A stretch of DNA of 64,000 nt from Planctomycetota bacterium (GTDB lineage Bacteria; Planctomycetota; Phycisphaerae; Phycisphaerales; SM1A02). The DNA is taken from NCBI GenBank assembly GCA_022574595.1, contig JACZRS010000002.1, positions 1-64,000 of the forward strand. The letters run 5' to 3'. Position 1 is the stretch's first letter; each line of letters starts with the position of its first letter. This document shows positions 1-64,000 of this stretch, one piece after another. Both the position numbers and the translations under genes were made by a program. The notes under the pieces were generated by a model. It had not been told where the DNA came from. It made no database searches and was given only the letters and a program-made list of their open reading frames with translations.

Positions 1-171
1 CTTGGCATGATTAAAGACAGAATATATGCCATGGATTCAGTTTGTTCGCACCAAGGTGGACCACTCGAGGAAGGATGGTTAGAAGATTATGATCTTATAT
101 GTCCTTGGCATCAAGGAATTTTATTAATAGCGGGAATCGGCCATCCGCACTTAATTTGCCTGCTCCCATGA
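1..171 (+). pseudogene. Rieske [2Fe-2S] ferredoxin fragment, broken at a junction
   Basis: Frame 1 is open from base 1 to a TGA at 169-171. It reads through a Rieske-type cluster: Cys at codon 43-45 and His at 49-51 (CSHQGGPL), then Cys at 100-102 and His at 109-111 (CPWHQ). These are the four Rieske ligands, with the spacing seen in small dioxygenase/nitrite-reductase-type ferredoxins. Similarity stops after about base 114. The remaining codons (GILLIAGIGHP...) are antisense to manA and are not Rieske-like. The N-terminus lies outside the window. The fragment is head-to-head with the manA start and shares about 14 bp with it, so the gene is truncated by a rearrangement or an assembly chimera. 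Confidence 0.6.
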
Positions 172-397
172 TTTGGTGTTTGTGATCAGCTATTTTCTCT
201 GCAAGAGTGCTGCCTGCAAGAGGTCCATTTGCGATTATGGATTGGCCATCAGCAATGGCGCTGCCTAGGTCCGCAATTTCCCAGGATTCGCCGATTTTTG
301 CTCCATCCGGCAGATCCTTGCCCAAATCCTCTAAACGCCGACCGCCCCATACTTTTTCTTTCAAGAGTGGCTTAAAAATAAGTGGATAAGAAATCAT
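95..397 (-). pseudogene. manA: Mannose-6-phosphate isomerase, class I, N-terminal fragment
   Basis: This 100-residue reading frame is the amino end of a type I phosphomannose isomerase, a zinc cupin enzyme of about 320 residues in bacteria that interconverts mannose-6-P and fructose-6-P. The sequence KPLLKEKVWGGRRLEDLG, followed by GESWEIADL and PLLIKFLDAKD, is the usual start of the family. After Asp at bases 101-103 the family would continue towards its zinc-ligand region; here one more codon and a TAA at 95-97 follow, exactly where Rieske-like sequence begins on the other strand. Two thirds of the enzyme, including the metal site, is missing, so this copy cannot be functional as seen. The start at 397 is natural for the family. 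Confidence 0.7.
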
Positions 398-515
398 GAT
401 TTTCCAGGCGATTATCGCAATATATTATGGCAGGATGTGTCAAGTTATATAGGCATACAATATGCTGAGCGTCCTGAGAGTGATTGTTGTTGACAGATCA
501 TATGAGGATTAGGCA

Positions 516-914
516 ATGCGAACTAGAAACGCGTTAATCGTTACTTTGCTTGTTGTTGGGTTTTTGAGTCCTCTTAGCACTGCTCAGGTTGTAATTAACA
601 TGCCTCCGCCCGCTCCTAAAGCAACACATGTAAAGGTAAAAACTCAGCCAAATTCTACTGCCTCTGCTTCTGTTTCTACCAAGTCAACATCGTCAACACA
701 ATCGCAAACGCGTGAAGGGGATATCGCTATTAGGCGATATGTCCGTTCACGTTCGGGGCCGAAGTACACATCGGGTATATATGATTATCGCAGGTATGGG
801 TATGGATACGGATATGGGTATGGTTACTACGGCTTTTACTCGCCGTTCTTTTTTGGATTCGGTGGAGGCCATCACCACCATCATCACAATGGTCACAAGA
901 GTGATTCAAAATAA
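516..914 (+). CDS. Small secreted protein with Gly-Tyr tract and His-rich tail
   Basis: A 132-aa protein of unknown function. Residues 1-23 form a signal peptide (MRTRNALIVTLLVVGFL..., cleavage probably after STA). A Pro/Ala stretch and a Ser/Thr-rich linker (about 45-66) follow, then a low-complexity GYGYGYGYGYYG tract (about 95-108) and a Phe/Gly segment leading to a run of six histidines near residues 119-124. The tail could bind metal or make surface contacts; that is inference. A good ribosome site (GAGGATTAGGCA then ATG) fixes the start. It is monocistronic and faces the fabZ-like gene, with a hairpin at 978-996 between them. Confidence 0.75.
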   Translation: MRTRNALIVTLLVVGFLSPLSTAQVVINMPPPAPKATHVKVKTQPNSTASASVSTKSTSSTQSQTREGDIAIRRYVRSRSGPKYTSGIYDYRRYGYGYGYGYGYYGFYSPFFFGFGGGHHHHHHNGHKSDSK

Positions 915-977
915 AGTTTTTGCAACCAGCTCCCCGTTCTTTCTCTTTTAACCTTTAACCCCCTTCTTCCATATCCT

Positions 978-996
978 CGTAGGGTCAAGCCCTACG
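978..996. repeat. Hairpin between convergent genes, REP-like
   Basis: CGTAGGG at 978-984 and CCCTACG at 990-996 form a perfect 7-bp stem around a 5-nt loop, followed by GCTAAACC. It sits between the convergent genes ending at 914 and 1033 and could end transcription. The stem followed by GGCTAAA resembles the hairpin-plus-GGCTAAATGG repeats near 32.3 and 40.7 kb, so it may be a diverged member of that family. Confidence 0.45.
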
Positions 997-1032
997 GCTA
1001 AACCTATTGCCTTGATGCCTTCTCCTATCCGG

Positions 1033-1512
1033 CTACAACACCATGCCGGTAATTTTGGCTTCAAAGACTATTGAACCGTTGACGATACCTTGGGTCGCGC
1101 TAATAAAACGCTTGGGTTTGTGGGAAATTTCTTCTACTAGAAGGTAAAACGTATCGCCCGGTACAACCTGGCCGCGAAATGCAACTTCATCACATCTGGT
1201 AAAGCCAACGAATTGGTTCTTGTCGACTTCTGGCCTGGAGCGATGCACGATGCTGCACAATTGCGCCGCAGCTTCTATCATCAATACGCCCGGCAGTAGC
1301 GGTCGGCCAGGGATATGAAATGGAACCCAGAACTCATCGTGTTTTACGTGCTTAACACCCAGGCTGTATTTGAAGTCGTCCGCAAGCCAAATGACATGGT
1401 CAAGATGGCGCATATCGCCAGCTTGTGGATTGATTTGTCCTACTTCTTCAGCAGAAACATCCACTTGATTCAGATCGATCTTAGAAATATCAAATAGCGG
1501 TTGCGCAGCCAC
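1033..1512 (-). CDS. FabZ/FabA-type hotdog 3-hydroxyacyl-ACP dehydratase
   Basis: A 159-aa single hotdog-fold protein. The FabZ active-site region is clear: His66 in FHIPGRPLLPGV and Glu80 in MIEAAAQ, 14 residues apart as in FabZ His/Glu pairs. It probably dehydrates 3-hydroxyacyl-ACP in fatty-acid or related acyl synthesis, but many planctomycete relatives are only called FabA/FabZ-like. I place the start at a GTG (1510-1512) because GGAG at 1520-1523 precedes it by 7 nt; the longer open frame to 1596 adds a Cys-rich stretch that looks non-coding. The main lipid A cluster lies 60 kb away, so this may be a second copy. Confidence 0.8.
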   Translation of the reverse strand: MAAQPLFDISKIDLNQVDVSAEEVGQINPQAGDMRHLDHVIWLADDFKYSLGVKHVKHDEFWVPFHIPGRPLLPGVLMIEAAAQLCSIVHRSRPEVDKNQFVGFTRCDEVAFRGQVVPGDTFYLLVEEISHKPKRFISATQGIVNGSIVFEAKITGMVL

Positions 1513-1639
1513 AACGTATCTCCGACAGCAAAAGGGGGGGACGCAACAGCATTGCTTGGTAAAGGGGCTATTAGAGATCAAAAGCCCCTGCTGCAACTAG
1601 CAGCTAGCCAAGCGCGTTTTGTTTGGTAGGTGCTGTCGT

Positions 1640-1807
1640 TTAGCTGCGGGCGCCAAGAATCCCTACTCTCAGTTCCTGTGCTACCTTTTTGATTTCTTGC
1701 ATAGCCTTACGAACGCGAGTGCCAGCGGCCTTGTTTCCACCTTCCGCTTTTGCTACGTCGTCTGCGGCGTCCTCAATAAGCTTCTTTAATTGCTCATAAG
1801 ATTCCAT
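1640..1807 (-). CDS. Histone H1-like (Hc1-type) nucleoid protein, 55 aa
   Basis: A very small basic/acidic helical protein beginning MESYEQLKKLIEDAADD and containing the family signature GNKAAGTRVRKAMQEIKK followed by VAQELR. This matches the short histone H1/Hc1-like proteins found in Chlamydiae, Bacteroidota and Planctomycetota, which are thought to bind DNA or RNA. The start at 1807 is preceded by GAGG and 6 nt; the longer frame up to 1894 has no ribosome site and is unlikely. Monocistronic, between the dehydratase and the isochorismatase-like gene, all on the minus strand. Confidence 0.75.
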   Translation of the reverse strand: MESYEQLKKLIEDAADDVAKAEGGNKAAGTRVRKAMQEIKKVAQELRVGILGARS

Positions 1808-1987
1808 GTTAATCCTCGTTACTGCGTGATTCATCCACACTTTTAATACTGAATCGGCTGTAGCGACGAACGCTCCAGCCTCCACCGCCATCATATCGGT
1901 TCACTGACCATCAGTACAGCACACTAGAAGGCTGTTTTTGGGTGTTTGTTAAGTATTTGATCGGGAAAATAGTGCGATTTTTGCCTT

Positions 1988-2548
1988 TCATTTTAACAAT
2001 TTGGCCAATTCCAGGCAGGATTTGAAGGCCGGATGGGTCGATTCACCCAACAATTCGTACATCGCAGATAGCACTCCTGTGACTATGGCACCCGATTTTT
2101 CCATGCGTTTTACAGCCGGCGCAATCTGATCCGGTTGGCTTGCGGAAATCGCATCAGAACAAATAAACGTCTGCCAACCACTATCTTGTAGATCGAGAAC
2201 TGTTTGCAATACACAAACGTGTGCCTCGATCCCACAGATCAAAATGTTAGGCCGACGCCAGCGTTTTAACTCATCTAGCACAACATCAACCGCAGCGCTA
2301 AAACGCATCTTTTCAACTCGCCTTGAGGGATCACCCATTGCCGACGCTACTTCGTCGACCGTTCGTCCCAGGCCAGCGGGATATTGCTCTGTTACTAAAT
2401 AGGGGATGCTTAAGACACCTGCCAATTGAAGTAATATCGCACAGTTATTGATGAGTCGATCACGATCGCCGATCGTCGGCATCAAGCGTTCCTGAACGTC
2501 AATAACAAGTAAGGCAGTCGAATCAATATGTAGTCGCGCAATAGGCAT
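1988..2548 (-). CDS. Isochorismatase-family cysteine hydrolase
   Basis: A 186-aa Rossmann-like hydrolase of the isochorismatase/YcaC family. The expected triad is present: Asp17 in LLVIDVQERL, Lys80 in RRVEKMRFSA and Cys112 in GIEAHVCVLQT, the last in the usual G-x-E-x-H-x-C context. Such enzymes hydrolyse small amides or vinyl ethers; the substrate cannot be told from sequence. The start at 2548 (MPIARLH) gives a compact N-terminus like the family; an upstream in-frame ATG at 2584 would add a low-complexity peptide from the repeated GAGCCATGAGCCATGCG sequence. No strong ribosome site is seen. Confidence 0.82.
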   Translation of the reverse strand: MPIARLHIDSTALLVIDVQERLMPTIGDRDRLINNCAILLQLAGVLSIPYLVTEQYPAGLGRTVDEVASAMGDPSRRVEKMRFSAAVDVVLDELKRWRRPNILICGIEAHVCVLQTVLDLQDSGWQTFICSDAISASQPDQIAPAVKRMEKSGAIVTGVLSAMYELLGESTHPAFKSCLELAKLLK

Positions 2549-2584
2549 GTATAAAGTGTAGCTAAGGGAAGAGCCATGAGCCAT

Positions 2585-2937
2585 GCGTGATGAGGCACGG
2601 CCGCTTCAGCGGCCCGTGTCTTGAACCGAGATTGGTGGTTTCTTGGAGGAGGGGACTAATTAAAACACAAAAGCCCACGGAGAGCTACGAAGATTGAGAA
2701 AATTTCCTTTCACTGTAAAGCCAGCGATGGCATCGCCGGGGAACATCGCTTATCTCAAACTAAATAAATCCTGACACCTATTCCTACCCTATTCCTACCA
2801 GGACCAACCCCGGCTCGTTACCGGGGTTGTTCTTTGCGCTGTGTAGCGTTGGTGCAGTGGTGACTCACTGGTTACCATGACTGGGGCAACATCATCGCCA
2901 CTGTTATTGCGGCGCCACTAACGAAAGGTAGATAAGA
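2585..2937. other. Non-coding stretch with hairpins and a half repeat
   Basis: No convincing gene in about 350 bp. It holds a GC-rich imperfect hairpin at 2596-2618 (CACGGCCGC, TTCA loop, GCGGCCCGTG), a segment at 2757-2780 (TAAATCCTGACACCTATT) that resembles one arm of a REP-type palindrome, an 11-bp direct repeat CTATTCCTACC at about 2778-2800, and a terminator-like stem at 2805-2835. The protease ribosome site (AAAGGTAG) closes the interval. Confidence 0.5.
2805..2835 (+). terminator. Rho-independent terminator-like hairpin
   Basis: CAACCCCGG (2805-2813) pairs perfectly with CCGGGGTTG (2821-2829) around a 7-nt loop and is followed by TTCTTT. The orientation is +, but no plus-strand gene lies upstream in the interval, so it may end a small leader RNA or act as an attenuator about 100 bp before the protease gene. 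Confidence 0.5.
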
Positions 2938-3714
2938 ATGACCCATCCGCTCATCGATGGATTCCGTGATCACATCGCTAAATTCATCGTCCATATCGAA
3001 GCAACGTGGGACGAAAGCGGTGAGACAAAAACAATGCATGCCACAGGTTTCATCGCAGCGCCCGCTAGTCATGAAAGCTACAGCGAAGAGCTTTGCGTCG
3101 TGATCACAGCGCGGCACGTGGTTGCAGATCTTCCTACTCACGAAGTAAGGTGGAAGCTAACCCGCTATGCCGAACCGGGACAGCAGAATGCGACGTTTGA
3201 GTTCAAGCTTCCCGGATTGATGCCATCATTTTCAAAGATTCCAGGGGTCATACGAACGTTCAAACCCAATTACGATGCCGCCGCGATTGTTATTCCTCTG
3301 GTAGCCGGAGTAACGCCACCTTTTCTAGAAGTAGAAAAGGAGTTATTCCCGCCGGTCATAGCACCCGGTAATGCGGTTCGCTCGGGAACTGAAATAGCAT
3401 GGGCAGGCTACCCGTTTTTAATCACGCAGTTTCTCAAACGTCCGCAGTTGTGCGTTTACCGAGGTATGGTCTCAGCCGCAGTCCTCGATATAGATCCTGG
3501 AATGTACATCGTTGACGGCCACGCCGCTCAAGGAGTTAGCGGTGGGCCAGTTTGGCACAGTGACGATAAGTCACACCGCATCATTGGCGTTGTATCTTCC
3601 TACTTGCTTCACGGTGGGGAAATGCCTGGTCTCTGCCATTTCACGCCGGTAAATCAACTGACCAAATTCTTGTCGGATGGAATCCAACTTGATGAAGAGA
3701 GTGAAGATAAATAA
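2938..3714 (+). CDS. Trypsin-like serine protease (S1 fold)
   Basis: A 258-aa chymotrypsin-fold peptidase. The triad is visible: His60 in VVITARHVVAD, Asp113 in NYDAAAIVIP and Ser201 in HAAQGVSGGPVWH (G-x-S-G-G-P). There is no obvious signal peptide or PDZ domain, so it is either cytoplasmic or missing export signals; relatives are often stress or defence-associated trypsin-like proteins, but nothing here assigns a role. AAAGGTAG precedes the ATG. It is monocistronic. Downstream DNA is a peptidase remnant and repeats, which suggests a variable locus. Confidence 0.8.
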   Translation: MTHPLIDGFRDHIAKFIVHIEATWDESGETKTMHATGFIAAPASHESYSEELCVVITARHVVADLPTHEVRWKLTRYAEPGQQNATFEFKLPGLMPSFSKIPGVIRTFKPNYDAAAIVIPLVAGVTPPFLEVEKELFPPVIAPGNAVRSGTEIAWAGYPFLITQFLKRPQLCVYRGMVSAAVLDIDPGMYIVDGHAAQGVSGGPVWHSDDKSHRIIGVVSSYLLHGGEMPGLCHFTPVNQLTKFLSDGIQLDEESEDK

Positions 3715-3730
3715 CAACAGTGAGCCAGCA

Positions 3731-3907
3731 TTATTCCGTCGCGACAAAAGTCTTATCCGAAAAACTAATAGCGGTGAGTAGGGCTTGGCCGTATTTATCC
3801 CATAATTGTAATTGGCCTAAGCGGCTGGCGGAGTTTGGTAGTTCTAGTGTTATGATTGGGGTGCCATTAGATTTGCCGAGGAATGAGCCTAAGCAGAATG
3901 AGAAACA
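3731..3907 (-). pseudogene. C-terminal remnant of an M14/DUF2817-type carboxypeptidase
   Basis: The minus strand encodes LGSFLGKSNGTPIITLELP followed by NSASRLGQLQLWDKYGQALLTAI and a natural-looking end. This resembles the last 50 or so residues of MpaA/zinc carboxypeptidase-like proteins (family memory, not a search). The catalytic zinc domain is absent: upstream there is only a non-homologous stretch, an 11-bp inverted repeat (3968-3995) and REP-like sequence. The most likely reading is a deletion remnant. Confidence 0.5.
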
Positions 3908-3967
3908 CGTTTGGCCGGCGGGCTTGACCCGCTGCGATTTGGAAAATATGTTTGGCTTTGCACAATG

Positions 3968-3995
3968 CACTGGTTACTCAAAGCAGTAACCAGTG
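3968..3995. repeat. Perfect 11-bp inverted repeat
   Basis: CACTGGTTACT (3968-3978) and AGTAACCAGTG (3985-3995) form a perfect stem with a 6-nt loop. There is no T-run on either side, so it is more likely a mobile palindrome or scar than a terminator. It lies at the broken end of the peptidase remnant. Confidence 0.6.
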
Positions 3996-4016
3996 GTACC
4001 AATATTTGTAATACTT

Positions 4017-4068
4017 ACCCGGACCCCGCCACAGGCGGATCTACGACTTCGCAAAGCCTCAGGTCCGG
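4017..4068. repeat. REP-like element family 1, copy A
   Basis: The element begins ACCCGGACC and ends GGTCCGG, with an inner CCGCC-ACAG-GGCGG-type hairpin followed by ATCTACGACTTCG. A second copy at 42991-43055 shares the ends, the inner hairpin and the ATCTTCGACCTC block, and the similarity continues into flanking ATTCAT. The outer ends are complementary, so the element folds as a long hairpin with an inner stem-loop. Confidence 0.65.
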
Positions 4069-4110
4069 ATTGCGATTCATTACTAATATCAAGTGCATAG
4101 TTATAAGAAG

Positions 4111-4157
4111 AAACCCACCCCCTAACCCCCTCCCTTAAGAATGGAGGGGGAATAAGA
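4111..4157. repeat. CCCT-rich hairpin repeat, copy A
   Basis: CCCACCCCCTAACCCCCTCC (4115-4133 area) pairs through CCCCCTCC (4126-4133) with GGAGGGGG (4143-4150) and is followed by AATAAGAA. A related hairpin at 31215-31256 has the same order: CCCTCACCCTAGCCC, a CTCCC/GGGAG stem, then ATAAGAA. From memory, similar CCCTCACCCTA repeats occur in unrelated bacterial genomes. Confidence 0.5.
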
Positions 4158-4158
4158 A

Positions 4159-4175
4159 CGCGACCAACGGTCGCG
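4159..4175. repeat. Short perfect hairpin
   Basis: CGCGACC (4159-4165), loop AAC, GGTCGCG (4169-4175), then ACTTT. It lies about 40 bp beyond the purB stop on the opposite side and could contribute to transcription termination. The palindrome GGTCGCGACC recurs at 6413-6422. Confidence 0.45.
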
Positions 4176-4215
4176 ACTTTACACAAGAAAAACTCCGTGT
4201 TTCAAAATTCTTTTC

Positions 4216-5622
4216 TTACGCTTTGTATTTTACACGGATTGGCTTCACTATTTGCTCTATGAAGGTGTCTACTTGTTGCGGCGCTCTTCCTATAAACGCG
4301 GATGGATCTGTTGCAGCATCTAAATCGACGTTGGCGAACATGGGCTCGTTGCGCAATCTCTGCAATAGGTCGTTTTCTGCGGCTTGTTCTTTTACGCGTT
4401 GGCCTGCTGCCTGGCTGTGTTTGCGTAATACTTCGTGGGCTTCCTGGCGGTCTGCCCCTTGGGTTACAGCGGCCATGAGCAAACGTTCGCTGGCCATGAA
4501 GGGCAGCTCTGCAAGTAGGTTTTTTTCAATGGTTTTTTCATATACAACTAAGCCCGAAGCTACTTCGTGCATTACATCCAGTGTGCCATCTAGCGCAAGA
4601 AAAGATTCAGGCAGACTTAGCCGACGGTTTGCCGAATCATCCAGTGTTCGCTCAAGCCATTGGGTGGCTGCGGTATTCAGTGCATTTGCAGGCATCGACA
4701 TTACAAATCGTGCCAAACTTGTTGCTCGTTCACATAACATAGGATTGCGTTTGTAAGGCATAGCAGATGAGCCAACCTGACTTCTGCCGAACGGTTCTTC
4801 GAGTTCTTTACGGTTAGCTAACAGGCGAATGTCGTTGCAGGTTTTATGAACCGCAGTTGCAGCTACTGCGAGACTATTTAGTATTTGTGCATCGACTAAT
4901 CTGGAATATGTTTGGCCGGTGACTACGAATCGTTTATCGCTATCCCACCCCATTTTTTCCGTAACTAATTCGTCGAGCTTCTCAACTTTTTCGTGATCGC
5001 CTTCAAACAGATCGAGGAATGAAGTTTGCGTTCCGGTTGCGCCTTTTACTCCTCTAAAGCGAAGCGTTGCCAAGCGATGTTCGACTTCTTCGAGTGATAA
5101 TGCGAAATCATGTGCCCATAGTGTTGCGCGTTTGCCAACGGTTGTTGGTTGAGCTGGTTGGTAGTGTGTGAAACCTAGTGTGGGCAGATCGCGGTACTTT
5201 GCTGCGAAAGTGCTGAATGCGTCGATGACACGAGCGAGTTTCTTGGCTATTAGTTCTAGGCTTTCTCGCAGGAGAATCAGATCTGTATTGCAGCCGACGA
5301 ATTGGCTGGTGGCCCCCAGATGGATGATGGGCTTGGCATTTGGCGCGACATCACCTAACGCGTGAATATGGGCCATGACATCGTGGCGAAGTTCGGATTC
5401 ATACTTCTTTGCCGCCTCAAAGTCGATATCATCAATATGAGAGCGCAGCTCCTCTAGCTGGCTATCTGTAATATGGAGGCCGAGCTGTTGTTGGGATTCC
5501 GCCAATGCCAGCCACAAGCGCCTCCATGTAGAGAATTTACGCTTTGGCGACCAAATAGCCTGCATTTGCGGCGAAGAGTAGCGTGTTGCTAAAGGAGATT
5601 GGTAGCATTGATCGGGATCCAT
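4216..5622 (-). CDS. purB: Adenylosuccinate lyase
   Basis: A 468-aa member of the fumarase/aspartase superfamily that removes fumarate from SAICAR and adenylosuccinate in purine synthesis. The signature GSSAMPYKRNP is at residues 284-294. The substrate-binding segment HLGATSQFVGCNTD (101-114), the RHDVMAH motif (79-85) and GFTHYQPAQPTTVGKR (150-165) are all typical. The start at 5622 is supported by CCGGAG five bases upstream; the open frame extends to 5754 but that part overlaps the divergent sigma-factor start. It is transcribed away from the ECF sigma gene, so the 97-bp gap holds both promoters. Functionally ordinary and complete. Confidence 0.96.
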   Translation of the reverse strand: MDPDQCYQSPLATRYSSPQMQAIWSPKRKFSTWRRLWLALAESQQQLGLHITDSQLEELRSHIDDIDFEAAKKYESELRHDVMAHIHALGDVAPNAKPIIHLGATSQFVGCNTDLILLRESLELIAKKLARVIDAFSTFAAKYRDLPTLGFTHYQPAQPTTVGKRATLWAHDFALSLEEVEHRLATLRFRGVKGATGTQTSFLDLFEGDHEKVEKLDELVTEKMGWDSDKRFVVTGQTYSRLVDAQILNSLAVAATAVHKTCNDIRLLANRKELEEPFGRSQVGSSAMPYKRNPMLCERATSLARFVMSMPANALNTAATQWLERTLDDSANRRLSLPESFLALDGTLDVMHEVASGLVVYEKTIEKNLLAELPFMASERLLMAAVTQGADRQEAHEVLRKHSQAAGQRVKEQAAENDLLQRLRNEPMFANVDLDAATDPSAFIGRAPQQVDTFIEQIVKPIRVKYKA

Positions 5623-5719
5623 TTGTACTCCGGATGGGTTGAGCGTATGAGGCCTTATTTGCCAATGGGCGTATTGCCTGGAAACTAAAAGAATCCAGCA
5701 TCGTACATATTTCAAAGGA

Positions 5720-6412
5720 ATGAACGTGAACGGTGCCAGAGTGAAGCAAAGCAAATCGCAACAAGGACGAAAGCCGGACCAGCCACAGATGGACTCCGAT
5801 CCATCACGGATGACGCCGATGCGCGAGCTGCAACTACTTCAAGAGTATCGCCTTGGTAAGGCTGAGGCGATTGATGAGCTGCTTGAAAGCTATCAAAGGC
5901 GTGTTTATAGCGTTTGCTACCGTATGTTGCGTCATGAGCATGATGCTTTGGACCTTGCCCAGGAGTCTATGGTCAAAATTCTCGAAGGGCTGGATAGCTA
6001 CGATGGGCGTTCCAAGCTCAGTACCTGGATTATTCGCGTCACCATGAATTGCTGCCTCAGCCACCTGCGAAAACAGAAGGTTAGAAGGGCGAGCAGCCTG
6101 GATGGGTTATGGGACGAAGATGGCTCGCCACACATCGCTAACCTGCCTGTACGAGGGGAACTTTCAGGCTCAGATCGCGTCGAACAGGCTGAACGGGCGG
6201 CAATCATAACACGTTCTTTGCTTAGCCTGGACCCCCAAATGAGGGCTGTTCTGGTGCTGCGAGACGTTCAGGATTTGGATTATCAGCAAATTGGAACTGT
6301 GATGGGAGTTCCTGTGGGGACGGTAAAATCAAGACTTTTTCGGGCTCGGGCTGCACTAAGAGCAGCTGCGGAACTGGAATTTGATCGATCAGCTGACAAG
6401 GATGGACATTAA
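5720..6412 (+). CDS. ECF-type RNA polymerase sigma factor
   Basis: A 230-aa (or 228-aa) sigma-70 family protein with only regions 2 and 4. Region 2 covers about residues 45-110 (VYSVCYRMLRHEHDALDLAQE, then SKLSTWIIRVTMN). A linker with acidic and Gly residues follows, then region 4 at about 168-220 with the helix-turn-helix DYQQIGTVMGVPVGTVKSRL. AAAGGA lies too close to the ATG at 5720 but 6 nt before an in-frame GTG at 5726, so the GTG may be the real start. The next gene, 20 bp on, encodes a membrane protein likely to be its anti-sigma partner. The palindrome GGTCGCGACC separates them. Confidence 0.9.
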   Translation: MNVNGARVKQSKSQQGRKPDQPQMDSDPSRMTPMRELQLLQEYRLGKAEAIDELLESYQRRVYSVCYRMLRHEHDALDLAQESMVKILEGLDSYDGRSKLSTWIIRVTMNCCLSHLRKQKVRRASSLDGLWDEDGSPHIANLPVRGELSGSDRVEQAERAAIITRSLLSLDPQMRAVLVLRDVQDLDYQQIGTVMGVPVGTVKSRLFRARAALRAAAELEFDRSADKDGH

Positions 6413-6422
6413 GGTCGCGACC
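6413..6422. promoter_or_regulatory. Ten-base palindrome between sigma and partner gene
   Basis: GGTCGCGACC is a perfect palindrome directly after the sigma stop codon and 10 bp before the ATG of the next gene. It replaces a recognisable ribosome site. It could be a binding site or a translational coupling element; function is unknown. Confidence 0.3.
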
Positions 6423-6432
6423 AGAAAATAAA

Positions 6433-7662
6433 ATGTTTGATCAAATCGACGAATCTGATCTCCTTGGCCTAATTGAAGGCGATTTAGCGCCTGAAAAAGC
6501 TGATGCGCTATGGGAGAGCTTGCAATCCGAACCTCATGTCTACCAAGTGGTTAAGGCTATGTGTGAGGATCGCAAGCTGCTTCGATCTCTAGATGAGCCA
6601 ATTTTGCCGATGGGGATTTTAGAATCGCTAGAGCCACAGCTAGCAAGACCAATGCTCATGGCCCCAACAAATGCAGATCTGAGATACAAAGGTCGACAAA
6701 CCAAACGAAGATATTTTGCCCCAATAGCTGCGGGAATCGGACTTGTGCTTGTCACCAGCGTGTGGGCAGCTTTCTCAGGATTGTTTACCAGCTCAAATGA
6801 TCTACCTGTTGAAACGGTTGCAAGCAATGTTAGTGATAATGCCACTGCAATTAGTGATGACACTTGGCAAACGCAGACGCACAATAATTTGGCAAATGAA
6901 GAATCTGCACCATTAACAATCCCAGCTGGATCCACAATTCATCATTTCGGCCCAGTTGATTTAGCGGCGGCTGAATCAGTGGGCGAGCCAGCAACAGCTA
7001 ATAACACTTCAGCTCAAATTGTCGCAGCCGATTTTGCATTGGCGCTTACTTTAGATGATGAAACTGATATTGAAACAATCCTTCAAACAATACTAAAAGA
7101 CTTACCAACTCAAACTGCATTGGTAAGGAACTTTAGCTTTGCTGAAGCTCGACGCTTAGCGGATGATTGGGTGCTTGCTTCCGCAAAACGCCGCAATGTT
7201 ACTGAGCCAGACCTTCGCAGCGCCAGCATAGGTGGTCCTTCGGATTCTCAGATAAGATCCAAGGTGGCGCGTGAGTTTAATACCTTAGCTTTCCGCGCGA
7301 AAAATCAACTAAAAACCAAGGCGAAAAAGCAAATAGACCCCAAATCTGTTAGCAAGCAACTTAGTGGGCCAAAGAGGTTGGCGCCTTCATTTAAGCAGCA
7401 GCTTACATTTTCCATGCATGGGGCTACTTATACAATTGCTATCCCAGCATCCAGGCTAAACGAAATTCTAGCCAAGTTGCAGAGCGATCCTGCTCGATCA
7501 ACGACTCTAAAAATGTTGACGCTGGATAAGAATCGTGAGAGTGAAGCACCGAAAATCAATTTGCCAAGGCTTACCGACTACACCTTGGCGCGCCAAGAAG
7601 CGGATCGCCTGACTAACTCAGGCGCAGATACTATTATTCTGCTGCCAATTATTGTTAATTGA
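6433..7662 (+). CDS. Probable membrane-anchored anti-sigma factor
   Basis: A 409-aa protein in the classic sigma/anti-sigma arrangement. Residues 1-90 are a small acidic helical domain (LLGLIEGDLAPEKADALWE) similar in style to anti-sigma N-termini that hold the sigma factor at the membrane, though no zinc-binding HCC motif is present. One membrane segment spans about 94-118. The periplasmic part is Ser/Thr/Asn-rich, then has a helical region and a basic section around 285-325. The anti-sigma role is inferred from position and topology. No sequence family was recognised. No clear ribosome site, so translation may be coupled to the sigma gene. Confidence 0.6.
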   Translation: MFDQIDESDLLGLIEGDLAPEKADALWESLQSEPHVYQVVKAMCEDRKLLRSLDEPILPMGILESLEPQLARPMLMAPTNADLRYKGRQTKRRYFAPIAAGIGLVLVTSVWAAFSGLFTSSNDLPVETVASNVSDNATAISDDTWQTQTHNNLANEESAPLTIPAGSTIHHFGPVDLAAAESVGEPATANNTSAQIVAADFALALTLDDETDIETILQTILKDLPTQTALVRNFSFAEARRLADDWVLASAKRRNVTEPDLRSASIGGPSDSQIRSKVAREFNTLAFRAKNQLKTKAKKQIDPKSVSKQLSGPKRLAPSFKQQLTFSMHGATYTIAIPASRLNEILAKLQSDPARSTTLKMLTLDKNRESEAPKINLPRLTDYTLARQEADRLTNSGADTIILLPIIVN

Positions 7663-7685
7663 TTGGGCGTTTTTTCGCAATTAAC
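7654..7685. repeat. Inverted repeat at convergent gene ends
   Basis: GTTAATTG (7654-7661) and CAATTAAC (7678-7685) are perfect 8-bp arms around GATTGGGCG and a run of six T. The repeat lies between the anti-sigma stop and the plsY stop and probably serves as a bidirectional transcription end. It is AT-rich, so the call is weak. Confidence 0.4.
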
Positions 7686-7690
7686 TAAAA

Positions 7691-8383
7691 TTACTCAACC
7701 GGACTCCCATGCTTTGGTTCTGTTCCTTGCCTTAGCCTTGCGATATTCGTGCGGTGTTTATATGCAATTAATAACGCCATCGCAACAGTAACTATAAGTG
7801 GAGCAGATGCATGCATAATGTACTGGGCAGTTTGCGACAGTGGTTGATCCATTGCCTTTGGCGGGAGGATGCGGAGAAAATAACCAATGGGCAAACTTGT
7901 TGCCGCTAACATGCTGGCGACGGACACATAACGCGTCAATTTTAATACACCGTACCAGACAACCATCGCTCCCAATGCTGGCAGTGTAAGCAGCGGCCAC
8001 ATCGCTAACATCGAACCAAAGCCTGTCGCAACACCCTTGCCACCTTTAAACCCCAAAAACGGCGAACACATGTGCCCTAAAACTGAAGCGAAAGCTACGG
8101 CCAGCCACAACCAAATTTGACTGGCTTCCATACCAACTACATCTTGGCCTAGCAGCCCGTTCATTGCACCTGCCACTATCACAGGCATGGCGCCTTTACC
8201 CATATCCAGGAAAAAACAAGTAATCCCAAAGCTGCGGCCAAGCACGCGCCCAACATTGGTTGCGCCAACGTTTTTTGACCCAACTTCTCGTATATCAATA
8301 CCCTTGGCTTTACCAATTAGAAAACCAAATGGTATAGATCCCAAGAGGTATGAGCCTGCAATACATAAACCCCAATTTAGCAT
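7691..8383 (-). CDS. plsY: Acyl-phosphate:glycerol-3-phosphate acyltransferase
   Basis: A 230-aa multi-pass inner-membrane enzyme that makes lysophosphatidic acid from acyl phosphate, the first step of phospholipid synthesis. The three PlsY cytoplasmic motifs are recognisable: SIPFGFLIGKAKGIDIREVG, then SKNVGATNVGRVLG, and FLGFKGGKGVATGFG. Length and membrane profile fit, with an extra hydrophobic C-terminal part compared with the shortest family members. The start lies two bases after the stop of the O-antigen-ligase-like gene, so the two are probably co-transcribed. Confidence 0.95.
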   Translation of the reverse strand: MLNWGLCIAGSYLLGSIPFGFLIGKAKGIDIREVGSKNVGATNVGRVLGRSFGITCFFLDMGKGAMPVIVAGAMNGLLGQDVVGMEASQIWLWLAVAFASVLGHMCSPFLGFKGGKGVATGFGSMLAMWPLLTLPALGAMVVWYGVLKLTRYVSVASMLAATSLPIGYFLRILPPKAMDQPLSQTAQYIMHASAPLIVTVAMALLIAYKHRTNIARLRQGTEPKHGSPVE

Positions 8384-8385
8384 TA

Positions 8386-9513
8386 TTATTTTTCACCCTC
8401 GCTGAATGAAAGAGCCAGGACAAATGTAAATAGTCCAAACATATTTCCGTTAAGATGATAAGCATCAAAGACAGCACCAATTAACCAAATAACTAGTACA
8501 AGCTTTGTTCCGTAGCTAAATACGTTGTCAAGCTTTGGCGAGCCTCTTGCAGCCAGAGCTAGAACAAAAAGTGTTGCAATAATAATTGCACCGATTACTC
8601 CGGTAGTGGCCAGAACCTGCATGTAAACAGAGTGGGCGTGATGCTCTTCCAGTGATAGATCGCCTAATCCCAATTCGCCGATGGCTTTTCCAAAACCGCC
8701 TGCGCCCGAGCCTTTCATTGGTGATTTCGTAAAGATTTTCCAGGCTCCGGACCATCGGGCCAAACGTGTACCCACATCGGAATCAAAATCACCGTCCATT
8801 GCCTGCTGCAATTGTGTGATTGTTTGCTCGATCCTATTTTCAATAAAATCACCCTTGGCAAACCACGCAGCTCCCCCGCCAATAACCCCAACCACGACAA
8901 TGACAATGACTGTTTTCATTGGCAAATAGCCTTTGGCGCAAAACCACACGAATCCTATCAATAAAGCAATCGCAGTTGCGATCCAAGGCCCTCTGCTTCC
9001 TGTCATGATAAGGCCAGCTGCTGCGATAATAGCTCCAATTACCGAGAGCCAGCGCAGCCATCCTCGACCTTTAATTAGCGCAGAAAGATGCCAACATATT
9101 GCTGCACCACAAACAGTTGCGGTATTAATCGCATGAATCCAGCCATTTAATCGTCCAGCAAAAACAGGTTTATTTCCAAACCATTGAAAGTACTGTGTTA
9201 GCTGAATGAAGTTAGCGAAGACGACCCCGATTAGAAAAGCGCCAATGAAGAGCCGCACATGCCCAAGTACAGGCCAAAGAAGAATCGGAGTTATAACAAC
9301 GCGAAATGTTTTAAGCTCATTTAAACCGGTCTGTTGATCCAAGCTCCAAAGAATTGAAATGCTGTGCCAGGCTGTCCAGGCAAATAACAGCCAGAGTGTG
9401 TGATTCTTGAATAGTCCTGCGTAGCAATCTCTAATACGTAGTGCACGGATTATACTAATGGCCACCAAACAACCCCATGCGATTTCCTTTGGTGCCGTAG
9501 CAATCGGAAGCAA
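8386..9513 (-). CDS. O-antigen ligase/polymerase-like (WaaL/Wzy) membrane protein
   Basis: A hydrophobic protein of at least 375 aa with about ten membrane segments. The motifs TGSRGPW (about residue 171) and HHAHSVYMQVLATTGVIG (about 293-310) are typical of the O-antigen ligase superfamily, which joins polysaccharide to lipid A-core in the periplasm. The first usable codon in this frame is TTG at 9513, in the middle of a hydrophobic helix. In-frame sequence upstream (GVWGLSRQLDPLGHYIHLFF, then ALLYCLL) looks like genuine coding sequence back to about 9600 but has no start. The natural start appears to be an ATG at 9700 in another frame, so the gene carries a frameshift. It lies between the anchored phosphatase and plsY in an LPS-core cluster. 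Confidence 0.8.
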   Translation of the reverse strand: MLPIATAPKEIAWGCLVAISIIRALRIRDCYAGLFKNHTLWLLFAWTAWHSISILWSLDQQTGLNELKTFRVVITPILLWPVLGHVRLFIGAFLIGVVFANFIQLTQYFQWFGNKPVFAGRLNGWIHAINTATVCGAAICWHLSALIKGRGWLRWLSVIGAIIAAAGLIMTGSRGPWIATAIALLIGFVWFCAKGYLPMKTVIVIVVVGVIGGGAAWFAKGDFIENRIEQTITQLQQAMDGDFDSDVGTRLARWSGAWKIFTKSPMKGSGAGGFGKAIGELGLGDLSLEEHHAHSVYMQVLATTGVIGAIIIATLFVLALAARGSPKLDNVFSYGTKLVLVIWLIGAVFDAYHLNGNMFGLFTFVLALSFSEGEK

Positions 9514-9597
9514 TAAGCAATATAAAAGTGCAAAGAATAAATGTATGTAGTGGCCGAGGGGATCGAGTTGGCGACTTAGACCCCATACGCCCAGTGA

Positions 9598-9700
9598 TTC
9601 ACTGGTACTTTGCTTGGAATTGAATTGAACTGCGTTTGAAAACAGATGCGTCTTCCTGGACTAAATCTCGTTTAAGGTTCGAATAAAAAAGTATCTTCAT
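9598..9700 (-). pseudogene. Out-of-frame 5' end of the O-antigen-ligase-like gene
   Basis: ATG at 9698-9700 overlaps the phosphatase TGA as ATGA, the usual sign of an operon start. It reads MKILFYSNLKRDLVQEDASV and ends at a TGA about 33 codons on. The downstream ligase frame is offset by one base. Between them is a short tandem repeat, GAATT-GAATT-GAA on the plus strand (9616-9628). Gain of one 5-bp unit would join the two frames, so the gene may be phase-variable, broken, or affected by a sequencing error. Confidence 0.5.
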
Positions 9701-10407
9701 TGAGTATCGGTGTCTGACAATACTAAAGGATACTCGATAGGCTCAAATCCTGGAATTTGCTCTCCTGATTCAAGCGACTGGGCAATTTCATGCTGATATT
9801 GAGCTATATAAGCTAGCAACTGCCACTCATCAGGTTTGTGTTTGTAATCAAAGGTTTCTGGATACGCATCAGCAATATCAACGCCTTGGACAATATGCCT
9901 AAATAGAAGGACTACTCCGCTTGCCCTCTGCGCGCCCGCAGCACAGTGTACCAATAGAGGATGCGTACTTTCATCCTGCATCATTCTTAGAGCCTGTACG
10001 TAATAGTTGGGATTGCCCGTGCCATCGCCTTTAAGATCAAATCGAACTCGCGTTACTCCAAGCTCATCTGATATCGCTTGTTCGTTTATCTCGCCTTGTG
10101 AATCCAAGTGAAAAGCACCAAGATCTAGAATAGTTTTAATGTTGTTTTCCGCAATTACCTTGCGAAGCATTCGAGGGGTTAGTCGTCCTGAACGATAGAT
10201 TTGACCACTTTCCACTACGCCGAAGTTGCGCGCAATGAATTGGTATCGCGTTTTCTTTATTCCATAAATAACACCGGCAACGATAGCGATGATGATTATT
10301 ATTTTGAGAGCGATGATGATTATTATTTTGAGCAGACCACCGCGACTTCTAGATTGCGCAGTTTGCGTGGTAATTTCCAACCTGACTTTATCTTGATCTT
10401 TACTCAT
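9697..10407 (-). CDS. Membrane-anchored dual-specificity/tyrosine phosphatase
   Basis: A 236-aa protein with a basic N-terminus, one long membrane helix (about 25-50) and a cytosolic or periplasmic phosphatase domain. The PTP loop is HCAAGAQRASG, with Cys155 and Arg161 in the required C-x5-R spacing, and Asp124 or Asp128 in RFDLKGDGTG is a candidate general acid. In LPS or capsule clusters such enzymes remove phosphate from lipid-linked sugars or regulate tyrosine kinases; which applies here is unknown. The membrane helix contains an exact 8-residue duplication caused by a 24-bp tandem repeat. The start follows TAATGAGT on the minus strand. Confidence 0.78.
   Translation of the reverse strand: MSKDQDKVRLEITTQTAQSRSRGGLLKIIIIIALKIIIIIAIVAGVIYGIKKTRYQFIARNFGVVESGQIYRSGRLTPRMLRKVIAENNIKTILDLGAFHLDSQGEINEQAISDELGVTRVRFDLKGDGTGNPNYYVQALRMMQDESTHPLLVHCAAGAQRASGVVLLFRHIVQGVDIADAYPETFDYKHKPDEWQLLAYIAQYQHEIAQSLESGEQIPGFEPIEYPLVLSDTDTQ
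10285..10332. repeat. Perfect 24-bp tandem duplication in a membrane-helix coding region
   Basis: The 24-bp unit at 10285-10308 (starting AGCGATGATGATTATT) is repeated without change at 10309-10332. Both copies are in frame in the phosphatase gene and encode LKIIIIIA twice, lengthening the hydrophobic helix by eight residues. Confidence 0.95.
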
Positions 10408-10425
10408 TATTATCTCTGATATTCT

Positions 10426-11187
10426 TTATTGCTTCGAATTCCGAGTAAGTTCAAGTAATCTCATGTGCTTAGCTGTTGCGTGCAAGCCTGATCCAAATGC
10501 TGCTATCCAACCTTGCCAACCATCCAGCCAGGCGCTGCCTAATACCAAATGCTTAAAAACTGTTGCGGTAGGGGAGATCAACAGCTTTGAAAAACTACCT
10601 CGTTTACCTTCCTCGAAATAAACCTCCGCAGCTTGTACGCCATGCATAGCTTGCTTAAGAATAAAATCTTTAGTATCTGTTATTGCATCATGAATAAGCA
10701 ATCCCTCAACACGCCCCACTCGCCCATCGACTTCCAATCGTTCATGATAATTGCCAATCCATCTGCCCTTATCTTTTCTGACTAATCGAGTTTTCCATTC
10801 TGGCTGCCAGGTATGGTACATCTCTTTATCACCGAACCAAAGCCGACGATTCATTTCATATCCATTTATAGCAGGATCATTTTTTTGGATGACGTTCCTG
10901 ATTTCATTTGCGAGATCCTTATCAAGTGATTCATCACTATCCAAACTTAGTATCCATGCAGATTCGCTAAGCCCAAGAGCGAATTGCTTTTGTTTGCCAT
11001 ACCCTTCCCATTGGTGATCTACTACTTCAGCTGACAATTCTGTGCAAATGCTTTTAGTTTCATCAGTCGATCCCGAATCAACCACAACCACACGACTAGC
11101 GAGACCTTGTACCGACACCAAGGTTCTTCTAATAGTTCGCTGTGCGTTACATGCGATGATGACCACACACAGATCAACCGTTGACAT
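10426..11187 (-). CDS. Family 2 glycosyltransferase, LPS-core type
   Basis: A GT-A fold glycosyltransferase of about 253 aa. Near the N-terminus VDLCVVIIACNAQRTI leads into VVVVDSGSTDETKSIC, then WILSLDSDESL gives the DxD metal site. The later section (HTWQPEWKTRLVRKDKGRWIG then NYHERLEVDG) resembles WaaE/KdtX-type core glucosyltransferases. It probably adds a hexose to the LPS inner core on the cytoplasmic face. Several in-frame starts exist (TTG 11244, ATG 11199, ATG 11187); I prefer 11187 because the domain begins directly after it and weak GAGTGA precedes it. It is followed by the phosphatase gene on the same strand. Confidence 0.88.
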   Translation of the reverse strand: MSTVDLCVVIIACNAQRTIRRTLVSVQGLASRVVVVDSGSTDETKSICTELSAEVVDHQWEGYGKQKQFALGLSESAWILSLDSDESLDKDLANEIRNVIQKNDPAINGYEMNRRLWFGDKEMYHTWQPEWKTRLVRKDKGRWIGNYHERLEVDGRVGRVEGLLIHDAITDTKDFILKQAMHGVQAAEVYFEEGKRGSFSKLLISPTATVFKHLVLGSAWLDGWQGWIAAFGSGLHATAKHMRLLELTRNSKQ

Positions 11188-11307
11188 TGAATCACTCATA
11201 GATTTGCTACTAATTGATTGTTCATCAGGCAAGATATCTCGCAAGTGGTAATTTTAATCAAAATTGGCTCGCCTTGGATCAAGGTAGTCATCCATAGATA
11301 CATATAG

Positions 11308-12006
11308 ATGAGTGATTGCTATGCTCATATTGTGCAGAATCCTCCACCACATGCTATTCGATGCTTAAAAGACGCGGGGCCAAGCAGCCTTTGGCTCATT
11401 CATCGTCCATCCCAAGAGTTACGCACTCTTAAAAGGTGGCTGTTTTCTCCTTCACTAATAGCCAAGTACATCATTGGAATTTCTCAACCACAACGCCAAG
11501 TTCGTGGAGCTATTCGAGCTGCAAAAGCAGGTGTTGATATAGCAAATATAGCTGGCCAACCCAGATTCATTTGGAAATATGGCGTCCCAAATATTGAAAT
11601 GGAACTCGATTATATAAAAGGTTGCTCAGCCCTGGATGCATTTAGAGCCAATTCCCTTTCAGATCAAGAGCTTCGAAGCGTTGCAAGATTATTGGGACAA
11701 ATCGTTGCCAAGCTTGCGGTTGCGGGATTTTTTCACCGTGATCTGACTCTTTCTAACATTATTATCGCCGAAGGTAGAGATCCGATTGTCTTGCAATTGA
11801 TCGATACAGTCGGAATTAGGCAAATGCGGCGATCAATCCCGGAATTTGCGCGCATGCTTGAGCGATTAGCTGTGCAGCCAGCATCTGAAAAGATTGATAT
11901 TCCATCAACTATTTGGATGCCTTTGTTGTTGGAGGCTTTGCGTCCTTTAGCTGGGCACAATCGCCGAGGAGTTCTTTGCTGGCTGAAAGAACATCGCCAA
12001 CTGTAA
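11308..12006 (+). CDS. WaaP/Kdo-type lipopolysaccharide core kinase
   Basis: A 232-aa protein-kinase-like fold enzyme. The catalytic loop FFHRDLTLSN (His143-Arg144-Asp145, Asn150) and the metal-binding Asp166 in LQLIDTVG (in place of DFG) are both present, as in WaaP/KdkA kinases that phosphorylate heptose or Kdo. The N-terminal lobe is short, with a probable ATP-binding Lys around position 73 (AIRAAKAGVDIA). It is transcribed opposite to its neighbours, and its last 98 bp overlap the end of the heptosyltransferase gene on the other strand, so both proteins share DNA at their C-termini. Confidence 0.8.
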   Translation: MSDCYAHIVQNPPPHAIRCLKDAGPSSLWLIHRPSQELRTLKRWLFSPSLIAKYIIGISQPQRQVRGAIRAAKAGVDIANIAGQPRFIWKYGVPNIEMELDYIKGCSALDAFRANSLSDQELRSVARLLGQIVAKLAVAGFFHRDLTLSNIIIAEGRDPIVLQLIDTVGIRQMRRSIPEFARMLERLAVQPASEKIDIPSTIWMPLLLEALRPLAGHNRRGVLCWLKEHRQL

Positions 12007-12982
12007 TTTTTTGCATATTGCAAATTTTAGGATAATCATCTGCTATTAATTGCTCGGGAAGAAAGGGCTCAGATACGAGAACCCTTTCATTATGACAGTT
12101 AATAGCAGTCCATCGATAATCTGTCGGACCAAACAACGAAACCAAAGGCGTTCCCAGCGCAGCTGCAATATGCCTGGGACCAGTATCGTTGGTAATAAGC
12201 AATTTCGCTTTCTTAAGAATGGCCTTGAGACTGCCAAGCGTTACGCCACGCTTTATAAGATCAATTACCTGACTCTTGGCTTCATCTACAACAGCTTGCG
12301 TGACATCTTTTTCCGCGGGCGAACCGGTTACGAGTACCGCAAGATTGTACTTGCTGGAAAGTTTATCTGCGATTGCTGCAAAACACTCGGCCGACCAACG
12401 CTTGGCGGGTTTGTTGGCTCCCGGATTAAGAACAATAAACGGCCGATCTATATCCTTTAGCAATTCATTTGCTTGCTGCTGCTGATCATCGGTTATTCGG
12501 AGTTCCATTTGGTTATCAATTTTATCAACCCCTAGTACCAGCTCGGCTAACTGAGCGTAATAATCTAATGTAGGCAAAGGGTTTTCGCTTTTGCGTACAG
12601 GATATTTCTGCGTCAATAACCAGGAGCGTCCATCTCGTTGGTAACCGATTCTTGTTTTTGTGCCGCTGAGTTTGGCGACAAGAGCTGAGCGAAAACTATT
12701 AGGAAGCAGCAATATGGCATCGGGCTTGGCTGTGCGCAAAAGCTTAGCCATTTTTACCATACCAATTAGTGACTTAGTTTCGCATGAGATGATTTCACTT
12801 ATCCAGGGCAGGCCAACTAGTAGTTCATCCAGCCCAGGCCTGACAGCAACTGTGATCTTCGTTTGCGGAAGTCTTTCATGAAACGCCCGAAGCAGCGGCG
12901 TGGCCATGACCACATCGCCGACCCAAGATGGGCAGAGTACCGCAAGGTGTTTGGTGTCGTTTGTAATCCCTGCCAGGCTCAT
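11909..12982 (-). CDS. waaF: ADP-heptose:LPS heptosyltransferase (GT9, WaaF type)
   Basis: A 357-aa GT-B glycosyltransferase of family 9. It starts with CPSWVGDVVMATPLLRAFHE (the acceptor-side motif), then FIVLNPGANKPAKRWSAECF and, in the C-terminal nucleotide-sugar domain, LLITNDTGPRHIAAALGTPL with VSLFGPTDYRWT. These are the WaaF/RfaF hallmarks. It adds heptose to the inner core and fits the adjacent gmhB product, which makes the ADP-heptose precursor. The last 32 codons overlap the WaaP-like gene in antisense. The gene starts 30 bp after the gmhB fusion gene on the same strand. Confidence 0.9.
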   Translation of the reverse strand: MSLAGITNDTKHLAVLCPSWVGDVVMATPLLRAFHERLPQTKITVAVRPGLDELLVGLPWISEIISCETKSLIGMVKMAKLLRTAKPDAILLLPNSFRSALVAKLSGTKTRIGYQRDGRSWLLTQKYPVRKSENPLPTLDYYAQLAELVLGVDKIDNQMELRITDDQQQQANELLKDIDRPFIVLNPGANKPAKRWSAECFAAIADKLSSKYNLAVLVTGSPAEKDVTQAVVDEAKSQVIDLIKRGVTLGSLKAILKKAKLLITNDTGPRHIAAALGTPLVSLFGPTDYRWTAINCHNERVLVSEPFLPEQLIADDYPKICNMQKITVGDVLSASKELLGDCAQLKDAKPPTTKASK

Positions 12983-13011
12983 AACTTATGACTGCCACGA
13001 CGGGGCTGGGG

Positions 13012-14289
13012 TCATCCGCGTTTTTCCAGCAGAACTAATGTGATGGTAATAAGTTGTAGCAGCATACCGCCGAGAATCCACTTGACAACGGTATTGAAAG
13101 CTTCGGGATCACTAACATGAAGCAAGCCAAAGAATACACAGAGTACCACCATCATCTGAATCACACCCGCAGCCATCTTAAACGGGGTGAGTTCATTGCG
13201 TTGCACTCGATCGCTGCGCAGCTCATCGCTCAGATCAAGGATAGCTCTTCGCACATCGCTTAATGCAGCCCTTGTTGCCTCGCTATCTTCTACTTCGTTT
13301 GAAGCAACCTCATTAACAGTTGAGGCCTGCATTACTGGAGCAGTTGATGGTTGTGTTGCTTGGGCGACTATTTCATCTTCATCTTGTTCATCTTGCTGCG
13401 ACTCAACAAACGGCCAATTGGTTTCTACTTCCATAGTCTCAATGTTGATCTCTACAACGTCCGGCTTAGCTTCGACCGTTGTTGTTTCTAAAACTTGTGT
13501 TGCAGTTGAACCTTCCTGCTGATGTGTCTCAACTGTCTCAGCAGAATCAGAAAGCGCTTCAGCTACCTGGGAAATCTCAGATTCCTGACTATGTTCTTTG
13601 GTTTGGGTTAAAACTGTAGTTAGAGTTTCAATTTCTGCGACTTCTTCGCCGTTATTAAGAATCATCTCCACCGCATTGGCGAAAGTATCCACCGCAAGGG
13701 TTGGATTGGCTCGTTCTGCTAATCGCGCACTCTTTGAAACAAGAATTGTCTTACATCCCGCAGCTCGGCCTGCCGCTACGTCGCGCTGATGATCTCCAAT
13801 CAACCAACTCTGCCTTAGATCCAACTCCATATCCCGAGAAGCTTGGAGAATCATACCCGGGTGTGGCTTACGCCAAGAGTGATCTCGTCGATATTCATCG
13901 ATAGCGCCCTGCGGATGATATGGACAGTAATAAAATCTATCGATCAGATTTCGCCGACCATGTGCATCAGCTAATAGTTGCGCAATACGTTGGTGAACCG
14001 CATCGACATCCGCTTCGGTAAATTTGCCGCGAGCAACACCGCCTTGGTTGGTTACGACTATTAATCTATAGCCAGCATTGCGGAGCTTAACCAGAGCCGG
14101 GGCTACTCCATCCAATAGGCGCACGCGCGATGGTTCGCCAAGGTCTCCGGTATTGGCGATTAACGTATTGTCGCGATCAAGGAATACTGCAGGTTCCACC
14201 GGCGTAAGGATACCGCATTGATGGGCCATAAGCCATTGTTTGCTTATCGGTCCTTGGAATTGTGGTCGTTTGGTGCAAATTATGTCCAT
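13012..14289 (-). CDS. gmhB: GmhB-like HAD phosphatase fused to an acidic linker and two membrane helices
   Basis: A 425-aa protein. Residues 30-190 are a histidinol-phosphatase/GmhB-type HAD domain: nucleophile FLDRDNT (Asp38, Asp40), VVTNQGGVARG, WRKPHPGM and GDHQRDVAAG. The normal role is dephosphorylation of heptose-1,7-bisphosphate. The GmhB zinc loop is incomplete: CPYH is present, but the second Cys pair is replaced by RRDHSW. About 150 acidic Glu/Thr/Val residues follow, then a short basic helix and two membrane segments (about 372-392 and 402-421). Ordinary GmhB is about 190 aa and soluble. I chose ATG 14289; the open frame to 14394 adds codons from a GAGGGATGAG repeat. Confidence 0.82.
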   Translation of the reverse strand: MDIICTKRPQFQGPISKQWLMAHQCGILTPVEPAVFLDRDNTLIANTGDLGEPSRVRLLDGVAPALVKLRNAGYRLIVVTNQGGVARGKFTEADVDAVHQRIAQLLADAHGRRNLIDRFYYCPYHPQGAIDEYRRDHSWRKPHPGMILQASRDMELDLRQSWLIGDHQRDVAAGRAAGCKTILVSKSARLAERANPTLAVDTFANAVEMILNNGEEVAEIETLTTVLTQTKEHSQESEISQVAEALSDSAETVETHQQEGSTATQVLETTTVEAKPDVVEINIETMEVETNWPFVESQQDEQDEDEIVAQATQPSTAPVMQASTVNEVASNEVEDSEATRAALSDVRRAILDLSDELRSDRVQRNELTPFKMAAGVIQMMVVLCVFFGLLHVSDPEAFNTVVKWILGGMLLQLITITLVLLEKRG

Positions 14290-14654
14290 TTTTGGGCAGG
14301 AATGAGTCTTGAGGGATGAGTCCTGAGGGATGAGGGAAGAGCCAAGCGCCACAAAGCCATCCTGATTCCATAGAGAATGGCCGCCTTGTTGCAATTAAGC
14401 CTTGCTCTTGCCCTAAGTGACGAAAAAGATTCCCGACCCCCATTTCTTCACAGACCCCGGTTTGGGCCGCATTAACAATAATGATTGCTGTCCACCTTTC
14501 TTCCTCTATTCTTCCACAAAGTTTCACGCTATAGGCATAGAACCTAGAGCAGTCTTGGTTGATTATTGCGGTTTTTTCTTGTAATTGAGCGGTTGGTTTG
14601 GGTACGATGACGGTCGTAGGTTAGAAATTCGTTATTTACAAGGAAGAAATAGCT
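14290..14654. other. Divergent intergenic region with GAGGGATGAG repeats
   Basis: About 365 bp between gmhB and the glycine-rich protein gene, transcribed in opposite directions. At 14300-14345 an imperfect 15-bp direct repeat (TGAGGGATGAGTCC, TGAGGGATGAGGGAA) lies close to the gmhB start, and related GAAGAGCCATGAGCC sequences occur near 2570 and 31110. The rest shows no gene. It must contain both promoters. Confidence 0.45.
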
Positions 14655-15755
14655 ATGGCGATCAAACGAACAGGATGGTTAATTTGTGGACTGGTGTTAC
14701 TCATAGGCATGGCAAGCTTGGGTATGCAGCCGACCCGACTGGGAAGCGAATTCACATATCAGGGGCTGCTCAAGCTGTCCGGTGGTGTGCTCAACGATAC
14801 CGCCGATTTCGAATTCACGTTATTCGACGCTGATGTAGCGGGAAGCATGATCGGGCCGATCGTATCAGTAAACAATGTTACGATTGTGGACGGCCTGTTC
14901 ACCGTCCAACTCGACTTCGGGGTAATGCCATTTAGCGGCGATGCCCTTTGGCTCGAGATCGCTGTGCGCAGCCCCGCAGGTGGTGGTAAATTCACGACAC
15001 TATTATCCCGTCAACCACTGACTGCTACCCCATACTCTCTGCAAACTCGTGGCATTTTCGTTGACAGCGACTTAAACGTCGGTATCGGGACAACCAACCC
15101 TACAACCAAGCTGGATGTCACAGGCTCAGTAAGAATTGTTGATGGCAATCAGGGTGAGGGAAGAGTATTGACTTCGGATGCAGACGGAGTAGGTATGTGG
15201 CAGCCGCTTCCTCCTGGTGGTGGGGGCTTTAGCAATATGCAGGTGTTCTCAATACCGGGAGATACTGATTTCATAGTGCCTGCTGGCGTCACCAAAGTTA
15301 TGGTCGAAGTCAGAGGTGGTGGCGGTGGTGGAGGAAAAGGCAATGTAGGCGGTGGAGCTGTAGGCCAAGGCGGCAGTGGCGGCGGATATGGAATGGGCAT
15401 CTTCGCAGTAAGCCCTGGTTCGGTGCATAACGTGATTGTGGGCGCAGGTGGAATTGGGTCAAATGGCGGAACGTGCACAGTCGGTGCGCCCGGGGGTACA
15501 AGCAGCTTCGGCGCACTGATCTCGGCAACCGGTGGTGGAGGTGGAGGTGGGTGCGGCTCAAACAGTACACCAGGATCCAGTACAGCTCCGCTGAATATGA
15601 CCGGCGAAGAGGGACAGCAGTTCTTCAGTTCGGGATCTACGCCAGAAAATCCTGGAGGATCCTGCGGCGACGGCAGCACTATCGGCCGCGGCGGTAATGG
15701 CAACGAATTCTTCGGCCGAGACGGTAACCCCGGAAACGTGGTTGTTTTCTGGTAG
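14655..15755 (+). CDS. Secreted glycine-rich protein with fibre-like middle section
   Basis: A 366-aa exported protein. Residues 1-25 form a signal peptide. The segment to about 130 has a FTYQGLLKLSGGVLNDTADF beta-rich module often seen in planctomycete secreted proteins. It is followed by VGIGTTNPTTKLDVTGSV, the repeat sequence found ahead of endosialidase-chaperone domains in tail-fibre-like proteins, although no chaperone domain follows. From about 190 the protein is a Gly-rich domain with long Gly runs and several Cys. Its function is unknown; a surface or matrix role is plausible. AAGGAAG lies before the ATG. A strong hairpin at 15801-15825 ends the transcript. Confidence 0.82.
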   Translation: MAIKRTGWLICGLVLLIGMASLGMQPTRLGSEFTYQGLLKLSGGVLNDTADFEFTLFDADVAGSMIGPIVSVNNVTIVDGLFTVQLDFGVMPFSGDALWLEIAVRSPAGGGKFTTLLSRQPLTATPYSLQTRGIFVDSDLNVGIGTTNPTTKLDVTGSVRIVDGNQGEGRVLTSDADGVGMWQPLPPGGGGFSNMQVFSIPGDTDFIVPAGVTKVMVEVRGGGGGGGKGNVGGGAVGQGGSGGGYGMGIFAVSPGSVHNVIVGAGGIGSNGGTCTVGAPGGTSSFGALISATGGGGGGGCGSNSTPGSSTAPLNMTGEEGQQFFSSGSTPENPGGSCGDGSTIGRGGNGNEFFGRDGNPGNVVVFW

Positions 15756-15800
15756 AAACATCTAAGCAGCGCATGGGTTCTGTGGCCGCGAGAGAAGATC

Positions 15801-15836
15801 CCAATCCCGATAGAATCGGGATTGGTTGTGTTCTTC
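15801..15836 (+). terminator. Rho-independent terminator
   Basis: CCAATCCCGAT (15801-15811) and ATCGGGATTGG (15815-15825) form a perfect 11-bp stem with a 3-nt loop, followed by TTGTGTTCTTC. It lies 45 bp after the glycine-rich protein gene. Confidence 0.75.
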
Positions 15837-15925
15837 GATCAGGAGCGGTCGCATCCTGGTATGGAAAAGATTTTTCACAAATTTCACATTTTTCTACATT
15901 GGGAATTCCGGGCGATCACGTTTGG

Positions 15926-15979
15926 GGAATAAAGGGGACAGGCTACTTATTTAATAAAGTAGCCTGTCCCCTTTATTCC
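15926..15979. repeat. Perfect 23-bp inverted repeat, RAYT/REP-like
   Basis: The arm GGAATAAAGGGGACAGGCTA plus CTT (15926-15948) is exactly complementary to 15957-15979, with an 8-nt AT loop. Such AAAGGGGACAGGCTACTTT palindromes are, from memory, common dispersed elements possibly mobilised by REP-associated Y1 transposases. It sits 7 bp from the stop codon of the EEP nuclease gene, so it can also serve as its transcription end. Confidence 0.8.
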
Positions 15980-15986
15980 ACTTCTT

Positions 15987-17078
15987 CTAAACGGTTTTGG
16001 TAAGCAAGTATTCCTTACCGAAGTCGATGCCTAGTTCAACCCACATCAGTAGGTGGTCGGACATTTGGAATGTTCGCCACTTTGATCGGTAGTAGGTTGT
16101 TTTGCTGCGATCACTGCGCGGAGCTTCATCGGGTTTGCCTACCTTTGTTCTGCGATACGATTTACCCATTTTCGCTGCATATTTTTTTTCATCATCATTG
16201 GTAAATACTTGGTTGTAGAAATCGTAAACGCCTGCGGATTTAATTTGAAGCCGGTTTGGTCTAATCTTAAATGCTATTTGATCGTAAACACGTTTCTTTT
16301 TGCCTATGTTGGTTTCGGGTAGTTGTTGCAACTCATCGGGGATAATGAAGCCGGCATCGGTAATGGCTTTGAAAGTTTTATCTTGCCGACTGTAGATATT
16401 GAAATCGCCCAGCAAGATGATGTTGTTTGACCAGGAAGAATCTTCGTCCGCGCGTTCGCTCAGAAAATCTGCAACTAATTGAATTTCCTTAATTCGTTTT
16501 GGGTTATTAGGTTTGTCTTTGCCGTAGAGAATATGCACAGTGCAGAGCATAAAATCGAACCAACCCGCACGGAAACCTACTAGGTAGGGCGTGCGATAGA
16601 GTTGGTCCGATGGATCGTAGCGCAGGGTTTTTCGACCTTGTTTGATTGCCTTGGGGGGGATGACAACTTCGCCAGCTACACCTCCGAATTTTACTTTTCG
16701 TGAGTCAAAGAGGTAGGCAAGTCTCTCACGGTTGCCGGGTGTACCTTCAGTTACATCGGATACTATGAATTTCCAGTTGCCTCCGAGGATTCGCTTAACT
16801 TCTTTCAGAGCGGTTAGCTCTTCGCGCACTTCTTGAATAGCGATCAGGTCAAAGTGAGAAAGTATTTCAGCGATGTAGTAGAATGACTCTTTGAGGCGCC
16901 CGCCGTATTTTCCTGCTCCGAATTCACGGATATTCCACGTTGCTAGAAGGAGTGTGTCGTTAAGCGTTCGTGGCGGCACATTGCCCGGAGCTTCGAGCGC
17001 ATCTTGAATATCTAAAAGGCGTTGTGCGGAACGGCGTCCTTCCCGGGATGATGAGTCGATCTTGTAGTAAAAGGGCAT
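15987..17078 (-). CDS. Endonuclease/exonuclease/phosphatase (EEP) family protein
   Basis: A 363-aa DNase I-like fold enzyme. The metal and catalytic motifs are present in order: LATWNIREFG (Asn), LIAIQEVREE (Glu), a central LCTVHILYG (His), NIILLGDFNIYSR (Asp-x-Asn) and MSDHLLMWVEL (Asp-His). It hydrolyses phosphodiesters or phosphomonoesters; the substrate is not evident. There is no signal peptide, so it is probably cytoplasmic. The start at 17078 has AAGGGA upstream; ATG 17096 is an alternative. It lies 31 bp downstream of the DUF900-like hydrolase gene and last in a seven-gene minus-strand series. Related pairs of this nuclease with an alpha/beta hydrolase seem to occur elsewhere, but I could not check. 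Confidence 0.8.
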   Translation of the reverse strand: MPFYYKIDSSSREGRRSAQRLLDIQDALEAPGNVPPRTLNDTLLLATWNIREFGAGKYGGRLKESFYYIAEILSHFDLIAIQEVREELTALKEVKRILGGNWKFIVSDVTEGTPGNRERLAYLFDSRKVKFGGVAGEVVIPPKAIKQGRKTLRYDPSDQLYRTPYLVGFRAGWFDFMLCTVHILYGKDKPNNPKRIKEIQLVADFLSERADEDSSWSNNIILLGDFNIYSRQDKTFKAITDAGFIIPDELQQLPETNIGKKKRVYDQIAFKIRPNRLQIKSAGVYDFYNQVFTNDDEKKYAAKMGKSYRRTKVGKPDEAPRSDRSKTTYYRSKWRTFQMSDHLLMWVELGIDFGKEYLLTKTV

Positions 17079-17109
17079 GAGTAGTTCCCTTAGCATTGAA
17101 TAGTGTTGA

Positions 17110-18234
17110 TCACTTTGACTTGTGGAATTTATACAAATTTGATGATGCGTGATAGCAAACATCGGTCTCGGCAAGTTCGCCATTAAAGGCACGATGAAAG
17201 AACGTTTTAACGGCAGTATTTGACTTGTTTTTTACAGCTGAGCCCTCAAAGTAGGCGTGAGATTTCTTGACACGAGGCGCATCAGTAAAATCAACATAGA
17301 CAGCTTGCTGTGAATTGAGCTTGTAAGGGTAGTGTCCGAGACGCGCGAGTTGCTCCTCTCCAGCTTTTATACGCGAAGCTCCAAGCGCAGAGTCATTTTC
17401 ATTGATGGTTATGTATGTTCTGTTGCGGCATTGAATCTTGTCGATCCACTGGGCGTGCTCTTTGTTGTTCGTATCAGCTGCGACCAACACTACATTATCA
17501 AACAGCAAATGATGGCCTCGATAGACTGAGGATTTCAATAAATGCTTATACAGATAGTTACCCATGGAGTGGAGGACAAGAGTAATCTTAAAAGGACACT
17601 TCTGGTTTGATAGTTTAGTGATGAGATCATCTCTGCGTTCAGCATTGCGAGGATATTTCTTACAAATCTCTTTGATTTTATCATCAATGAATTCTTTCCT
17701 ATACTCATTTAGGTACTTATACATTATTGCAAGGCAACGATCCAGCGCTCCGATCGACGCTCGTGCATCGCGCTTATCGCTTTTGTAGCTGAGCGCACCT
17801 CTGATTCCCCCACCGTTGGCCGGCCAACTGAATCCGATTACTTCTACGCCGTATGTTTTTGCAAAGCCGTCCATTCTTTCAAGTACTGCTTCAAAGTCAT
17901 TATTAAAGCCATGTACGAAGAACAATACGTTCTTTCCTTTAACGCCCTTTTTCCTGGGATTAGCTACTCCAAGAACTTGTGCTGCAGCGTATTGGCTGGC
18001 ATATACGGGAAGAATTGTACCATCGGGCGCGACATTAGGCGTAAGACTCGCCTTTTGCATCATGGAATCATCTACTTTATCAGGCAGGATCGTAATCTTC
18101 CAGCCTCTTGAGCTTTTTATTGCTTCGACAAGTCGAAGTTCATTCGGACCTTTGGGGTTTGGTTTATCTCCAATTTTCTTGAATCCTTTAACTTTAGGGT
18201 CATCGTCAACTCTGCGATTTGTTATGATGAACAT
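17110..18234 (-). CDS. DUF900-type alpha/beta hydrolase
   Basis: A 374-aa alpha/beta hydrolase. The oxyanion segment VLFFVHGFNNDFE, the strand GFSWPANGGG, the nucleophile elbow LVLHSMGNYLY and the late His in KKSHAYFEG fit the family; an acid in VAADTNN is also likely. DUF900 proteins are esterase/lipase-like with unknown substrates. The first 75 residues (MFIITNRRV, then GPNELRLVEA and ITILPDKVDDS) form a separate conserved-looking N-terminal region. No export signal is seen. It is followed at once by the EEP nuclease, suggesting a functional pair. Confidence 0.75.
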   Translation of the reverse strand: MFIITNRRVDDDPKVKGFKKIGDKPNPKGPNELRLVEAIKSSRGWKITILPDKVDDSMMQKASLTPNVAPDGTILPVYASQYAAAQVLGVANPRKKGVKGKNVLFFVHGFNNDFEAVLERMDGFAKTYGVEVIGFSWPANGGGIRGALSYKSDKRDARASIGALDRCLAIMYKYLNEYRKEFIDDKIKEICKKYPRNAERRDDLITKLSNQKCPFKITLVLHSMGNYLYKHLLKSSVYRGHHLLFDNVVLVAADTNNKEHAQWIDKIQCRNRTYITINENDSALGASRIKAGEEQLARLGHYPYKLNSQQAVYVDFTDAPRVKKSHAYFEGSAVKNKSNTAVKTFFHRAFNGELAETDVCYHASSNLYKFHKSK

Positions 18235-18389
18235 GCGTATGCGTCCTCATTCAGCTTGTTGCGTAGCTGTCATATATAACTCAACTTAATTATTAACTGA
18301 GACATTATTTCAGACACTCACTCTCTAGAACTCCGGCTTATATGTGAATTGACCAGTCAAGACTTACTTAGGATGATTCGAACCTGCTA

Positions 18390-19052
18390 TTACTTTTTTA
18401 TACGTATGCCTTCACCTTCAATGCGTGCTCCTTGTTTTCTTAAGATTTCATTAATCCGTTTTTTTGTAAGTTTGGACGTATCGAATTTTCCTTGTTGCAA
18501 TAGGTGTGCAACAAACGGATCTTTTTCGCCTAGATCTATTAGACTTTCGAGTGTTTTTGAATTTTCGAGAATCACCTTTGACTCTCGTCTAGCGGCTTGC
18601 ATCGCTTGTAAGCCAAGCTCACGATCACGTATGTTTTGTGGGAGCTTGCGGACATTTGTTTGTATATATGCAATCGCTTGTTTGGGACGAGTGCGACTGA
18701 ATATATCAAATGCTAATAGTTTCTTGTCATCGGAAGCTGCACTATCCAAAATGGCATCAAGGTCTTCCTCATCAGCATCAGGATTATTAAGATTAAGAAC
18801 TGAGAGGTTTAAGTCTTGTGCAGCAAAGATTTCGCGCGCGGTTTCAGGCCCAAAACCAATAACGATGATGGTTGTGAAGCAAAAGACTAATAACGAGAGG
18901 TTAAGCTTTGTTACACCAATTGTTTTAAGACGGAGAATGATTACTATCACGCACCAAATACAAAGCAGGATTACCACAACTGATAGGTAAGGCAGGAATA
19001 TTGAAGGAAAATTAGTGGCAGCGGACTGCGCGAGTGTGGTTTCATAGGACAT
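18390..19052 (-). CDS. Two-helix membrane protein with helical cytoplasmic domain
   Basis: A 220-aa protein not matched to a family. Two membrane helices occur at about 17-40 and 51-69, leaving a C-terminal 150-residue helical domain rich in Asp/Glu then Arg/Lys (AILDSAASDDKKLLAFDIFS, QAMQAARRESKVILE). The domain resembles repeat-type helical modules but shows no catalytic motif. It lies within the minus-strand accessory cluster, between a 53-aa protein and the DUF900-like hydrolase, with about 70 and 155 bp gaps. A membrane anchor or sensor role is a guess. Confidence 0.6.
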   Translation of the reverse strand: MSYETTLAQSAATNFPSIFLPYLSVVVILLCIWCVIVIILRLKTIGVTKLNLSLLVFCFTTIIVIGFGPETAREIFAAQDLNLSVLNLNNPDADEEDLDAILDSAASDDKKLLAFDIFSRTRPKQAIAYIQTNVRKLPQNIRDRELGLQAMQAARRESKVILENSKTLESLIDLGEKDPFVAHLLQQGKFDTSKLTKKRINEILRKQGARIEGEGIRIKK

Positions 19053-19120
19053 TGCAATATCACTCCCGATGTTTCAGCGGATAGTGGTCAGGTTGACATA
19101 CGAATCTTGGAGAAACGCTG

Positions 19121-19282
19121 TCACTTTTGAAAAATCAAAATTAGTCGTTCAAACTCGGTAAACGTTGCAGCTAAGCGGTAACCAACGTCAGCTGCAGTCT
19201 GGCATTTTATCTTGATATCTTTCGAAACATCCGAATTGCCCTTAAGTTTCACAGTGCTGATCTTTGTTTTAATTGTTGCCAT
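19121..19282 (-). CDS. Small uncharacterised protein, 53 aa
   Basis: A short gene that starts MATIKTKISTVKLKGNSDVS and ends RLILIFQK. Support for coding comes from a strong ribosome site (GAGG, six bases, ATG at 19282), its position 8 bp after the preceding lipoprotein stop, and an orderly Lys/Thr-rich beta-like sequence followed by a helical segment (CQTAADVGYRLAATFTEFE). No family recognised. It is probably translated with the lipoproteins upstream. Confidence 0.6.
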   Translation of the reverse strand: MATIKTKISTVKLKGNSDVSKDIKIKCQTAADVGYRLAATFTEFERLILIFQK

Positions 19283-19290
19283 AACTTACC

Positions 19291-20001
19291 TCAATCTTTG
19301 AATTTGTATCCTTTAGCTTCCAGAATGGCACGAACCGCAATGACCTGCTTAATGCTTGGATCTTCGATGACGAAAGATTCAAAGTCTTCAATCCCAATGT
19401 TTGTTGCAGCGTCATCAAAGTCTTTAATTCCTTTTTTATTATCTGCATCCTCCGTGTCTTTCTGAAATTCCTTCCACTTGACAAGCAGAGGTTTGAGTTT
19501 TTCAGCTACATCTTCAGCATCATCAAGTGGCTTGAATCCAGCTGCAAGTGCTGCTGCATCACTAGCATCGTCAGTCATTAATGCAGTAGCAGCTTTCGAA
19601 GTAACTGCGATCTTTCCAACTGCTAAACGTTGTCGCACATCAAAGCCCGCATTATCGCCTTTCGCTCTAGCGCCGATAGCGACTACCGCCAAGACCTCCG
19701 GTGTTAATGACGGATCATTTTCGACAACTTCACTTTCCACACGTTTGCCATCTACAAGCTTGTATGTGATTGTCTTGCTAGTGGGCACAAAAAAGAGTTC
19801 GTGACGAAAGTAACCTAACTTGGCTTCATACAATTGTGTCTTAGCATTTTGTGCCAGGAAAATACCGAGCCCAGTTTCAGTATTTGCGAACACATTTTCG
19901 CGCATTAAGCGCTCTGAGCAACCGGTTGTCGTTGCAAATAAAATCAACCCGGTGAGCAGTAGAAAGATACGATAATTTGGGCGTGATGAATTAACTTTCA
20001 T
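19291..20001 (-). CDS. Uncharacterised lipoprotein
   Basis: A 236-aa protein with a type II signal peptide: charged start, hydrophobic segment IFLLLTGLILFATTTGC and the lipid-modified Cys28. The mature part begins SERLMRENVFANTETGLGIF and reads as beta-rich, followed by an acidic Ala/Asp-rich helical C-terminus. Its ATG overlaps the stop of the upstream lipoprotein gene by 4 bp, so they are translationally coupled. The ribosome site GGAGGGATCCAAACA precedes it. The acidic tail and pairing suggest an envelope complex, but there is no direct evidence of function. Confidence 0.72.
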   Translation of the reverse strand: MKVNSSRPNYRIFLLLTGLILFATTTGCSERLMRENVFANTETGLGIFLAQNAKTQLYEAKLGYFRHELFFVPTSKTITYKLVDGKRVESEVVENDPSLTPEVLAVVAIGARAKGDNAGFDVRQRLAVGKIAVTSKAATALMTDDASDAAALAAGFKPLDDAEDVAEKLKPLLVKWKEFQKDTEDADNKKGIKDFDDAATNIGIEDFESFVIEDPSIKQVIAVRAILEAKGYKFKD

Positions 20002-20441
20002 TGTTTGGATCCCTCCTTGAGATCTGTTGAATGTTGATCGGTAGTAGACTGCGGCATGGTGGGCTTGAAGACATGAAAAACCACTTGGCCATTTTGGTCT
20101 GTTTTCGCGTCGAATAAAATCTCTGCGTTAGTTGCGACTTCAATAGTCTGACGACGCAGGTGGCCGATGTGGAGGCCGGCCATATCCGGGCTAAATGAAA
20201 CGAACGCGCCTGTGGCTTCTAATCCGTAGGCATAAGCATCTAATCCATCTCCTACTGTGTGTTTATCTATTTGATCAGATGTGGTTATGAAACCAATCCC
20301 AAGGACGAGATGAGTTCTTCCAGTGCCATCGCGAGTTTGCCAGGAGCAGCCGAACGAAATTGTTGCCATTAACATCGCGGTTAAGGCAACAAAGATCGGC
20401 CGCATAAAAGTAGCAAGTAATAAGATGCAGAGCTTCAGCAT
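19998..20441 (-). CDS. Small lipoprotein-like envelope protein
   Basis: A 147-aa protein starting MLKLCILLLATFMRPIFV, with a second hydrophobic stretch and ISFGCSWQ, which looks like a lipobox with modified Cys. The mature part has beta character (THLVLGIGFITT, AYAYGLEATGAFVSF). AAGGAGAAGGTGTAAAGTG precedes the ATG. The first gene of the cluster ends at 20446, only 4 bp away, and the next lipoprotein overlaps by 4 bp, so the three form an operon core. No family recognised. Confidence 0.65.
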   Translation of the reverse strand: MLKLCILLLATFMRPIFVALTAMLMATISFGCSWQTRDGTGRTHLVLGIGFITTSDQIDKHTVGDGLDAYAYGLEATGAFVSFSPDMAGLHIGHLRRQTIEVATNAEILFDAKTDQNGQVVFHVFKPTMPQSTTDQHSTDLKEGSKQ

Positions 20442-20445
20442 CACT

Positions 20446-21396
20446 TTACACCTTCTCCTTAGTCTTGCGTGGCTTGCGCGGCTTGCCGACAACTTCTACG
20501 ACCGCCGCTGCTCGGCCATAACCATCGTTGGCTGAGCGTAGAGCAGCTGCGCGCTCGGCAGCTGCTTGGTAGCGCAACGTTCTAGTTACGCCGAGCAAAT
20601 TATGCAGCGGCTTACAACATTTAGGCGTGCATTGGTTGTAGTCACAAAGGATCTTGCAGAGAATCTCGTCTTTGGGCTTAATTGGCTTAGCTTCATCGTG
20701 AGTTTTTAGTCGATCAAAGGCATTCGCTCTTTTAATCAGATAATCGTTTTGTGGTTTTTGCATGCCGTTGATGATTTCCCACTGCCAGGTGTAGTAATCG
20801 CGTACACCAAGGTGGCTGCCCTGGGTTACGCCGAAGGAATCTACACCTACGCCAAGGAAATCATTTCGCGTTCCCGGCGCATCTCCTTCATAGAAGTATG
20901 CGGGGGTGACGAAGTCTGAAACTTCAACACCATCAATTAAGTAGCTGAAGCGTTCAACAGCATCACATACTTCATAAGAATGGAAGAGGTATCGGTTTGA
21001 AATCGTCGGGTGTGGGCCTGGCACCCAGATGTTTACTGTGGGATCAATTATTAATTCAAGAACTTCGTGTGAGAGTGTGATTGTCCAATCGCCCGGATCG
21101 ATGAATACGAAACCAACTGGTATTTCCAGTGTGTTAATGCTGTGATAGCCAAGCGCCCATGCAATTGATCCTTCATCTATAAGGTAAATCACACTATCAG
21201 CGGATACGGGATCTTCAAACAATACATCTTCATCGCCAGGACCCCAAGGTGACGCATGCAGCTTACAGATTCTTCCAGCCCCCCAGATGGGCATAAAGTC
21301 TTCTGTCACCTGCCGATTTACAGCCCGAATTGCTCGCTGCACTTCTTGATCGTTGAGCGAAGAAAAGTTGATGATGGCAATTGTTGGTAAGCACAT
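20446..21396 (-). CDS. Zincin-like protein with HEVLE motif, unknown family
   Basis: A 316-aa protein. Around residue 110 it has TITLSHEVLELIIDPTVN, then SYEVCDAVERFSY and VSDFVTPAYFYEG. The block H-E-x-L-E...DP..N followed by E-x-C-D and an NFVTP-like segment resembles an uncharacterised family that I recall in scattered bacteria; the HE-x-x-E form suggests a metal site but is not the standard HExxH. Near the C-terminus is a Cys cluster (CKILCDYNQCTPKCC) and a basic tail (KPRKPRKTKEK). No signal peptide. It begins the minus-strand cluster, just after 950 bp of non-coding DNA. The protease role is unproven. Confidence 0.6.
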   Translation of the reverse strand: MCLPTIAIINFSSLNDQEVQRAIRAVNRQVTEDFMPIWGAGRICKLHASPWGPGDEDVLFEDPVSADSVIYLIDEGSIAWALGYHSINTLEIPVGFVFIDPGDWTITLSHEVLELIIDPTVNIWVPGPHPTISNRYLFHSYEVCDAVERFSYLIDGVEVSDFVTPAYFYEGDAPGTRNDFLGVGVDSFGVTQGSHLGVRDYYTWQWEIINGMQKPQNDYLIKRANAFDRLKTHDEAKPIKPKDEILCKILCDYNQCTPKCCKPLHNLLGVTRTLRYQAAAERAAALRSANDGYGRAAAVVEVVGKPRKPRKTKEKV

Positions 21397-22351
21397 TACA
21401 TTCTCCAGATTTGATCTTTATGTTGCGATACGGATACACTGCGGAGTACGACGTTTCGAACCCAAAAACAAGACCATTATGATTTTCCGTGCAACTTGGC
21501 ACAATTTGCGAAGCTGGCATACAACCAACGTGGCTCTACCTCACAAGTTTTACCATTGCCTGGTAACCCCGCTTCCCCACTTTACAATAGTCCTATTGCG
21601 GCAATGGGCCTTCCTGGCAATTGGCAAGTTACATATTGTTGTTCTTTCTGTCAAGTTAAAATTTCATAACTTGGTAATTCGTAGCATTACTTAATAATAC
21701 TGATGACCCTTGTAAACAATGTATTTACCTAGTGCATTTACTAATTGATTATAAAGGCATTAGGGGCATTCAAAATCACTCCACTAAAAGTATAAGTAAA
21801 TATGTACCTAAAACTGTTAGTAAATATGTACGTAAAACGGCATGTAAAACTGCATGTAAAACTGCATGTAAAACTGCAAGTAAAACTGCAAGTAAAACTG
21901 ATAGAACTACATCCATATAAAGTGGCGGATTCATACAGCCAGCTTATTTGTCCAGCAACTGGGGCTTAGAAGCAAAACTATGGATGATGATTGGGTAATT
22001 GGCCTAGATCATTGAAATATCTCCTATAGCGAATCCTTCAACAGAAACCTCTTGTCGCACCTGGTAAATAGACTTGCCCGGACCACTTGGAGAAGTCCTC
22101 GCCTGGCCTGTAGCTCTGGCTTGGGTCTAGGCTGGGTATTTGACAGGTAAGTACAGGAACTAAATTTCATTACAGTATAACCTAACAAAGCCCAAACAGT
22201 TTGTCCAGCCAAAAAGTTGGGAAATGAAAAATTTCGATGCTTTGGTTCTTGAGCAATTAAGGTGAAAGGTGAGCTGAACTGGCGATATCAGAAAGCCTGC
22301 TTTGTGGCAGGCCACAGGCAATTGAGTGTCTCGATACATTTTCAGGGAGAT
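21397..22351. other. Long non-coding region
   Basis: About 950 bp between the divergent zincin-like gene and the anchored protein gene at 22352. It holds the 12-bp tandem repeat array at 21789-21899 and otherwise AT-rich sequence with no convincing gene: short frames at 21732-21920 and 22024-22212 lack ribosome sites and sensible composition. The promoters for both flanking genes should be here. Confidence 0.5.
21789..21899. repeat. 12-bp tandem repeat array
   Basis: Five regular units lie at 21840-21899: GCATGTAAAACT three times then GCAAGTAAAACT twice. Before them are diverged 24-bp units (AGTAAATATGTACCTAAAAC, then AGTAAATATGTACGTAAAAC). In one frame it reads K-T-A-C or K-T-A-S repeats, but no gene structure supports translation. 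It is a minisatellite-like array, not a CRISPR. Confidence 0.85.
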
Positions 22352-23095
22352 ATGGCAAGGAAGCCTAAGCGAATTCGATTAGCTGCGTTTCTTGGCTTAA
22401 TTCTCATTTTGGGGGTTGCTGGCGCTGTTTTGTGGCAGTTAACCTGGGAAAAACCCACTTGGTGGTCACCTGTCGATTTGAGTGATCCAAATGTAGCTAT
22501 CGAGGCTGAGCAATTTGAATACAGCCTAATTGAAAAAACTCACAAAATTCGTCCAAAAGGTGAGCTTTGGGCCATTCGGATTCATGAAGAACACATCAAT
22601 GCCTGGTTAGCGGAGCGGTTATCTGCGTGGCTTACTCACGATCAGGATCTTCACTGGCCAAAGAATATAAGCGTGCCTCAGATACGTTTGAGCAAAGATC
22701 GAATTACGTTAGCTGTCCAGTTAAGGGATGAGAATAATAGCTCTCGTGTGGTATCACTTAATCTTGAGCCTCAGATGATTGATGAGGAGTTATTGCTACG
22801 GATTGATGGTATCTTATTGGGTCGGTTAACTCTGCCTGGCCGACCTGTTGGTCAAGTTGCATCATGGCTGAATGAAGCTGCGCCAGAAGGGTTTTTTGAT
22901 GATTTACGAGTAAGCCAATTGTTGGATTTGCTACTTGAAGGTAGGGCAATTCAGCCAATACAATCTCTATCAGATGGCCGAGCGGTTCGCCTGGTAGATA
23001 TAGTTTGTGAAGATGGGGCGATAGTTCTTAAATGTATTACAACCCTGGAAAAAGAGACTGAAAAAGGTGTTACCCAAAAAAGAAGCAAGGACTAG
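22352..23095 (+). CDS. Membrane-anchored protein of unknown function
   Basis: A 247-aa protein with a basic start (MARKPKRIRL), one signal-anchor helix (about 11-30) and a periplasmic domain rich in alternating hydrophobic and charged residues, such as GELWAIRIHEEHINAWLAE and ISVPQIRLSKDRITLAVQLR. This pattern resembles small lipid- or membrane-interacting barrel-like domains (for example DUF2140/YpmS style), which is only a resemblance. CAGGGAGAT before the ATG at 22352 supports the start over 22262. It is not linked to the AddAB-like genes that follow after 260 bp. Confidence 0.68.
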   Translation: MARKPKRIRLAAFLGLILILGVAGAVLWQLTWEKPTWWSPVDLSDPNVAIEAEQFEYSLIEKTHKIRPKGELWAIRIHEEHINAWLAERLSAWLTHDQDLHWPKNISVPQIRLSKDRITLAVQLRDENNSSRVVSLNLEPQMIDEELLLRIDGILLGRLTLPGRPVGQVASWLNEAAPEGFFDDLRVSQLLDLLLEGRAIQPIQSLSDGRAVRLVDIVCEDGAIVLKCITTLEKETEKGVTQKRSKD

Positions 23096-23358
23096 GCCAG
23101 CCCCCACAAGCGGCCCAGTCCTGCCCCGTGCCTATGCACTTATTCCTACCCCACTATTTTCAGCATAATTACCATACCACAGATGATAGATTTGGCTAGT
23201 CAAATTATAGTTATTTTCTGTCAGAAAGTCCCAAGATGCGCATCGCTTATGCCCCTAAGGTAGTCTTTGCGATTGGTTTTAGTACCATTTATGGCTGTAT
23301 ATCGTGCTATTTGCTGATTTCCCAACTTTGAATATCTAATCCTATAGAAAGCTTTTCA
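23096..23358. other. Intergenic stretch upstream of addB-like gene
   Basis: About 260 bp without a gene. I see AT-rich sequence near 23160-23220 that could contain a promoter for the nuclease-helicase pair, but no clear boxes, repeats or hairpins. Confidence 0.35.
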
Positions 23359-26226
23359 GTGCTAAAACCTCAGTGGATCGATTGGTCGAGACCCATTCTG
23401 CATGAAGCAGCGAATTGGCTATTTGACCAAGATGAGGCTGGTGATGATGAAGTTGTGGAGCTTGGCGATTTTCTATGCGTGGTGCCTGGACAGCGGGCTA
23501 GTCGAATGTTGCTTGCGGTGTTAGTAGAAAAATGCCAAAGCCTAGGCAAGAGGCTTAATGCACCGGATATCCACATACCCAAGACAATGGTCGACGCATT
23601 GCTGCCAAATAGGCCCGGGCCTGTTGCTACTGATTGTGAGCGAATCCTTGCATGGATGAAGGCTCTAAAACGCACTGGCGATGATGATCGATCTGCTCTA
23701 TTACCTCACCCGCCAGAGCTAGGCAGTTTTTTAGAGTGGCATTATTTAGCAAAGCGTCTTGTGGAACTTCATCAAGAACTAGTTGAGCAAATAGATGCAG
23801 CTGATACCAAGGGAGATGAGGAAACAAATAACAATGTTTTCACAAGAGTTGCAGAAGCAGCAAGCCTTAGGCAACTTCATGCTGAAACACTTAGGTGGTT
23901 TTCAATTGGCAAAGTTTATGAACAATACTTACTTGTTCTCAAGGAAGCTGAGCTTGTAGATCCTTTTGAAGCGCGATGGGAAGCTATTCGAAAAGCTGAC
24001 AGCCGACCTGATATTAGAATAGTTTTGATAGGAGTTGTTGATCTTAATCAAATGCAGCGATCAACATTATTAAACGCAGCAACTGATATAGATGTACTAA
24101 CTCATGCGCCTGAAGATTTCCAAGATCGGTTTGATGAATTAGGTTGCCTCATCCCATCTGCATGGGAAAACGCGATTCTCCCCATAGAAGATGAACGCAT
24201 TGTTGTTGTTGATAGAGCAGCTGATCAAGCTCAGACAATACTTGCTGAAATTGCCAAACTAGACGGTTCGAGATCTCCTCAACAGATAACCATAGGTCTG
24301 GGCGATGAATCATTAGCACAAACAATCCTGCAAGCTGGGAAGTGGGCAGGCGTTGGGCTTCACTGGGCTAAGGGCGAACCGCTTTATAAAACAGCTCCAT
24401 ATAGATTACTCGAAGCAGCAACAGCCTGGCTTAAAGAGCCTCGCTTTACACACCTTGCATCAATGATGCGCCACAGCGATTTAGAGCATTGGCTTATTGA
24501 AAATAATAAAACATCTAAAGACTCAACCATTATCGCAATCGAAAACTGGCAAACATTCCTCGATGATTATTTCACCCAATACCTTCAGGAACAATTCACG
24601 GGAGATTGGCTTGGAAACAACGATGAAAGCAATCAGCTCAAAGCTGTTTATCACGCAATTTGTAGCTTGATGGCTCCACTCAATGATGCACCTAATAAAC
24701 CTTTGGGCAATTGGTGCAGCAGCGTACTTGAAGTATTAAGAACAGTTTATTCCGTTAAAAATGATGATTATGCAAATGAAACATTGATCGAAGCTTGTTC
24801 AAATCTTCGAGATGTATGTAACGATATTGCATCATCGAAAACCAGCTTGCAGGAAAATGTTGATGGACCTACCGCAATTAGCTTTATCTTAAATCAGGCA
24901 ATGACAAAGTGTATAACGCCTGACCCGCAGCGAAATGATATTGAAATGTTGGGCTGGCTTGAGCTTCACTTTGATCCAGCTCCTGTATTAATAGTTGCGG
25001 GCTTTAATGAAGGGTCCATACCTGATGCGGTGACTGCCGATGCCTTCCTTCCTGACACTCTTCGCAGAGAACTTGATATTCAACATAACGCGCGCAGATA
25101 TGCGCGCGATGCCTATTACCTTCAAGCCATGCTTAATAGTCGACAGCAAATGTTAATAGTGCTGGGCCATCGAACAAATGAAGGTGAACCCCTAACACCC
25201 AGCAGGTTGTTGATGGCATGTGAAGATTCACAATTAGCAAAACGCGTTAGCCAATTAACTGCTAGTAAAGACAAACCCGTAAAACATAGGCCCTGGGGTC
25301 TTGATCCACCTGGCAAACATTCACAATTTACCGTTGCCCAATTGCCTGATGATCTTAAGATCCCTGATGAAATGCGTGTTACATGGTTTCGTGATTACCT
25401 GCACTGTCCCTACCGCTTTGCGCTTAATCGGCTAGTGAGACTTAAAAGCAAAGTTGATAACGCAGTGGAACTTGATGCGATGCAGTTTGGCACGCTTGCC
25501 CATGATGTACTTTGCAGCTTTGGGCAGGAAAAGAGCTTAATTGATTGTGAAGATGAAGAAATAATAGCAACTTTTCTTTGCGATACACTTTCAATAATAG
25601 CAAAACAAAGATATGGCTCATCCTTACTACCCGCAGTAAGAATTCAGCTTTCACGAATGAGACAAAGGCTCAAACAATTTGCATCAGTTCAAAGCGATTT
25701 GCGCAGACAAGGGTGGCGGATCTGTAAATGCGAATTTGATCTAACCGATCAATGCACCCTCGATATACCGGGCGAAAAACCAATACTCATAAAAGGTAGG
25801 ATCGATCGAATTGATCAGTTCAAGGAAGAGGATAAATTCCGTTTAATTGATTACAAAACCGGAGATTCCGCAAAAAAACCCGCAAATGCACACAAGGTAA
25901 AAGGCAAGAATTGTTATGGCGAAGATTGGGTTGATGTGCAGCTGCCTTTGTATGGACATCTGATGAATGATTGTGGTTTCCCGGGGGAGATAGAGCTTGC
26001 CTATATTAATCTGCCTAAGGATCCCTCAGCAGTTAATCTTTATCCTGCTGATTGGGATGAAAGCGAACTTGATGATGCGTTAGAAACAGCAAGGCGGGTT
26101 GTCAGTGATATAAGAAAATGCAAGTTTGAACTAAACCTGAATTATCATCCAAGCTTTGATGAATTCGCAAGAATTTGCCAAACTACAACTTTTGCATCAA
26201 TAAACTCTGAAGCGGAGGGTTCTTAA
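23359..26226 (+). CDS. addB: AddB-like PD-(D/E)XK nuclease subunit
   Basis: A 955-aa protein paired with a RecB/AddA-like helicase. The N-terminal helicase-like region lacks a Walker A motif but has the AddB-type PGQRASRMLLAVLVEK start. The C-terminal 270 residues form a RecB-family nuclease: LHCPYRFALNRLVRL, FGTLAHDVL, then GRIDRID and FRLIDYKTGD (Asp and Lys of the active site). AddB iron-sulfur cysteines are not apparent: only isolated Cys occur around the nuclease domain. The complex would resect DNA double-strand ends for recombination. A GTG at 23359 starts the gene; the helicase gene follows after two bases. Confidence 0.82.
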   Translation: MLKPQWIDWSRPILHEAANWLFDQDEAGDDEVVELGDFLCVVPGQRASRMLLAVLVEKCQSLGKRLNAPDIHIPKTMVDALLPNRPGPVATDCERILAWMKALKRTGDDDRSALLPHPPELGSFLEWHYLAKRLVELHQELVEQIDAADTKGDEETNNNVFTRVAEAASLRQLHAETLRWFSIGKVYEQYLLVLKEAELVDPFEARWEAIRKADSRPDIRIVLIGVVDLNQMQRSTLLNAATDIDVLTHAPEDFQDRFDELGCLIPSAWENAILPIEDERIVVVDRAADQAQTILAEIAKLDGSRSPQQITIGLGDESLAQTILQAGKWAGVGLHWAKGEPLYKTAPYRLLEAATAWLKEPRFTHLASMMRHSDLEHWLIENNKTSKDSTIIAIENWQTFLDDYFTQYLQEQFTGDWLGNNDESNQLKAVYHAICSLMAPLNDAPNKPLGNWCSSVLEVLRTVYSVKNDDYANETLIEACSNLRDVCNDIASSKTSLQENVDGPTAISFILNQAMTKCITPDPQRNDIEMLGWLELHFDPAPVLIVAGFNEGSIPDAVTADAFLPDTLRRELDIQHNARRYARDAYYLQAMLNSRQQMLIVLGHRTNEGEPLTPSRLLMACEDSQLAKRVSQLTASKDKPVKHRPWGLDPPGKHSQFTVAQLPDDLKIPDEMRVTWFRDYLHCPYRFALNRLVRLKSKVDNAVELDAMQFGTLAHDVLCSFGQEKSLIDCEDEEIIATFLCDTLSIIAKQRYGSSLLPAVRIQLSRMRQRLKQFASVQSDLRRQGWRICKCEFDLTDQCTLDIPGEKPILIKGRIDRIDQFKEEDKFRLIDYKTGDSAKKPANAHKVKGKNCYGEDWVDVQLPLYGHLMNDCGFPGEIELAYINLPKDPSAVNLYPADWDESELDDALETARRVVSDIRKCKFELNLNYHPSFDEFARICQTTTFASINSEAEGS

Positions 26227-26228
26227 TC

Positions 26229-29200
26229 ATGCCAAGCGCCCCTGCAAGAGATTTTCCTCATCTGCGCATTCTCGCATCTGCGGGGTCGGGAAAGACCTAT
26301 TCACTGACAACGCGCTACATGAGTCTGTTTGCACAGAACAGGCCTGCACGCACTATTCTAGCAAGCACATTTACGCGCGCAGCTGCAGGGCATATCAGTG
26401 ATGATGTGCTGCGTACACTCGCGCTTGCTGCATTGGATCCCAAAAAGCGTAAAGAGTTTAATGAGCGCTTGCAATGTAAAGAGTTAAGCGAGCAGGAAGT
26501 TATCAAACTGCTGCGAAAGCTGACGCAATCACTGCATAGCCTGCAGATTCGCACTCTGGACAGTTTCTTTGGCAGCGTGGTTCGTTCGTTTTCATTAGAA
26601 CTAGGCGTGCCACTTGCGAGCGATATTGTTGATGAACATAGAATCGCAAAGTTAAGAGCAGAAGCAATCAGGTTGATGCTCGATGAACGCAAGCCTCAGG
26701 ACTTAGTTGACTTACTTCGCGCGATAACTCAAGGCAATTCTGACCGCTCTGTAATGAATGCCATTAACACTATTGTGAAGCATCTTTATGACACATATTG
26801 CCAGGCGGATACAAAAGCATGGGAATGTGTGCCTATTCTTAAAGGAGAGTTATCACAGGACCAGCTCATGGAAGCCATAGACGAGCTTGCAAGCTGTGAT
26901 GTACCTGCAATTCCAAAGAGCATATTCAATACATGGGTTAAGGATATTCTAAAGGCTAGGAAACAGGATTGGAATAGCTTTTTCAAGACAGGTTTAGCTT
27001 CAAAGATTGTTTGTGGTAGTTCTAAATATGGACGGGTCGTGATAGAACCTGAGCTTATTGATGCTTATCAACCAATTATCGCTCACGCCAAGGCCATTCT
27101 TATAAACAGGCTTCGCAGATATACCATTGCGACGCGCGATTTGCTTAGTCTGTTTGATGGGTATTTTACAACCTTAAAAGAGCAGCAGCGTGCAATGACT
27201 TATTCAGATGTTACAACTGCAATGCTCAATGCAGAGAAGCTGGGAACAATGCAGGACATTTGTTTTCGCCTTGATGCAAATTTACACAATTTATTGCTTG
27301 ATGAGTTTCAGGATACCAGTATAGAGCAGTGGTGCGCCTTAAAGCCTATTGTGCTTGAGATCGTCAGCCACACTACTGATGAAAAAACATTCTTTTGCGT
27401 TGGGGATATCAAACAATCAATCTATGGGTGGCGCAACGCAGCTCCGGAAGTGCTGGAGAATTTGCCTGACATACTGAAAAGTTGGGATAACAGAAGCGCA
27501 ATTGTAGATGAATCTCTGGAAAAAAGTTATCGCTCATCCCAAATTGTTATAGATGTTGTAAACAAAGTCTTTGAATCACTAACCGAAAACCAGGCGATGG
27601 TTGACGATCTGGATGCTGCTGAAAAATGGGCAGATGGCTTTAAAAAGCATGACACAGATAAAAAAGATCTAAAGGGCTATGCGGAACTATGCTTTGCCCC
27701 AAGAGCGGATAAATCACTTGGAGAAGATCAAAATACTGTAAGGCTTCAACACGCAGCTGATATTATTTCAGAAATCCATAAGAAACATCCGCATCTTTCA
27801 ATAGGCGTTCTTACACGATCAAATAAATCAATAGGCAGGCTGAGGTTTGAATTAGGCCCAGGCAATCACGATTTGCCTACCGGAGGTCGAGGTCATGGCA
27901 CGCTGACTGATTCGCCCGCAATTAACGCAGTTTTAGATATTATTCGCCTTGCGGATCATCCCGATGACACTATCGCCGCCTTTAACATCGCAAATTCCCC
28001 ACTTAAAAAAATAATCAATTTGCATGATTACAAAGCGCCAAAGCTCAGACAAACAATTGCTGCGACTTTGCGCAAACGCTTGCTGAAAGACGGCTACGCA
28101 CCAACAATAGGTAAATGGATGAGCCAGATTGCAAGTGCTTGTGATGCGCGCGAATTAGAACGCATGGAGCAGCTTATAGATCTAGCGCAGCAATTCGATG
28201 AACGAAGCTCGCTGCGGCCCATTGATTTTGTTGACCTTGTTGAAACGCTTGATGTTAAAGAAGTTCGTCCTGCACCTATTGAAGTGATGACGGTTCACCA
28301 ATCCAAGGGACTCGAGTTTGATGTTGTGGTGCTTGCAGATCTTGAAAGCGCATTGGCGGGCAGCAACACTGGTCAAATAGTCATGCAGCGGGATGGCGCG
28401 ACGGGTCCTATCACACATATTTGCAGATATGTAAACAAGGATATTCTTGCGTTAGTTCCCGAACTTAATCCACTATTTTTGCGTGAAAGATTTCGCACAG
28501 TTTGCGAAAGCTTATCGCTGCTATATGTTGCAATAACCCGCGCTAGAAATGCAATACATATAATTGTTGATCCGCCTAAAAAGAGCGAAAAAGCCAAACC
28601 CAAAACACCTGCGGGCATTTTGCGTTTCGCCCTGGCGGAACTGGAAACAGAGCCTGGAAAAATAATATATTCACATGGTGATAAAGACTGGGGGGCAAGT
28701 AATGAACCAGTTGCCAAAGAAGATGAGCTTGTAACAAAAGAATATATTACAATCAAGTTGGCAGATGCAACCGATGCGCCTTGGCGCTCAACGATTGCCA
28801 GCCCGTCCGCTTTGGCAAAAAGTGATATCACCTCCGCTCTCAGTTTGCCAAACGAAGAAGCTCTCGCGCGCGGAAATGTTATTCACGCATTATTTGAACA
28901 AGTAGCATGGATGGAAGATTGGCAGGAAACTGATGAAACGCTTTTAGCAATCGCAACAAAAGCTGCACCTAGAAGAAACAAACTTTGGCAAGAGCAGCAA
29001 CTTGCTCTTTTTAAGGAAATGCTAACTAAGCCAGAAGTTCGCCAAGCTCTATCGCGCAATAATCGTGATCCAAAAACGCTTGGCTTATTTTGCGAGCAAT
29101 CTTTTGTGAGGCTGGTCGATGGAGCGGTGCAGCGCGGATTTATTGATCGGCTGGAATCTGAACGAGATGGCTCCAAAGTTATTTCTGCAACTGTTATCGA

Positions 29201-29369
29201 TTTCAAGACCGATGATGTTTCAGCTGAGCAAACCACAAAAGCAGCAGAAGATTACCGCTTGCAACTGGAAGCATATCGCGATGCCGCGGCTGAGATACTC
29301 AAAATTGACGCTAAAAACGTGCGTATGATCCTCTTATATGTAATGCCTGGGGTTGCGGTCAAGCTTTAG
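26229..29369 (+). CDS. addA: AddA-like UvrD-family helicase-nuclease
   Basis: A 1046-aa SF1A helicase. Motif I is ILASAGSGKT (Lys22), motif II LLLDEFQDTS, motif III CVGDIKQSIYGWR, motif V VMTVHQSKGLEFDVVVLADLE and motif VI SLLYVAITRAR. The C-terminal nuclease domain has ARGNVIHALFEQ and TVIDFKTDDV. With AddB it makes a double-strand-break repair machine that loads RecA after reaching a Chi-like site. GGAGGG inside the end of addB, 9 nt from the ATG, serves as its ribosome site. Complete, no missing motifs. Confidence 0.9.
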   Translation: MPSAPARDFPHLRILASAGSGKTYSLTTRYMSLFAQNRPARTILASTFTRAAAGHISDDVLRTLALAALDPKKRKEFNERLQCKELSEQEVIKLLRKLTQSLHSLQIRTLDSFFGSVVRSFSLELGVPLASDIVDEHRIAKLRAEAIRLMLDERKPQDLVDLLRAITQGNSDRSVMNAINTIVKHLYDTYCQADTKAWECVPILKGELSQDQLMEAIDELASCDVPAIPKSIFNTWVKDILKARKQDWNSFFKTGLASKIVCGSSKYGRVVIEPELIDAYQPIIAHAKAILINRLRRYTIATRDLLSLFDGYFTTLKEQQRAMTYSDVTTAMLNAEKLGTMQDICFRLDANLHNLLLDEFQDTSIEQWCALKPIVLEIVSHTTDEKTFFCVGDIKQSIYGWRNAAPEVLENLPDILKSWDNRSAIVDESLEKSYRSSQIVIDVVNKVFESLTENQAMVDDLDAAEKWADGFKKHDTDKKDLKGYAELCFAPRADKSLGEDQNTVRLQHAADIISEIHKKHPHLSIGVLTRSNKSIGRLRFELGPGNHDLPTGGRGHGTLTDSPAINAVLDIIRLADHPDDTIAAFNIANSPLKKIINLHDYKAPKLRQTIAATLRKRLLKDGYAPTIGKWMSQIASACDARELERMEQLIDLAQQFDERSSLRPIDFVDLVETLDVKEVRPAPIEVMTVHQSKGLEFDVVVLADLESALAGSNTGQIVMQRDGATGPITHICRYVNKDILALVPELNPLFLRERFRTVCESLSLLYVAITRARNAIHIIVDPPKKSEKAKPKTPAGILRFALAELETEPGKIIYSHGDKDWGASNEPVAKEDELVTKEYITIKLADATDAPWRSTIASPSALAKSDITSALSLPNEEALARGNVIHALFEQVAWMEDWQETDETLLAIATKAAPRRNKLWQEQQLALFKEMLTKPEVRQALSRNNRDPKTLGLFCEQSFVRLVDGAVQRGFIDRLESERDGSKVISATVIDFKTDDVSAEQTTKAAEDYRLQLEAYRDAAAEILKIDAKNVRMILLYVMPGVAVKL

Positions 29370-29444
29370 AATTCTCGCAATGTTGGAAGTTCGTGATACA
29401 ATCCCCAGCTAATAATTTTTCAAGAAATATCGAGTTCATCCCCC

Positions 29445-31097
29445 ATGCCGAAAATTACAATCGATGGCAAAGACTGCGAGTTTGAGCCTGGCCAACTAAT
29501 TCTGCAGGTAGCTTTAGATAATGATATAGAGATACCATACTACTGCTATCACCCGGGTTTGTCGGTTGTTGCTAACTGCCGCATATGCCTTGCTGAAGTC
29601 TGGGCACCCAATCCGCGTAATGACAACAAACTCGAGCCCATCCCCAAGCTCTTGCCTACATGTCAAACTACCGCTGGCGATGGGCAGGTTGTTTACACCG
29701 ACAGTCCAAAATCTATCGCCAACCAAAAAGCCGTGATGGAATATCTATTGATCAACCACCCGGTCGATTGCGCGGTTTGTGATCAAGCTGGCGAGTGCCA
29801 TTTGCAGGATTACGCTTACCAATTTGGGCGCGGCACATCGCGCTTCCAAGAACAGAAGATCAAGCAGCCCAAGAAAGACATTGGCCCGCACGTTTTGCTT
29901 TATGCGGATCGCTGCATCATGTGTACGCGCTGTGTGCGCTTTTGCCGTGAGATTACAGGCACAAACGAACTCGTTGTCGAAGGTAGAGGCGCTACCGAAC
30001 AGATCGATATTTTCCCGGGCATGGCTCTTGATAATGAACTTAGCGCCAACGTAATTGATATTTGCCCGGTAGGCGCACTTCTTGATAAAGATTTTCTATT
30101 CCAGCAGCGGGTGTGGTTCCTGACGCAAACGCCTTCGATCGACGGAATAACTTGTTCGGGTGACAATATATTTGTTGAACACAATGAGGGGCAGGTTTAT
30201 CGCATTAAGCCGCGCACGAATCTGGATATAAACCAATGGTGGATCACAGATGAAGTGCGTTATGGATGGAAGTTTGTGCATGATGAAAATCGCATAGTAA
30301 TTCCATCAGTTAAGGGTGAAGATGCGTACGAGCCAACCGAAGCGCCCTTGGCGTATGAAGCTGCCTATGCACGCACCAATGAATTGCTGGGTAATGCCAA
30401 GCACATTGCGCTGATGATCAGCCCAATGCTTAGCTGCGAAGATGCGTTTTTGCTGGCTAAATACATTATCGCACACGAAACCGAAGTAACATTCGGCATT
30501 GGCCCTGTTCCACACGCAGGAGAAGATAAGACATTCGAAGGTGGATACAAATTGTATAGCGAAAAAACCCCCAATGCCCGCGGTGTAATGCGCGTGCTGG
30601 AAGCGTTCGCAGCAAACGTGCTGGATTACCAAGAATTCGTGGGCAGACTGCGAAAGGGCAACGGTATAGATGCACTGCTGTTAACTGGTAACTATCCCAG
30701 CGATTGGGTAATCGATTCATTCATACAAGCCTTAGAATCCCAAGGTGCAAAAAGCGTGATCCTGATTGATACGCTTCCCAATGCGCTAACGGAAATTGCA
30801 GACGTAATAATTCCGGGGGCGACTTGGATGGAAAAGACCGGCACGTTTGAAAATGTGAATAATCGCTTGCAGACTTTTAGTCGCGCAATAAAACCCATTG
30901 ATTATTGTAAGAGTGAAGCGCAAATTGCCCTGGATTTAGAAGCGGATCGCAGCGGCGATGATGTAGTAGTTTACGATGCAGCAAGTGTCAGACAAACCAT
31001 GGCCGACACTCACGATCTGCGTGAGTTTGTAAGTGAAGTACATCTTCCCCCACAATCACAGAAAATTGAATCGGATATGGAAGTTGTAAAATTGTAG
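29445..31097 (+). CDS. nuoG: NADH-quinone oxidoreductase subunit G, short form
   Basis: A 550-aa iron-sulfur protein of complex I or a related hydrogenase/dehydrogenase. Residues 1-75 are a [2Fe-2S] domain (Cys34, Cys45, Cys48, Cys73), then a His-Cys3 cluster (His105, Cys109, Cys112, Cys118) and a [4Fe-4S] set starting CIMCTRCVRFC (157-167) with a late Cys in CPVGAL. The molybdopterin-like domain follows but is shortened, so the protein is smaller than the usual 700-900 aa. It is alone here, not in a nuo operon, so the other subunits must lie elsewhere. A REP-type hairpin lies just downstream. Confidence 0.88.
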   Translation: MPKITIDGKDCEFEPGQLILQVALDNDIEIPYYCYHPGLSVVANCRICLAEVWAPNPRNDNKLEPIPKLLPTCQTTAGDGQVVYTDSPKSIANQKAVMEYLLINHPVDCAVCDQAGECHLQDYAYQFGRGTSRFQEQKIKQPKKDIGPHVLLYADRCIMCTRCVRFCREITGTNELVVEGRGATEQIDIFPGMALDNELSANVIDICPVGALLDKDFLFQQRVWFLTQTPSIDGITCSGDNIFVEHNEGQVYRIKPRTNLDINQWWITDEVRYGWKFVHDENRIVIPSVKGEDAYEPTEAPLAYEAAYARTNELLGNAKHIALMISPMLSCEDAFLLAKYIIAHETEVTFGIGPVPHAGEDKTFEGGYKLYSEKTPNARGVMRVLEAFAANVLDYQEFVGRLRKGNGIDALLLTGNYPSDWVIDSFIQALESQGAKSVILIDTLPNALTEIADVIIPGATWMEKTGTFENVNNRLQTFSRAIKPIDYCKSEAQIALDLEADRSGDDVVVYDAASVRQTMADTHDLREFVSEVHLPPQSQKIESDMEVVKL

Positions 31098-31134
31098 ACG
31101 AAAGGGATGAGCCATGCGCCATGCGCTTTACCCC

Positions 31135-31163
31135 CGACGCCCATGGATAGCAATCCATGGGGT
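31135..31163 (+). repeat. REP-like element family 2, copy A
   Basis: A 29-bp hairpin element: CGACG, stem CCCATGGAT, loop AGCA, ATCCATGGG, then GT. The same element in reverse orientation at 50061-50089 differs only at two paired positions (T-A becomes C-G), a compensatory change that keeps the stem. It lies 38 bp after nuoG. Confidence 0.75.
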
Positions 31164-31214
31164 GGAACTTAAAATGGTATCAAGAGAAGAAAAGAAGAAA
31201 AGAAGAAAAGAAAA

Positions 31215-31256
31215 GACCCTCACCCTAGCCCTCTCCCAGGGGGAGAGGGGATAAGA
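31215..31256. repeat. CCCT-rich hairpin repeat, copy B
   Basis: CCCTCACCCTAGCCC leads to a perfect stem CCCTCTCCC (31229-31237) and GGGAGAGGG (31241-31249), then GATAAGAA. A purine-rich AAGAAAAG repeat (31185-31215) precedes it. It matches the arrangement at 4111-4157. Confidence 0.6.
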
Positions 31257-31301
31257 AGGAGATTAGCCCGTTTAGCCGCGACCCGATAGGGGAGCGTTTT
31301 C

Positions 31302-31937
31302 TTAATATTGCCCGTAGAACATCCATTGCAACATAGCAAAACAAATTAATGCAGCAATCGTTCCAGTCGCGGCTGCGCCACCTGCAATAGGAACGGCAAA
31401 GCGAGATTCATTGCGAGCGTTCGTCTGCTGAGGGAAGCGCATTGCTTGAATTACAGAAAGACTAATGCAGGGAGCTGCTAAAACTATTCCGTATAGTTGG
31501 CTGAGTAAACATGCTGCCATACCCGCACCGATTTTGCTGGGATCATCCATGTTGCTTAGCATTGCAATGATGCCGATGATCATTCCTATGCACCCCATTG
31601 AAAATGCGTAGGCTCCAGCGAGTCGGAAAAATACAACTGGATCGCAATTTGAATTTGAGCTTTGATTTTGTGAGTTAAGCTTACCTTTTACCGTCAATCG
31701 CAATGCGTTTATACAGCCATCGTGACCGAAAGTAAATAGCAGCAAAGCTGTGGTTCCTCCAAAGACCAGTATTGCACTTGGCACATTGAAGTAAGCGAAG
31801 AGATCTCCTCCGAGCATGATCGCTGTGATAATTAAGGCTAGGAACATTGCGAATCCAGCTAGTCTTGCAATCGTGCATTTGATGCTGTGGCTTTGGACTT
31901 CTTGGCCGGACTTATGTTGTGATTTTGATTGTTGCAT
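31302..31937 (-). CDS. MotA/TolQ-like membrane protein
   Basis: A 211-aa protein with four membrane helices. The GGDLFAYFNVPSAILVFGGT segment near residues 44-64 and the later MGCIGMIIGIIAMLSNMDDP followed by SKIGAGMAACLLSQLYGIVL match the MotA stator family closely. The cytoplasmic loop between them is very short (about 25 residues, against about 90 in MotA), so the motor-contact region is missing. No motB is next to it. It may be a paralogue that works with another partner. A small membrane protein gene lies upstream on the same strand. Confidence 0.72.
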   Translation of the reverse strand: MQQSKSQHKSGQEVQSHSIKCTIARLAGFAMFLALIITAIMLGGDLFAYFNVPSAILVFGGTTALLLFTFGHDGCINALRLTVKGKLNSQNQSSNSNCDPVVFFRLAGAYAFSMGCIGMIIGIIAMLSNMDDPSKIGAGMAACLLSQLYGIVLAAPCISLSVIQAMRFPQQTNARNESRFAVPIAGGAAATGTIAALICFAMLQWMFYGQY

Positions 31938-32110
31938 ACCAAACCATCGACATATAGGGGCCTGGATATAAGGGCATCGAATTATCTATGGGTTACAACG
32001 TCCGCTCAAAAAGTATGAGGGGGGAGCGTTTTTTAACTTTCAAACAGTGTTGTTTTTGCTATCCATAATGTGGCGAAAAAATCGGCTGCGATTTGGATGA
32101 ATCCCGCTCT

Positions 32111-32311
32111 CTAGTCAACTAATTCTCGAAACTGCCCGGCAATCGCGCCTCCGCCGTATATCACTCCCCAGGCAAAGCCAGCTGCAATTAATGTAACTAC
32201 GGGACTGACGAATCCTGCTCGTTCGATTAGTCCGCGCGATAGTGCATGTGCTAACACAACGCTTGGAATTGCAAGGAGCAAGCTCATTACTGCGAACCAC
32301 ACAATGCTCAT
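32111..32311 (-). CDS. Small two-helix membrane protein
   Basis: A 66-aa protein, MSIVWFAVMSLLLAIPSVVL then a polar turn and VTLIAAGFAWGVIYGGGAIA, giving two membrane helices. The orderly hydrophobicity and its position upstream of the MotA-like gene, on the same strand, make it likely real; no ribosome site is obvious. It could help the MotA-like protein, but no homologue is recognised. Confidence 0.45.
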   Translation of the reverse strand: MSIVWFAVMSLLLAIPSVVLAHALSRGLIERAGFVSPVVTLIAAGFAWGVIYGGGAIAGQFRELVD

Positions 32312-32343
32312 TGGAACTTGATTTACTGCTGGTGTTATGAACC

Positions 32344-32376
32344 AGCCCCCGGTGTGTTCACCGGGGGCTAAATGGT
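32344..32376 (+). repeat. REP-like element family 3, copy A
   Basis: AGCCCCCGGTG (32344-32354), loop TGTT, CACCGGGGGCT (32359-32369), then AAATGG. Copies at 40684-40714 (reversed) and 40817-40847 share the stem shape, the TATT/TGTT loop and the trailing GCTAAATGG; one stem pair is C-G here and A-T at 40817. It adjoins the aldehyde dehydrogenase stop. Confidence 0.75.
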
Positions 32377-32378
32377 CG

Positions 32379-33764
32379 TTATTTCATTTTGCTTACTACT
32401 CGTGCTTGGGTGAATTGGCGGTGCCCCTCTTTGCCGGAGTGGTAGCCGAAGCCGCTTTGCTTTGCCCCAACCCAGGGGCTTCCTGATGCTCCGCCGCAGC
32501 CTTTATTTATGCCGATCATTCCTGATTGGATTTGCCTTGCCACGTTTGCTGCACGATCCAGGTCGGTGCCGAAGACTGCTGCACCTAAGCCGTAGGGAGA
32601 ATCGTTAGCTAATTCTATAGCCTCATCATCAGTTGAAAACTTCGCAACACAAGCGACTGGACCAAAGGTTTCTGCGCACATTATATCGTGATTGTGATTC
32701 AGATCACTTAGCACTGTGGGGTTTACAAAGTGATCTGGGTGTTCACCACCACCGGCTAAGACCTTAGCGCCTTGTCTTACCGCTTCATCAATTTGGTTTA
32801 TTACGTGTTCACGCTGACGATCATTAATCATTGGGCCAACGGTTACACCTTCTTCAAAGCCATCTCCGAGCTTTTGCTGATTTGTGTATTTGATCAAAGC
32901 TGTTTCAAATTGATCTGCGATCTTTTTATCTACATATATACGCTCGGTGCTGACACAAACCTGGCCTGCATTTCTAAAACTACTGCCTGCTGCAAACTTG
33001 GCCGCAGCATCAATATCCGCATCATCTAATACGATTAACGGATCCTTCCCGCCAAGCTCAAGAATAACTCGCTTAAGTCCATCACTTGCAGAGCCAAGAA
33101 TATGTTTGCCCGCATCGCGTGAGCCTGTAAAGACAATTAGATCAACATCACTATTTACGAGAGCTTTGCCCTGCTCATCATCGCCATGAATAATTTGCAG
33201 CACATCAGTCGGCAACAGCCCAATAAGTAAATCAAAATACGCCTGCGCAATTAGCGGCGTATCCTCCGATGGTTTTAATACAACCGTATTGCCCGCAGCT
33301 AATGCAGGGATCACTCCCCAGTGAGGCATAGCCAGCGGGAAATTCCAAGGGGTAATAGCTGCGCACACGCCAAACGGATCGTGATAGATGGTTGAGGTTA
33401 CTTTACCATCATCTAATACCTCAGCATCAAGCGCATCAATGAGTTCATCTAGCGTTTCGCCAAGTCGATTAGCACACGATTCAATTTCGCCACGCGCTTC
33501 CGGCAGCGGTTTACCCATTTCTTTAGTTAATAGCGGAGCAAGTTCATCAACATTGTCCAGCAGCACTTTCGCAAACGGCCTTAATGTTTCTGCACGTTCT
33601 TTCACACCCAGATTTCGCCAGTTGGGTAGAGCAGCTTTGGCATTACCAATAATATTGCCAATCTCACTAATGGGAGTAATTGGTACTTCGCCGACTACTT
33701 CGCCGGTGGCGGGATTTAACGATTTAAGCGTGGTTGCAGATGTATCAGTTGTTAGTGTGGTCAT
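32379..33764 (-). CDS. NAD(P)-dependent aldehyde dehydrogenase, succinate-semialdehyde type
   Basis: A 461-aa aldehyde dehydrogenase. Catalytic residues: Asn141 (TPWNFPL), Glu236 (LELGGKDP) and Cys270 (NAGQVCVSTERIYV). It is closest in style to GabD/Sad succinate-semialdehyde dehydrogenases. The C-terminal GCGGASGSPWVGAKQSGFGY is characteristic. It oxidises an aldehyde to an acid with NAD or NADP. The substrate cannot be fixed because the gene stands alone. The start at 33764 has AAGGA seven bases upstream; an upstream in-frame ATG (33794) lacks one. Confidence 0.85.
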   Translation of the reverse strand: MTTLTTDTSATTLKSLNPATGEVVGEVPITPISEIGNIIGNAKAALPNWRNLGVKERAETLRPFAKVLLDNVDELAPLLTKEMGKPLPEARGEIESCANRLGETLDELIDALDAEVLDDGKVTSTIYHDPFGVCAAITPWNFPLAMPHWGVIPALAAGNTVVLKPSEDTPLIAQAYFDLLIGLLPTDVLQIIHGDDEQGKALVNSDVDLIVFTGSRDAGKHILGSASDGLKRVILELGGKDPLIVLDDADIDAAAKFAAGSSFRNAGQVCVSTERIYVDKKIADQFETALIKYTNQQKLGDGFEEGVTVGPMINDRQREHVINQIDEAVRQGAKVLAGGGEHPDHFVNPTVLSDLNHNHDIMCAETFGPVACVAKFSTDDEAIELANDSPYGLGAAVFGTDLDRAANVARQIQSGMIGINKGCGGASGSPWVGAKQSGFGYHSGKEGHRQFTQARVVSKMK

Positions 33765-33827
33765 AGGATATTCCTTCTTTCTAAGGTGCAGCATTGTAGT
33801 CCTGTAAAGATCACAATGTAAAAAGGG

Positions 33828-34667
33828 CTAGTTTGCGTTTATAGCGATGTTATCGATGAGCCTCACCTCACCCAATCTGACCGCAGCCAAGGCTCGAGTA
33901 GGCTGGTCAAATGTCGAAACGCTCATCAGGGTATCTCCACTGCGGATGACTGCGTAATCCACCACGAAACCGACGTATTCCAATAGGTTAGTGATAACTT
34001 TTTCAGTTTCGCCAACACTAATTTTTTCCTGCGCTTGAGCGTGCTGCGCCCAACTCAAACGCTGATAAACCTCACAAGCAATTGTTCGCTGCTCTTTGGT
34101 GAGAAAGGTATTGCGCGTACTCATTGCAAGTCCATCATCTTCGCGTGCAGTGGGATGTGGTTCGATATATAGCCCCGGCCAACGGTCCTGGTAATCTTTG
34201 ACCATCTGCTTTATTACAAGTAGTTGCTGATAGTCTTTTTCGCCAAAGATTGCGACCGAAGGTTGAATTAAATCAAAGAGCTTAGATACAACCTGACAAA
34301 CACCCGAAAAATGTTCCGGTCTATGTGTATCTTCAAGCTGCGGTTTAATTGCTACATCAGGCAGTTCTATATCGCATGGCTCAATGCCATTTGGATACAT
34401 AATTTCAACAGATGGCATAAACACTGCATCAACACCAACCCGCTCAGCCGCAGCAAGGTCCTCATCAAGTGTGCTGGGGTATTTTAAATAGTCTTCATCA
34501 GGACTAAATTGTGTTGGGTTTACAAATATGCTGATAACTATCTTTTCTGCAAGTTTCTTGGCCCTGCGCATAAGAGAAAGGTGCCCATCATGCAGCGAAC
34601 CCATGGTGGGAACGAATGCTGCACCTTGGTATGGCTGCAATTTGCTTGGATCTTCTATCAATTGCAC
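33828..34667 (-). CDS. panC: Pantoate--beta-alanine ligase
   Basis: A 279-aa pantothenate synthetase that joins pantoate and beta-alanine with ATP. FVPTMGSLHDGHLSLMRRAK (the HxGH nucleotide-binding segment), FVNPTQFSPDEDYLKYPS, IFGEKDYQQLLVI and the KMSKS-like AMSTRNTFL are all intact, as is the pantoate-binding HFSGVCQVVSKLF. The C-terminal VDYAVIRS and RLGEVRLIDN are normal. It starts at 34667 and is divergent from the erpA-like gene. Complete. Confidence 0.95.
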   Translation of the reverse strand: MQLIEDPSKLQPYQGAAFVPTMGSLHDGHLSLMRRAKKLAEKIVISIFVNPTQFSPDEDYLKYPSTLDEDLAAAERVGVDAVFMPSVEIMYPNGIEPCDIELPDVAIKPQLEDTHRPEHFSGVCQVVSKLFDLIQPSVAIFGEKDYQQLLVIKQMVKDYQDRWPGLYIEPHPTAREDDGLAMSTRNTFLTKEQRTIACEVYQRLSWAQHAQAQEKISVGETEKVITNLLEYVGFVVDYAVIRSGDTLMSVSTFDQPTRALAAVRLGEVRLIDNIAINAN

Positions 34668-34795
34668 GTTGTAAGAGTCGCCTTGGTGGGTGATTTGGTC
34701 AAGCTAGGCCAAATTAAGATCTATTACAAACTGATCATCGCTTATTTGGATATAACCGACTAGTATAGATAGACCGCTTTTTAGGAGCTATTTCC

Positions 34796-35170
34796 ATGGC
34801 CGTGCTTGTTACAGAATCCGCAGCTCGTGAGATCACTTCAATCATCAAACAGCAGAACCTTGACCCAGCATCAACCTGCCTGCGCGTAGGTGTCAAGGGC
34901 GGCGGATGCTCTGGTTTTAGCTACTTGCTCGATCTCACCGAAAACGAACACGACACCGATGAAGCATGGGAATACAAATTTTCCACAAACGGCTCAAACG
35001 GTTCTGATAAGCAAGAGCTAGCGGTAAAAATCATCTGTGATCCCAAAAGCTATCTCTACCTAAATGGAACAGAGATAGATTTCAAAGACGAAATCATGGG
35101 CCGTGGATTTGTGTTTAATAACCCCAACGCCACTGCGACCTGCGGCTGCGGTTCGAGTTTCTCCGCCTAG
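34796..35170 (+). CDS. erpA: A-type iron-sulfur carrier (ErpA/IscA/HesB family)
   Basis: A 124-aa Fe-S assembly scaffold or carrier. The three ligand cysteines are Cys38 (GGGCSGFSY), Cys116 and Cys118 (TCGCGSSF). A Ser/Asn/Gly-rich insertion at about 61-74 (KFSTNGSNGSDKQEL) lengthens the middle of the fold relative to E. coli ErpA (114 aa). It is a single gene with no isc/suf neighbours. Start at ATG 34796 is supported by AGGAG nearby (TTTTAGGAGCTATTTCC). Confidence 0.9.
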   Translation: MAVLVTESAAREITSIIKQQNLDPASTCLRVGVKGGGCSGFSYLLDLTENEHDTDEAWEYKFSTNGSNGSDKQELAVKIICDPKSYLYLNGTEIDFKDEIMGRGFVFNNPNATATCGCGSSFSA

Positions 35171-35215
35171 AGTGAATTGCACTTAAATTTACAATCATAA
35201 ATAGACGCAACAATT

Positions 35216-35260
35216 ATCCTTGCGCGCTATCATGTATCGGGTACTAAACGGTGCAAGGAT
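35216..35260 (+). promoter_or_regulatory. Inverted repeat covering a ribosome site
   Basis: ATCCTTGC (35216-35223) is complementary to GCAAGGAT (35253-35260), which contains the AAGGA ribosome site of the phosphoribosyltransferase gene six bases before its ATG. Folding of the leader would hide the site. The 29-nt loop is long, so stability is modest. Confidence 0.4.
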
Positions 35261-35266
35261 GAGCTT

Positions 35267-35905
35267 ATGTTTACTGATCGCCATGATGCAGGTCAGCAGC
35301 TAGGCCGGTTGCTACTTCACCTGAAAGAGCAGCAGCCGATTGTTTTAGCTCTGCCACGCGGTGGGGTTATTGTCGGAGCAGAGGTAGCCAAGATGCTGAA
35401 CGCACCCCTTGATGTTCTTGTTGTGCGTAAGCTCGGAGCACCTAATCATGCGGAGCTTGCAATTGGTGCGGTAACTAATGGTGAGCACCCCCAGCGAATC
35501 TTAAATAAAAACATATTATCTCGGATAAGAATCAGCGCCTCCTATCTTGAAGATGAAACTAACCGACAGCTATTGGAAGTAAAACGCCTACAAGAGTTGT
35601 ATAGGCAAGGGCGAACTGCACTAGCAGTTGCCAGCCGAACAGTAATCGTAGTTGATGATGGTATAGCAACCGGCGCAACAGTCCGCGCAGGCATAAAAGC
35701 GCTTAGGCAGATGAATGTGAGCTGCATTGTGCTTGGGGCTGCGGTTGCTCCGCAAGAGACAATCAAATCGCTTAGCCTTGAAGTCGATGAATTAGTGTGC
35801 CCGCTAACACCAACTTCTTTTACAGCGGTCGGATTGTTCTACAAGAACTTCGAGCAAACGACAGATGCACAGGTGATCGAAGCTCTGAAACTGTATAGCG
35901 AGTAA
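35267..35905 (+). CDS. Type I phosphoribosyltransferase domain protein
   Basis: A 212-aa PRTase-fold protein. The PRPP-binding loop VIVVDDGIATGAT is at 126-138, and a long hood region precedes it (VLALPRGGVIVGAEVAKMLN, LVVRKLGAPNHAELAIGAVT). Such standalone proteins with ALPRGG and RKLGAP are common and described only as phosphoribosyltransferases; none has a firm substrate. Three residues after a short helical section separate it from the convergent fabF-like gene. A possible hairpin in the leader may regulate translation. Confidence 0.85.
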   Translation: MFTDRHDAGQQLGRLLLHLKEQQPIVLALPRGGVIVGAEVAKMLNAPLDVLVVRKLGAPNHAELAIGAVTNGEHPQRILNKNILSRIRISASYLEDETNRQLLEVKRLQELYRQGRTALAVASRTVIVVDDGIATGATVRAGIKALRQMNVSCIVLGAAVAPQETIKSLSLEVDELVCPLTPTSFTAVGLFYKNFEQTTDAQVIEALKLYSE

Positions 35906-35913
35906 GATATCTT

Positions 35914-37242
35914 TTAGTCGATGCGCTTAACGATTAACGTATCGTTTTGGCCACCAAACCCAAACGAATTTGATAAGCACACATCAAGCTTGGCTGGCCG
36001 CGACTTGTTGGGTACGTAATCCAAATCAAGATCGGGATCGGGATCGTTAAGATTTATCGTAGGCGGTAAGGTCTGATGCTTTATGGCTAATATACAAGTA
36101 ATGAGTTCAACTACGCCCGCAGCTGCTATTAAGTGCCCCATCATCGACTTAATAGAGCTAACGGGAATCTTCTTGGCGTTATCTCCAAAGACACTTTTAA
36201 TAGCCTTGGTTTCGATGGAGTCGTTTTCCTGCGTGCCAGTTCCGTGTGCTGAGATATATTGGATGGGCGGTCGACCTGAATCATCCACAGCAAAAGGATC
36301 AATCCCCGCTTGCTCAAGAGCTTGGCTTATCGCAGCGGCTGGGCCACGACCTTGTGGGTGCATATCCGTAATACGAAACGCATCAGCGGTAGAACCATAA
36401 CCAATAATTTCCGCAATCGGCTTTGCGCCTCGCGCAATTGCATGGTCGAGTGATTCTAGAACTACTATCCCCCCACCTTCACCCATTACAAATCCATCAC
36501 GAGTTCGATCAAATGGTCTAGATGCTTTTTTAGGCTCACCTGATCTTGTTGATAGTGCGGTTAATCTATTAAATCCGGTTACTCCTAGCACGTGAATCAT
36601 TGTGTGGGTTCCGCCGGAGATCATCACATCCACATCACCGCGCCTAAGCATATCCACAGCTTCGCCTATCGCCTGGGTTGATGCAGCACATGCAGTCAGA
36701 CAATTAAACGCTGGTCCACGAATCCCAAACTCTCGCGCAATATGACTGATCGGCATGTTGGATTCCTGGCCGATCTCTTCGTGCTTGTCCATATACTCGA
36801 ACGCAGCCTTAGCCCACTTCACAGAATCAGTTTTATCATTAGCTGCATCCCAGCCGGATAAATCCGTCTTGGAGTAAGAAGCAAAATTGAGTGCACCTTC
36901 GCCCGCACCTAGATATAATCCAACGCGCCTAAGGTCTAGATCATGGTGATTATCAAGACCTGCTTGATCCCACGCTTGACGGGCAGCACCGAGCGCGAAC
37001 TGCGTATTGGCAGCTGCGTGTTCGTGAACAGATGGATCTTTTAGATATTTCGTAAAATCATAATCGCGCACCTGGGCCGCAAATTTTGTGGGAAAAGTCC
37101 TGGCATCAAAACGCTCAATCGGTGCAACACCCGAAGTGCCGCTTGCAAGTTTTTCCCAAACCGTTTGTAAATCGTGGCCCAGAGGCGTAATCCACCCCAT
37201 GCCTGTAACTACGATTCGCGGATTGTTGTTGTTATCAATCAT
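35914..37242 (-). CDS. fabF: 3-oxoacyl-ACP synthase II type ketosynthase
   Basis: A 442-aa condensing enzyme. The catalytic set is complete: Cys185 (LTACAAST), His333 (SAHGTGT), Lys365 and His370 (SSIKSMMGH). It extends acyl chains by condensation with malonyl-ACP. It lies 10 bp downstream of a second, catalytically altered ketosynthase on the same strand, so the two could form a heterodimer like polyketide KS-alpha/KS-beta pairs. An insert around residues 120-165 (SYSKTDLSG...MDKHEEIGQE) is longer than in E. coli FabF. No other PKS or FAS genes are next to them. Confidence 0.9.
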   Translation of the reverse strand: MIDNNNNPRIVVTGMGWITPLGHDLQTVWEKLASGTSGVAPIERFDARTFPTKFAAQVRDYDFTKYLKDPSVHEHAAANTQFALGAARQAWDQAGLDNHHDLDLRRVGLYLGAGEGALNFASYSKTDLSGWDAANDKTDSVKWAKAAFEYMDKHEEIGQESNMPISHIAREFGIRGPAFNCLTACAASTQAIGEAVDMLRRGDVDVMISGGTHTMIHVLGVTGFNRLTALSTRSGEPKKASRPFDRTRDGFVMGEGGGIVVLESLDHAIARGAKPIAEIIGYGSTADAFRITDMHPQGRGPAAAISQALEQAGIDPFAVDDSGRPPIQYISAHGTGTQENDSIETKAIKSVFGDNAKKIPVSSIKSMMGHLIAAAGVVELITCILAIKHQTLPPTINLNDPDPDLDLDYVPNKSRPAKLDVCLSNSFGFGGQNDTLIVKRID

Positions 37243-37252
37243 CTTTAAGTCA

Positions 37253-38581
37253 CTAAATCTTCCGCAGCACTATTGCAACATTCTGCCCGCCTTGACCAGT
37301 ACAAGTTGCGACAACATTATTTAATTGAGCATCTCCAGCTGGCGCCTCATTAGCATCAATTCCCTCAGCCCCAGTTGTATTAATTCTTGCGGGGAGCTTC
37401 TGCTCTCCTATTGCCTTGGCAGCTACCGCTATCGTAACACCAAACGCACCCGCATTGGTATTACCCACATTAGGTATAGTTGTAATCAACGGCACATTTG
37501 CTGCTCGCTCACCAAATACTCTTCTAATAGCAGCCGCTTCTGATTGATCTACCGCTTTAATACCGCAGCCAAAGGGCGCTATTGCATCAATATCCTTTGC
37601 TTTTAAGTTTGCTCGCTCTAATGCCAAATCAATTGCATCAGAAATGCCCTGGCCATCTTCATCGCCACATAAACCAGTAGCATCGGGGCATTGTGATTGT
37701 GTTGCTGCGAACCCTGCGATTTCTGCATAAACGCTGGCGTTTCTTTTTTGTGCGCTTTCTAATTCTTCTAGAATTACGATGCCGCCACCTTCACCGATTG
37801 CAGTACCAATTGCATCGGGCGCGAATGGGCGAACTACTTTTGTTGGATCATCGCCATCACTAGTTTCTGCTAATCTTCCTGCGAAGTGTTGGCGGAGAAA
37901 AGCCATGGGATTTAGCTTCGATTCTATTGCGCCTGAGAGGCATGCATCAGATGCACCTCTTTGAATTACGCGCATTGATTCGCAGATAGAAAGGCCGCCG
38001 CTGGCTTCAGCACATGTTATGGTATTGGTTGGACCCTGACAGTCGTGAATGATCGTTACATGACACGAAAGCATGTTGGGCAGATATTTAAGTAACCAAA
38101 GCGGCGTGAGATTTTCCATGCCACTCTCACCCCAATGAGTCAGATCGAGATCGGTCTTGTCTTCGCCAGTTGCGCTGTAGTAAAGAGCAGCCGAAAGTTC
38201 ATCAACATCCGCAGCAATCAGCCCAGCTCCAATATGACAACCCATTCGCTCAACCGCATAAGTCGGTTCAGCCTCCGCATCAGTCGCCTTGGTAATTAGG
38301 CCGGCATCATCCACAGCAGCCGAGGCCGCTGCGACCGCAAGCTCGATATCCCTGCACATGACCTTGATAGCTTTGCGATGACTCTTGGGGACGATCTTGC
38401 GAATGTTAAGCAGATCGCTATTAAGCTCGCCCGCGATTTTGCAGGGAAAACCGCTGGGATCGAAGATTTCAATGCGTTTAATAGCAGATCGCCCTGCCAG
38501 CATCGCCTCCCAAAGAGGATCAATCCCAATACCAAAGGCAGTGACCGGCCCAACACCCGTTATAACAACACGTCTACTCAT
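37253..38581 (-). CDS. Ketosynthase-like protein lacking both catalytic histidines
   Basis: A 442-aa thiolase-fold protein homologous to FabF. The Cys is kept (Cys190 in NTITCAEASGG), but the first His is Phe337 (APFGCG in place of AHGTGT) and the second His is Asn374 (NVGNTNAGAFG), with the active-site Lys also gone. It therefore cannot do the standard decarboxylative condensation. It resembles chain-length-factor-like partners in arrangement, although those typically replace the Cys. Its stop is 10 bp before the normal fabF-like gene. Its start overlaps the upstream membrane gene by 8 bp. A role in setting chain length or substrate of the partner is inference. Confidence 0.82.
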   Translation of the reverse strand: MSRRVVITGVGPVTAFGIGIDPLWEAMLAGRSAIKRIEIFDPSGFPCKIAGELNSDLLNIRKIVPKSHRKAIKVMCRDIELAVAAASAAVDDAGLITKATDAEAEPTYAVERMGCHIGAGLIAADVDELSAALYYSATGEDKTDLDLTHWGESGMENLTPLWLLKYLPNMLSCHVTIIHDCQGPTNTITCAEASGGLSICESMRVIQRGASDACLSGAIESKLNPMAFLRQHFAGRLAETSDGDDPTKVVRPFAPDAIGTAIGEGGGIVILEELESAQKRNASVYAEIAGFAATQSQCPDATGLCGDEDGQGISDAIDLALERANLKAKDIDAIAPFGCGIKAVDQSEAAAIRRVFGERAANVPLITTIPNVGNTNAGAFGVTIAVAAKAIGEQKLPARINTTGAEGIDANEAPAGDAQLNNVVATCTGQGGQNVAIVLRKI

Positions 38582-39185
38582 CGGCCGATAGTTTAGCCGC
38601 TAGTTTGGCTCGGGTCTGATGGCGCTTTTTAATTGATTTGGCCGGGCTATTGATAGGTTTATCCCGTCCCCAGCCACATTCCGGACATTTATCGTGATCC
38701 ATCCCACGCAGGTCGTAACCGCATTTTGAGCACACCAATGGATTGCGTATAGATGAGGGCTTTATTAGTAAAAAAGCTAGAATAAATGTACCTACAATAG
38801 CTAGGAAGATTATCGATTCGATAATCTGATTATGATTCGACAGACCTGTTCGTACATACTCGATGTGATATAAAAAAGCAATTGCAGCGATTATATTAAC
38901 GCCAACTGCTCCGAACCGCAATCTTGAGAAGAATCGACGCTTCCAGGGGATCGCGAGAAGAGTCATGTTGATCAGCGGCAACAGCGAATACGCCAACGAC
39001 CAAAGCAAGAATCTCCGAAATGAATTTCTGTTTAATTCGAAAGCACCTATTAGAAGTAAGAGTAATATCAATAAAGAATGACTAAAGATTATAAAATTGA
39101 GACCAAAGGCAAGAGTTCTAGATAGAAGCGCAGGGATACTACTGACGCTTTCTTCACTCGATGACGATTCTTGACTCTTGATCAT
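38574..39185 (-). CDS. Membrane protein with C-terminal CxxCGYDLRG zinc ribbon
   Basis: A 203-aa protein with about four membrane helices (roughly 18-150) and a C-terminal tail VCSKCGYDLRG...CPECGWGRD. The four Cys form a zinc ribbon of the type repeatedly found in Phycisphaerae proteins. The sequence after the ribbon is basic (KSIKKRHQTRAKLAAKL). GAGG before the ATG at 39185 supports the start. It overlaps the ketosynthase-like start by 8 bp, suggesting co-transcription with the ketosynthase pair. Function unknown. Confidence 0.7.
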   Translation of the reverse strand: MIKSQESSSSEESVSSIPALLSRTLAFGLNFIIFSHSLLILLLLLIGAFELNRNSFRRFLLWSLAYSLLPLINMTLLAIPWKRRFFSRLRFGAVGVNIIAAIAFLYHIEYVRTGLSNHNQIIESIIFLAIVGTFILAFLLIKPSSIRNPLVCSKCGYDLRGMDHDKCPECGWGRDKPINSPAKSIKKRHQTRAKLAAKLSADE

Positions 39186-39186
39186 T

Positions 39187-39975
39187 CTACGCCTCATCTT
39201 CCCGGCCCCAGCCACACTCAGGGCAGCCTGTTGATAACTCACCACGCAGATCATAACTGCATTTGATGCATCGGCCTCTCCTACGGCGTATGAATCTTCG
39301 TGTAGCAGATGGGCTTAACCATAGAATCCACAAACTCACAGAAAAGAATATTGTGTTGATAACAAAACTCGGCAACCTCAATCCATATGGCAAAATAAAC
39401 TTGTCAATCCAAGGGAACATTTTGATAAACGAATTTTGAATTCGCCAAACCTTCTCCTCTCTACCTGGGTTACTAATCTTGGTAGGACCTGAGTCTAAGG
39501 GCATGTAGTAAAGTGATTTGAGCGGCCATCCGATTGATCTCTTCACCCAGCCATAGTAACTTACACTAGCGGTTATCCCATAAGGCTTTGGAGGCGATAT
39601 CCAACCATCAATGACGATTTGTTGTTCAATTCCCGTACTCAATATCTTTGCAAATATCAGATGAGGTCCAATTAGCTCATCCCGCGACTTTATCCATGTT
39701 TTGCCTGACACATATTTCTGCATCTCCACGCTTATTACCGATAACTCACTTCCTTGATCTTTTAACACAACTGCTGCGTAGTAATCGTTCTGAAACTCAC
39801 TATCAGCTAGCTGCAATCTAACCTTGTCAAAATCAGTTGCCGAAAGTACATCAAGATATACATCACTTACTGGAGGTATATTCCTATTCGAAGTCGCAAT
39901 CCCCCATGCTACCATTATATTAGTGATCGTTCCCAGAATGAGGAACATTATAATTTTGAACAGACGTAGTTTCAT
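39187..39975 (-). CDS. Zinc-ribbon membrane protein, paralogue of next gene
   Basis: A 262-aa protein. It starts MKLRLFKIIMFLILGTITN, an N-terminal helix nearly the same as in the neighbouring gene (KRRLFKLVLFLLIGAIVN). A 170-residue periplasmic-type domain follows, then a second helix (FVINTIFFSVSLWILWL) and CIKCSYDLRGELSTGCPECG at the C-terminus. Spacing between the pairs of Cys is like that in related proteins. It was probably made by tandem duplication. The stop is one base before the next gene's start. Function unknown. Confidence 0.72.
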   Translation of the reverse strand: MKLRLFKIIMFLILGTITNIMVAWGIATSNRNIPPVSDVYLDVLSATDFDKVRLQLADSEFQNDYYAAVVLKDQGSELSVISVEMQKYVSGKTWIKSRDELIGPHLIFAKILSTGIEQQIVIDGWISPPKPYGITASVSYYGWVKRSIGWPLKSLYYMPLDSGPTKISNPGREEKVWRIQNSFIKMFPWIDKFILPYGLRLPSFVINTIFFSVSLWILWLSPSATRRFIRRRRGRCIKCSYDLRGELSTGCPECGWGREDEA

Positions 39976-39984
39976 AACACTATT

Positions 39985-40626
39985 CTAAGCCTCAGCTTCC
40001 CGTCCCCAGCCACATTCCGGGCAGCCTCCCCCGGAAGTATGTCCACGCAGATCGTAACCGCATTTAATGCATCGGCCTAGCTTACGGCGGATCAATCGGC
40101 GAGCGGTGAATGGGATAAGTGCTAATAGCCACAATAATGTTGCGTAGATTACTGTGTTTATGAGAAAACCTGGCATTGCCGGTTGTAAAGGTAGTGGGCG
40201 CAGAGGAGTAATCACTGGCGCGAATCCTTGTGTTTCAGAAGACAACCCAATTGAGGTGCGATGGATTCGTTTGTAAGAAGGACTCGTAGTATCATCAATC
40301 CACGATTGTTCATACATTGCCACAAATGGCCAACCCGCGTGAACTACCATACCGGCATAGTCAATCACAGGATATTCAACTCCATAACTCAACGTTGTAC
40401 CAACTTGCTTGTGTACCACCACCCAGCGAATCCCCATACCGTAATAAAGTGAGACGTCTGGATCGGAAACACCTTTGTCAACTGCCCATGCGCGCGCTTT
40501 ATCAAACGAATTTCTCGTACGGTCCAAAGTCGCCGGAGCGAACCGCGCCAATCCCCACGCCACGGCAACATTAACTATCGCGCCGATTAGTAGAAACAAT
40601 ACGAGTTTGAATAAGCGACGTTTCAC
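39985..40626 (-). CDS. Zinc-ribbon membrane protein, first of tandem pair
   Basis: A 213-aa protein, one helix at the start (LFKLVLFLLIGAIVNVAVAW), a globular middle with a membrane-proximal RRLIRRKLGR segment, a second helix (FLINTVIYATLLWLLALIPF) and RCIKCGYDLRGHTSGGGCPE followed by CGWGR. I chose GTG 40626 because the longer frame to 40707 starts inside a REP element (40684-40714) and adds unlikely residues; no ribosome site is visible for either start. It is separated by 10 bp from its paralogue downstream. Function unknown. Confidence 0.68.
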   Translation of the reverse strand: MKRRLFKLVLFLLIGAIVNVAVAWGLARFAPATLDRTRNSFDKARAWAVDKGVSDPDVSLYYGMGIRWVVVHKQVGTTLSYGVEYPVIDYAGMVVHAGWPFVAMYEQSWIDDTTSPSYKRIHRTSIGLSSETQGFAPVITPLRPLPLQPAMPGFLINTVIYATLLWLLALIPFTARRLIRRKLGRCIKCGYDLRGHTSGGGCPECGWGREAEA

Positions 40627-40683
40627 AATAGTAAAGTATACCGCAGCAACATACTTTGGGGGTGAGATAAATATATTATGTCT

Positions 40684-40714
40684 CCATTTAGCCCGCTGTG
40701 AATACACGGCGGGC
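40684..40714 (-). repeat. REP-like element family 3, copy B (reversed)
   Basis: On the minus strand: GCCCGCCGTG, loop TATT, CACAGCGGGC, then TAAATGG. There is one mismatch in the stem. It faces copy C at 40817-40847, giving an inverted pair about 100 bp apart, like a BIME. Confidence 0.65.
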
Positions 40715-40816
40715 GAAGAATGTGCGAATTACAGATAACGTAAGAAAACACAGCAATCGTTGGCATAACACTTTCTATGGCGTAATAGAACGCAACAATT
40801 TATGCGAGTGCGCTCC

Positions 40817-40847
40817 GCCCCAGGTGTATTCACCTGGGGCTAAATGG
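40817..40847 (+). repeat. REP-like element family 3, copy C
   Basis: GCCCCAGGTG (40817-40826), loop TATT, CACCTGGGGC (40831-40840), then TAAATGG. A perfect 10-bp stem. Compared with 32344 one pair has changed on both sides of the stem. Confidence 0.75.
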
Positions 40848-40966
40848 CTACTACCATTTAACTGACTAACGCGCTGGGCGATTATTAGAGATTGCTCTGG
40901 TACTTTATTGTGAACATGGTGCTATTATCAAGTCAAACAGATTGGTCTCTATAAGGGGGCAAGCAT

Positions 40967-41056
40967 ATGGATGAAAATTTAATTGAAGTTCCACCGGTGG
41001 TTATTAAGCCACAATTTACTGAGTTGCAGGAGCTTGGGGTTTCATTTGATGAATAG
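40967..41056 (+). pseudogene. 5' end of zinc-ribbon protein gene ended by in-frame TAG
   Basis: ATG 40967 reads MDENLIEVPPVVIKPQFTEL then QELGVSFDE and TAG (41054-41056). The paralogue at 42017 has the matching MDNNSIETPPAVKSQFIQLQ and FDADGRLDEDVVC, so the TAG lies where the paralogue has an Asp codon (GAC), and the frame continues in step after it. A ribosome site GGGGGCAAGCAT precedes the ATG. The stop is a recent mutation, an error, or the two parts are made separately. Confidence 0.65.
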
Positions 41057-41062
41057 GGTCGC

Positions 41063-42013
41063 TTGGAGGAAGATGTTGCATGTCGCAAATGTGATTACAA
41101 CCTTCGAGGAATAACACCTGATAGCTGCTGCCCGGAATGTGAGACAGCTATTGAATGCACATTACATCCTTCTCTTCTGCGCTTTTCCGATTACCAATGG
41201 CTTTCGCGAGTGCGTTCGGGTTTGAGCCTTATGCTTTTATTCATCATTGTTGTGATTGTCATGAATATATTCTGGATGGTTGCAACTTTCGTCTTTGATA
41301 TAGGATTTTCAGAAGACTCGGTCGGCCTGGAATTGTGCATTGCAATCTTTATAATTATTTTTATTGTGTTGGAGACTATTTCTTATCTGCGCATTACCAC
41401 TCTTGAATCAAGTGAGCAGTCAGCCAATGGTAGAATTACAGCTCGTAAATTGGCACGCATTGCTTTGATAGCATCAATCATTGCGGGCGTGATCGCAATG
41501 ATGTCAGATACTAATAGCTATACTGCGTTTTTTCCTGATGTTATCGAGATTCCCTTGCTGGCGAGTATCTCATATTGGACAAGCCATGCCAGCTCACTCT
41601 TGAGCATTGTTGGAATGTTTGCACTGTTTGATTATGCACATTCATTTGCGAAGCGTTTTCCCGAAGATCGACTTGCTAAAACTACACGCAGAGTAATGTG
41701 GGGTTATATGATTCCAATAATCGCGTTCAGCATTTGGTTCATTGCTATAGAAATAGCTAACAAATATGATCTAATAGATCATTCATCTATGACTATCAGT
41801 AATGTTTACATGGTTGTACAAATAGTTATTGGCGTACCAATTCTGGTGTTCGGCATTTATGGAATAGTACTGATATTTAAGTATCGCAATCAATTCACAA
41901 AAGCGATGAAGCTTGCAACAAAGCAACGCGAACTATTAATTTCTCAAATCAATCTTGAAAACTCGGCTGCTACTGTTAACCTGAATAGCCCATTGAGCGA
42001 TGAAAAAGGCTAG
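41063..42013 (+). CDS. Zinc-ribbon membrane protein, disrupted paralogue
   Basis: 316 codons from TTG 41063, in the same frame as the 40967 fragment. It begins EEDVACRKCDYNLRG and CCPECETAIE, a CxxC...CPEC zinc ribbon at the N-terminus, followed by about six membrane helices. The sequence is strongly similar to the next gene (RFSDYQWLSRVRSG against RFSDLAWIKRVRSG, and the ending FKYRNQFTKAMKLATK). No good ribosome site precedes TTG 41063, so unless re-initiation occurs the protein would not be made in full. It ends three bases before the next gene. Confidence 0.62.
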   Translation: MEEDVACRKCDYNLRGITPDSCCPECETAIECTLHPSLLRFSDYQWLSRVRSGLSLMLLFIIVVIVMNIFWMVATFVFDIGFSEDSVGLELCIAIFIIIFIVLETISYLRITTLESSEQSANGRITARKLARIALIASIIAGVIAMMSDTNSYTAFFPDVIEIPLLASISYWTSHASSLLSIVGMFALFDYAHSFAKRFPEDRLAKTTRRVMWGYMIPIIAFSIWFIAIEIANKYDLIDHSSMTISNVYMVVQIVIGVPILVFGIYGIVLIFKYRNQFTKAMKLATKQRELLISQINLENSAATVNLNSPLSDEKG

Positions 42014-42016
42014 CAT

Positions 42017-42943
42017 ATGGATAACAACTCAATTGAAACTCCACCGGCGGTAAAATCGCAATTTATTCAGTTGCAGGAGCTTGGGGTTTCGTTTGATGCA
42101 GACGGCCGCTTGGATGAAGATGTTGTTTGTAGAAGTTGTGAATACAACCTGCGCAGCTTGACACTGCAAGACAAATGCCCGGAATGTGATACGCCAATCA
42201 AACTTTCTCTACAGACTTCGCTTCTTCGCTTTTCAGATCTTGCGTGGATTAAGCGAGTGCGGTCAGGAATTACTTTCATGATCGTGTATGTTTCTATTTA
42301 CATTCTATATTTCGCTAGTTGGGATCTATATTCTATTTTAGGCGGAACAGTTTTCCAGAGGACGCCTGCTGTACGGATAGTTTTTTCGATTGTGATTCTG
42401 GTGCTGCAAATAATCGCTATCTTGCGTATTACCAAACTCGAACCAGGATGGCAGAAAACAAACTCGAAAGTGACTGCGCGCAAACTGGCAAGGATCTGTT
42501 TGCTCCTTGCAGCCGTAATTGGAACGTTTTCGAGTAACCCACAGTGGTTTATTTACTTCATACCGTATATTACGTTAATACTTGCTCTATCCATGTGGGT
42601 TGGACTATTTAGTACGTTAGCACTATTCATCGGCAAATTTGCGCTATTTTACTATGGTCGATCAATTGCACAACGTTTTCCCTCTGAGAAATTGGCAAAG
42701 ACTACATATCTCGTCATGTGGGGGTACTTAGCCCCTTCTATGATATCTCCTCTTATAAGTTATGCCGCACGGTTCACATCCCATTATGAAATATTTAACA
42801 TTTATACAAGTGAGTTGTATACATCTTTTAATTTAATTCGCTACTTTATGGCGATCCTATTTGCTATATTCTGCATTTGGGGGCTTGTCTTGCTATTTAA
42901 GTATCGCAGTCAATTTACTAAAGCAATGAAACTTGCAACTTAG
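42017..42943 (+). CDS. Zinc-ribbon multi-pass membrane protein, intact paralogue
   Basis: A 308-aa protein. The zinc ribbon is at about 40-64 (VVCRSCEYNLRSLTLQDKCP then ECDTPIK), followed by about six membrane helices and a basic tail ending KYRSQFTKAMKLAT. It starts three bases after the disrupted paralogue and lies in a probable operon with it. Membrane-embedded redox, transport or stress function is possible, but nothing points to one. Together with the three minus-strand genes, five zinc-ribbon membrane proteins lie within 4.4 kb. Confidence 0.72.
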   Translation: MDNNSIETPPAVKSQFIQLQELGVSFDADGRLDEDVVCRSCEYNLRSLTLQDKCPECDTPIKLSLQTSLLRFSDLAWIKRVRSGITFMIVYVSIYILYFASWDLYSILGGTVFQRTPAVRIVFSIVILVLQIIAILRITKLEPGWQKTNSKVTARKLARICLLLAAVIGTFSSNPQWFIYFIPYITLILALSMWVGLFSTLALFIGKFALFYYGRSIAQRFPSEKLAKTTYLVMWGYLAPSMISPLISYAARFTSHYEIFNIYTSELYTSFNLIRYFMAILFAIFCIWGLVLLFKYRSQFTKAMKLAT

Positions 42944-42990
42944 TAAATGGTGCAGCGGTAGGTATAGGGTAATTTCGAAATATCGAAGAG

Positions 42991-43055
42991 ACCCGGACCT
43001 TCCCGCCATAGGCGGATCTTCGACCTCATTCGCTGCGCTCATTCGTCAGGTCCGG
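42991..43055. repeat. REP-like element family 1, copy B, in the end of DAHP synthase gene
   Basis: ACCCGGACCTTCCCGCCATA, then GGCGGATCTTCGACCTC, with GGTCCGG at the far end (43049-43055). The copy at 4017-4068 matches the ends and the inner hairpin. The right half lies within the DAHP synthase gene on the minus strand and encodes its last residues AGPDE and stop. Confidence 0.7.
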
Positions 43056-44403
43056 CTTTGCTATTCATCTGACTAACACGCTGGGCGATTAGTAGGGCTA
43101 ACTCTAGTGATTGTTCGTAGTTTAGGCGTGGGTCTACTTGGGATTTGTATGCTTGTGATAGGTCTTCATCTGATAGGCCTCGGGCTCCGCCTGTGCATTC
43201 TGTTACGTTTTCGCCTGTTAGTTCTATGTGCACGCCGCCGAGGTATGTCCCTGCGCTATTGTGAATTTCAAATGCTTGTTCGACTTCAGCGATAATGTGG
43301 TCGAATTTTCTTGTCTTTAAGCCCTTACTTGTTTTTTCGGTGTTGCCATGCATGGGATCGCAGCACCACAGGACGGTTTTGCCGGTCTTTTTTATTGTTT
43401 GGATAATTGGGGGTAAACCATCCGCAATTTCATGCGCACCAAATCGGTGAATCAGCGTTAATCGTCCCGGCTCATCGTCTGGATGGAGAATATCAATTAC
43501 CCGCGCTAGATTTTCAGGCGTAGTAACTGGGCCAACCTTAACAGCAATGGGGTTTCTAATTCCCTTAAAATACTCTATATGAGCGCCATCAGGATCAGCG
43601 GTCCGCATACCTATCCAGGGAAAGTGCGTTGAGAGGTTATACCAACCGGTTCGACGCGGCACTTGGCGCGTCTGCGCTTGTTCATAAAGCAGATGTAGAC
43701 CCTCGTGACTGGTATAAAAATCAACACGGTTAATTTCACCGATCTTGGTTCCTGCAAGAAGCTCCATAAAACGAAGTGATTCGCCGATTGATTCGACGAC
43801 TTTTTGATATTCATCTGCGCGTGGCGAATGTTTCACGAAGCGCAGATCCCAATATTCCGGATGGTGTAAATCTGCAAATCCGCCATCTATAAGACTGCGG
43901 ATGAAGTTTAGTGTAAGTGCTGCCCGTTCATAGCCACGAAGTAGTAGCTGCGGATTGGGAATACGCTCAGCTTCAGTAAAACCTGAACGGTTGATAATGT
44001 CCCCTCGATAGCTAGGTAGTGTAACGCCATCTCTGGTTTCAGTATCCGCGGATCGTGGTTTAGCGTATTGGCCAGCGAATCGTCCAACTCTGATGATTCT
44101 TTTTCGTGTGCCATGGACTAAAACCAAACTCATCTGCAGGAGGATTTTGAGTTTAGCAGCTATGTTTGATGATTCACATTCCTCTAAGGATTCCGCACAA
44201 TCCCCACCTTGCAGCAGGAAGCGGTTACCCGAAGCTGCCTCAGCAAGTTGGGATTTCAGCGCTTCAATCTCCCATGATGTAACTAATGGCGGAAGTTTTG
44301 CTAGCTGTTTCAGCGCACTTTCTAATTCTTGGGCACAGGGATAGCTAGGCTGCTGAGCAACCGGTTTTTCCTGCCAAGTTGTTGGACTCCAAGTTTCAGA
44401 CAT
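43039..44403 (-). CDS. 3-deoxy-7-phosphoheptulonate synthase, class II
   Basis: A 454-aa plant/mycobacterium-type DAHP synthase that condenses PEP and erythrose-4-phosphate at the entry to aromatic amino-acid synthesis. Diagnostic segments: LLQGGDCAESLEECES, RVGRFAGQYAKPRSADTE, LNFIRSLIDGGFADLHHPEYW, FYTSHEGLHLLYEQAQ, NPIAVKVGPVTTPENL and DPMHGNTEKTSKGLKTR. The last few residues (AGPDE) and the stop come from a REP-like element. The gene is single, with an ordinary length. It starts at 44403 and has a 420-bp gap before tRNA-Leu. Confidence 0.94.
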   Translation of the reverse strand: MSETWSPTTWQEKPVAQQPSYPCAQELESALKQLAKLPPLVTSWEIEALKSQLAEAASGNRFLLQGGDCAESLEECESSNIAAKLKILLQMSLVLVHGTRKRIIRVGRFAGQYAKPRSADTETRDGVTLPSYRGDIINRSGFTEAERIPNPQLLLRGYERAALTLNFIRSLIDGGFADLHHPEYWDLRFVKHSPRADEYQKVVESIGESLRFMELLAGTKIGEINRVDFYTSHEGLHLLYEQAQTRQVPRRTGWYNLSTHFPWIGMRTADPDGAHIEYFKGIRNPIAVKVGPVTTPENLARVIDILHPDDEPGRLTLIHRFGAHEIADGLPPIIQTIKKTGKTVLWCCDPMHGNTEKTSKGLKTRKFDHIIAEVEQAFEIHNSAGTYLGGVHIELTGENVTECTGGARGLSDEDLSQAYKSQVDPRLNYEQSLELALLIAQRVSQMNSKAGPDE

Positions 44404-44621
44404 GGCTATAAGTATCTACAGGGATAACTAGCAGGGTAGAAAATTGCTTCAATCAAACGATCAATCGTCACAACCGCAGCATAAGTCGATCAGTTTAGAG
44501 GGTATTGGCTTGATGATGCTTATATGGAGCATGAGCCTAACCAAATGGCCTCAAAATAGCACTAAAAATTAACCATTTGCTTGCCATTTGGAGTAGGTAT
44601 TGGACAATATTGAGTTGTTAG
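44404..44621. other. Upstream region of DAHP synthase gene
   Basis: About 220 bp without a gene, AT-rich near 44550-44610. The DAHP synthase promoter should be here. I see no clear leader peptide, riboswitch or repressor site. Confidence 0.35.
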
Positions 44622-44678
44622 AAAAATCCCCGCCGCCAGAGTCCGGCACGCCCGACCGACTCTGCAAATGCGACGGGG
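44622..44678 (-). terminator. Strong minus-strand terminator
   Basis: On the minus strand CCCCGTCGC pairs with GCGGCGGGG (one mismatch) and an inner CAGAGTC/GACTCTG stem (7 bp) sits inside, followed by ATTTTTC. The T-run corresponds to AAAAA at 44622-44626. It lies 145 bp downstream of tRNA-Leu on the same strand and probably ends its transcript. Confidence 0.6.
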
Positions 44679-44822
44679 TACGTTAATCGCATAAATCGCT
44701 ATATTTCCCGGACTTTGGATTGAGTTCGCATGGTCTATTCAGAAGGTTGCAAAGCTTGGCCGATGAAATCATGATGGACCCCTGCCAAGTAAGCAATGGA
44801 GCCTGTGTATGGTCCAAAATGA

Positions 44823-44904
44823 TGCGGGCGACAGGACTCGAACCTGCACGGGTTGCCCCACTGGATCCTAAATCCAGCGCGTCTACCAGTTCCGCCACAC
44901 CCGC
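44823..44904 (-). tRNA. tRNA-Leu (anticodon UAG)
   Basis: An 82-nt class II tRNA. The acceptor stem GCGGGTG pairs with CGCCCGC before discriminator A. The anticodon stem is CTGGA/TCCAG with loop TTTAGGA, giving anticodon UAG for leucine. A long variable arm (TGGGGCAACCCGT) and T-arm GGTTCGAGTCC are present. The CCA end is not encoded. It reads CTA codons and others of the CUN box. It lies upstream of DAHP synthase on the same strand. Confidence 0.93.
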
Positions 44905-44979
44905 GATGTGTAACGATAGGATTATGTACGGACCAAGTCTCTTGGGCAAATGAATGCCTTTTAGTAAGGAGTAAGCACC

Positions 44980-45723
44980 ATGAGCTTCAGCAACACAGCC
45001 GGCACCTCGATCATTCCAACACTTAGCCGCATTGTGCTCTGTGCAGCGTTTTTACCTGCTGGGTACTACATGTTATTTGGTGAAGAAGTAGAATTCTCTG
45101 GCATAAGAGCTGATAGGCTTATAGAGCTGGGGGTAATAGATGCTCCAGCGCAGGCCAGAATTTCCACTAAGCCTTCCATCATCCTCACATCTTGGCAGGA
45201 AGCCGAGGAAGATCCAGTGGCTACACAGCCACCTGATACAGAAGAGCCTTCCGCTACTGAAGAAGATGTAGATATTGATGAGGCTGCGGAAGCATCATCT
45301 GACACTGAAACACCATCCACTACAGGTACTTTCAAAGCCAGGCCAGTGCATAACTTGACTTTAAGGCTCGATGATGCAGGATTGCCAGCCCCGAATTGGC
45401 TAGCCATATTAGCTGCGTGGACAGAGCTAGTGGGTGGTGCACTTATACTTGTAGGATTTTTAAGTCGTCTCTGGGGGCTTGCACTTACAATCGCCATGGG
45501 GGCTGCGTTCTACCTCATAACTTGGCCTAACTTGACAAGTGGCGGTTTCTTTTCCGTGCTTTTTGGAGGTGACACGGATTTGCTGCACACGATGTTTAGG
45601 CAGCTTGGCCTCTTTGTATTGGCCTTTGGCGTGTTTATGACTGGTGCTGGGCCACTTAGCCTCGATCGAGCACTGTTTAAGAAATCCAGCCAGGATGATG
45701 AGATAGAAAATGAAGAGGAGTGA
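44980..45723 (+). CDS. DoxX-family membrane protein with acidic insert
   Basis: A 247-aa protein. The first helix (RIVLCAAFLPAGYYMLFG) begins a DoxX-type four-helix fold, but about 90 acidic Pro/Thr/Glu residues (AEEDPVATQPPDTEEPSATE) separate it from the remaining helices (ELVGGALILVGFLSRLWGLA and later). DoxX proteins act in redox or thiosulfate:quinone chemistry in some archaea; here the role is unknown. AAGGAG before the ATG supports the start. The vWA operon begins 100 bp downstream, but a link is uncertain. Confidence 0.72.
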   Translation: MSFSNTAGTSIIPTLSRIVLCAAFLPAGYYMLFGEEVEFSGIRADRLIELGVIDAPAQARISTKPSIILTSWQEAEEDPVATQPPDTEEPSATEEDVDIDEAAEASSDTETPSTTGTFKARPVHNLTLRLDDAGLPAPNWLAILAAWTELVGGALILVGFLSRLWGLALTIAMGAAFYLITWPNLTSGGFFSVLFGGDTDLLHTMFRQLGLFVLAFGVFMTGAGPLSLDRALFKKSSQDDEIENEEE

Positions 45724-45820
45724 CCTGCGACAGAAATAGTGCTAAACAGCGTCCTAGCCCCTATGCTTAGAATACCGCTGCTATGTCCAGCAGCGCATAA
45801 AGGCTGGAGCGCTGCTTGCT

Positions 45821-46852
45821 GTGCAAAATCCCCCTCATCCCCCTCATCCCCCACATCCCCCACACCCCTCTGCAGAACCAGAGCCGGACTATACCGCCCA
45901 GAAATTAGCTGAACTGGGAGTTGAAACGCCTAATGAGCGAACAGCAAAACGCTTGATTCCATGGATTGCGTCCTTTGGCCTACATGCGCTACTTATCGCA
46001 TTAGGATTCCTTCTGACGTGGACGGTCATCCAATTACAAGAGCGTGAGCCAACTCTCATCGTTGCTGATTTTCATGCGCTGGTGTATCAACCAGTCGCTT
46101 CGATGGAAGATGAATTAAAGCAAGAAAAGATCACGCAGGACCAGGAAAAAATAAAGCCGATTGACAAATTGTTATCTGAGCAATTAGCAGAGTTAAAGAT
46201 TGATCCACTTAGCGCTATCTCTGATGCAACTTCGCCTCCTCGAGCTATTGACTTTTCGCCCGATCCATCTGCTAACGCAGCTACATTTGTTGGGCTTCGC
46301 AGTTCAAATGCAAAGCGAATCGTCTACGTCATCGACGCATCCGGCTCGATGATTCGCTCACTCCAAATTGTAATTCAAGAGCTTGCGCGATCAATAGAAC
46401 GACTCACGCCGCAGCAGAGCTTTGGACTTATTTTCTTTCAGCGAAATGAAGCTTTGATGGTTCCGCCAACTACTCGCTTGGTAAGAGCAACGCCGGACGC
46501 GAAGATACAAGCATTAAAGTGGATTGATAATGAAGTAATACCCGCAGGGCGATCCAACCCCTTAAAAGCTATTGAAAAAGCGCTTAGCTTTGAGCCTGAT
46601 GTTATCTTCCTGTTAAGCGAAAACATCACTGGTTCAGGTGAATTTGAAATAGATCAAGAAGACTTGCTGGCATTATTAGATAAGCTAAATCCTATAAACA
46701 AAAAGTATAACAGGCGGGCAACGCTAATAAATTGTGTGCAATTCCTATATCCCGATCCACTTAACACACTTAAGAAAATTGCTGAGCAGCATGGTGGCAC
46801 CAACGGCTACAAGTTTCTAACTGCCCGCGAACTAGGAATAGAAGCACCATGA
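45821..46852 (+). CDS. vWA-domain protein with TonB-like membrane anchor
   Basis: A 343-aa protein. An N-terminal PPHPPHPPHP repeat is followed by one membrane helix (about 49-71) with the sequence ASFGLHALLIALGF. Ser51 and His55 match the SxxxH motif of TonB anchors. A periplasmic linker follows, then a von Willebrand A domain with MIDAS DASGS (Asp172, Ser174, Ser176). The normal TonB C-terminal fold is absent. The gene is followed by a TPR gene and ExbB-ExbD-ExbD genes, so the vWA domain may be driven by this proton motor. GTG 45821 is the likely start, in a 9-bp (CCCCCTCAT-type) repeat; GGAG lies 11 nt upstream. Confidence 0.82.
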   Translation: MQNPPHPPHPPHPPHPSAEPEPDYTAQKLAELGVETPNERTAKRLIPWIASFGLHALLIALGFLLTWTVIQLQEREPTLIVADFHALVYQPVASMEDELKQEKITQDQEKIKPIDKLLSEQLAELKIDPLSAISDATSPPRAIDFSPDPSANAATFVGLRSSNAKRIVYVIDASGSMIRSLQIVIQELARSIERLTPQQSFGLIFFQRNEALMVPPTTRLVRATPDAKIQALKWIDNEVIPAGRSNPLKAIEKALSFEPDVIFLLSENITGSGEFEIDQEDLLALLDKLNPINKKYNRRATLINCVQFLYPDPLNTLKKIAEQHGGTNGYKFLTARELGIEAP

Positions 46853-48033
46853 AACTTAAATGGCTAATAATTCTAGTAGGCTGCATTGGAACTGTAACTA
46901 ATAGCGCCAAAGCAGATAGTCTTACCCTAATTGGTTTATCGATACCCTTAAAAGGTATTACCATACGCACAATTCAGAATGGGCGTATCTATTTATTTGA
47001 TGCATCTGACCGTCAAGGCTCGCGCGAGCTCGATGAAATCGATAGCATAAGCTTTGATGATTTAAAAGAAATGGATCTGGCTGAGGCAGAATTTGCCAAG
47101 GGAAATTATCATTCCGCAGTTGAAGGTTTTTTAGTTGCTGCGCTAAAGGCCAAGACAGATGTGCATCGACTTTGGATATATCATCGTTTAGCGCAATCAC
47201 ACAATTATCAAGGCCAATATGTACAAGCGGCCGGCCACGCTGCTACTGTTTTTATGTTGCAGGATGATGATTTATATTGGCGCAGACTAGTTCCGCGTGG
47301 GGGTGTAAATGAACCAAGTTATGCTGCTGCTGCGGAAACAATGCAGAAACTTCGCGATGCTGCGCGCAAAGTAAAGCAACCACAACTAAAGCGATCAATA
47401 AATGAGATGACCGCTGCTGTTCGCCCTATTTTCGATAAGCTCAAATCTAACTATAAGGGTGAGCCTTACAAATCGGGTAGCACTATTTCGGGAATCGAAA
47501 AATCGCAGATTGGTAAAGCTCGCATTGAAGCTGCCAAGGCAAGTCACCAACCCATAGAAAAACCCAAGCCGCCTAAGACTCCTGTTGATGTAACTGGCAG
47601 TATAAAACCGAACCCGCCGCGGCGAGCAACACCATCATCCAGAGAATCAATAGGGCCTACTTCTGCCAGCGCAATTGATGATCTACTGGCTGAAAATAGA
47701 GCGATTGATGCAGTTGAACTTTGTAAACGCATTGCAATGAATCCGGGTGATCGAGAGTTGGATCGCTTTTTACATCAATACGGCTTGGCACTTTTAAGAA
47801 CAAATAAAAAACCCAAAGCTGCGATCATGTTGCTGCAATGCGCGATATCATTTCCCGGTTCGCAGTACGCAGCTTCCAGCTTGATTGAAACCGCATTAAT
47901 CTATGAAACAGTTTATAACAAACCGGATACCACAATACGTTTACTGGAGCGTGCCGTTGCAATTGCTACAACACAACAACAGGCAGATGCTGCAACACGA
48001 GCCCGGCGTGAATTGGCGCGATTGAGACTGTAG
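46849..48033 (+). CDS. Exported TPR-like protein
   Basis: A 394-aa protein with a signal peptide (MKLKWLIILVGCIGTVTN, cleavage after SAKA). A first helical domain (LAEAEFAKGNYHSAVEGFLV, then VHRLWIYHRLAQSHNYQGQY) has TPR-like repeats. A Pro/Lys-rich linker (KPKPPKTPVDVTGS) leads to a second TPR set (AVELCKRIAMNPGDRELDRF). It probably acts as a periplasmic scaffold for the vWA or ExbD proteins. The ATG overlaps the preceding stop by 4 bp, showing translational coupling. No enzyme motif. Confidence 0.75.
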   Translation: MKLKWLIILVGCIGTVTNSAKADSLTLIGLSIPLKGITIRTIQNGRIYLFDASDRQGSRELDEIDSISFDDLKEMDLAEAEFAKGNYHSAVEGFLVAALKAKTDVHRLWIYHRLAQSHNYQGQYVQAAGHAATVFMLQDDDLYWRRLVPRGGVNEPSYAAAAETMQKLRDAARKVKQPQLKRSINEMTAAVRPIFDKLKSNYKGEPYKSGSTISGIEKSQIGKARIEAAKASHQPIEKPKPPKTPVDVTGSIKPNPPRRATPSSRESIGPTSASAIDDLLAENRAIDAVELCKRIAMNPGDRELDRFLHQYGLALLRTNKKPKAAIMLLQCAISFPGSQYAASSLIETALIYETVYNKPDTTIRLLERAVAIATTQQQADAATRARRELARLRL

Positions 48034-48069
48034 CTAAACTACAAGCCCTACTTTATACAAGATTTTCGA

Positions 48070-48960
48070 TTGGAATCGACATTGAATCTCATCCAGAAAA
48101 TACACATACCCCGAAAAGTACCCCGAAATGTTTTGTTTGCTTTATTAGGTATTGGTACCGTGGCTGGTTTTGCTGCTATTGCATATGCACAAGGTGATAC
48201 TCCGACTGGAAGCACATCCGCGGGTGGAGGAGGAGGAAGCAGCTTTGCGGATATGTTCTTCATAGCTCGAAAAACCGAAGTAGGTGGTGATGGCAAATCA
48301 ATAGAAGTCCTCGGCAGCTTACTCATTTGGTTCTTGATGTTGCTATCAATGTTAAGTATTGGCTTTATTGGAACCATGGCTGCGACCAATCAACGCAAAT
48401 CCATTGCCCCCAGCTTATTGATTGAAGAAGTAAGGCGCATGCTTGGCGAAGGTAAGTATCGCGAAGTAATTGATCTGACAGAAACTGATGAGAGCTTTTT
48501 CAGTAAAGTGATGAATGCATCATTGCGCGAAGCAAACCATGGTTTTAGTGCTGTAATCCGCACCTTAGAACAAACTTCAGATGAGCTGACAACGATTCGG
48601 CTGCGCAAGATTGAATATCTAAATGTGCTGGGACAAGTTAGTCCGATGATCGGTCTATTTGGCACAGTGTATGGAATGATCCTGGCGTTTCAAGCTATTG
48701 TTGCAGCTAGTGGTAATGCTGATCCTGTTCTTTTAGCGGGCGGCATTGGTACTGCACTAACCACGACATTTTGGGGTTTGGTTGTGGCTATTCCCGCACT
48801 ATCAGGATACGCAATCATTCGAAATAAGATTGATGAACTTACAACTGATGCCACGCTACGGGCTGAGGAGTTGCTTAATCAATTTAGACCTAAGCCAGCA
48901 AAGGCCGCTGCCGGTGCCATTAAAACAAAACAGGTCCCGCGTACAAAACCGACTACCTAG
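48070..48960 (+). CDS. ExbB/TolQ/MotA-type proton channel
   Basis: A 296-aa protein. It has an N-terminal signal-like helix (VLFALLGIGTVAGFAAIAYA), a Gly/Ser stretch, then the ExbB core: a helix (LLIWFLMLLSMLSIGFIGTM), a large cytoplasmic loop and the conserved pair LGQVSPMIGLFGTVYGMILAF and GIGTALTTTFWGLVVAIPAL. These are the pore helices of TolQ/ExbB. With ExbD it conducts protons and energises a TonB-like partner. The N-terminal signal-like segment is an addition seen in planctomycete homologues. TTG 48070 is the most likely start; a second TTG follows 12 bases later. Confidence 0.88.
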   Translation: MESTLNLIQKIHIPRKVPRNVLFALLGIGTVAGFAAIAYAQGDTPTGSTSAGGGGGSSFADMFFIARKTEVGGDGKSIEVLGSLLIWFLMLLSMLSIGFIGTMAATNQRKSIAPSLLIEEVRRMLGEGKYREVIDLTETDESFFSKVMNASLREANHGFSAVIRTLEQTSDELTTIRLRKIEYLNVLGQVSPMIGLFGTVYGMILAFQAIVAASGNADPVLLAGGIGTALTTTFWGLVVAIPALSGYAIIRNKIDELTTDATLRAEELLNQFRPKPAKAAAGAIKTKQVPRTKPTT

Positions 48961-48994
48961 TGATTGGGTGCTGTAAGATATAGAGAATAAGTAA

Positions 48995-49465
48995 ATGAGT
49001 GTTGTAACAAAACGAGGCTTGGCACGTGTTGAAGCGAATCTCACGCCGATGATCGACGTGGTGTTTTTGCTGATCGTGTTCTTTGTTTTGGTATCACAGA
49101 TTGTAGATTTGGAGAATATAAAGGAAATAACACTTCCTGCGCTGATTGATCCTGCAAGTGAAATTGCAGGCGAAGAGCAGCGTGTGGTTGTGAATGTTGA
49201 GCCGGGCATAGATGGTGATGTTAAACGCTACAAACTTGGTGGGCAGTTTTATGCAGCTGACTTGCAAGGCATAAAAGCCATGACCGCACACCTTGCGGAT
49301 TTATACAAACTCAATCCCTCGCTGAGCGTTAATCTGCGTGCCGATGCCAGTACGCATTACCAATGGGTTGAGCCGGTCATGCAAGCCGTGGCTAATGCTG
49401 CGGTTCTTTCGCAGCAGCCTAATGCGGTTCCTAGAGTTAATCTTGTTGTGATAAGGGAGGATTAG
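48995..49465 (+). CDS. ExbD/TolR-family protein, first copy
   Basis: A 156-aa protein with a short cytoplasmic tail, one membrane helix and a periplasmic domain. The helix begins NLTPMIDVVFLLIVFFVLVS with proton-carrying Asp21, the residue required in ExbD/TolR. The periplasmic domain (about 60-156) has the expected alpha/beta composition. It follows the ExbB-like gene by 34 bp. The next gene encodes a second ExbD, so a heteromeric stator is likely. Start ATG 48995. Confidence 0.9.
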   Translation: MSVVTKRGLARVEANLTPMIDVVFLLIVFFVLVSQIVDLENIKEITLPALIDPASEIAGEEQRVVVNVEPGIDGDVKRYKLGGQFYAADLQGIKAMTAHLADLYKLNPSLSVNLRADASTHYQWVEPVMQAVANAAVLSQQPNAVPRVNLVVIRED

Positions 49466-49468
49466 CCT

Positions 49469-50017
49469 TTGCCTGATGGTAAAATTAATCCCTTTGATGG
49501 AGCGTTTCAGTTAAGAGCTGAAGACGAGATTATTGCGCACACTCGTATTGGTCAGCGAAGAGGCAGGGAAAACGCACGAATCTCTCTTAACCTTGTAGCA
49601 ATGATTGACGTTGTGTTTTTGCTATTGATTTATTTCCTGACAGTTACGGATTTCAAGTTGGGTGAAGAAATATATCGCATGGATTTGCCGCAGCGTCAAC
49701 CATCTGCACAGTTAGCAGATCCATTTGAGTTAGATGAAGATCCGCTTCGGATATTTATTGATTCTGCAGGTCGGGATTTTGATCAATATGTAATTTCCCT
49801 TAGCGGGCCTTATGAAAGCCCAGCTACGTTTGAAGATTTATATGATTTTCTACATCAGCAGCAAATAAGTGAGGTTACAACCGGTGGCTTCTTTGCTGCC
49901 AATCACCCCATCATTGTCCAGCCAGAACGTAGTGTTCGCTGGGAACATGCAATCGAAGCGTTTAATGCAGCTGCAAAAGCGCGGTACACAAATGTCACGT
50001 TTAGCAAACCGAGATGA
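49469..50017 (+). CDS. ExbD/TolR-family protein, second copy
   Basis: A 182-aa protein with a longer basic cytoplasmic tail (HTRIGQRRGRENARISLNLV), a helix with proton-carrying Asp47 (MIDVVFLLLIYFLTVTDF) and a periplasmic domain. TTG 49469 is supported by GGGAGG eight bases upstream. The stop overlaps the next ATG by 4 bp. Having two ExbD genes is common in planctomycetes, where the pair may form a mixed stator around ExbB. Confidence 0.88.
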   Translation: MPDGKINPFDGAFQLRAEDEIIAHTRIGQRRGRENARISLNLVAMIDVVFLLLIYFLTVTDFKLGEEIYRMDLPQRQPSAQLADPFELDEDPLRIFIDSAGRDFDQYVISLSGPYESPATFEDLYDFLHQQQISEVTTGGFFAANHPIIVQPERSVRWEHAIEAFNAAAKARYTNVTFSKPR

Positions 50018-52659
50018 GAATGCAGCTAGTGTTTGAATTCGCGCATAGACATTTGAAGAAACCCCACGGATTGCTATCCGTGGGCGTCGTGGTGGTACTT
50101 ACACTTTGTGGTAGTGCTGAAGCGCAGTCTCTTGAAGAGCAGCTTGATCGGGAACGTTTTCTGCGCGGCTTAAGTGAACTTAGATTGCCTGAGGTTTTAG
50201 CAGAATATATCGCAGCGCATCCTGCTGGTAATGAAGTCGAAGAGGCAGACTACCAGATTGCAGCCCAGAAGATAATCGTTCATGATCCCAGTAAATCCGC
50301 AATAGAACGTGAAACAGCAGCCGAGGTAGTACTGCAAATTCGCAGGAAAATAATTACCAGTCATCCCAACGACATTCGACTATGTACCTGGCGCGCAGAG
50401 CAGGCTTCGGATTTGTTCTTCGTGATATTGCCCTTTGAAGCCTCGGGCATGACCAACTTATTTGGTTATCCCTCAAAGCAACAAAAAGATCGCGCTAAAA
50501 GCGTTGCAGCGCAAATGAACGAGCTTATGGCTGAGGCGGAAATTGATATCGAAGACGCGATATTAGAATTGGAATCACAACCTGATTATGTAAACGATTT
50601 TGCTGCCCAAATGAAAAAACGCAGACTCGTAGATGAGGAACGAGATCAACGCATTCCCTTTCTTAGAGGTATCGGGGCTTTTCTTGATGCTGAACTTAAT
50701 GTAGATGATAGTGCTAAAAAAAGAGAGCTATTTGAATTAGCATCTGAACTTCTAGTTGATCTGGCTAAGATTTTAGATGGTCAGGCAAAGCATACTGCGC
50801 ATTTATATGGAGCAATGGCGCTATCTCGAATTGGCGAGTATTACACAGCTAATTCGCTCTTTAAGAATATTATCAGCCAATCCAAAGATTCTCGAATCGT
50901 ATTATCTGCGCTCCTAGCGTCAACTCAAAGTCTAGCGATTAAAGATGGCGCACAAGCTGGCATTGATGCACTAACAACTTTGTCCGAGCGGCCGTTTGCG
51001 GTAAAGGATATTTTTCTACAGATTCTTATTGCGGATCAGAAATTTTTAATTAAACGCAAACTTGCAATGCAAAGTGGTTCGCAGAAAAAAGACGAGTTAA
51101 TGAAGGAAGCATTTCGTTCTTATACGCAGCTACTTAATAGAGATCTGCGCGTTGATCGTGATACTGTCCAGGCAGTCATTTTTTCCCGATTAACTCTTGC
51201 TGCATCGGATGATAACACTCCACTAGATCAATTACCCGCACTGGTTTCGATTGCGCGGGCCAAGCACCTTGCAGGCAAAGATGATACGCGTAGCCAGGGA
51301 ATTGAGCTTTTTGAAAACACTCTTGCGCGTTCTGATATACCTAAATCCGAACGGGCAATTGCCATCTTTGGCTTGGCAAGTGCTCAATATACCGATGGCC
51401 AGGCAGTGCAAGCAGTAAAGACGTTTACATTATTAGCTAAAGAGCATACAACCGACCGTAATGCTCAGCGATCGATAGAAATAGCTGCAGGAATTGCAAC
51501 TGATCTTTTCCGTCAATCTCCTGATGATGAACAATCGCGCGCTTTGCTGCACCAAACACTAGATTTATTACTAAGTAGATATCCAAACTTGCCAAACATT
51601 GACCAGTGGCGCTATACCTCCGGCCAATTAGCGCTAGTAGAAGAAGACTACGATGTTGCGCTTGAGCTATTTGGAAAAATCACTCCTGATGCATCACAGT
51701 GGACAGGCGCACAGTTCATGAAGATCAATGTATTGCGCTCATGGGCAAAGAGGCAGGAAAGAACCGTTGATAAGAAAGATCGTTATCAACAATTGTTAAT
51801 AGTATTGCCGCAAGTTAGAGAAAAGTTAATTAAATCTGCCAGCACTTCTAATGATAAAGATAAATCTCAAACCCTAAACAGGAACATCCTAAGACTGCGG
51901 ATCTTTGAGGCGGAAGCTCTACTAGCGACAAATGATCCACATGAAGCAGCTATGGTATTAACTAGAATCGAAAATGAAGCTGCTATTGACAGCACAATGC
52001 TGGGTGAAGTATTACTTATTCGCATCGATGCTTATTACGCAGATGGGCGCAGCGAAGATGTCCCTTCGGAGCTTGATAGCTTGATAAGACTAGCGCCTCT
52101 TGAAGCTGGTAATATTTTATCCAACATGCTTCAAGTGCGCAAGCTCAGCGTGCAGGAATTATTGGAGATTAGCCTTGATGAACAAGCAGCTGAGAAAGCT
52201 CAACTGGAGCTATTACCAATTGCACGCGCAATAGACCGCTGGTTAGTAGGCGAAGGGATCAGTCTTGAAAATGATGCGCTTAATGCACCAAGGCTATGTG
52301 CTGCGGATGGGTTGCGGCTGAGCTTGAAATACTCTGATGCGCTGAGGCTTTATGACGATCTGATTTTAAGTCGACCCGATGCTGTTGAAGCTCTATTCGG
52401 TCAAGCTGAATGTTGGATAAACCTAGGTGATTCAAACCTTGCAAACGCAATGAGAACGTATCGAAGAATCACTGCTGCGGGAGAGGATGGTAAATACTAT
52501 TGGCCGTCTCAGTTACGGATGCTGCAAATCCTGGATCGCATTGGTAGAAACACGGAAAAAATTGCTCCACGAATCAGGCGATTGCGAAAGCAAGACAGCA
52601 CGCTGGGCAGTGAACGATGGAGGCGTGGATTTGAAATACTGCAAAATAAATATTCATAA
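50014..52659 (+). CDS. Large exported TPR protein
   Basis: An 881-aa protein. The N-terminus has a signal peptide (HLKKPHGLLSVGVVVVLTLC, cleavage after AEA). The body consists of helical repeats, with blocks such as LYGAMALSRIGEYYTANSLF and ALRLYDDLILSRPDAVEALF typical of TPR. No enzyme motif. A 29-bp REP-like element at 50061-50089 lies in the signal-peptide codons and supplies PHGLLSVGV. The gene closes the vWA-ExbBD operon, overlapping the ExbD2 stop as ATGA; a second ATG at 50020 could also be used. The protein could be a periplasmic receptor or structural partner of the motor. Confidence 0.8.
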   Translation: MRMQLVFEFAHRHLKKPHGLLSVGVVVVLTLCGSAEAQSLEEQLDRERFLRGLSELRLPEVLAEYIAAHPAGNEVEEADYQIAAQKIIVHDPSKSAIERETAAEVVLQIRRKIITSHPNDIRLCTWRAEQASDLFFVILPFEASGMTNLFGYPSKQQKDRAKSVAAQMNELMAEAEIDIEDAILELESQPDYVNDFAAQMKKRRLVDEERDQRIPFLRGIGAFLDAELNVDDSAKKRELFELASELLVDLAKILDGQAKHTAHLYGAMALSRIGEYYTANSLFKNIISQSKDSRIVLSALLASTQSLAIKDGAQAGIDALTTLSERPFAVKDIFLQILIADQKFLIKRKLAMQSGSQKKDELMKEAFRSYTQLLNRDLRVDRDTVQAVIFSRLTLAASDDNTPLDQLPALVSIARAKHLAGKDDTRSQGIELFENTLARSDIPKSERAIAIFGLASAQYTDGQAVQAVKTFTLLAKEHTTDRNAQRSIEIAAGIATDLFRQSPDDEQSRALLHQTLDLLLSRYPNLPNIDQWRYTSGQLALVEEDYDVALELFGKITPDASQWTGAQFMKINVLRSWAKRQERTVDKKDRYQQLLIVLPQVREKLIKSASTSNDKDKSQTLNRNILRLRIFEAEALLATNDPHEAAMVLTRIENEAAIDSTMLGEVLLIRIDAYYADGRSEDVPSELDSLIRLAPLEAGNILSNMLQVRKLSVQELLEISLDEQAAEKAQLELLPIARAIDRWLVGEGISLENDALNAPRLCAADGLRLSLKYSDALRLYDDLILSRPDAVEALFGQAECWINLGDSNLANAMRTYRRITAAGEDGKYYWPSQLRMLQILDRIGRNTEKIAPRIRRLRKQDSTLGSERWRRGFEILQNKYS
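50061..50089 (-). repeat. REP-like element family 2, copy B, within a signal peptide
   Basis: On the minus strand this matches the 31135 element over all 29 bp except two paired changes (T to C and A to G in the stem). It interrupts nothing: the coding frame is kept and encodes part of the hydrophobic core of the signal peptide. Confidence 0.75.
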
Positions 52660-52684
52660 CTGCACGGACTGCAGAGATATTTAA

Positions 52685-53407
52685 GTGTCAAACATGACCG
52701 AAAAAGAACGTGTCGAGCGATTTGAAGCTGCCTATAACCGTATCGATCATCGGTTAACCGAGTTTACCGAACAGCAAGGTCGCCGCAGAAAGCATCCGTT
52801 TGCCAGCAAACTGCGCGCAACTGCAAATCGTTATCGCAGGATGAAGAAGTACGTGGATTTTCTGCTGGAAATTGGTGAACTGCGCAATGCGATTGTGCAT
52901 GGTCGAACTGAAAACGATTACTTTATTGCAGTACCAAATGAAGATGTGGTATTAAAGTTAGAAGAAATCGAAGATCGCATGTTCTCGCCACCAAGCGTTA
53001 GCTCAAAGTTTGTTAAAAAAGTTACAATCCTACAAGCAGACCAGTCACTAAACGATGTGCTAGAGCTAATTCGAAGTGATGGCTACTCTCGGTATCCGGT
53101 GTATGATGGAAAAAGCTTCGTTGGGCTATTAACAACCAACGGCTTAGCGCGCTGGTTTGCATCGCATGTAAACAGCGGAACACTTGATCGCAATCTTCAA
53201 ACAGTCTCCATCACAGAAGTATTGGAATCTGACCATCGCAAAGAAGCGGTGGCGTTTGTTACTAAAAAAGCCTTGATTGATGATGTTGAAGCAATGTTTA
53301 TAGATCGCCATCCGCTGGAGGCTGTAATTATCACCGAGCATGGTCGCACACATGAAACGCCTATTGGGCTGATTGGTCCTGCGGATATTGCTGCGCTTGA
53401 AACTTGA
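52685..53407 (+). CDS. Protein with HEPN-like motif and CBS pair
   Basis: A 240-aa protein. The N-terminal about 90 residues are helical and basic, with ELRNAIVHGR: Arg67 and His72 give the R-x4-H spacing of HEPN RNases or nucleic-acid binding folds. CBS-like modules follow at about 103-165 and 175-238 (DVLELIRSDGYSRYPVYDG, and VEAMFIDRHPLEAVIITEHG), which often bind adenine nucleotides. A nucleotide-controlled HEPN protein is a reasonable guess; nuclease activity is not shown. The start could be GTG 52685 or ATG 52694. It follows the vWA/TPR operon by 25 bp and may be part of it. Confidence 0.7.
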   Translation: MSNMTEKERVERFEAAYNRIDHRLTEFTEQQGRRRKHPFASKLRATANRYRRMKKYVDFLLEIGELRNAIVHGRTENDYFIAVPNEDVVLKLEEIEDRMFSPPSVSSKFVKKVTILQADQSLNDVLELIRSDGYSRYPVYDGKSFVGLLTTNGLARWFASHVNSGTLDRNLQTVSITEVLESDHRKEAVAFVTKKALIDDVEAMFIDRHPLEAVIITEHGRTHETPIGLIGPADIAALET

Positions 53408-53429
53408 TACAACAGTTATCTGAAGTGTC

Positions 53430-54185
53430 TTACGGATCAAGCATGCGCAACTCATCGCGTAGGATCGCAGCTAGTTCATAATTTTCTGAATCAAGTGCAG
53501 CTCGCAATCTTTCCTCTAATTCTACTCGTTGCGAGCCGGGCAATTTAGGAACTAGTGCATCCCGCATACCACGTAGTAGCTGCACTTCATTGGCATGTTC
53601 GAAAATTTCTCCATGGCCAGCCTTGTGGAATATCTCTTGCAATTCCGCCAAGCCTGCATCAATTGCCTTAAGCGCATCGTTGGAATTTCCAATTGCAACC
53701 GCTTGTTCCGCTTGTGCGCGAGTTCTCATCATTACTACGTAGGGACGAAACTGTTCGAGCACAATTTGATCATGCTCACTAGCTGCGTAATCTCGACAAA
53801 GATCAAAGACTTCAAGATTGCGTGTGGTGTCGCGGATGACTTCTTCGAAATGGCCGAGCGAGAAAAGGCCAACATATCTATGGTAGTACTGCACCGCCTC
53901 TTCGCGTAAAGCCCGTGCTTCTTCCTGGCTTAGAACGTAACCCTCGTTTGATTTGGTCTGCTTGGTATATTCCCCTATGCGCTTCAGGTGAACCTCTAAT
54001 AATGATTCCATGCCCTCAGGTTGTTGGCCATCGGGCCGGCCCTTGAATTCCATTTGCAGAACTCCCAGATCCAACCGCACCTGCAATTTAGACTTCCCAT
54101 CGCGGCCTTTTATGCGACGTGCATTGATACGACCAGCCTCATAGGGCCAGGACCGCAATAAATCTGTCAAATCGGACTCATTCAT
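53430..54185 (-). CDS. UvrB/UvrC-motif (UVR) protein
   Basis: A 251-aa soluble protein. The C-terminal 35 residues are a UVR motif (ELEERLRAALDSENYELAAI then LRDELRML), which usually mediates protein interactions in UvrB/UvrC or McsA-like proteins. The N-terminal 75 residues have a beta-rich portion (RINARRIKGRDGKSKLQVRL then LGVLQMEFKG), followed by a helical region. Similar proteins are common in planctomycetes; no function is known. It faces the HEPN-CBS gene tail to tail. Confidence 0.78.
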   Translation of the reverse strand: MNESDLTDLLRSWPYEAGRINARRIKGRDGKSKLQVRLDLGVLQMEFKGRPDGQQPEGMESLLEVHLKRIGEYTKQTKSNEGYVLSQEEARALREEAVQYYHRYVGLFSLGHFEEVIRDTTRNLEVFDLCRDYAASEHDQIVLEQFRPYVVMMRTRAQAEQAVAIGNSNDALKAIDAGLAELQEIFHKAGHGEIFEHANEVQLLRGMRDALVPKLPGSQRVELEERLRAALDSENYELAAILRDELRMLDP

Positions 54186-54496
54186 AAGTTACAAAAGCTG
54201 GGTAAGGGATCCGAATCATCCTATCCGTAATTGGCCTGTAGCTTAATCGAACGGGTGAGCAAGCTCAATTTAGCCCTTTGTTAAGCCGACCCTACACGGT
54301 TCTCTCATGCAATTTTGAGGGCATCACACCAGCTATGGAGGTGGCCAGGCGTGTTTGGCAAAACTTTTAATCACACTGCATCCGCTTGGGTGTTTGCTTC
54401 GGATAACAGACTGGTTGGTTGCATGTCTTGGTATATGTCGGCTCGGTGTCAACGAGTCGTTTCTTGGTTTTTTAGTTTGGCAGATAGAGGATAAGC
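54186..54496. other. Promoter region between divergent UVR and sigma genes
   Basis: About 310 bp without a gene. It should hold the promoters for both. GAGGATAAGC gives the ribosome site of the sigma gene. I see no clear consensus boxes. Confidence 0.4.
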
Positions 54497-55402
54497 ATGG
54501 CAAGAACAGCCCTGCAATCTGATCTGCAGCTTTACCTGAAGCAAATCAATGAGGTCTCCTTGTTGAATGCACAGGAAGAGCGCACGCTCGGATGGCGAAT
54601 CATTAACGAGAATGATGCTGCGGCCAAAGATTGGATGGTCAAAGCTAATCTGCGCCTTGTTGTTTCCATCAGCAAGAACTATGTCAATCGTGGTTTGCAT
54701 CTAAGCGATCTAATTGAAGAAGGCAACGTCGGCCTGATCCGCGCTGTTGAAGGCTTTGATCCTGCGCAGGGGGCGCGCTTTTCCACATACGCTTCATGGT
54801 GGATCAAACAAGCCATCAAGCGAACGCTGATAAACGCCAGACAACCGATTCATATCCCCGCATATATGGTTGAACTAATTGCCAAATGGAAAATGACCAC
54901 AAGGCAACTAGAAGAAGAACTAGGCAGACAGCCAAACATAAATGAGCTTGCGGATGTGATGCAGATTCCTATGAAGAAAATGCAGATCATCTCACGGGCC
55001 ATGAAAGCTTGCAGCACTTCAACACAGGCCCCGCTAGATGATGATGGTCAGGTCGTTGACTTTGCGGATATGTTCCAGGACTATCGCATTCAACAACCAG
55101 GATACTCCGTTGAGGAAACTGAAGAGTTCGAAACTCTTATGAAGTTGATCGATGCAATCGACGAGCGCGATGCCAAAGTGCTGAAGCTAAGGTTTGGTTT
55201 GCAAGGTCAAGAGCCGTTAACCCTCAAGCAAATCGGCCAAGAGGTTGGTTTGACCCGTGAGCGTGTGCGTCAGATCGAGGTTGATGCGCTTAGGAAACTG
55301 CAAGCTCAACTCCAAGACGATCAACCCAGCAGATTCTTCCGTCAGCCAGATACACAAACCGGCGAGATCGAACAGCAAGAGCGCAGAGCAAAAGCAAGCT
55401 AA
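54497..55402 (+). CDS. Sigma-70 family (group 1/2) RNA polymerase sigma factor
   Basis: A 301-aa sigma factor lacking region 1.1. Region 1.2 is at 8-36 ([20 protein letters not shown]), region 2 at 45-112 ([20 protein letters not shown], then [20 protein letters not shown]), region 3 at about 115-170, and region 4 at 222-275 ([20 protein letters not shown]). It is a housekeeping-like or stationary-phase-type sigma factor. GAGGATAAGC precedes the ATG at 54497. The final residues are rich in Gln/Glu/Arg. It is a single gene; the real RpoD may be elsewhere. Confidence 0.93.
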
Positions 55403-55443
55403 TCCCCCTTTCCCACTTATCCCTTTGATGCTCTGCGGCTCAC

Positions 55444-56460
55444 TTACTTAGTTAAACCCAATCGATCCCTAAGCCAATCTGCAAATTGGGTTGTACGATC
55501 TTCATCACCCCAACTAACAAGCTTGGCTTTGATAGACTTACCGTCTCGATTATAAACTATCGCAGCTTCATATTGAACGCTGGTTCCATTTTTTGTGCGA
55601 GAGATTATTTCGTCAATACTGACATCTGTTACAGCTTGTAGGGAAACGATGATGTCCTCTTTTCGACCAAAAGTCTGTGGCAAAGATAGCGCTCCATTTA
55701 CATCATCAATAACAAGATCCTTGGCACCACTGCCAACTACAAATTTCTTGTAAAAGTACATACATACTGCTGGAATTAGTACACATGCCCAGACAATTTG
55801 GATTGTGCTCATTCTTGGATTCATACCCAGCCCAAACGCTACTATGAAAATGCTTACAAATGAAATGCCAAGCGCAGCTAAACCTGCTGCTGCTAATGGT
55901 GTAACGCGAGGCAGACGCAAATAAGTTCGTCCCTGGCGTTGCTGAATCGGCACACCACCTGCGGGCGGTTTGGTAATTTTTCGCTTGAGCATAGATGCAA
56001 GGAAACCCCATGCACCTAGCATGATGACATTAAATGGAGTCATGAAAAGCGCGAAGAATAAGTCCTGGCCTTGTGTATCGCGCTCAAGAATCGCATCAGA
56101 TGGATCAGAGGCGTTGTAAAAAACCTCTACTTGTTTGCCCGTTGTATATTTATTTACAACTGATTGAGCATGGGAATGATCGGAAGTACTCCAAACGCCG
56201 TAGCGGTATGTATCACTGCCGTAGAATGTCCCATCAACCTTATAACTAAAATCAATTTCAGCCTTATAGGTTGAACCATCAGAATCATGCGATTCCTTAA
56301 TATTACTTCTTGTGATTGTTCCTTGAGTAGATGGATATGATTGTGCTTGCTCTCTACGGACAGCACCCCAAATCAGGAAACCATCAAAAATACTTACTAT
56401 GCCGGTCCAGATCAATGTAAAAAGAATTAGAAAGCTAAATAAGCTATTCGTTTTTTTCAT
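55444..56460 (-). CDS. DUF3592-domain membrane protein
   Basis: A 338-aa protein. A DUF3592-type module follows the first helix: SYPSTQGTITRSNIKESHDS, then DFSYKVDGTFYGSDTYRYG and QVEVFYNASDPSDAILE. Further helices occur at about 135-155 and 190-250, then a C-terminal domain (VTDVSIDEIISRTKNGTSVQ) that resembles a bacterial PH-like domain. Such proteins occur widely in planctomycetes; the function is unknown. It starts at 56460, 10 bp after gcvT, on the same strand. Confidence 0.75.
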   Translation of the reverse strand: MKKTNSLFSFLILFTLIWTGIVSIFDGFLIWGAVRREQAQSYPSTQGTITRSNIKESHDSDGSTYKAEIDFSYKVDGTFYGSDTYRYGVWSTSDHSHAQSVVNKYTTGKQVEVFYNASDPSDAILERDTQGQDLFFALFMTPFNVIMLGAWGFLASMLKRKITKPPAGGVPIQQRQGRTYLRLPRVTPLAAAGLAALGISFVSIFIVAFGLGMNPRMSTIQIVWACVLIPAVCMYFYKKFVVGSGAKDLVIDDVNGALSLPQTFGRKEDIIVSLQAVTDVSIDEIISRTKNGTSVQYEAAIVYNRDGKSIKAKLVSWGDEDRTTQFADWLRDRLGLTK

Positions 56461-56469
56461 TACACATAC

Positions 56470-57603
56470 TCAACCCGCTTTGTAAAACGGCAGCTTCACA
56501 ACTTCTGCTTCTGCGGTTGTTTTTCCTAGATCTATTTGCAAGCTAGTACCAATTTCCGCGTGTTCAGCCTTCACATACGCCATGGCTATGGGTTTTTCTA
56601 GTGTTGGGCTGGAACAGCCACTGGTTACAACACCAACAGCCGCACCATCACATAGCACTTTCATATCCTGCCTGGGTGTTCGTTTGCCTTGCAGGACAAG
56701 TCCAACGAGTTTTTGTGTAGGACCGTTCGCAGCGATTTCCCGTATAACTTTTTGTCCTATGAAATTGCCTGCTTCATCTTCATCGCCTTTGTTGATTTTT
56801 ACCGCAAAGCTCAGGCCTGCCGAAATCGGATCGATCTTATCGTGAATTTCGTGGCCATATAATGCCATGCCCGCTTCAAGTCTGAGCGTGTCGCGCGCAC
56901 CAAGACCAACGGGTTTTACAGGCACGTTTTCTGCTTCTAGATCGCCGACAAGCAGTCCAAGCGCCCCTGCTGCAAGTTCAGCGGGCATAATTACTTCAAC
57001 GCCATCTTCTCCTGTGTAACCTGTACGGGAAATAAGAATGTTTGCGCCAAGAACATCTTTTTGCAGGAATCGATAGCGCTTAAGCTCAGTTACTTCAGGC
57101 GCAAATGGCGCGATCATTTCCATGACTTTTGGGCCTTGGATTGCGAGCATACCGGTTGTTGAAGTTTCATCGCGAAGCTGAAAATCCAGATCCTCACGCA
57201 ATATCTGAAAATGCTCCATTATTTTCAAACGATTCGATGCATTGCACACCATCAAGTAATCATTATCGCTAAGGCGATAAACAAGTACATCATCGAGGCA
57301 GTTGCCGATTTCATCACAAATCAGCGAGTATCGCACCTGACCTTCAGACATGCCGAGGATTTGGCGAGTACAAACCATATCCAGAAATTGCCTTGCTTGG
57401 GGTCCATCAAAGCGAAGCCTCCCCATATGCGAAACGTCAAAGACGCCGCCTGAGTTTCTTACTTGCTTATGCTCCTGGATAATCGACTCGTAGAGCATAG
57501 GCATTTCCCAGCCGGCGAATTCAACCATCTTGGCGCCTTGGTCAATGTGGAATTGGTAAAAGGGCGTACGCAACATTACAGACGATGGAGTTAAGGTTGA
57601 CAT
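56470..57603 (-). CDS. gcvT: Glycine cleavage system aminomethyltransferase (T protein)
   Basis: A 377-aa tetrahydrofolate-dependent enzyme that releases ammonia from the aminomethyl-H protein and makes 5,10-methylene-THF. Typical segments: MVEFAGWEMPMLYESIIQEH, VFDVSHMGRLRFDGPQARQF, GMLAIQGPK, SRTGYTGEDGVEVIMP and the C-terminal LGARDTLRLEAGMALYGHEI. The rest of the gcv genes are not in view. The start at 57603 is normal in length. The DUF3592 gene lies 10 bp downstream. Confidence 0.95.
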   Translation of the reverse strand: MSTLTPSSVMLRTPFYQFHIDQGAKMVEFAGWEMPMLYESIIQEHKQVRNSGGVFDVSHMGRLRFDGPQARQFLDMVCTRQILGMSEGQVRYSLICDEIGNCLDDVLVYRLSDNDYLMVCNASNRLKIMEHFQILREDLDFQLRDETSTTGMLAIQGPKVMEMIAPFAPEVTELKRYRFLQKDVLGANILISRTGYTGEDGVEVIMPAELAAGALGLLVGDLEAENVPVKPVGLGARDTLRLEAGMALYGHEIHDKIDPISAGLSFAVKINKGDEDEAGNFIGQKVIREIAANGPTQKLVGLVLQGKRTPRQDMKVLCDGAAVGVVTSGCSSPTLEKPIAMAYVKAEHAEIGTSLQIDLGKTTAEAEVVKLPFYKAG

Positions 57604-57669
57604 GCCCTAAAGGTATCGCTGATCACGCGTAAAGGCTATTGGCTGGGCAACGAAAGCCGAAGTTATAGC

Positions 57670-58749
57670 TTAATCGTGTGCATGTTCGGTCTGTTCTGCT
57701 TCGATTTGCTTTTTAAGCTGCTCTAGCTGTTTTTCAAGCTTTCTAACTCTTTGCACCCATCCGTAGAGGTCCATCCCAGCCAATACATTGCGTTTAGCCT
57801 GTTCGAAATCGACTGCGGGTATTCCGCCGATTTTCTTGCCCGGCTCAACGTCTTGGACAATTGCGGTTTTACCAGCTGCCTGTACTCCATCGCCAATTTT
57901 TAGATGTCCACTAACGCCAACCTGCCCGGCTAGAACTACATAGTTACCAACCTCAACCGAGCCAGCCACTCCCACCAGTGATACGAAAAGACAATGGGAA
58001 CCAACTGTTGTTCCGTGGCCAATTGTGACAAGGTCCGCAAACTTGGTTCCTTCTCCAATACGAGTTTCGCCAACAGTTGCGCGCTCAATAGCGCAGTTAG
58101 ATCCTATCTCGACATCATCTTCGATAATTACTTTCCCAACTTGCGGGATCTTGTGATGAACACCTCCGTGTGTTGCGTAGCCAAAGCCATCCTGGCCAAT
58201 TGAACTATTTGCATGAATCGATACTCGATTACCTATGGTGCATTGATCATAGATCACCACGTTAGGAAACAAGACGCAGTTATCTCCCAAAGTGGCTTCA
58301 CAGCCAACGCACGAGCCAGGATATAGAACGCAATCGTTTCCGATTGATGCTCCTTGTTCGATTACCACATAAGGGTGGATGATTGAACCCTTTCCAACTG
58401 TTGCAGTTGGATGAACACTGGCCAGTGCGCTTATGCCTGATTCATCAGCATCTGTTGGGTGTGGATGCTTTCGATAGCCGGATAATGCTACGACTGCATT
58501 ACGAAAAGCAAAATATGGATCGTCGGATAATAGTCGAGCGACATTTTCCGGGCATTGGATTTTCGGATCGATAATTACAGCACCCGCTTGTGTAGTGCTA
58601 AGAAACTTCTGATACTTAGCATTGGCCAAAAAAGTGATATGATCGGCCTGTGCTTTATCAATAGGTGCGCAACCGCTTATCTTGATCTCAGGATCGCCCT
58701 TGAGATCGGCTCCGATTTGGTCTGCGAGTTGTGAAAGTGTCAGTGTCAT
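57670..58749 (-). CDS. lpxD: UDP-3-O-acylglucosamine N-acyltransferase, first copy
   Basis: A 359-aa left-handed beta-helix acyltransferase of the lipid A pathway. The N-terminal domain (ITFLANAKYQKFLSTTQAGA) leads to hexapeptide repeats from about 110 to 290, with the catalytic His in VTIGHGTTVG and GHLKIGDGV near the C-terminal face. The C-terminal coiled-coil helix (LEKQLEQLKKQIEAEQTEHA) is long and charged. A second LpxD is at 62718. It is divergent from bamA, sharing the promoter region. Confidence 0.88.
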   Translation of the reverse strand: MTLTLSQLADQIGADLKGDPEIKISGCAPIDKAQADHITFLANAKYQKFLSTTQAGAVIIDPKIQCPENVARLLSDDPYFAFRNAVVALSGYRKHPHPTDADESGISALASVHPTATVGKGSIIHPYVVIEQGASIGNDCVLYPGSCVGCEATLGDNCVLFPNVVIYDQCTIGNRVSIHANSSIGQDGFGYATHGGVHHKIPQVGKVIIEDDVEIGSNCAIERATVGETRIGEGTKFADLVTIGHGTTVGSHCLFVSLVGVAGSVEVGNYVVLAGQVGVSGHLKIGDGVQAAGKTAIVQDVEPGKKIGGIPAVDFEQAKRNVLAGMDLYGWVQRVRKLEKQLEQLKKQIEAEQTEHAHD

Positions 58750-58883
58750 AATTTATTTAGAGAGACGAACCTAGCCCTATTGGTGTGTTCGGTCAATGCC
58801 TGAGCCTTCTCAAAGGCCCTGAGAGGTGCTGAGGGTGGGTACCTTGTTGGTAGGGCAGCGCGCAGGTATCCTCCCTGGCTCAT

Positions 58884-61286
58884 ATGCGATTTGTAACAGC
58901 TATATTTGCGCGAAAATTGGTCGTAATAGCCTGGGTGATGATGGTCGCCGGGGTGGCTTGTGGGCAATCCACGCCGCCTCCAGAGACAGATCTGGATGAC
59001 CGTCCAGTTTCAGCCATTCACCTGGAAGGGCTGCAGCGCGTCAACCAACAATTGGTAAGAAACCAGCTTAGATCAGCTGTGGGTGATCCATTTGATTGGG
59101 ATACGGTAAAAGCAGATATCAAAATCCTAGATCGCCTCGGAGAGTTTGGCTCGGTTAGCGCTGAAGCTGAACTGCAAACGGATGGCTCGGTGGCCTTGAT
59201 CTTCAAATTCACAGAGCAGAAGATTATCCATGCGGTACAAGTTGTGGGTAATCGTGTGTTGCCCGATCAGGATTTACTTGCGGTTTGCCCTCTCGAAGGA
59301 AGTCCACGCGATGATTTTCTGATTGAAAATTCTAAACGAGCAATGAAAGCTCTTTACCGTAAGCGTGGCCACTATCTATCAACAATAACAGTAGACAAAG
59401 TTGAACTGGATACCGCTGGAATTTTGTTGTTTCGTATTGTTGAAGGGCCACGCGTTAAGATTAAGGCTATCGAATTTGAAGGTAATGCCGCATTTACTTC
59501 AGATCAGCTCTACGCAGAAATCGCTACACGGACAGCTGTAATACTTTTTCGTCGTGGAGAACTCGATGAAGAAAAAATTGCAGATGATGAAGCTGCAATC
59601 AACCGTTTCTATAAGAACCGAGGATACCTTGATATTCGTGTTGGACACGGAATCGATCTGAGCCCTGATCAAACAGAAGCGAAAGTTGTGTTCTTTGTCG
59701 TTGAAGGACCACAGTACATATTAAGATCCATAAGTACTGATCCTCAAACGCTAGGCGTATTTTCAACCCAACAGCTTCTTGCAATGCTCGATATCAAACC
59801 TGGGGATGTGTACGCACAGGATAAAATTCGCAAATCCATTGGCATCATCGCTGATGCCTACGCCAAATTGGGCTACAAGCTAACACTTCGCACAGAATCA
59901 GGTCGCCTTGGAATGGGGCGGATCGATTGGGAAACTACGCATACGCCAGAGAGTGCTTCTATTGATTTGAGACTAATCATTGACGAGGGGGAGAAGATGA
60001 TGATTGGCATTGTCCAGGTCAACAACAACACACTCACACGCTCAAAGGTTGTGCATCGAGAGCTACGTCATCTTAGGCCTGGAAGGCCTCTTGACAGCAC
60101 TATGATCGATAAAGCCATTCAGCGACTTCGAAGAACCAATCTATTTAGCCAGGTGAATATTACAGTTATGGATCCAGATCCTGATAACCCTGGATACCGA
60201 GATCTATTAGTCTCCGTAAATGAGAAAAACACTGGTTCGGTTAACTTTGGTGTAGCGGTGGGATCAGATGCTGGGGTGTTTGGTGAACTATCGCTTGTGC
60301 AGCGTAACTTTGATATTTCTGATTACCCCGAATCCGTACGTGAATTACTATCCGGAAAAGCATTTCGTGGTGCCGGCCAAAAATTCGCAGCTACACTCAG
60401 GCCCGGCGATGAATTCTTTCAATACTCGATGAGCTTTACTGAACCACATATATTTGAAACAGACAATTCTTTTCGTATTTCCGGTTCGTTTAGGGACAGG
60501 CGCTTTAGACGTTATGATGAGGAACGAATAACACTTGCGCTTGGGCTTGGCAGAAAATTCGGTGACTTTTGGAATGTCTCGGTAAATACCAGCTTTGAAA
60601 GTGTGGCGCTTAATAACATCGATGACTTTGCGCCCACTGCAATTTTTGATGATGCGGGACCAAATGACATTTCAACATTGGGGGTAACCTTGACCCGCAC
60701 CACAGTTGGTACTTTGAACCGACCTGGTCGAGGCAGTCGATTGGAACTTAGACTGGAACAAACCGGACTCTTGGGAGGCGACTTTGATTACACAACCGCC
60801 TCAACGGAATACACAGTGTTCTTGACACTGGATGAAGATTTCCTCGGCAGAAAGTCAATCCTAAAGCTCAACACACGTGCTGGATATATCTTTGGCGGTG
60901 ATGCTCCAACGTACGATAGTTTCTATATGGGAGGTAGATCATTTAGAGGCTTTGATTTTAGAGAAGTAAGCCCCAAGGGAATTAGAGCGGATAACGGCCA
61001 GCCTAGTGATGATCCAATCGGCGGTGATTGGTTGTTCTTCGCAGGCGCGCAATACGAAATGCCACTATTAGCTGAGAACCTAACCGGAGTTGTTTTCCTT
61101 GATACAGGTACAGTGACTGATAATTTGGGATTTGATGAATATCGCGCTTCAATAGGGTTGGGACTTCGGATCTATATTCCTCAGCTTGGTCCGATTCCGA
61201 TTGCTTTTGACTTTGCAATTCCAATACTTAAAGAGGAAAGTGATGATGAGCAATTGCTTAGTTTCAGTGCTGAAGTCCCCTTTTAG
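58884..61286 (+). CDS. bamA: Outer-membrane assembly factor BamA
   Basis: An 800-aa Omp85 protein. A signal peptide covers residues 1-25 (LVVIAWVMMVAGVACGQS). POTRA repeats run from about 40 to 370 (AIHLEGLQRVNQQLVRNQLR, then IHAVQVVGNRVLPDQDLLAV, VKIKAIEFEGNAAFTSDQLY and MMIGIVQVNNNTLTRSKVVH). The beta-barrel follows at about 390-800, ending in aromatic Phe (SFSAEVPF), as required by the BAM machinery. The conserved barrel segment YMGGRSFRGFDFREVSP is present. It assembles outer-membrane proteins. The first gene of a bamA-ompH-ompH-lpxD-lpxC block. Confidence 0.93.
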   Translation: MRFVTAIFARKLVVIAWVMMVAGVACGQSTPPPETDLDDRPVSAIHLEGLQRVNQQLVRNQLRSAVGDPFDWDTVKADIKILDRLGEFGSVSAEAELQTDGSVALIFKFTEQKIIHAVQVVGNRVLPDQDLLAVCPLEGSPRDDFLIENSKRAMKALYRKRGHYLSTITVDKVELDTAGILLFRIVEGPRVKIKAIEFEGNAAFTSDQLYAEIATRTAVILFRRGELDEEKIADDEAAINRFYKNRGYLDIRVGHGIDLSPDQTEAKVVFFVVEGPQYILRSISTDPQTLGVFSTQQLLAMLDIKPGDVYAQDKIRKSIGIIADAYAKLGYKLTLRTESGRLGMGRIDWETTHTPESASIDLRLIIDEGEKMMIGIVQVNNNTLTRSKVVHRELRHLRPGRPLDSTMIDKAIQRLRRTNLFSQVNITVMDPDPDNPGYRDLLVSVNEKNTGSVNFGVAVGSDAGVFGELSLVQRNFDISDYPESVRELLSGKAFRGAGQKFAATLRPGDEFFQYSMSFTEPHIFETDNSFRISGSFRDRRFRRYDEERITLALGLGRKFGDFWNVSVNTSFESVALNNIDDFAPTAIFDDAGPNDISTLGVTLTRTTVGTLNRPGRGSRLELRLEQTGLLGGDFDYTTASTEYTVFLTLDEDFLGRKSILKLNTRAGYIFGGDAPTYDSFYMGGRSFRGFDFREVSPKGIRADNGQPSDDPIGGDWLFFAGAQYEMPLLAENLTGVVFLDTGTVTDNLGFDEYRASIGLGLRIYIPQLGPIPIAFDFAIPILKEESDDEQLLSFSAEVPF

Positions 61287-61422
61287 TCCATTTTGGGTCA
61301 AAAAGCCGATATTTAGCTGCACGTGACTATGCGCAATTTCGCAGCCAAGGGCTACTATCATGGCTTTACGCTAGGTCATCTTACAAGGATCTTTTCATTC
61401 ATTTTGGAAAAGGATAGATGTA

Positions 61423-62055
61423 ATGAAATCCATAAAGCAAATTCTTAATGTTCCTATACTTGCTCTGGTTCTGCTTGCAATATTTCTTGGCTACAAAGTG
61501 TCCGCAACACACAACACAGCAATGCCACCGACGGTTGTGGCTGTCGTGAAAATCAACGCACTATTTAGCGGTCTTAAGCAACGGGCAGATGATAAGATTC
61601 AAATCAAAGATCGTGCGACAAAGAACACAAAGGAGTTTGATAAGCGAAAAGCTGAACTAATAGCACTTGAAGCTGAACTCAAGGACCTTGTTGATCCAAT
61701 CAAGCATCGAAAATTGTCGGATGAAATTGGCCTAAAAAGATTAGAACTTAAATCATGGTTTGCCAGCGCAAGCGCACAGGCAGAGCTTGAAAATGCAGCA
61801 TTGCTTCAGGAGCTTTATAAAAAGATCTCCGATGCAATAAAAGATATTGCTGATGCTAATGACTACAACCTTGTTCTTCTAGATGATTCCAATCCTTATG
61901 TAAGGTATAACAAAGAGTCACGCATGGCCCCGGAATTACAAATCTGGAATAAAATACGATCGCAAAAAATACTGTATGTCGATCCCGTTATCGATATTAC
62001 AAACCAATTGATTACAAGAATGAATAACGAATTCATGGCTGCTAATGCCAATTGA
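61423..62055 (+). CDS. OmpH/Skp-family periplasmic chaperone, first copy
   Basis: A 210-aa protein with an N-terminal signal helix (VPILALVLLAIFLGYKVSA) and a coiled-coil body (KDRATKNTKEFDKRKAELIA, then ALEAELKDLVDPIKHRKLSD) as in Skp, which holds unfolded outer-membrane proteins in the periplasm. The C-terminal YNLVLLDDSNP and YVDPVIDITNQLITRMNNE are typical of the family. It lies 137 bp after bamA and 47 bp before a second copy. Confidence 0.85.
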   Translation: MKSIKQILNVPILALVLLAIFLGYKVSATHNTAMPPTVVAVVKINALFSGLKQRADDKIQIKDRATKNTKEFDKRKAELIALEAELKDLVDPIKHRKLSDEIGLKRLELKSWFASASAQAELENAALLQELYKKISDAIKDIADANDYNLVLLDDSNPYVRYNKESRMAPELQIWNKIRSQKILYVDPVIDITNQLITRMNNEFMAANAN

Positions 62056-62101
62056 TAATTTTCACACACAAAGCTAACTGAAATCCACGTGGAGATTTAA
62101 C

Positions 62102-62704
62102 ATGCAAGAACATAGAACTCTCATAAATCATCGAGGAATTATTGGCCTTGCAATAATCATTGCCGTTCTAGTTGCGCCTGCATACGCGCTTTTATCGAAT
62201 GCGCCAACTCGTCCCGCAGTTGTTGCCTTTATGAATCTAAAAGAAGTATTTGACAACTTAGATATAAGAAAAGAGGCTGAGGCCGAAATCAGGGATTTAG
62301 AAACCAGTATGATGGAGAAGTTAAAAGCAAAAACTGAAGAAGTCAAAATGCTTCAGGAAAACGCAGAGATCTATGAAAAGGGGTCACCTAAGTACATGGA
62401 GGCAATGCAGACCGGCCTTGATGCTGCATCCAAGATGCGGGCATTTAACGATTTCATCACTATTAAGATCGATGCAATGATGGCTGATCAAAGAATCCAG
62501 ATCTACTACAAGATCATCAGTGCAGCAACAGAATTTGCTGAGCAACACGGCATTGATTTCATAATAACAAATGATTCTGAAATAGAACTAATTGCTGGCA
62601 CTGACATGCAAATCATGCAGCAGATGACTACACGCAGAATTGTCTACGCCAACGATAGCCTGGATATTACAGACGAATTGGTCCAATGGATCAATACACG
62701 TTAA
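62102..62704 (+). CDS. OmpH/Skp-family periplasmic chaperone, second copy
   Basis: A 200-aa protein similar in layout to its neighbour: signal helix (GIIGLAIIIAVLVAPAYA), Skp-like coiled-coil (KEAEAEIRDLETSMMEKLKA, then EMLQENAEIYEKG-type region) and a C-terminal IDFIITNDSEIELI and VYANDSLDITDELVQWINTR. The two copies probably arose by duplication and may form mixed trimers. The lpxD gene follows 13 bp downstream. GGAGATTTAAC precedes the ATG. Confidence 0.85.
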   Translation: MQEHRTLINHRGIIGLAIIIAVLVAPAYALLSNAPTRPAVVAFMNLKEVFDNLDIRKEAEAEIRDLETSMMEKLKAKTEEVKMLQENAEIYEKGSPKYMEAMQTGLDAASKMRAFNDFITIKIDAMMADQRIQIYYKIISAATEFAEQHGIDFIITNDSEIELIAGTDMQIMQQMTTRRIVYANDSLDITDELVQWINTR

Positions 62705-62717
62705 TTGCAAATAGCAA

Positions 62718-63785
62718 ATGGACGATGCTGCAGTTATGGGCGGCATAACCACTAATTTCACGACTGGATCTTTAGCTCAGCGTGTTAATGGTGAGCTGCG
62801 CGGGCCCGACAATTTACCAATCGTCGGGGTAAACGCGCTAGTAGATGCTTCGGTCGATCAAATTACTTTTATTGGCAACTCCGAACATGCTGATCAATGG
62901 GCCGATGCAAAAGCAGGAGCTGCATTAGTAACCAAAGGCATAGAACCCAAAGGTCACGACCCTACTTCACGAGCACTAATCTTTGTTCCCCAAGCAGAAC
63001 TTGCGATGATCGAACTGCTTAGTGCATTTAAGCCTCAAACCCCTGCTCCGGAACCAGGAGTACACCCAAGCGCTTCTATTCATAGTGATGCAATTATTGG
63101 TAAAGATGTATGTATAGGTCCGCATGTAAGTATTGAGCGAGGTTCGCGTATCGCAGATGCAGTCATTCTATATGCGGGAGTGAGAATATATGCTGATGTA
63201 ACCATTGGCGAGCGCTCAGTGGTGCACGCAAATGCGGTAATCCGTGAACGATGTCAAATTGGGCGCAATGTCGTCTTGCATCAGAATGTCTCAATAGGTG
63301 CTGATGGATTTGGCTATCAACCCTCAGCCGATGGCTCGACTATTCTAAAGGTTCCTCACATAGGTACTGTCATAATCGAAGATGATGTTGAGATTGGCGC
63401 TAATAGTTGTGTTGATCGAGGGAAGTTCCAATCCACGCGCATTGGCAAAGGAACGAAGATTGATAATTTATGCCAAATTGGCCACAACTGTCAGATAGGT
63501 ACTAGCTGCATTGTCGCTGGTATGACTGCTATAGGGGGCTCTGTAAGCTTAGGAGATGGAGCTATGCTCGCTGGGGGCGTCAGAGTTGTGGATCATGTGA
63601 AAATTGGAAAGGGAGCGCGAATCGGTGCCGGCGGAGGTGTTATGCGAGATGTGCCCGCTGGTGAGACTCATTTGGGTGCTCCAGCAGGAGAATCAAGTGC
63701 GGTATTGCGTCAGTGGGCGGCCATCCGTAAGCTACCTGATTGGATGAAACGTATTTCCCAGCGTCTAAGGGACGAACAGGCCTAG
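62718..63785 (+). CDS. lpxD: UDP-3-O-acylglucosamine N-acyltransferase, second copy
   Basis: A 355-aa LpxD homologue in the normal place between skp and lpxC. The hexapeptide beta-helix runs from about 105 to 310, with catalytic His in [10 protein letters not shown] and [15 protein letters not shown] near the C-terminal side. The N-terminal uridine-binding domain is present ([20 protein letters not shown]). The C-terminal helix is shorter and more basic than in the 57670 copy. Both copies keep catalytic residues, so they may differ in acyl-chain preference. Confidence 0.9.
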
Positions 63786-63859
63786 AATCGAATATTGCAG
63801 CACGGGGATATGTATTGCCGCCGGACTGCACAAACTAGTACTTAATTTGCCACATCATC

Positions 63860-64000
63860 ATGCTTGACTCAGCTGAAGAAATCAGAACGATGGGCGCCAG
63901 CACTGGGCCGAGGCAACACACCCTCGGCAGTGATGTGGTTGTATCGGGCAAGGGATTGCTGCTGGGAGAAGATGCAACTGTAACAATTCGCCCAGCACCA
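63860..64000 (+). CDS. lpxC: LpxC, N-terminal part (continues past the window)
   Basis: The last 141 bp encode MLDSAEEIRTMGASTGPRQH, then TLGSDVVVSGKGLLLGEDAT and VTIRPAP. The RQ-x-TL...V-SG-GLL-GE...RPAP pattern is the start of UDP-3-O-acyl-GlcNAc deacetylase, the committed step of lipid A synthesis. The start is ATG 63860. It follows lpxD by 74 bp, consistent with the usual lpxD-lpxC-(fabZ)-lpxA order. The catalytic zinc region is beyond the window. Confidence 0.75.
   Translation, partial: MLDSAEEIRTMGASTGPRQHTLGSDVVVSGKGLLLGEDATVTIRPAP

Follow-up and report, generated by a model that had tools for sequence, protein, structure and literature searches.

A probable proton-driven vWA force transducer encoded with ExbB and two ExbD proteins in a Phycisphaerales genome

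Results

Six genes on the forward strand of the analysed window (a 64,000-nucleotide stretch of a 4.1 Mb draft genome) form an operon that is a member of the SHLS-type class of vWA force transducers on every feature tested, as judged by the features described for that class in Williams-Jones et al. 2025 (PMC12204202). We consider it probable that this operon encodes a trans-envelope force transducer driven by the proton motive force (PMF). Working from predictions, these authors described 'vWA force transducers' with the same gene set in the PVC group, and their account of the class already proposed a PMF-driven machine distinct from Ton and Tol. Specifically, the vWA protein carries an N-terminal transmembrane (TM) helix with Ser and His followed by a disordered linker and a vWA fold, and its neighbours encode TPR, TolQ-like and two different TolR-like proteins. 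A protein search of the genome contigs yielded three relatives, with Phycisphaerales MAG CP070772.1 as the nearest named one. The features of the locus are as follows.

44980–45723, + strand: DoxX-like membrane protein just upstream of the operon (Pfam DoxX, E 7.2e-12)
45821–46852, + strand: putative vWA force-transducer protein, 343 aa, with short cytoplasmic N-terminus, SxxxH TM helix, disordered linker and C-terminal vWA domain
45956–46027, + strand: TM helix, vWA protein residues 46–69, PWIASFGLHALLIALGFLLTW; Ser51 codon 45971–45973, His55 codon 45983–45985
46052–46090, + strand: D-box-like segment directly after the TM helix, residues 78–90, between Pro77 and Pro91, TLIVADFHALVYQ
46310–46849, + strand: vWA domain, residues 164–343; DxSxS formed by Asp172, Ser174 and Ser176; fourth position Ser245; fifth Asp replaced (LLSEN)
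46849–48033, + strand: exported 394-aa protein with signal peptide, small SH3-like beta barrel and two TPR bundles
48070–48960, + strand: ExbB/TolQ-type proton-channel subunit (Pfam MotA_ExbB PF01618, E 6.8e-26), with conserved segments
48995–49465, + strand: ExbD1/TolR-type subunit (Pfam ExbD); TM Asp21, codon 49055–49057
49469–50017, + strand: ExbD2/TolR-type subunit (Pfam ExbD); TM Asp47, codon 49607–49609
50014–52659, + strand: exported 881-aa TPR protein (Pfam TPR_16/TPR_19), the proposed transducer target

The open reading frame listing placed the six genes of 45821–52659 head to tail, overlapping or closely spaced, and together with Pfam it confirmed the gene set of the original prediction, namely a vWA protein, ExbB, two ExbD proteins and exported proteins. 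Both ExbD proteins were recognised by Pfam (E 1.5e-16 and 6.7e-14), while the VWA_2 match of the vWA protein was weak (E 3.8e-5) and below the curated cut-off. The best NCBIfam matches of the motor genes were tolQ and tolR, at scores far below the equivalog cut-offs. Orthologue comparison revealed that the proton-path residues in the TM helices of the two ExbD proteins are invariant (Asp21 of ExbD1 in 43/43 orthologues, Asp47 of ExbD2 in 46/46), and that the ExbB channel segments GLFGTVYG and TTFWGLVVAIP are strongly conserved.

The TM helix of the vWA protein (pLDDT 91–98 in the AlphaFold2 model) contains the SxxxH motif that had been noticed earlier, with Ser51 and His55 spaced accordingly. 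This numbering assumes translation from the GTG at 45821; because this codon sits in a low-complexity CAT/CCC run, absolute residue numbers are uncertain, and as the orthologue alignments mostly begin later the numbering may shift, although the motif does not. Since SxxxH also occurred in 6/277 N-terminal hydrophobic segments of other ORFs, a single occurrence is weak evidence, and the weight of the motif derives from its conservation. Across 58 vWA orthologues from Phycisphaerales relatives, the only invariant columns were His55, Asp172 and Gly175, and position 51 was Ser in 55 sequences and Ala in 3. A wider search of the phylum, in which 345/393 genomes gave a vWA-family match of any strength and 40 further loci were read, recovered SxxxH in the best hydrophobic segment of 38/41 vWA matches; two of the three exceptions had no clear TM helix and the third was a duplicate copy. 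Loss of Ser/His conservation had been named beforehand as the outcome that could refute the coupling claim, and the claim was not refuted. A PDB profile search with the vWA protein pointed to E. coli TonB (9ddo_F) in the exact Ser/His register, at a non-significant E of 0.37 that makes this match a pointer only.

Membrane anchoring and a location near TPR proteins are also features of Bat vWA proteins, and on that likeness the vWA protein might be a Bat-like regulator or assembly protein of ExbBD or of the TPR proteins instead of a force transducer. Such a role is unlikely, as neither the invariant TM His nor the phylum-wide SxxxH has an explanation in the Bat model. Moreover, the AlphaFold model has a single N-terminal TM helix, ExbBD is present, and the ORF listing and Pfam gave no MoxR/DUF58-type neighbours around the operon. 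We therefore rejected a Bat pathway, which had been named as an explanation that could undo the original prediction.

The vWA fold was examined with AlphaFold2 using the orthologue alignment, and in the resulting model (mean pLDDT 86) a long helix and the vWA domain, both predicted with confidence, are joined by a linker of low confidence. The linker had low pLDDT at about residues 75–145, corresponding to roughly 60–70 disordered residues, and the vWA fold region exceeded a pLDDT of 90. Foldseek and VIA-align assigned the domain to the vWA fold (Z 19.3, rmsd 2.2 over 163 residues against the inter-alpha-inhibitor heavy chain). A vWA domain is thus predicted in the place of the TonB fold, as originally proposed, and the TonB_C domain is absent from the genome.

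The description of this domain as metal-binding proved overstated. Among the 58 orthologues, the MIDAS residues Asp172 (58/58), Ser174 (57/58) and Ser176 (53/58) of DxSxS were largely kept, as was Ser or Thr at position 245 (55 sequences), but the Asp of the canonical LTDG loop at the fifth position was lost; this position is variable, and most members have LLSxNITG as their loop sequence. Moreover, DxSxS is degenerate in several members of a group of relatives (f2), in which it reads DASGAM, DASGPS or DGSGAT. Because of the variable fifth position and the damaged DxSxS of these f2 relatives, metal binding by this domain with its incomplete MIDAS appears plausible yet not secured, and it is probably not the common denominator of the vWA family. 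The degenerate first motif in several f2 members also speaks against a role in surface motility or adhesion, in which the vWA domain would handle a surface adhesin by analogy with myxobacterial gliding. This role is suggested in PMC12204202, and vWA domains are classic adhesion modules; however, the genes profiled at the loci, which covered part of the neighbours, included no recurring adhesin gene, and we regard this role as unlikely.

To follow the gene association elsewhere, we queried 60 related genomes with the vWA protein and read 60 loci with six-frame profiles, 52 of which carried an orthologous vWA gene. ExbB, ExbD1 and ExbD2 accompanied the vWA gene at 45/52 loci, in line with the predicted association of vWA, SxxxH and ExbBD, and 43/52 combined the motor genes with the large TPR gene. 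The 394-aa gene was recognised at 26 and the DoxX-like gene at 35 of the 52 loci; whether the DoxX-like protein is part of the machine is uncertain. The close vWA family occurred in nearly all Phycisphaerales sampled.

The expectation that loci lacking a motor would also lose SxxxH was ruled out, as the motif was kept there; several Planctomycetia matches likewise retained it with no ExbBD nearby. Four f2 relatives (L199–L202) even encode the SxxxH helix, the vWA domain and a C-terminal TPR part in a single open frame of 857–981 codons, with SxxxH intact. At these and other f2 loci no ExbBD adjoins and the close ExbB orthologue is gone (best identity ~33%), so that the SxxxH of the f2 proteins must use another motor or have another role. 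ExbB and ExbD were nevertheless present elsewhere in the fusion-bearing genomes, and in six genomes of the f4 group the close ExbB orthologue (50–57% identity) was located at another locus. These observations suggest a motor acting in trans, and this would account for the persistence of SxxxH at motor-less loci.

The TPR profile of the 881-aa protein scored 32 to 110 bits on the C-terminal parts of the fused proteins, and at four further f2 loci (L083, L084, L086 and L089) the vWA and TPR genes adjoin with no ExbBD between them. This gene fusion suggests that the 881-aa type of TPR protein is a direct partner or target of the vWA protein. The original prediction had counted two exported TPR proteins; the larger one was borne out by Pfam, whereas in the 394-aa protein TPR was not significant by Pfam and became apparent from the AlphaFold model, in which two clear TPR bundles accompany a signal peptide and a small beta barrel. 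The C-terminal bundle of the latter superposed on the TPR domain of YbgF/CpoB with a TM-score of 0.80 to the target. Since TPR bundles match many unrelated proteins, no function was deduced from such fold similarity.

The same genome carries a paralogous operon on another contig (C4) with the same gene order, encoding a vWA protein, a 358-aa exported protein, ExbB, ExbD, ExbD and an 855-aa protein. Its vWA protein has the anchor motif SIVVH and a complete MIDAS, and SxxxH was found in 28/29 of the orthologous sequences covering that region. The two cassettes were linked by the pairwise E-values of their vWA (2e-19), ExbB (1e-27) and ExbD proteins (7e-8 to 2e-7), and their large proteins of 881 and 855 aa by profile (49 bits, 1.4e-16). 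The small exported proteins correspond by position and size only.

Neither the TonB_C (PF03544) nor the receptor Plug domain (PF07715) was found in this genome, while each was detected in 27/61 genomes; TolB_N (PF04052) was detected in 0/61, with positive controls detected. Because these domains are absent here, the operon is explained neither by Ton nor by classical Tol, and both readings were rejected. ExbB, ExbD and the SxxxH helix would also fit a Ton system for nutrient uptake with a transducer that has shed its TonB C-terminal domain, but the lack of receptors goes most of the way to refuting this variant; relatives that do possess Ton carry the vWA operon too, and we regard the variant as highly improbable. 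The idea of a machine different from Ton and Tol is accordingly supported by the genome content, and we infer its force production and function.

The presence of Omp85 indicates that an outer membrane exists, and OmpA/Pal-type domains (PF00691) were found in 61/61 genomes, here on contig C5 (L250/L251), unlinked to the operon. With TolB_N in none of these genomes and the close vWA family so widespread in the order, the operon could be the Tol-like system of the lineage, in which the vWA protein would replace TolA, the TPR proteins would take the place of CpoB (as the YbgF/CpoB-like bundle might hint) and the outer membrane would be kept attached during division. This possibility is a narrower version of the force-transducer explanation, not one contrary to it, and we hold it with considerable doubt: TPR bundles match many proteins, the operon has no TolB, TolA C-terminal domain or Pal, and another ExbB–ExbD locus (L096, contig C1), with TPR and PD40 beta-propeller neighbours, looks more Tol-like and may be the real Tol-like locus.

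Discussion

The force-transducer explanation that we favour would work as follows. The proton channel would be a ring of ExbB in the inner membrane, and proton flow through ExbB–ExbD would turn a rotor pair made up of the two unlike ExbD proteins. The TM helix of the vWA protein would use Ser51/His55 to dock against the outer side of ExbB, like TonB and TolA, and PMC12204202 presents the same docking model for the class, obtained with AF3. The ExbD dimer captures the D-box of TonB as a strand (PMC10907165), and the proline-flanked segment following the TM helix sits where TonB has its D-box. The pattern P..(I/V).A(D/E)F....P is common to the closer vWA orthologues and clear only in those, and by analogy this strand might be gripped by the periplasmic domains of ExbD. 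Through the disordered linker the pull would then reach the vWA domain. This domain would act on the exported TPR proteins, chiefly the 881-aa one, and they in turn would act on the outer membrane or wall. We infer that the cellular role is envelope maintenance, possibly of a Tol-like kind.

More speculatively, the Phycisphaerales might have replaced Tol-Pal by two parallel, paralogous proton-driven vWA-TPR machines, in which the vWA domain would pull a large periplasmic TPR scaffold and not TolB or a receptor; we offer this as a tentative proposal and consider it doubtful.

The known outlets of the ExbB–ExbD proton motor are few (Ton, Tol and some motility systems), and a vWA-fold output domain would show that this motor can take different 'hands'. 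The present data make the 2025 proposal testable, as they name residues to mutate, and the fusions point to what the vWA 'hand' holds. In a lineage in which Ton is often missing and TolB undetectable, the machine may carry the envelope work that is done elsewhere by Tol-Pal.

Comparison with known systems

BatA/BatB of the aerotolerance operon resemble the vWA protein as membrane-anchored vWA proteins, but here MoxR/DUF58 neighbours are lacking, ExbBD is present and there is one N-terminal TM helix. The Tol-Pal system (TolQ-TolR-TolA-TolB-Pal-CpoB) shares the TolQ/TolR-type motor and an exported TPR partner, whereas here no TolB and no TolA C-terminal domain was found and the operon holds no Pal. 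The Ton system has the ExbB/ExbD motor, the SxxxH helix and a counterpart of the proline-flanked D-box-like strand in common with the operon, which differs by the lack of TonB_C and of receptors in the genome, by its two different ExbD proteins and by its vWA and TPR partners.

Among the classes described in PMC12204202, the TPH-vWA class (with a TolR-like transpore helix) likewise has a vWA domain on one N-terminal TM helix beside a TolQ homologue. As described there, that class lacks ExbD and carries an Asp within its TM helix, while the present operon has SxxxH, no helix Asp and two ExbD genes. The SHLS-type class, for which the same source used a Tichowtungia vWA family, is described there with the Ser...His helix, a disordered linker in which a motor box is predicted, the C-terminal vWA domain, occurrence in the PVC group and adjoining genes for a TPR protein, a TolQ-like protein and two unlike TolR-like proteins, and it matches in these respects. 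In contrast to that description, the operon here opens with the vWA gene and closes with the large TPR gene, a second exported protein of SH3-like/TPR type is present, the MIDAS is incomplete, a paralogous cassette lies in the same genome, and relatives carry vWA-TPR fusions.

The literature searched, which leaves many journals and all preprints outside it, yielded no experimental follow-up on any member of the vWA class. To the 2025 account, the present analysis adds the second paralogous cassette, the vWA-TPR fusions that keep SxxxH and the D-box-like strand as new elements, together with the orthologue-wide invariance of coupling residues, the change in the MIDAS loop and a genomic context in which Ton and TolB are missing.

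Neighbouring genes and the start of the vWA gene

Features in the window:
41063-42943, tandem pair of paralogous multi-TM proteins
44980-45723, DoxX-like membrane protein, upstream of the vWA gene
45821-45870, low-complexity run CCCCCTCAT/CCCCCACA, where the vWA gene appears to begin
60363-61268, Omp85/BamA-family barrel gene (E 3e-48)

The DoxX-like membrane protein carries a long acidic insertion, and its gene is present in 35 of the 52 related loci with an orthologous vWA gene. If translated, the low-complexity run would read PHPPHPPHP, and the true vWA gene start may lie downstream of the apparent start at this run. Both tandem paralogues bear a zinc-ribbon-like motif (CxxCxYNLR) at their N-terminus. 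The Omp85/BamA-family gene is the sole Omp85 match in the genome.

Related cassettes and other ExbB loci

In four f2 relatives (loci L199-L202), the TM helix with the SxxxH motif, the vWA domain and a TPR region are joined within single open frames. A second, paralogous copy of the six-gene vWA-ExbB-ExbD-ExbD-TPR cassette was observed on contig C4 of the genome that holds the window (L094, ~96.5-102.8 kb), and the MIDAS metal site of its vWA protein is complete. A pyrH-like gene adjoins this copy, and one also adjoins the cassette in a relative (L099).

The ORF list of locus L097 revealed no ExbD neighbour for its ExbB-like gene (7209-7910). On contig C1 of the window's own genome (L096, 75-90 kb), genes for a TPR protein (1050 aa), ExbB and ExbD are followed by one whose 1589-aa product carries PD40 propeller repeats; together they may constitute a Tol-like locus.
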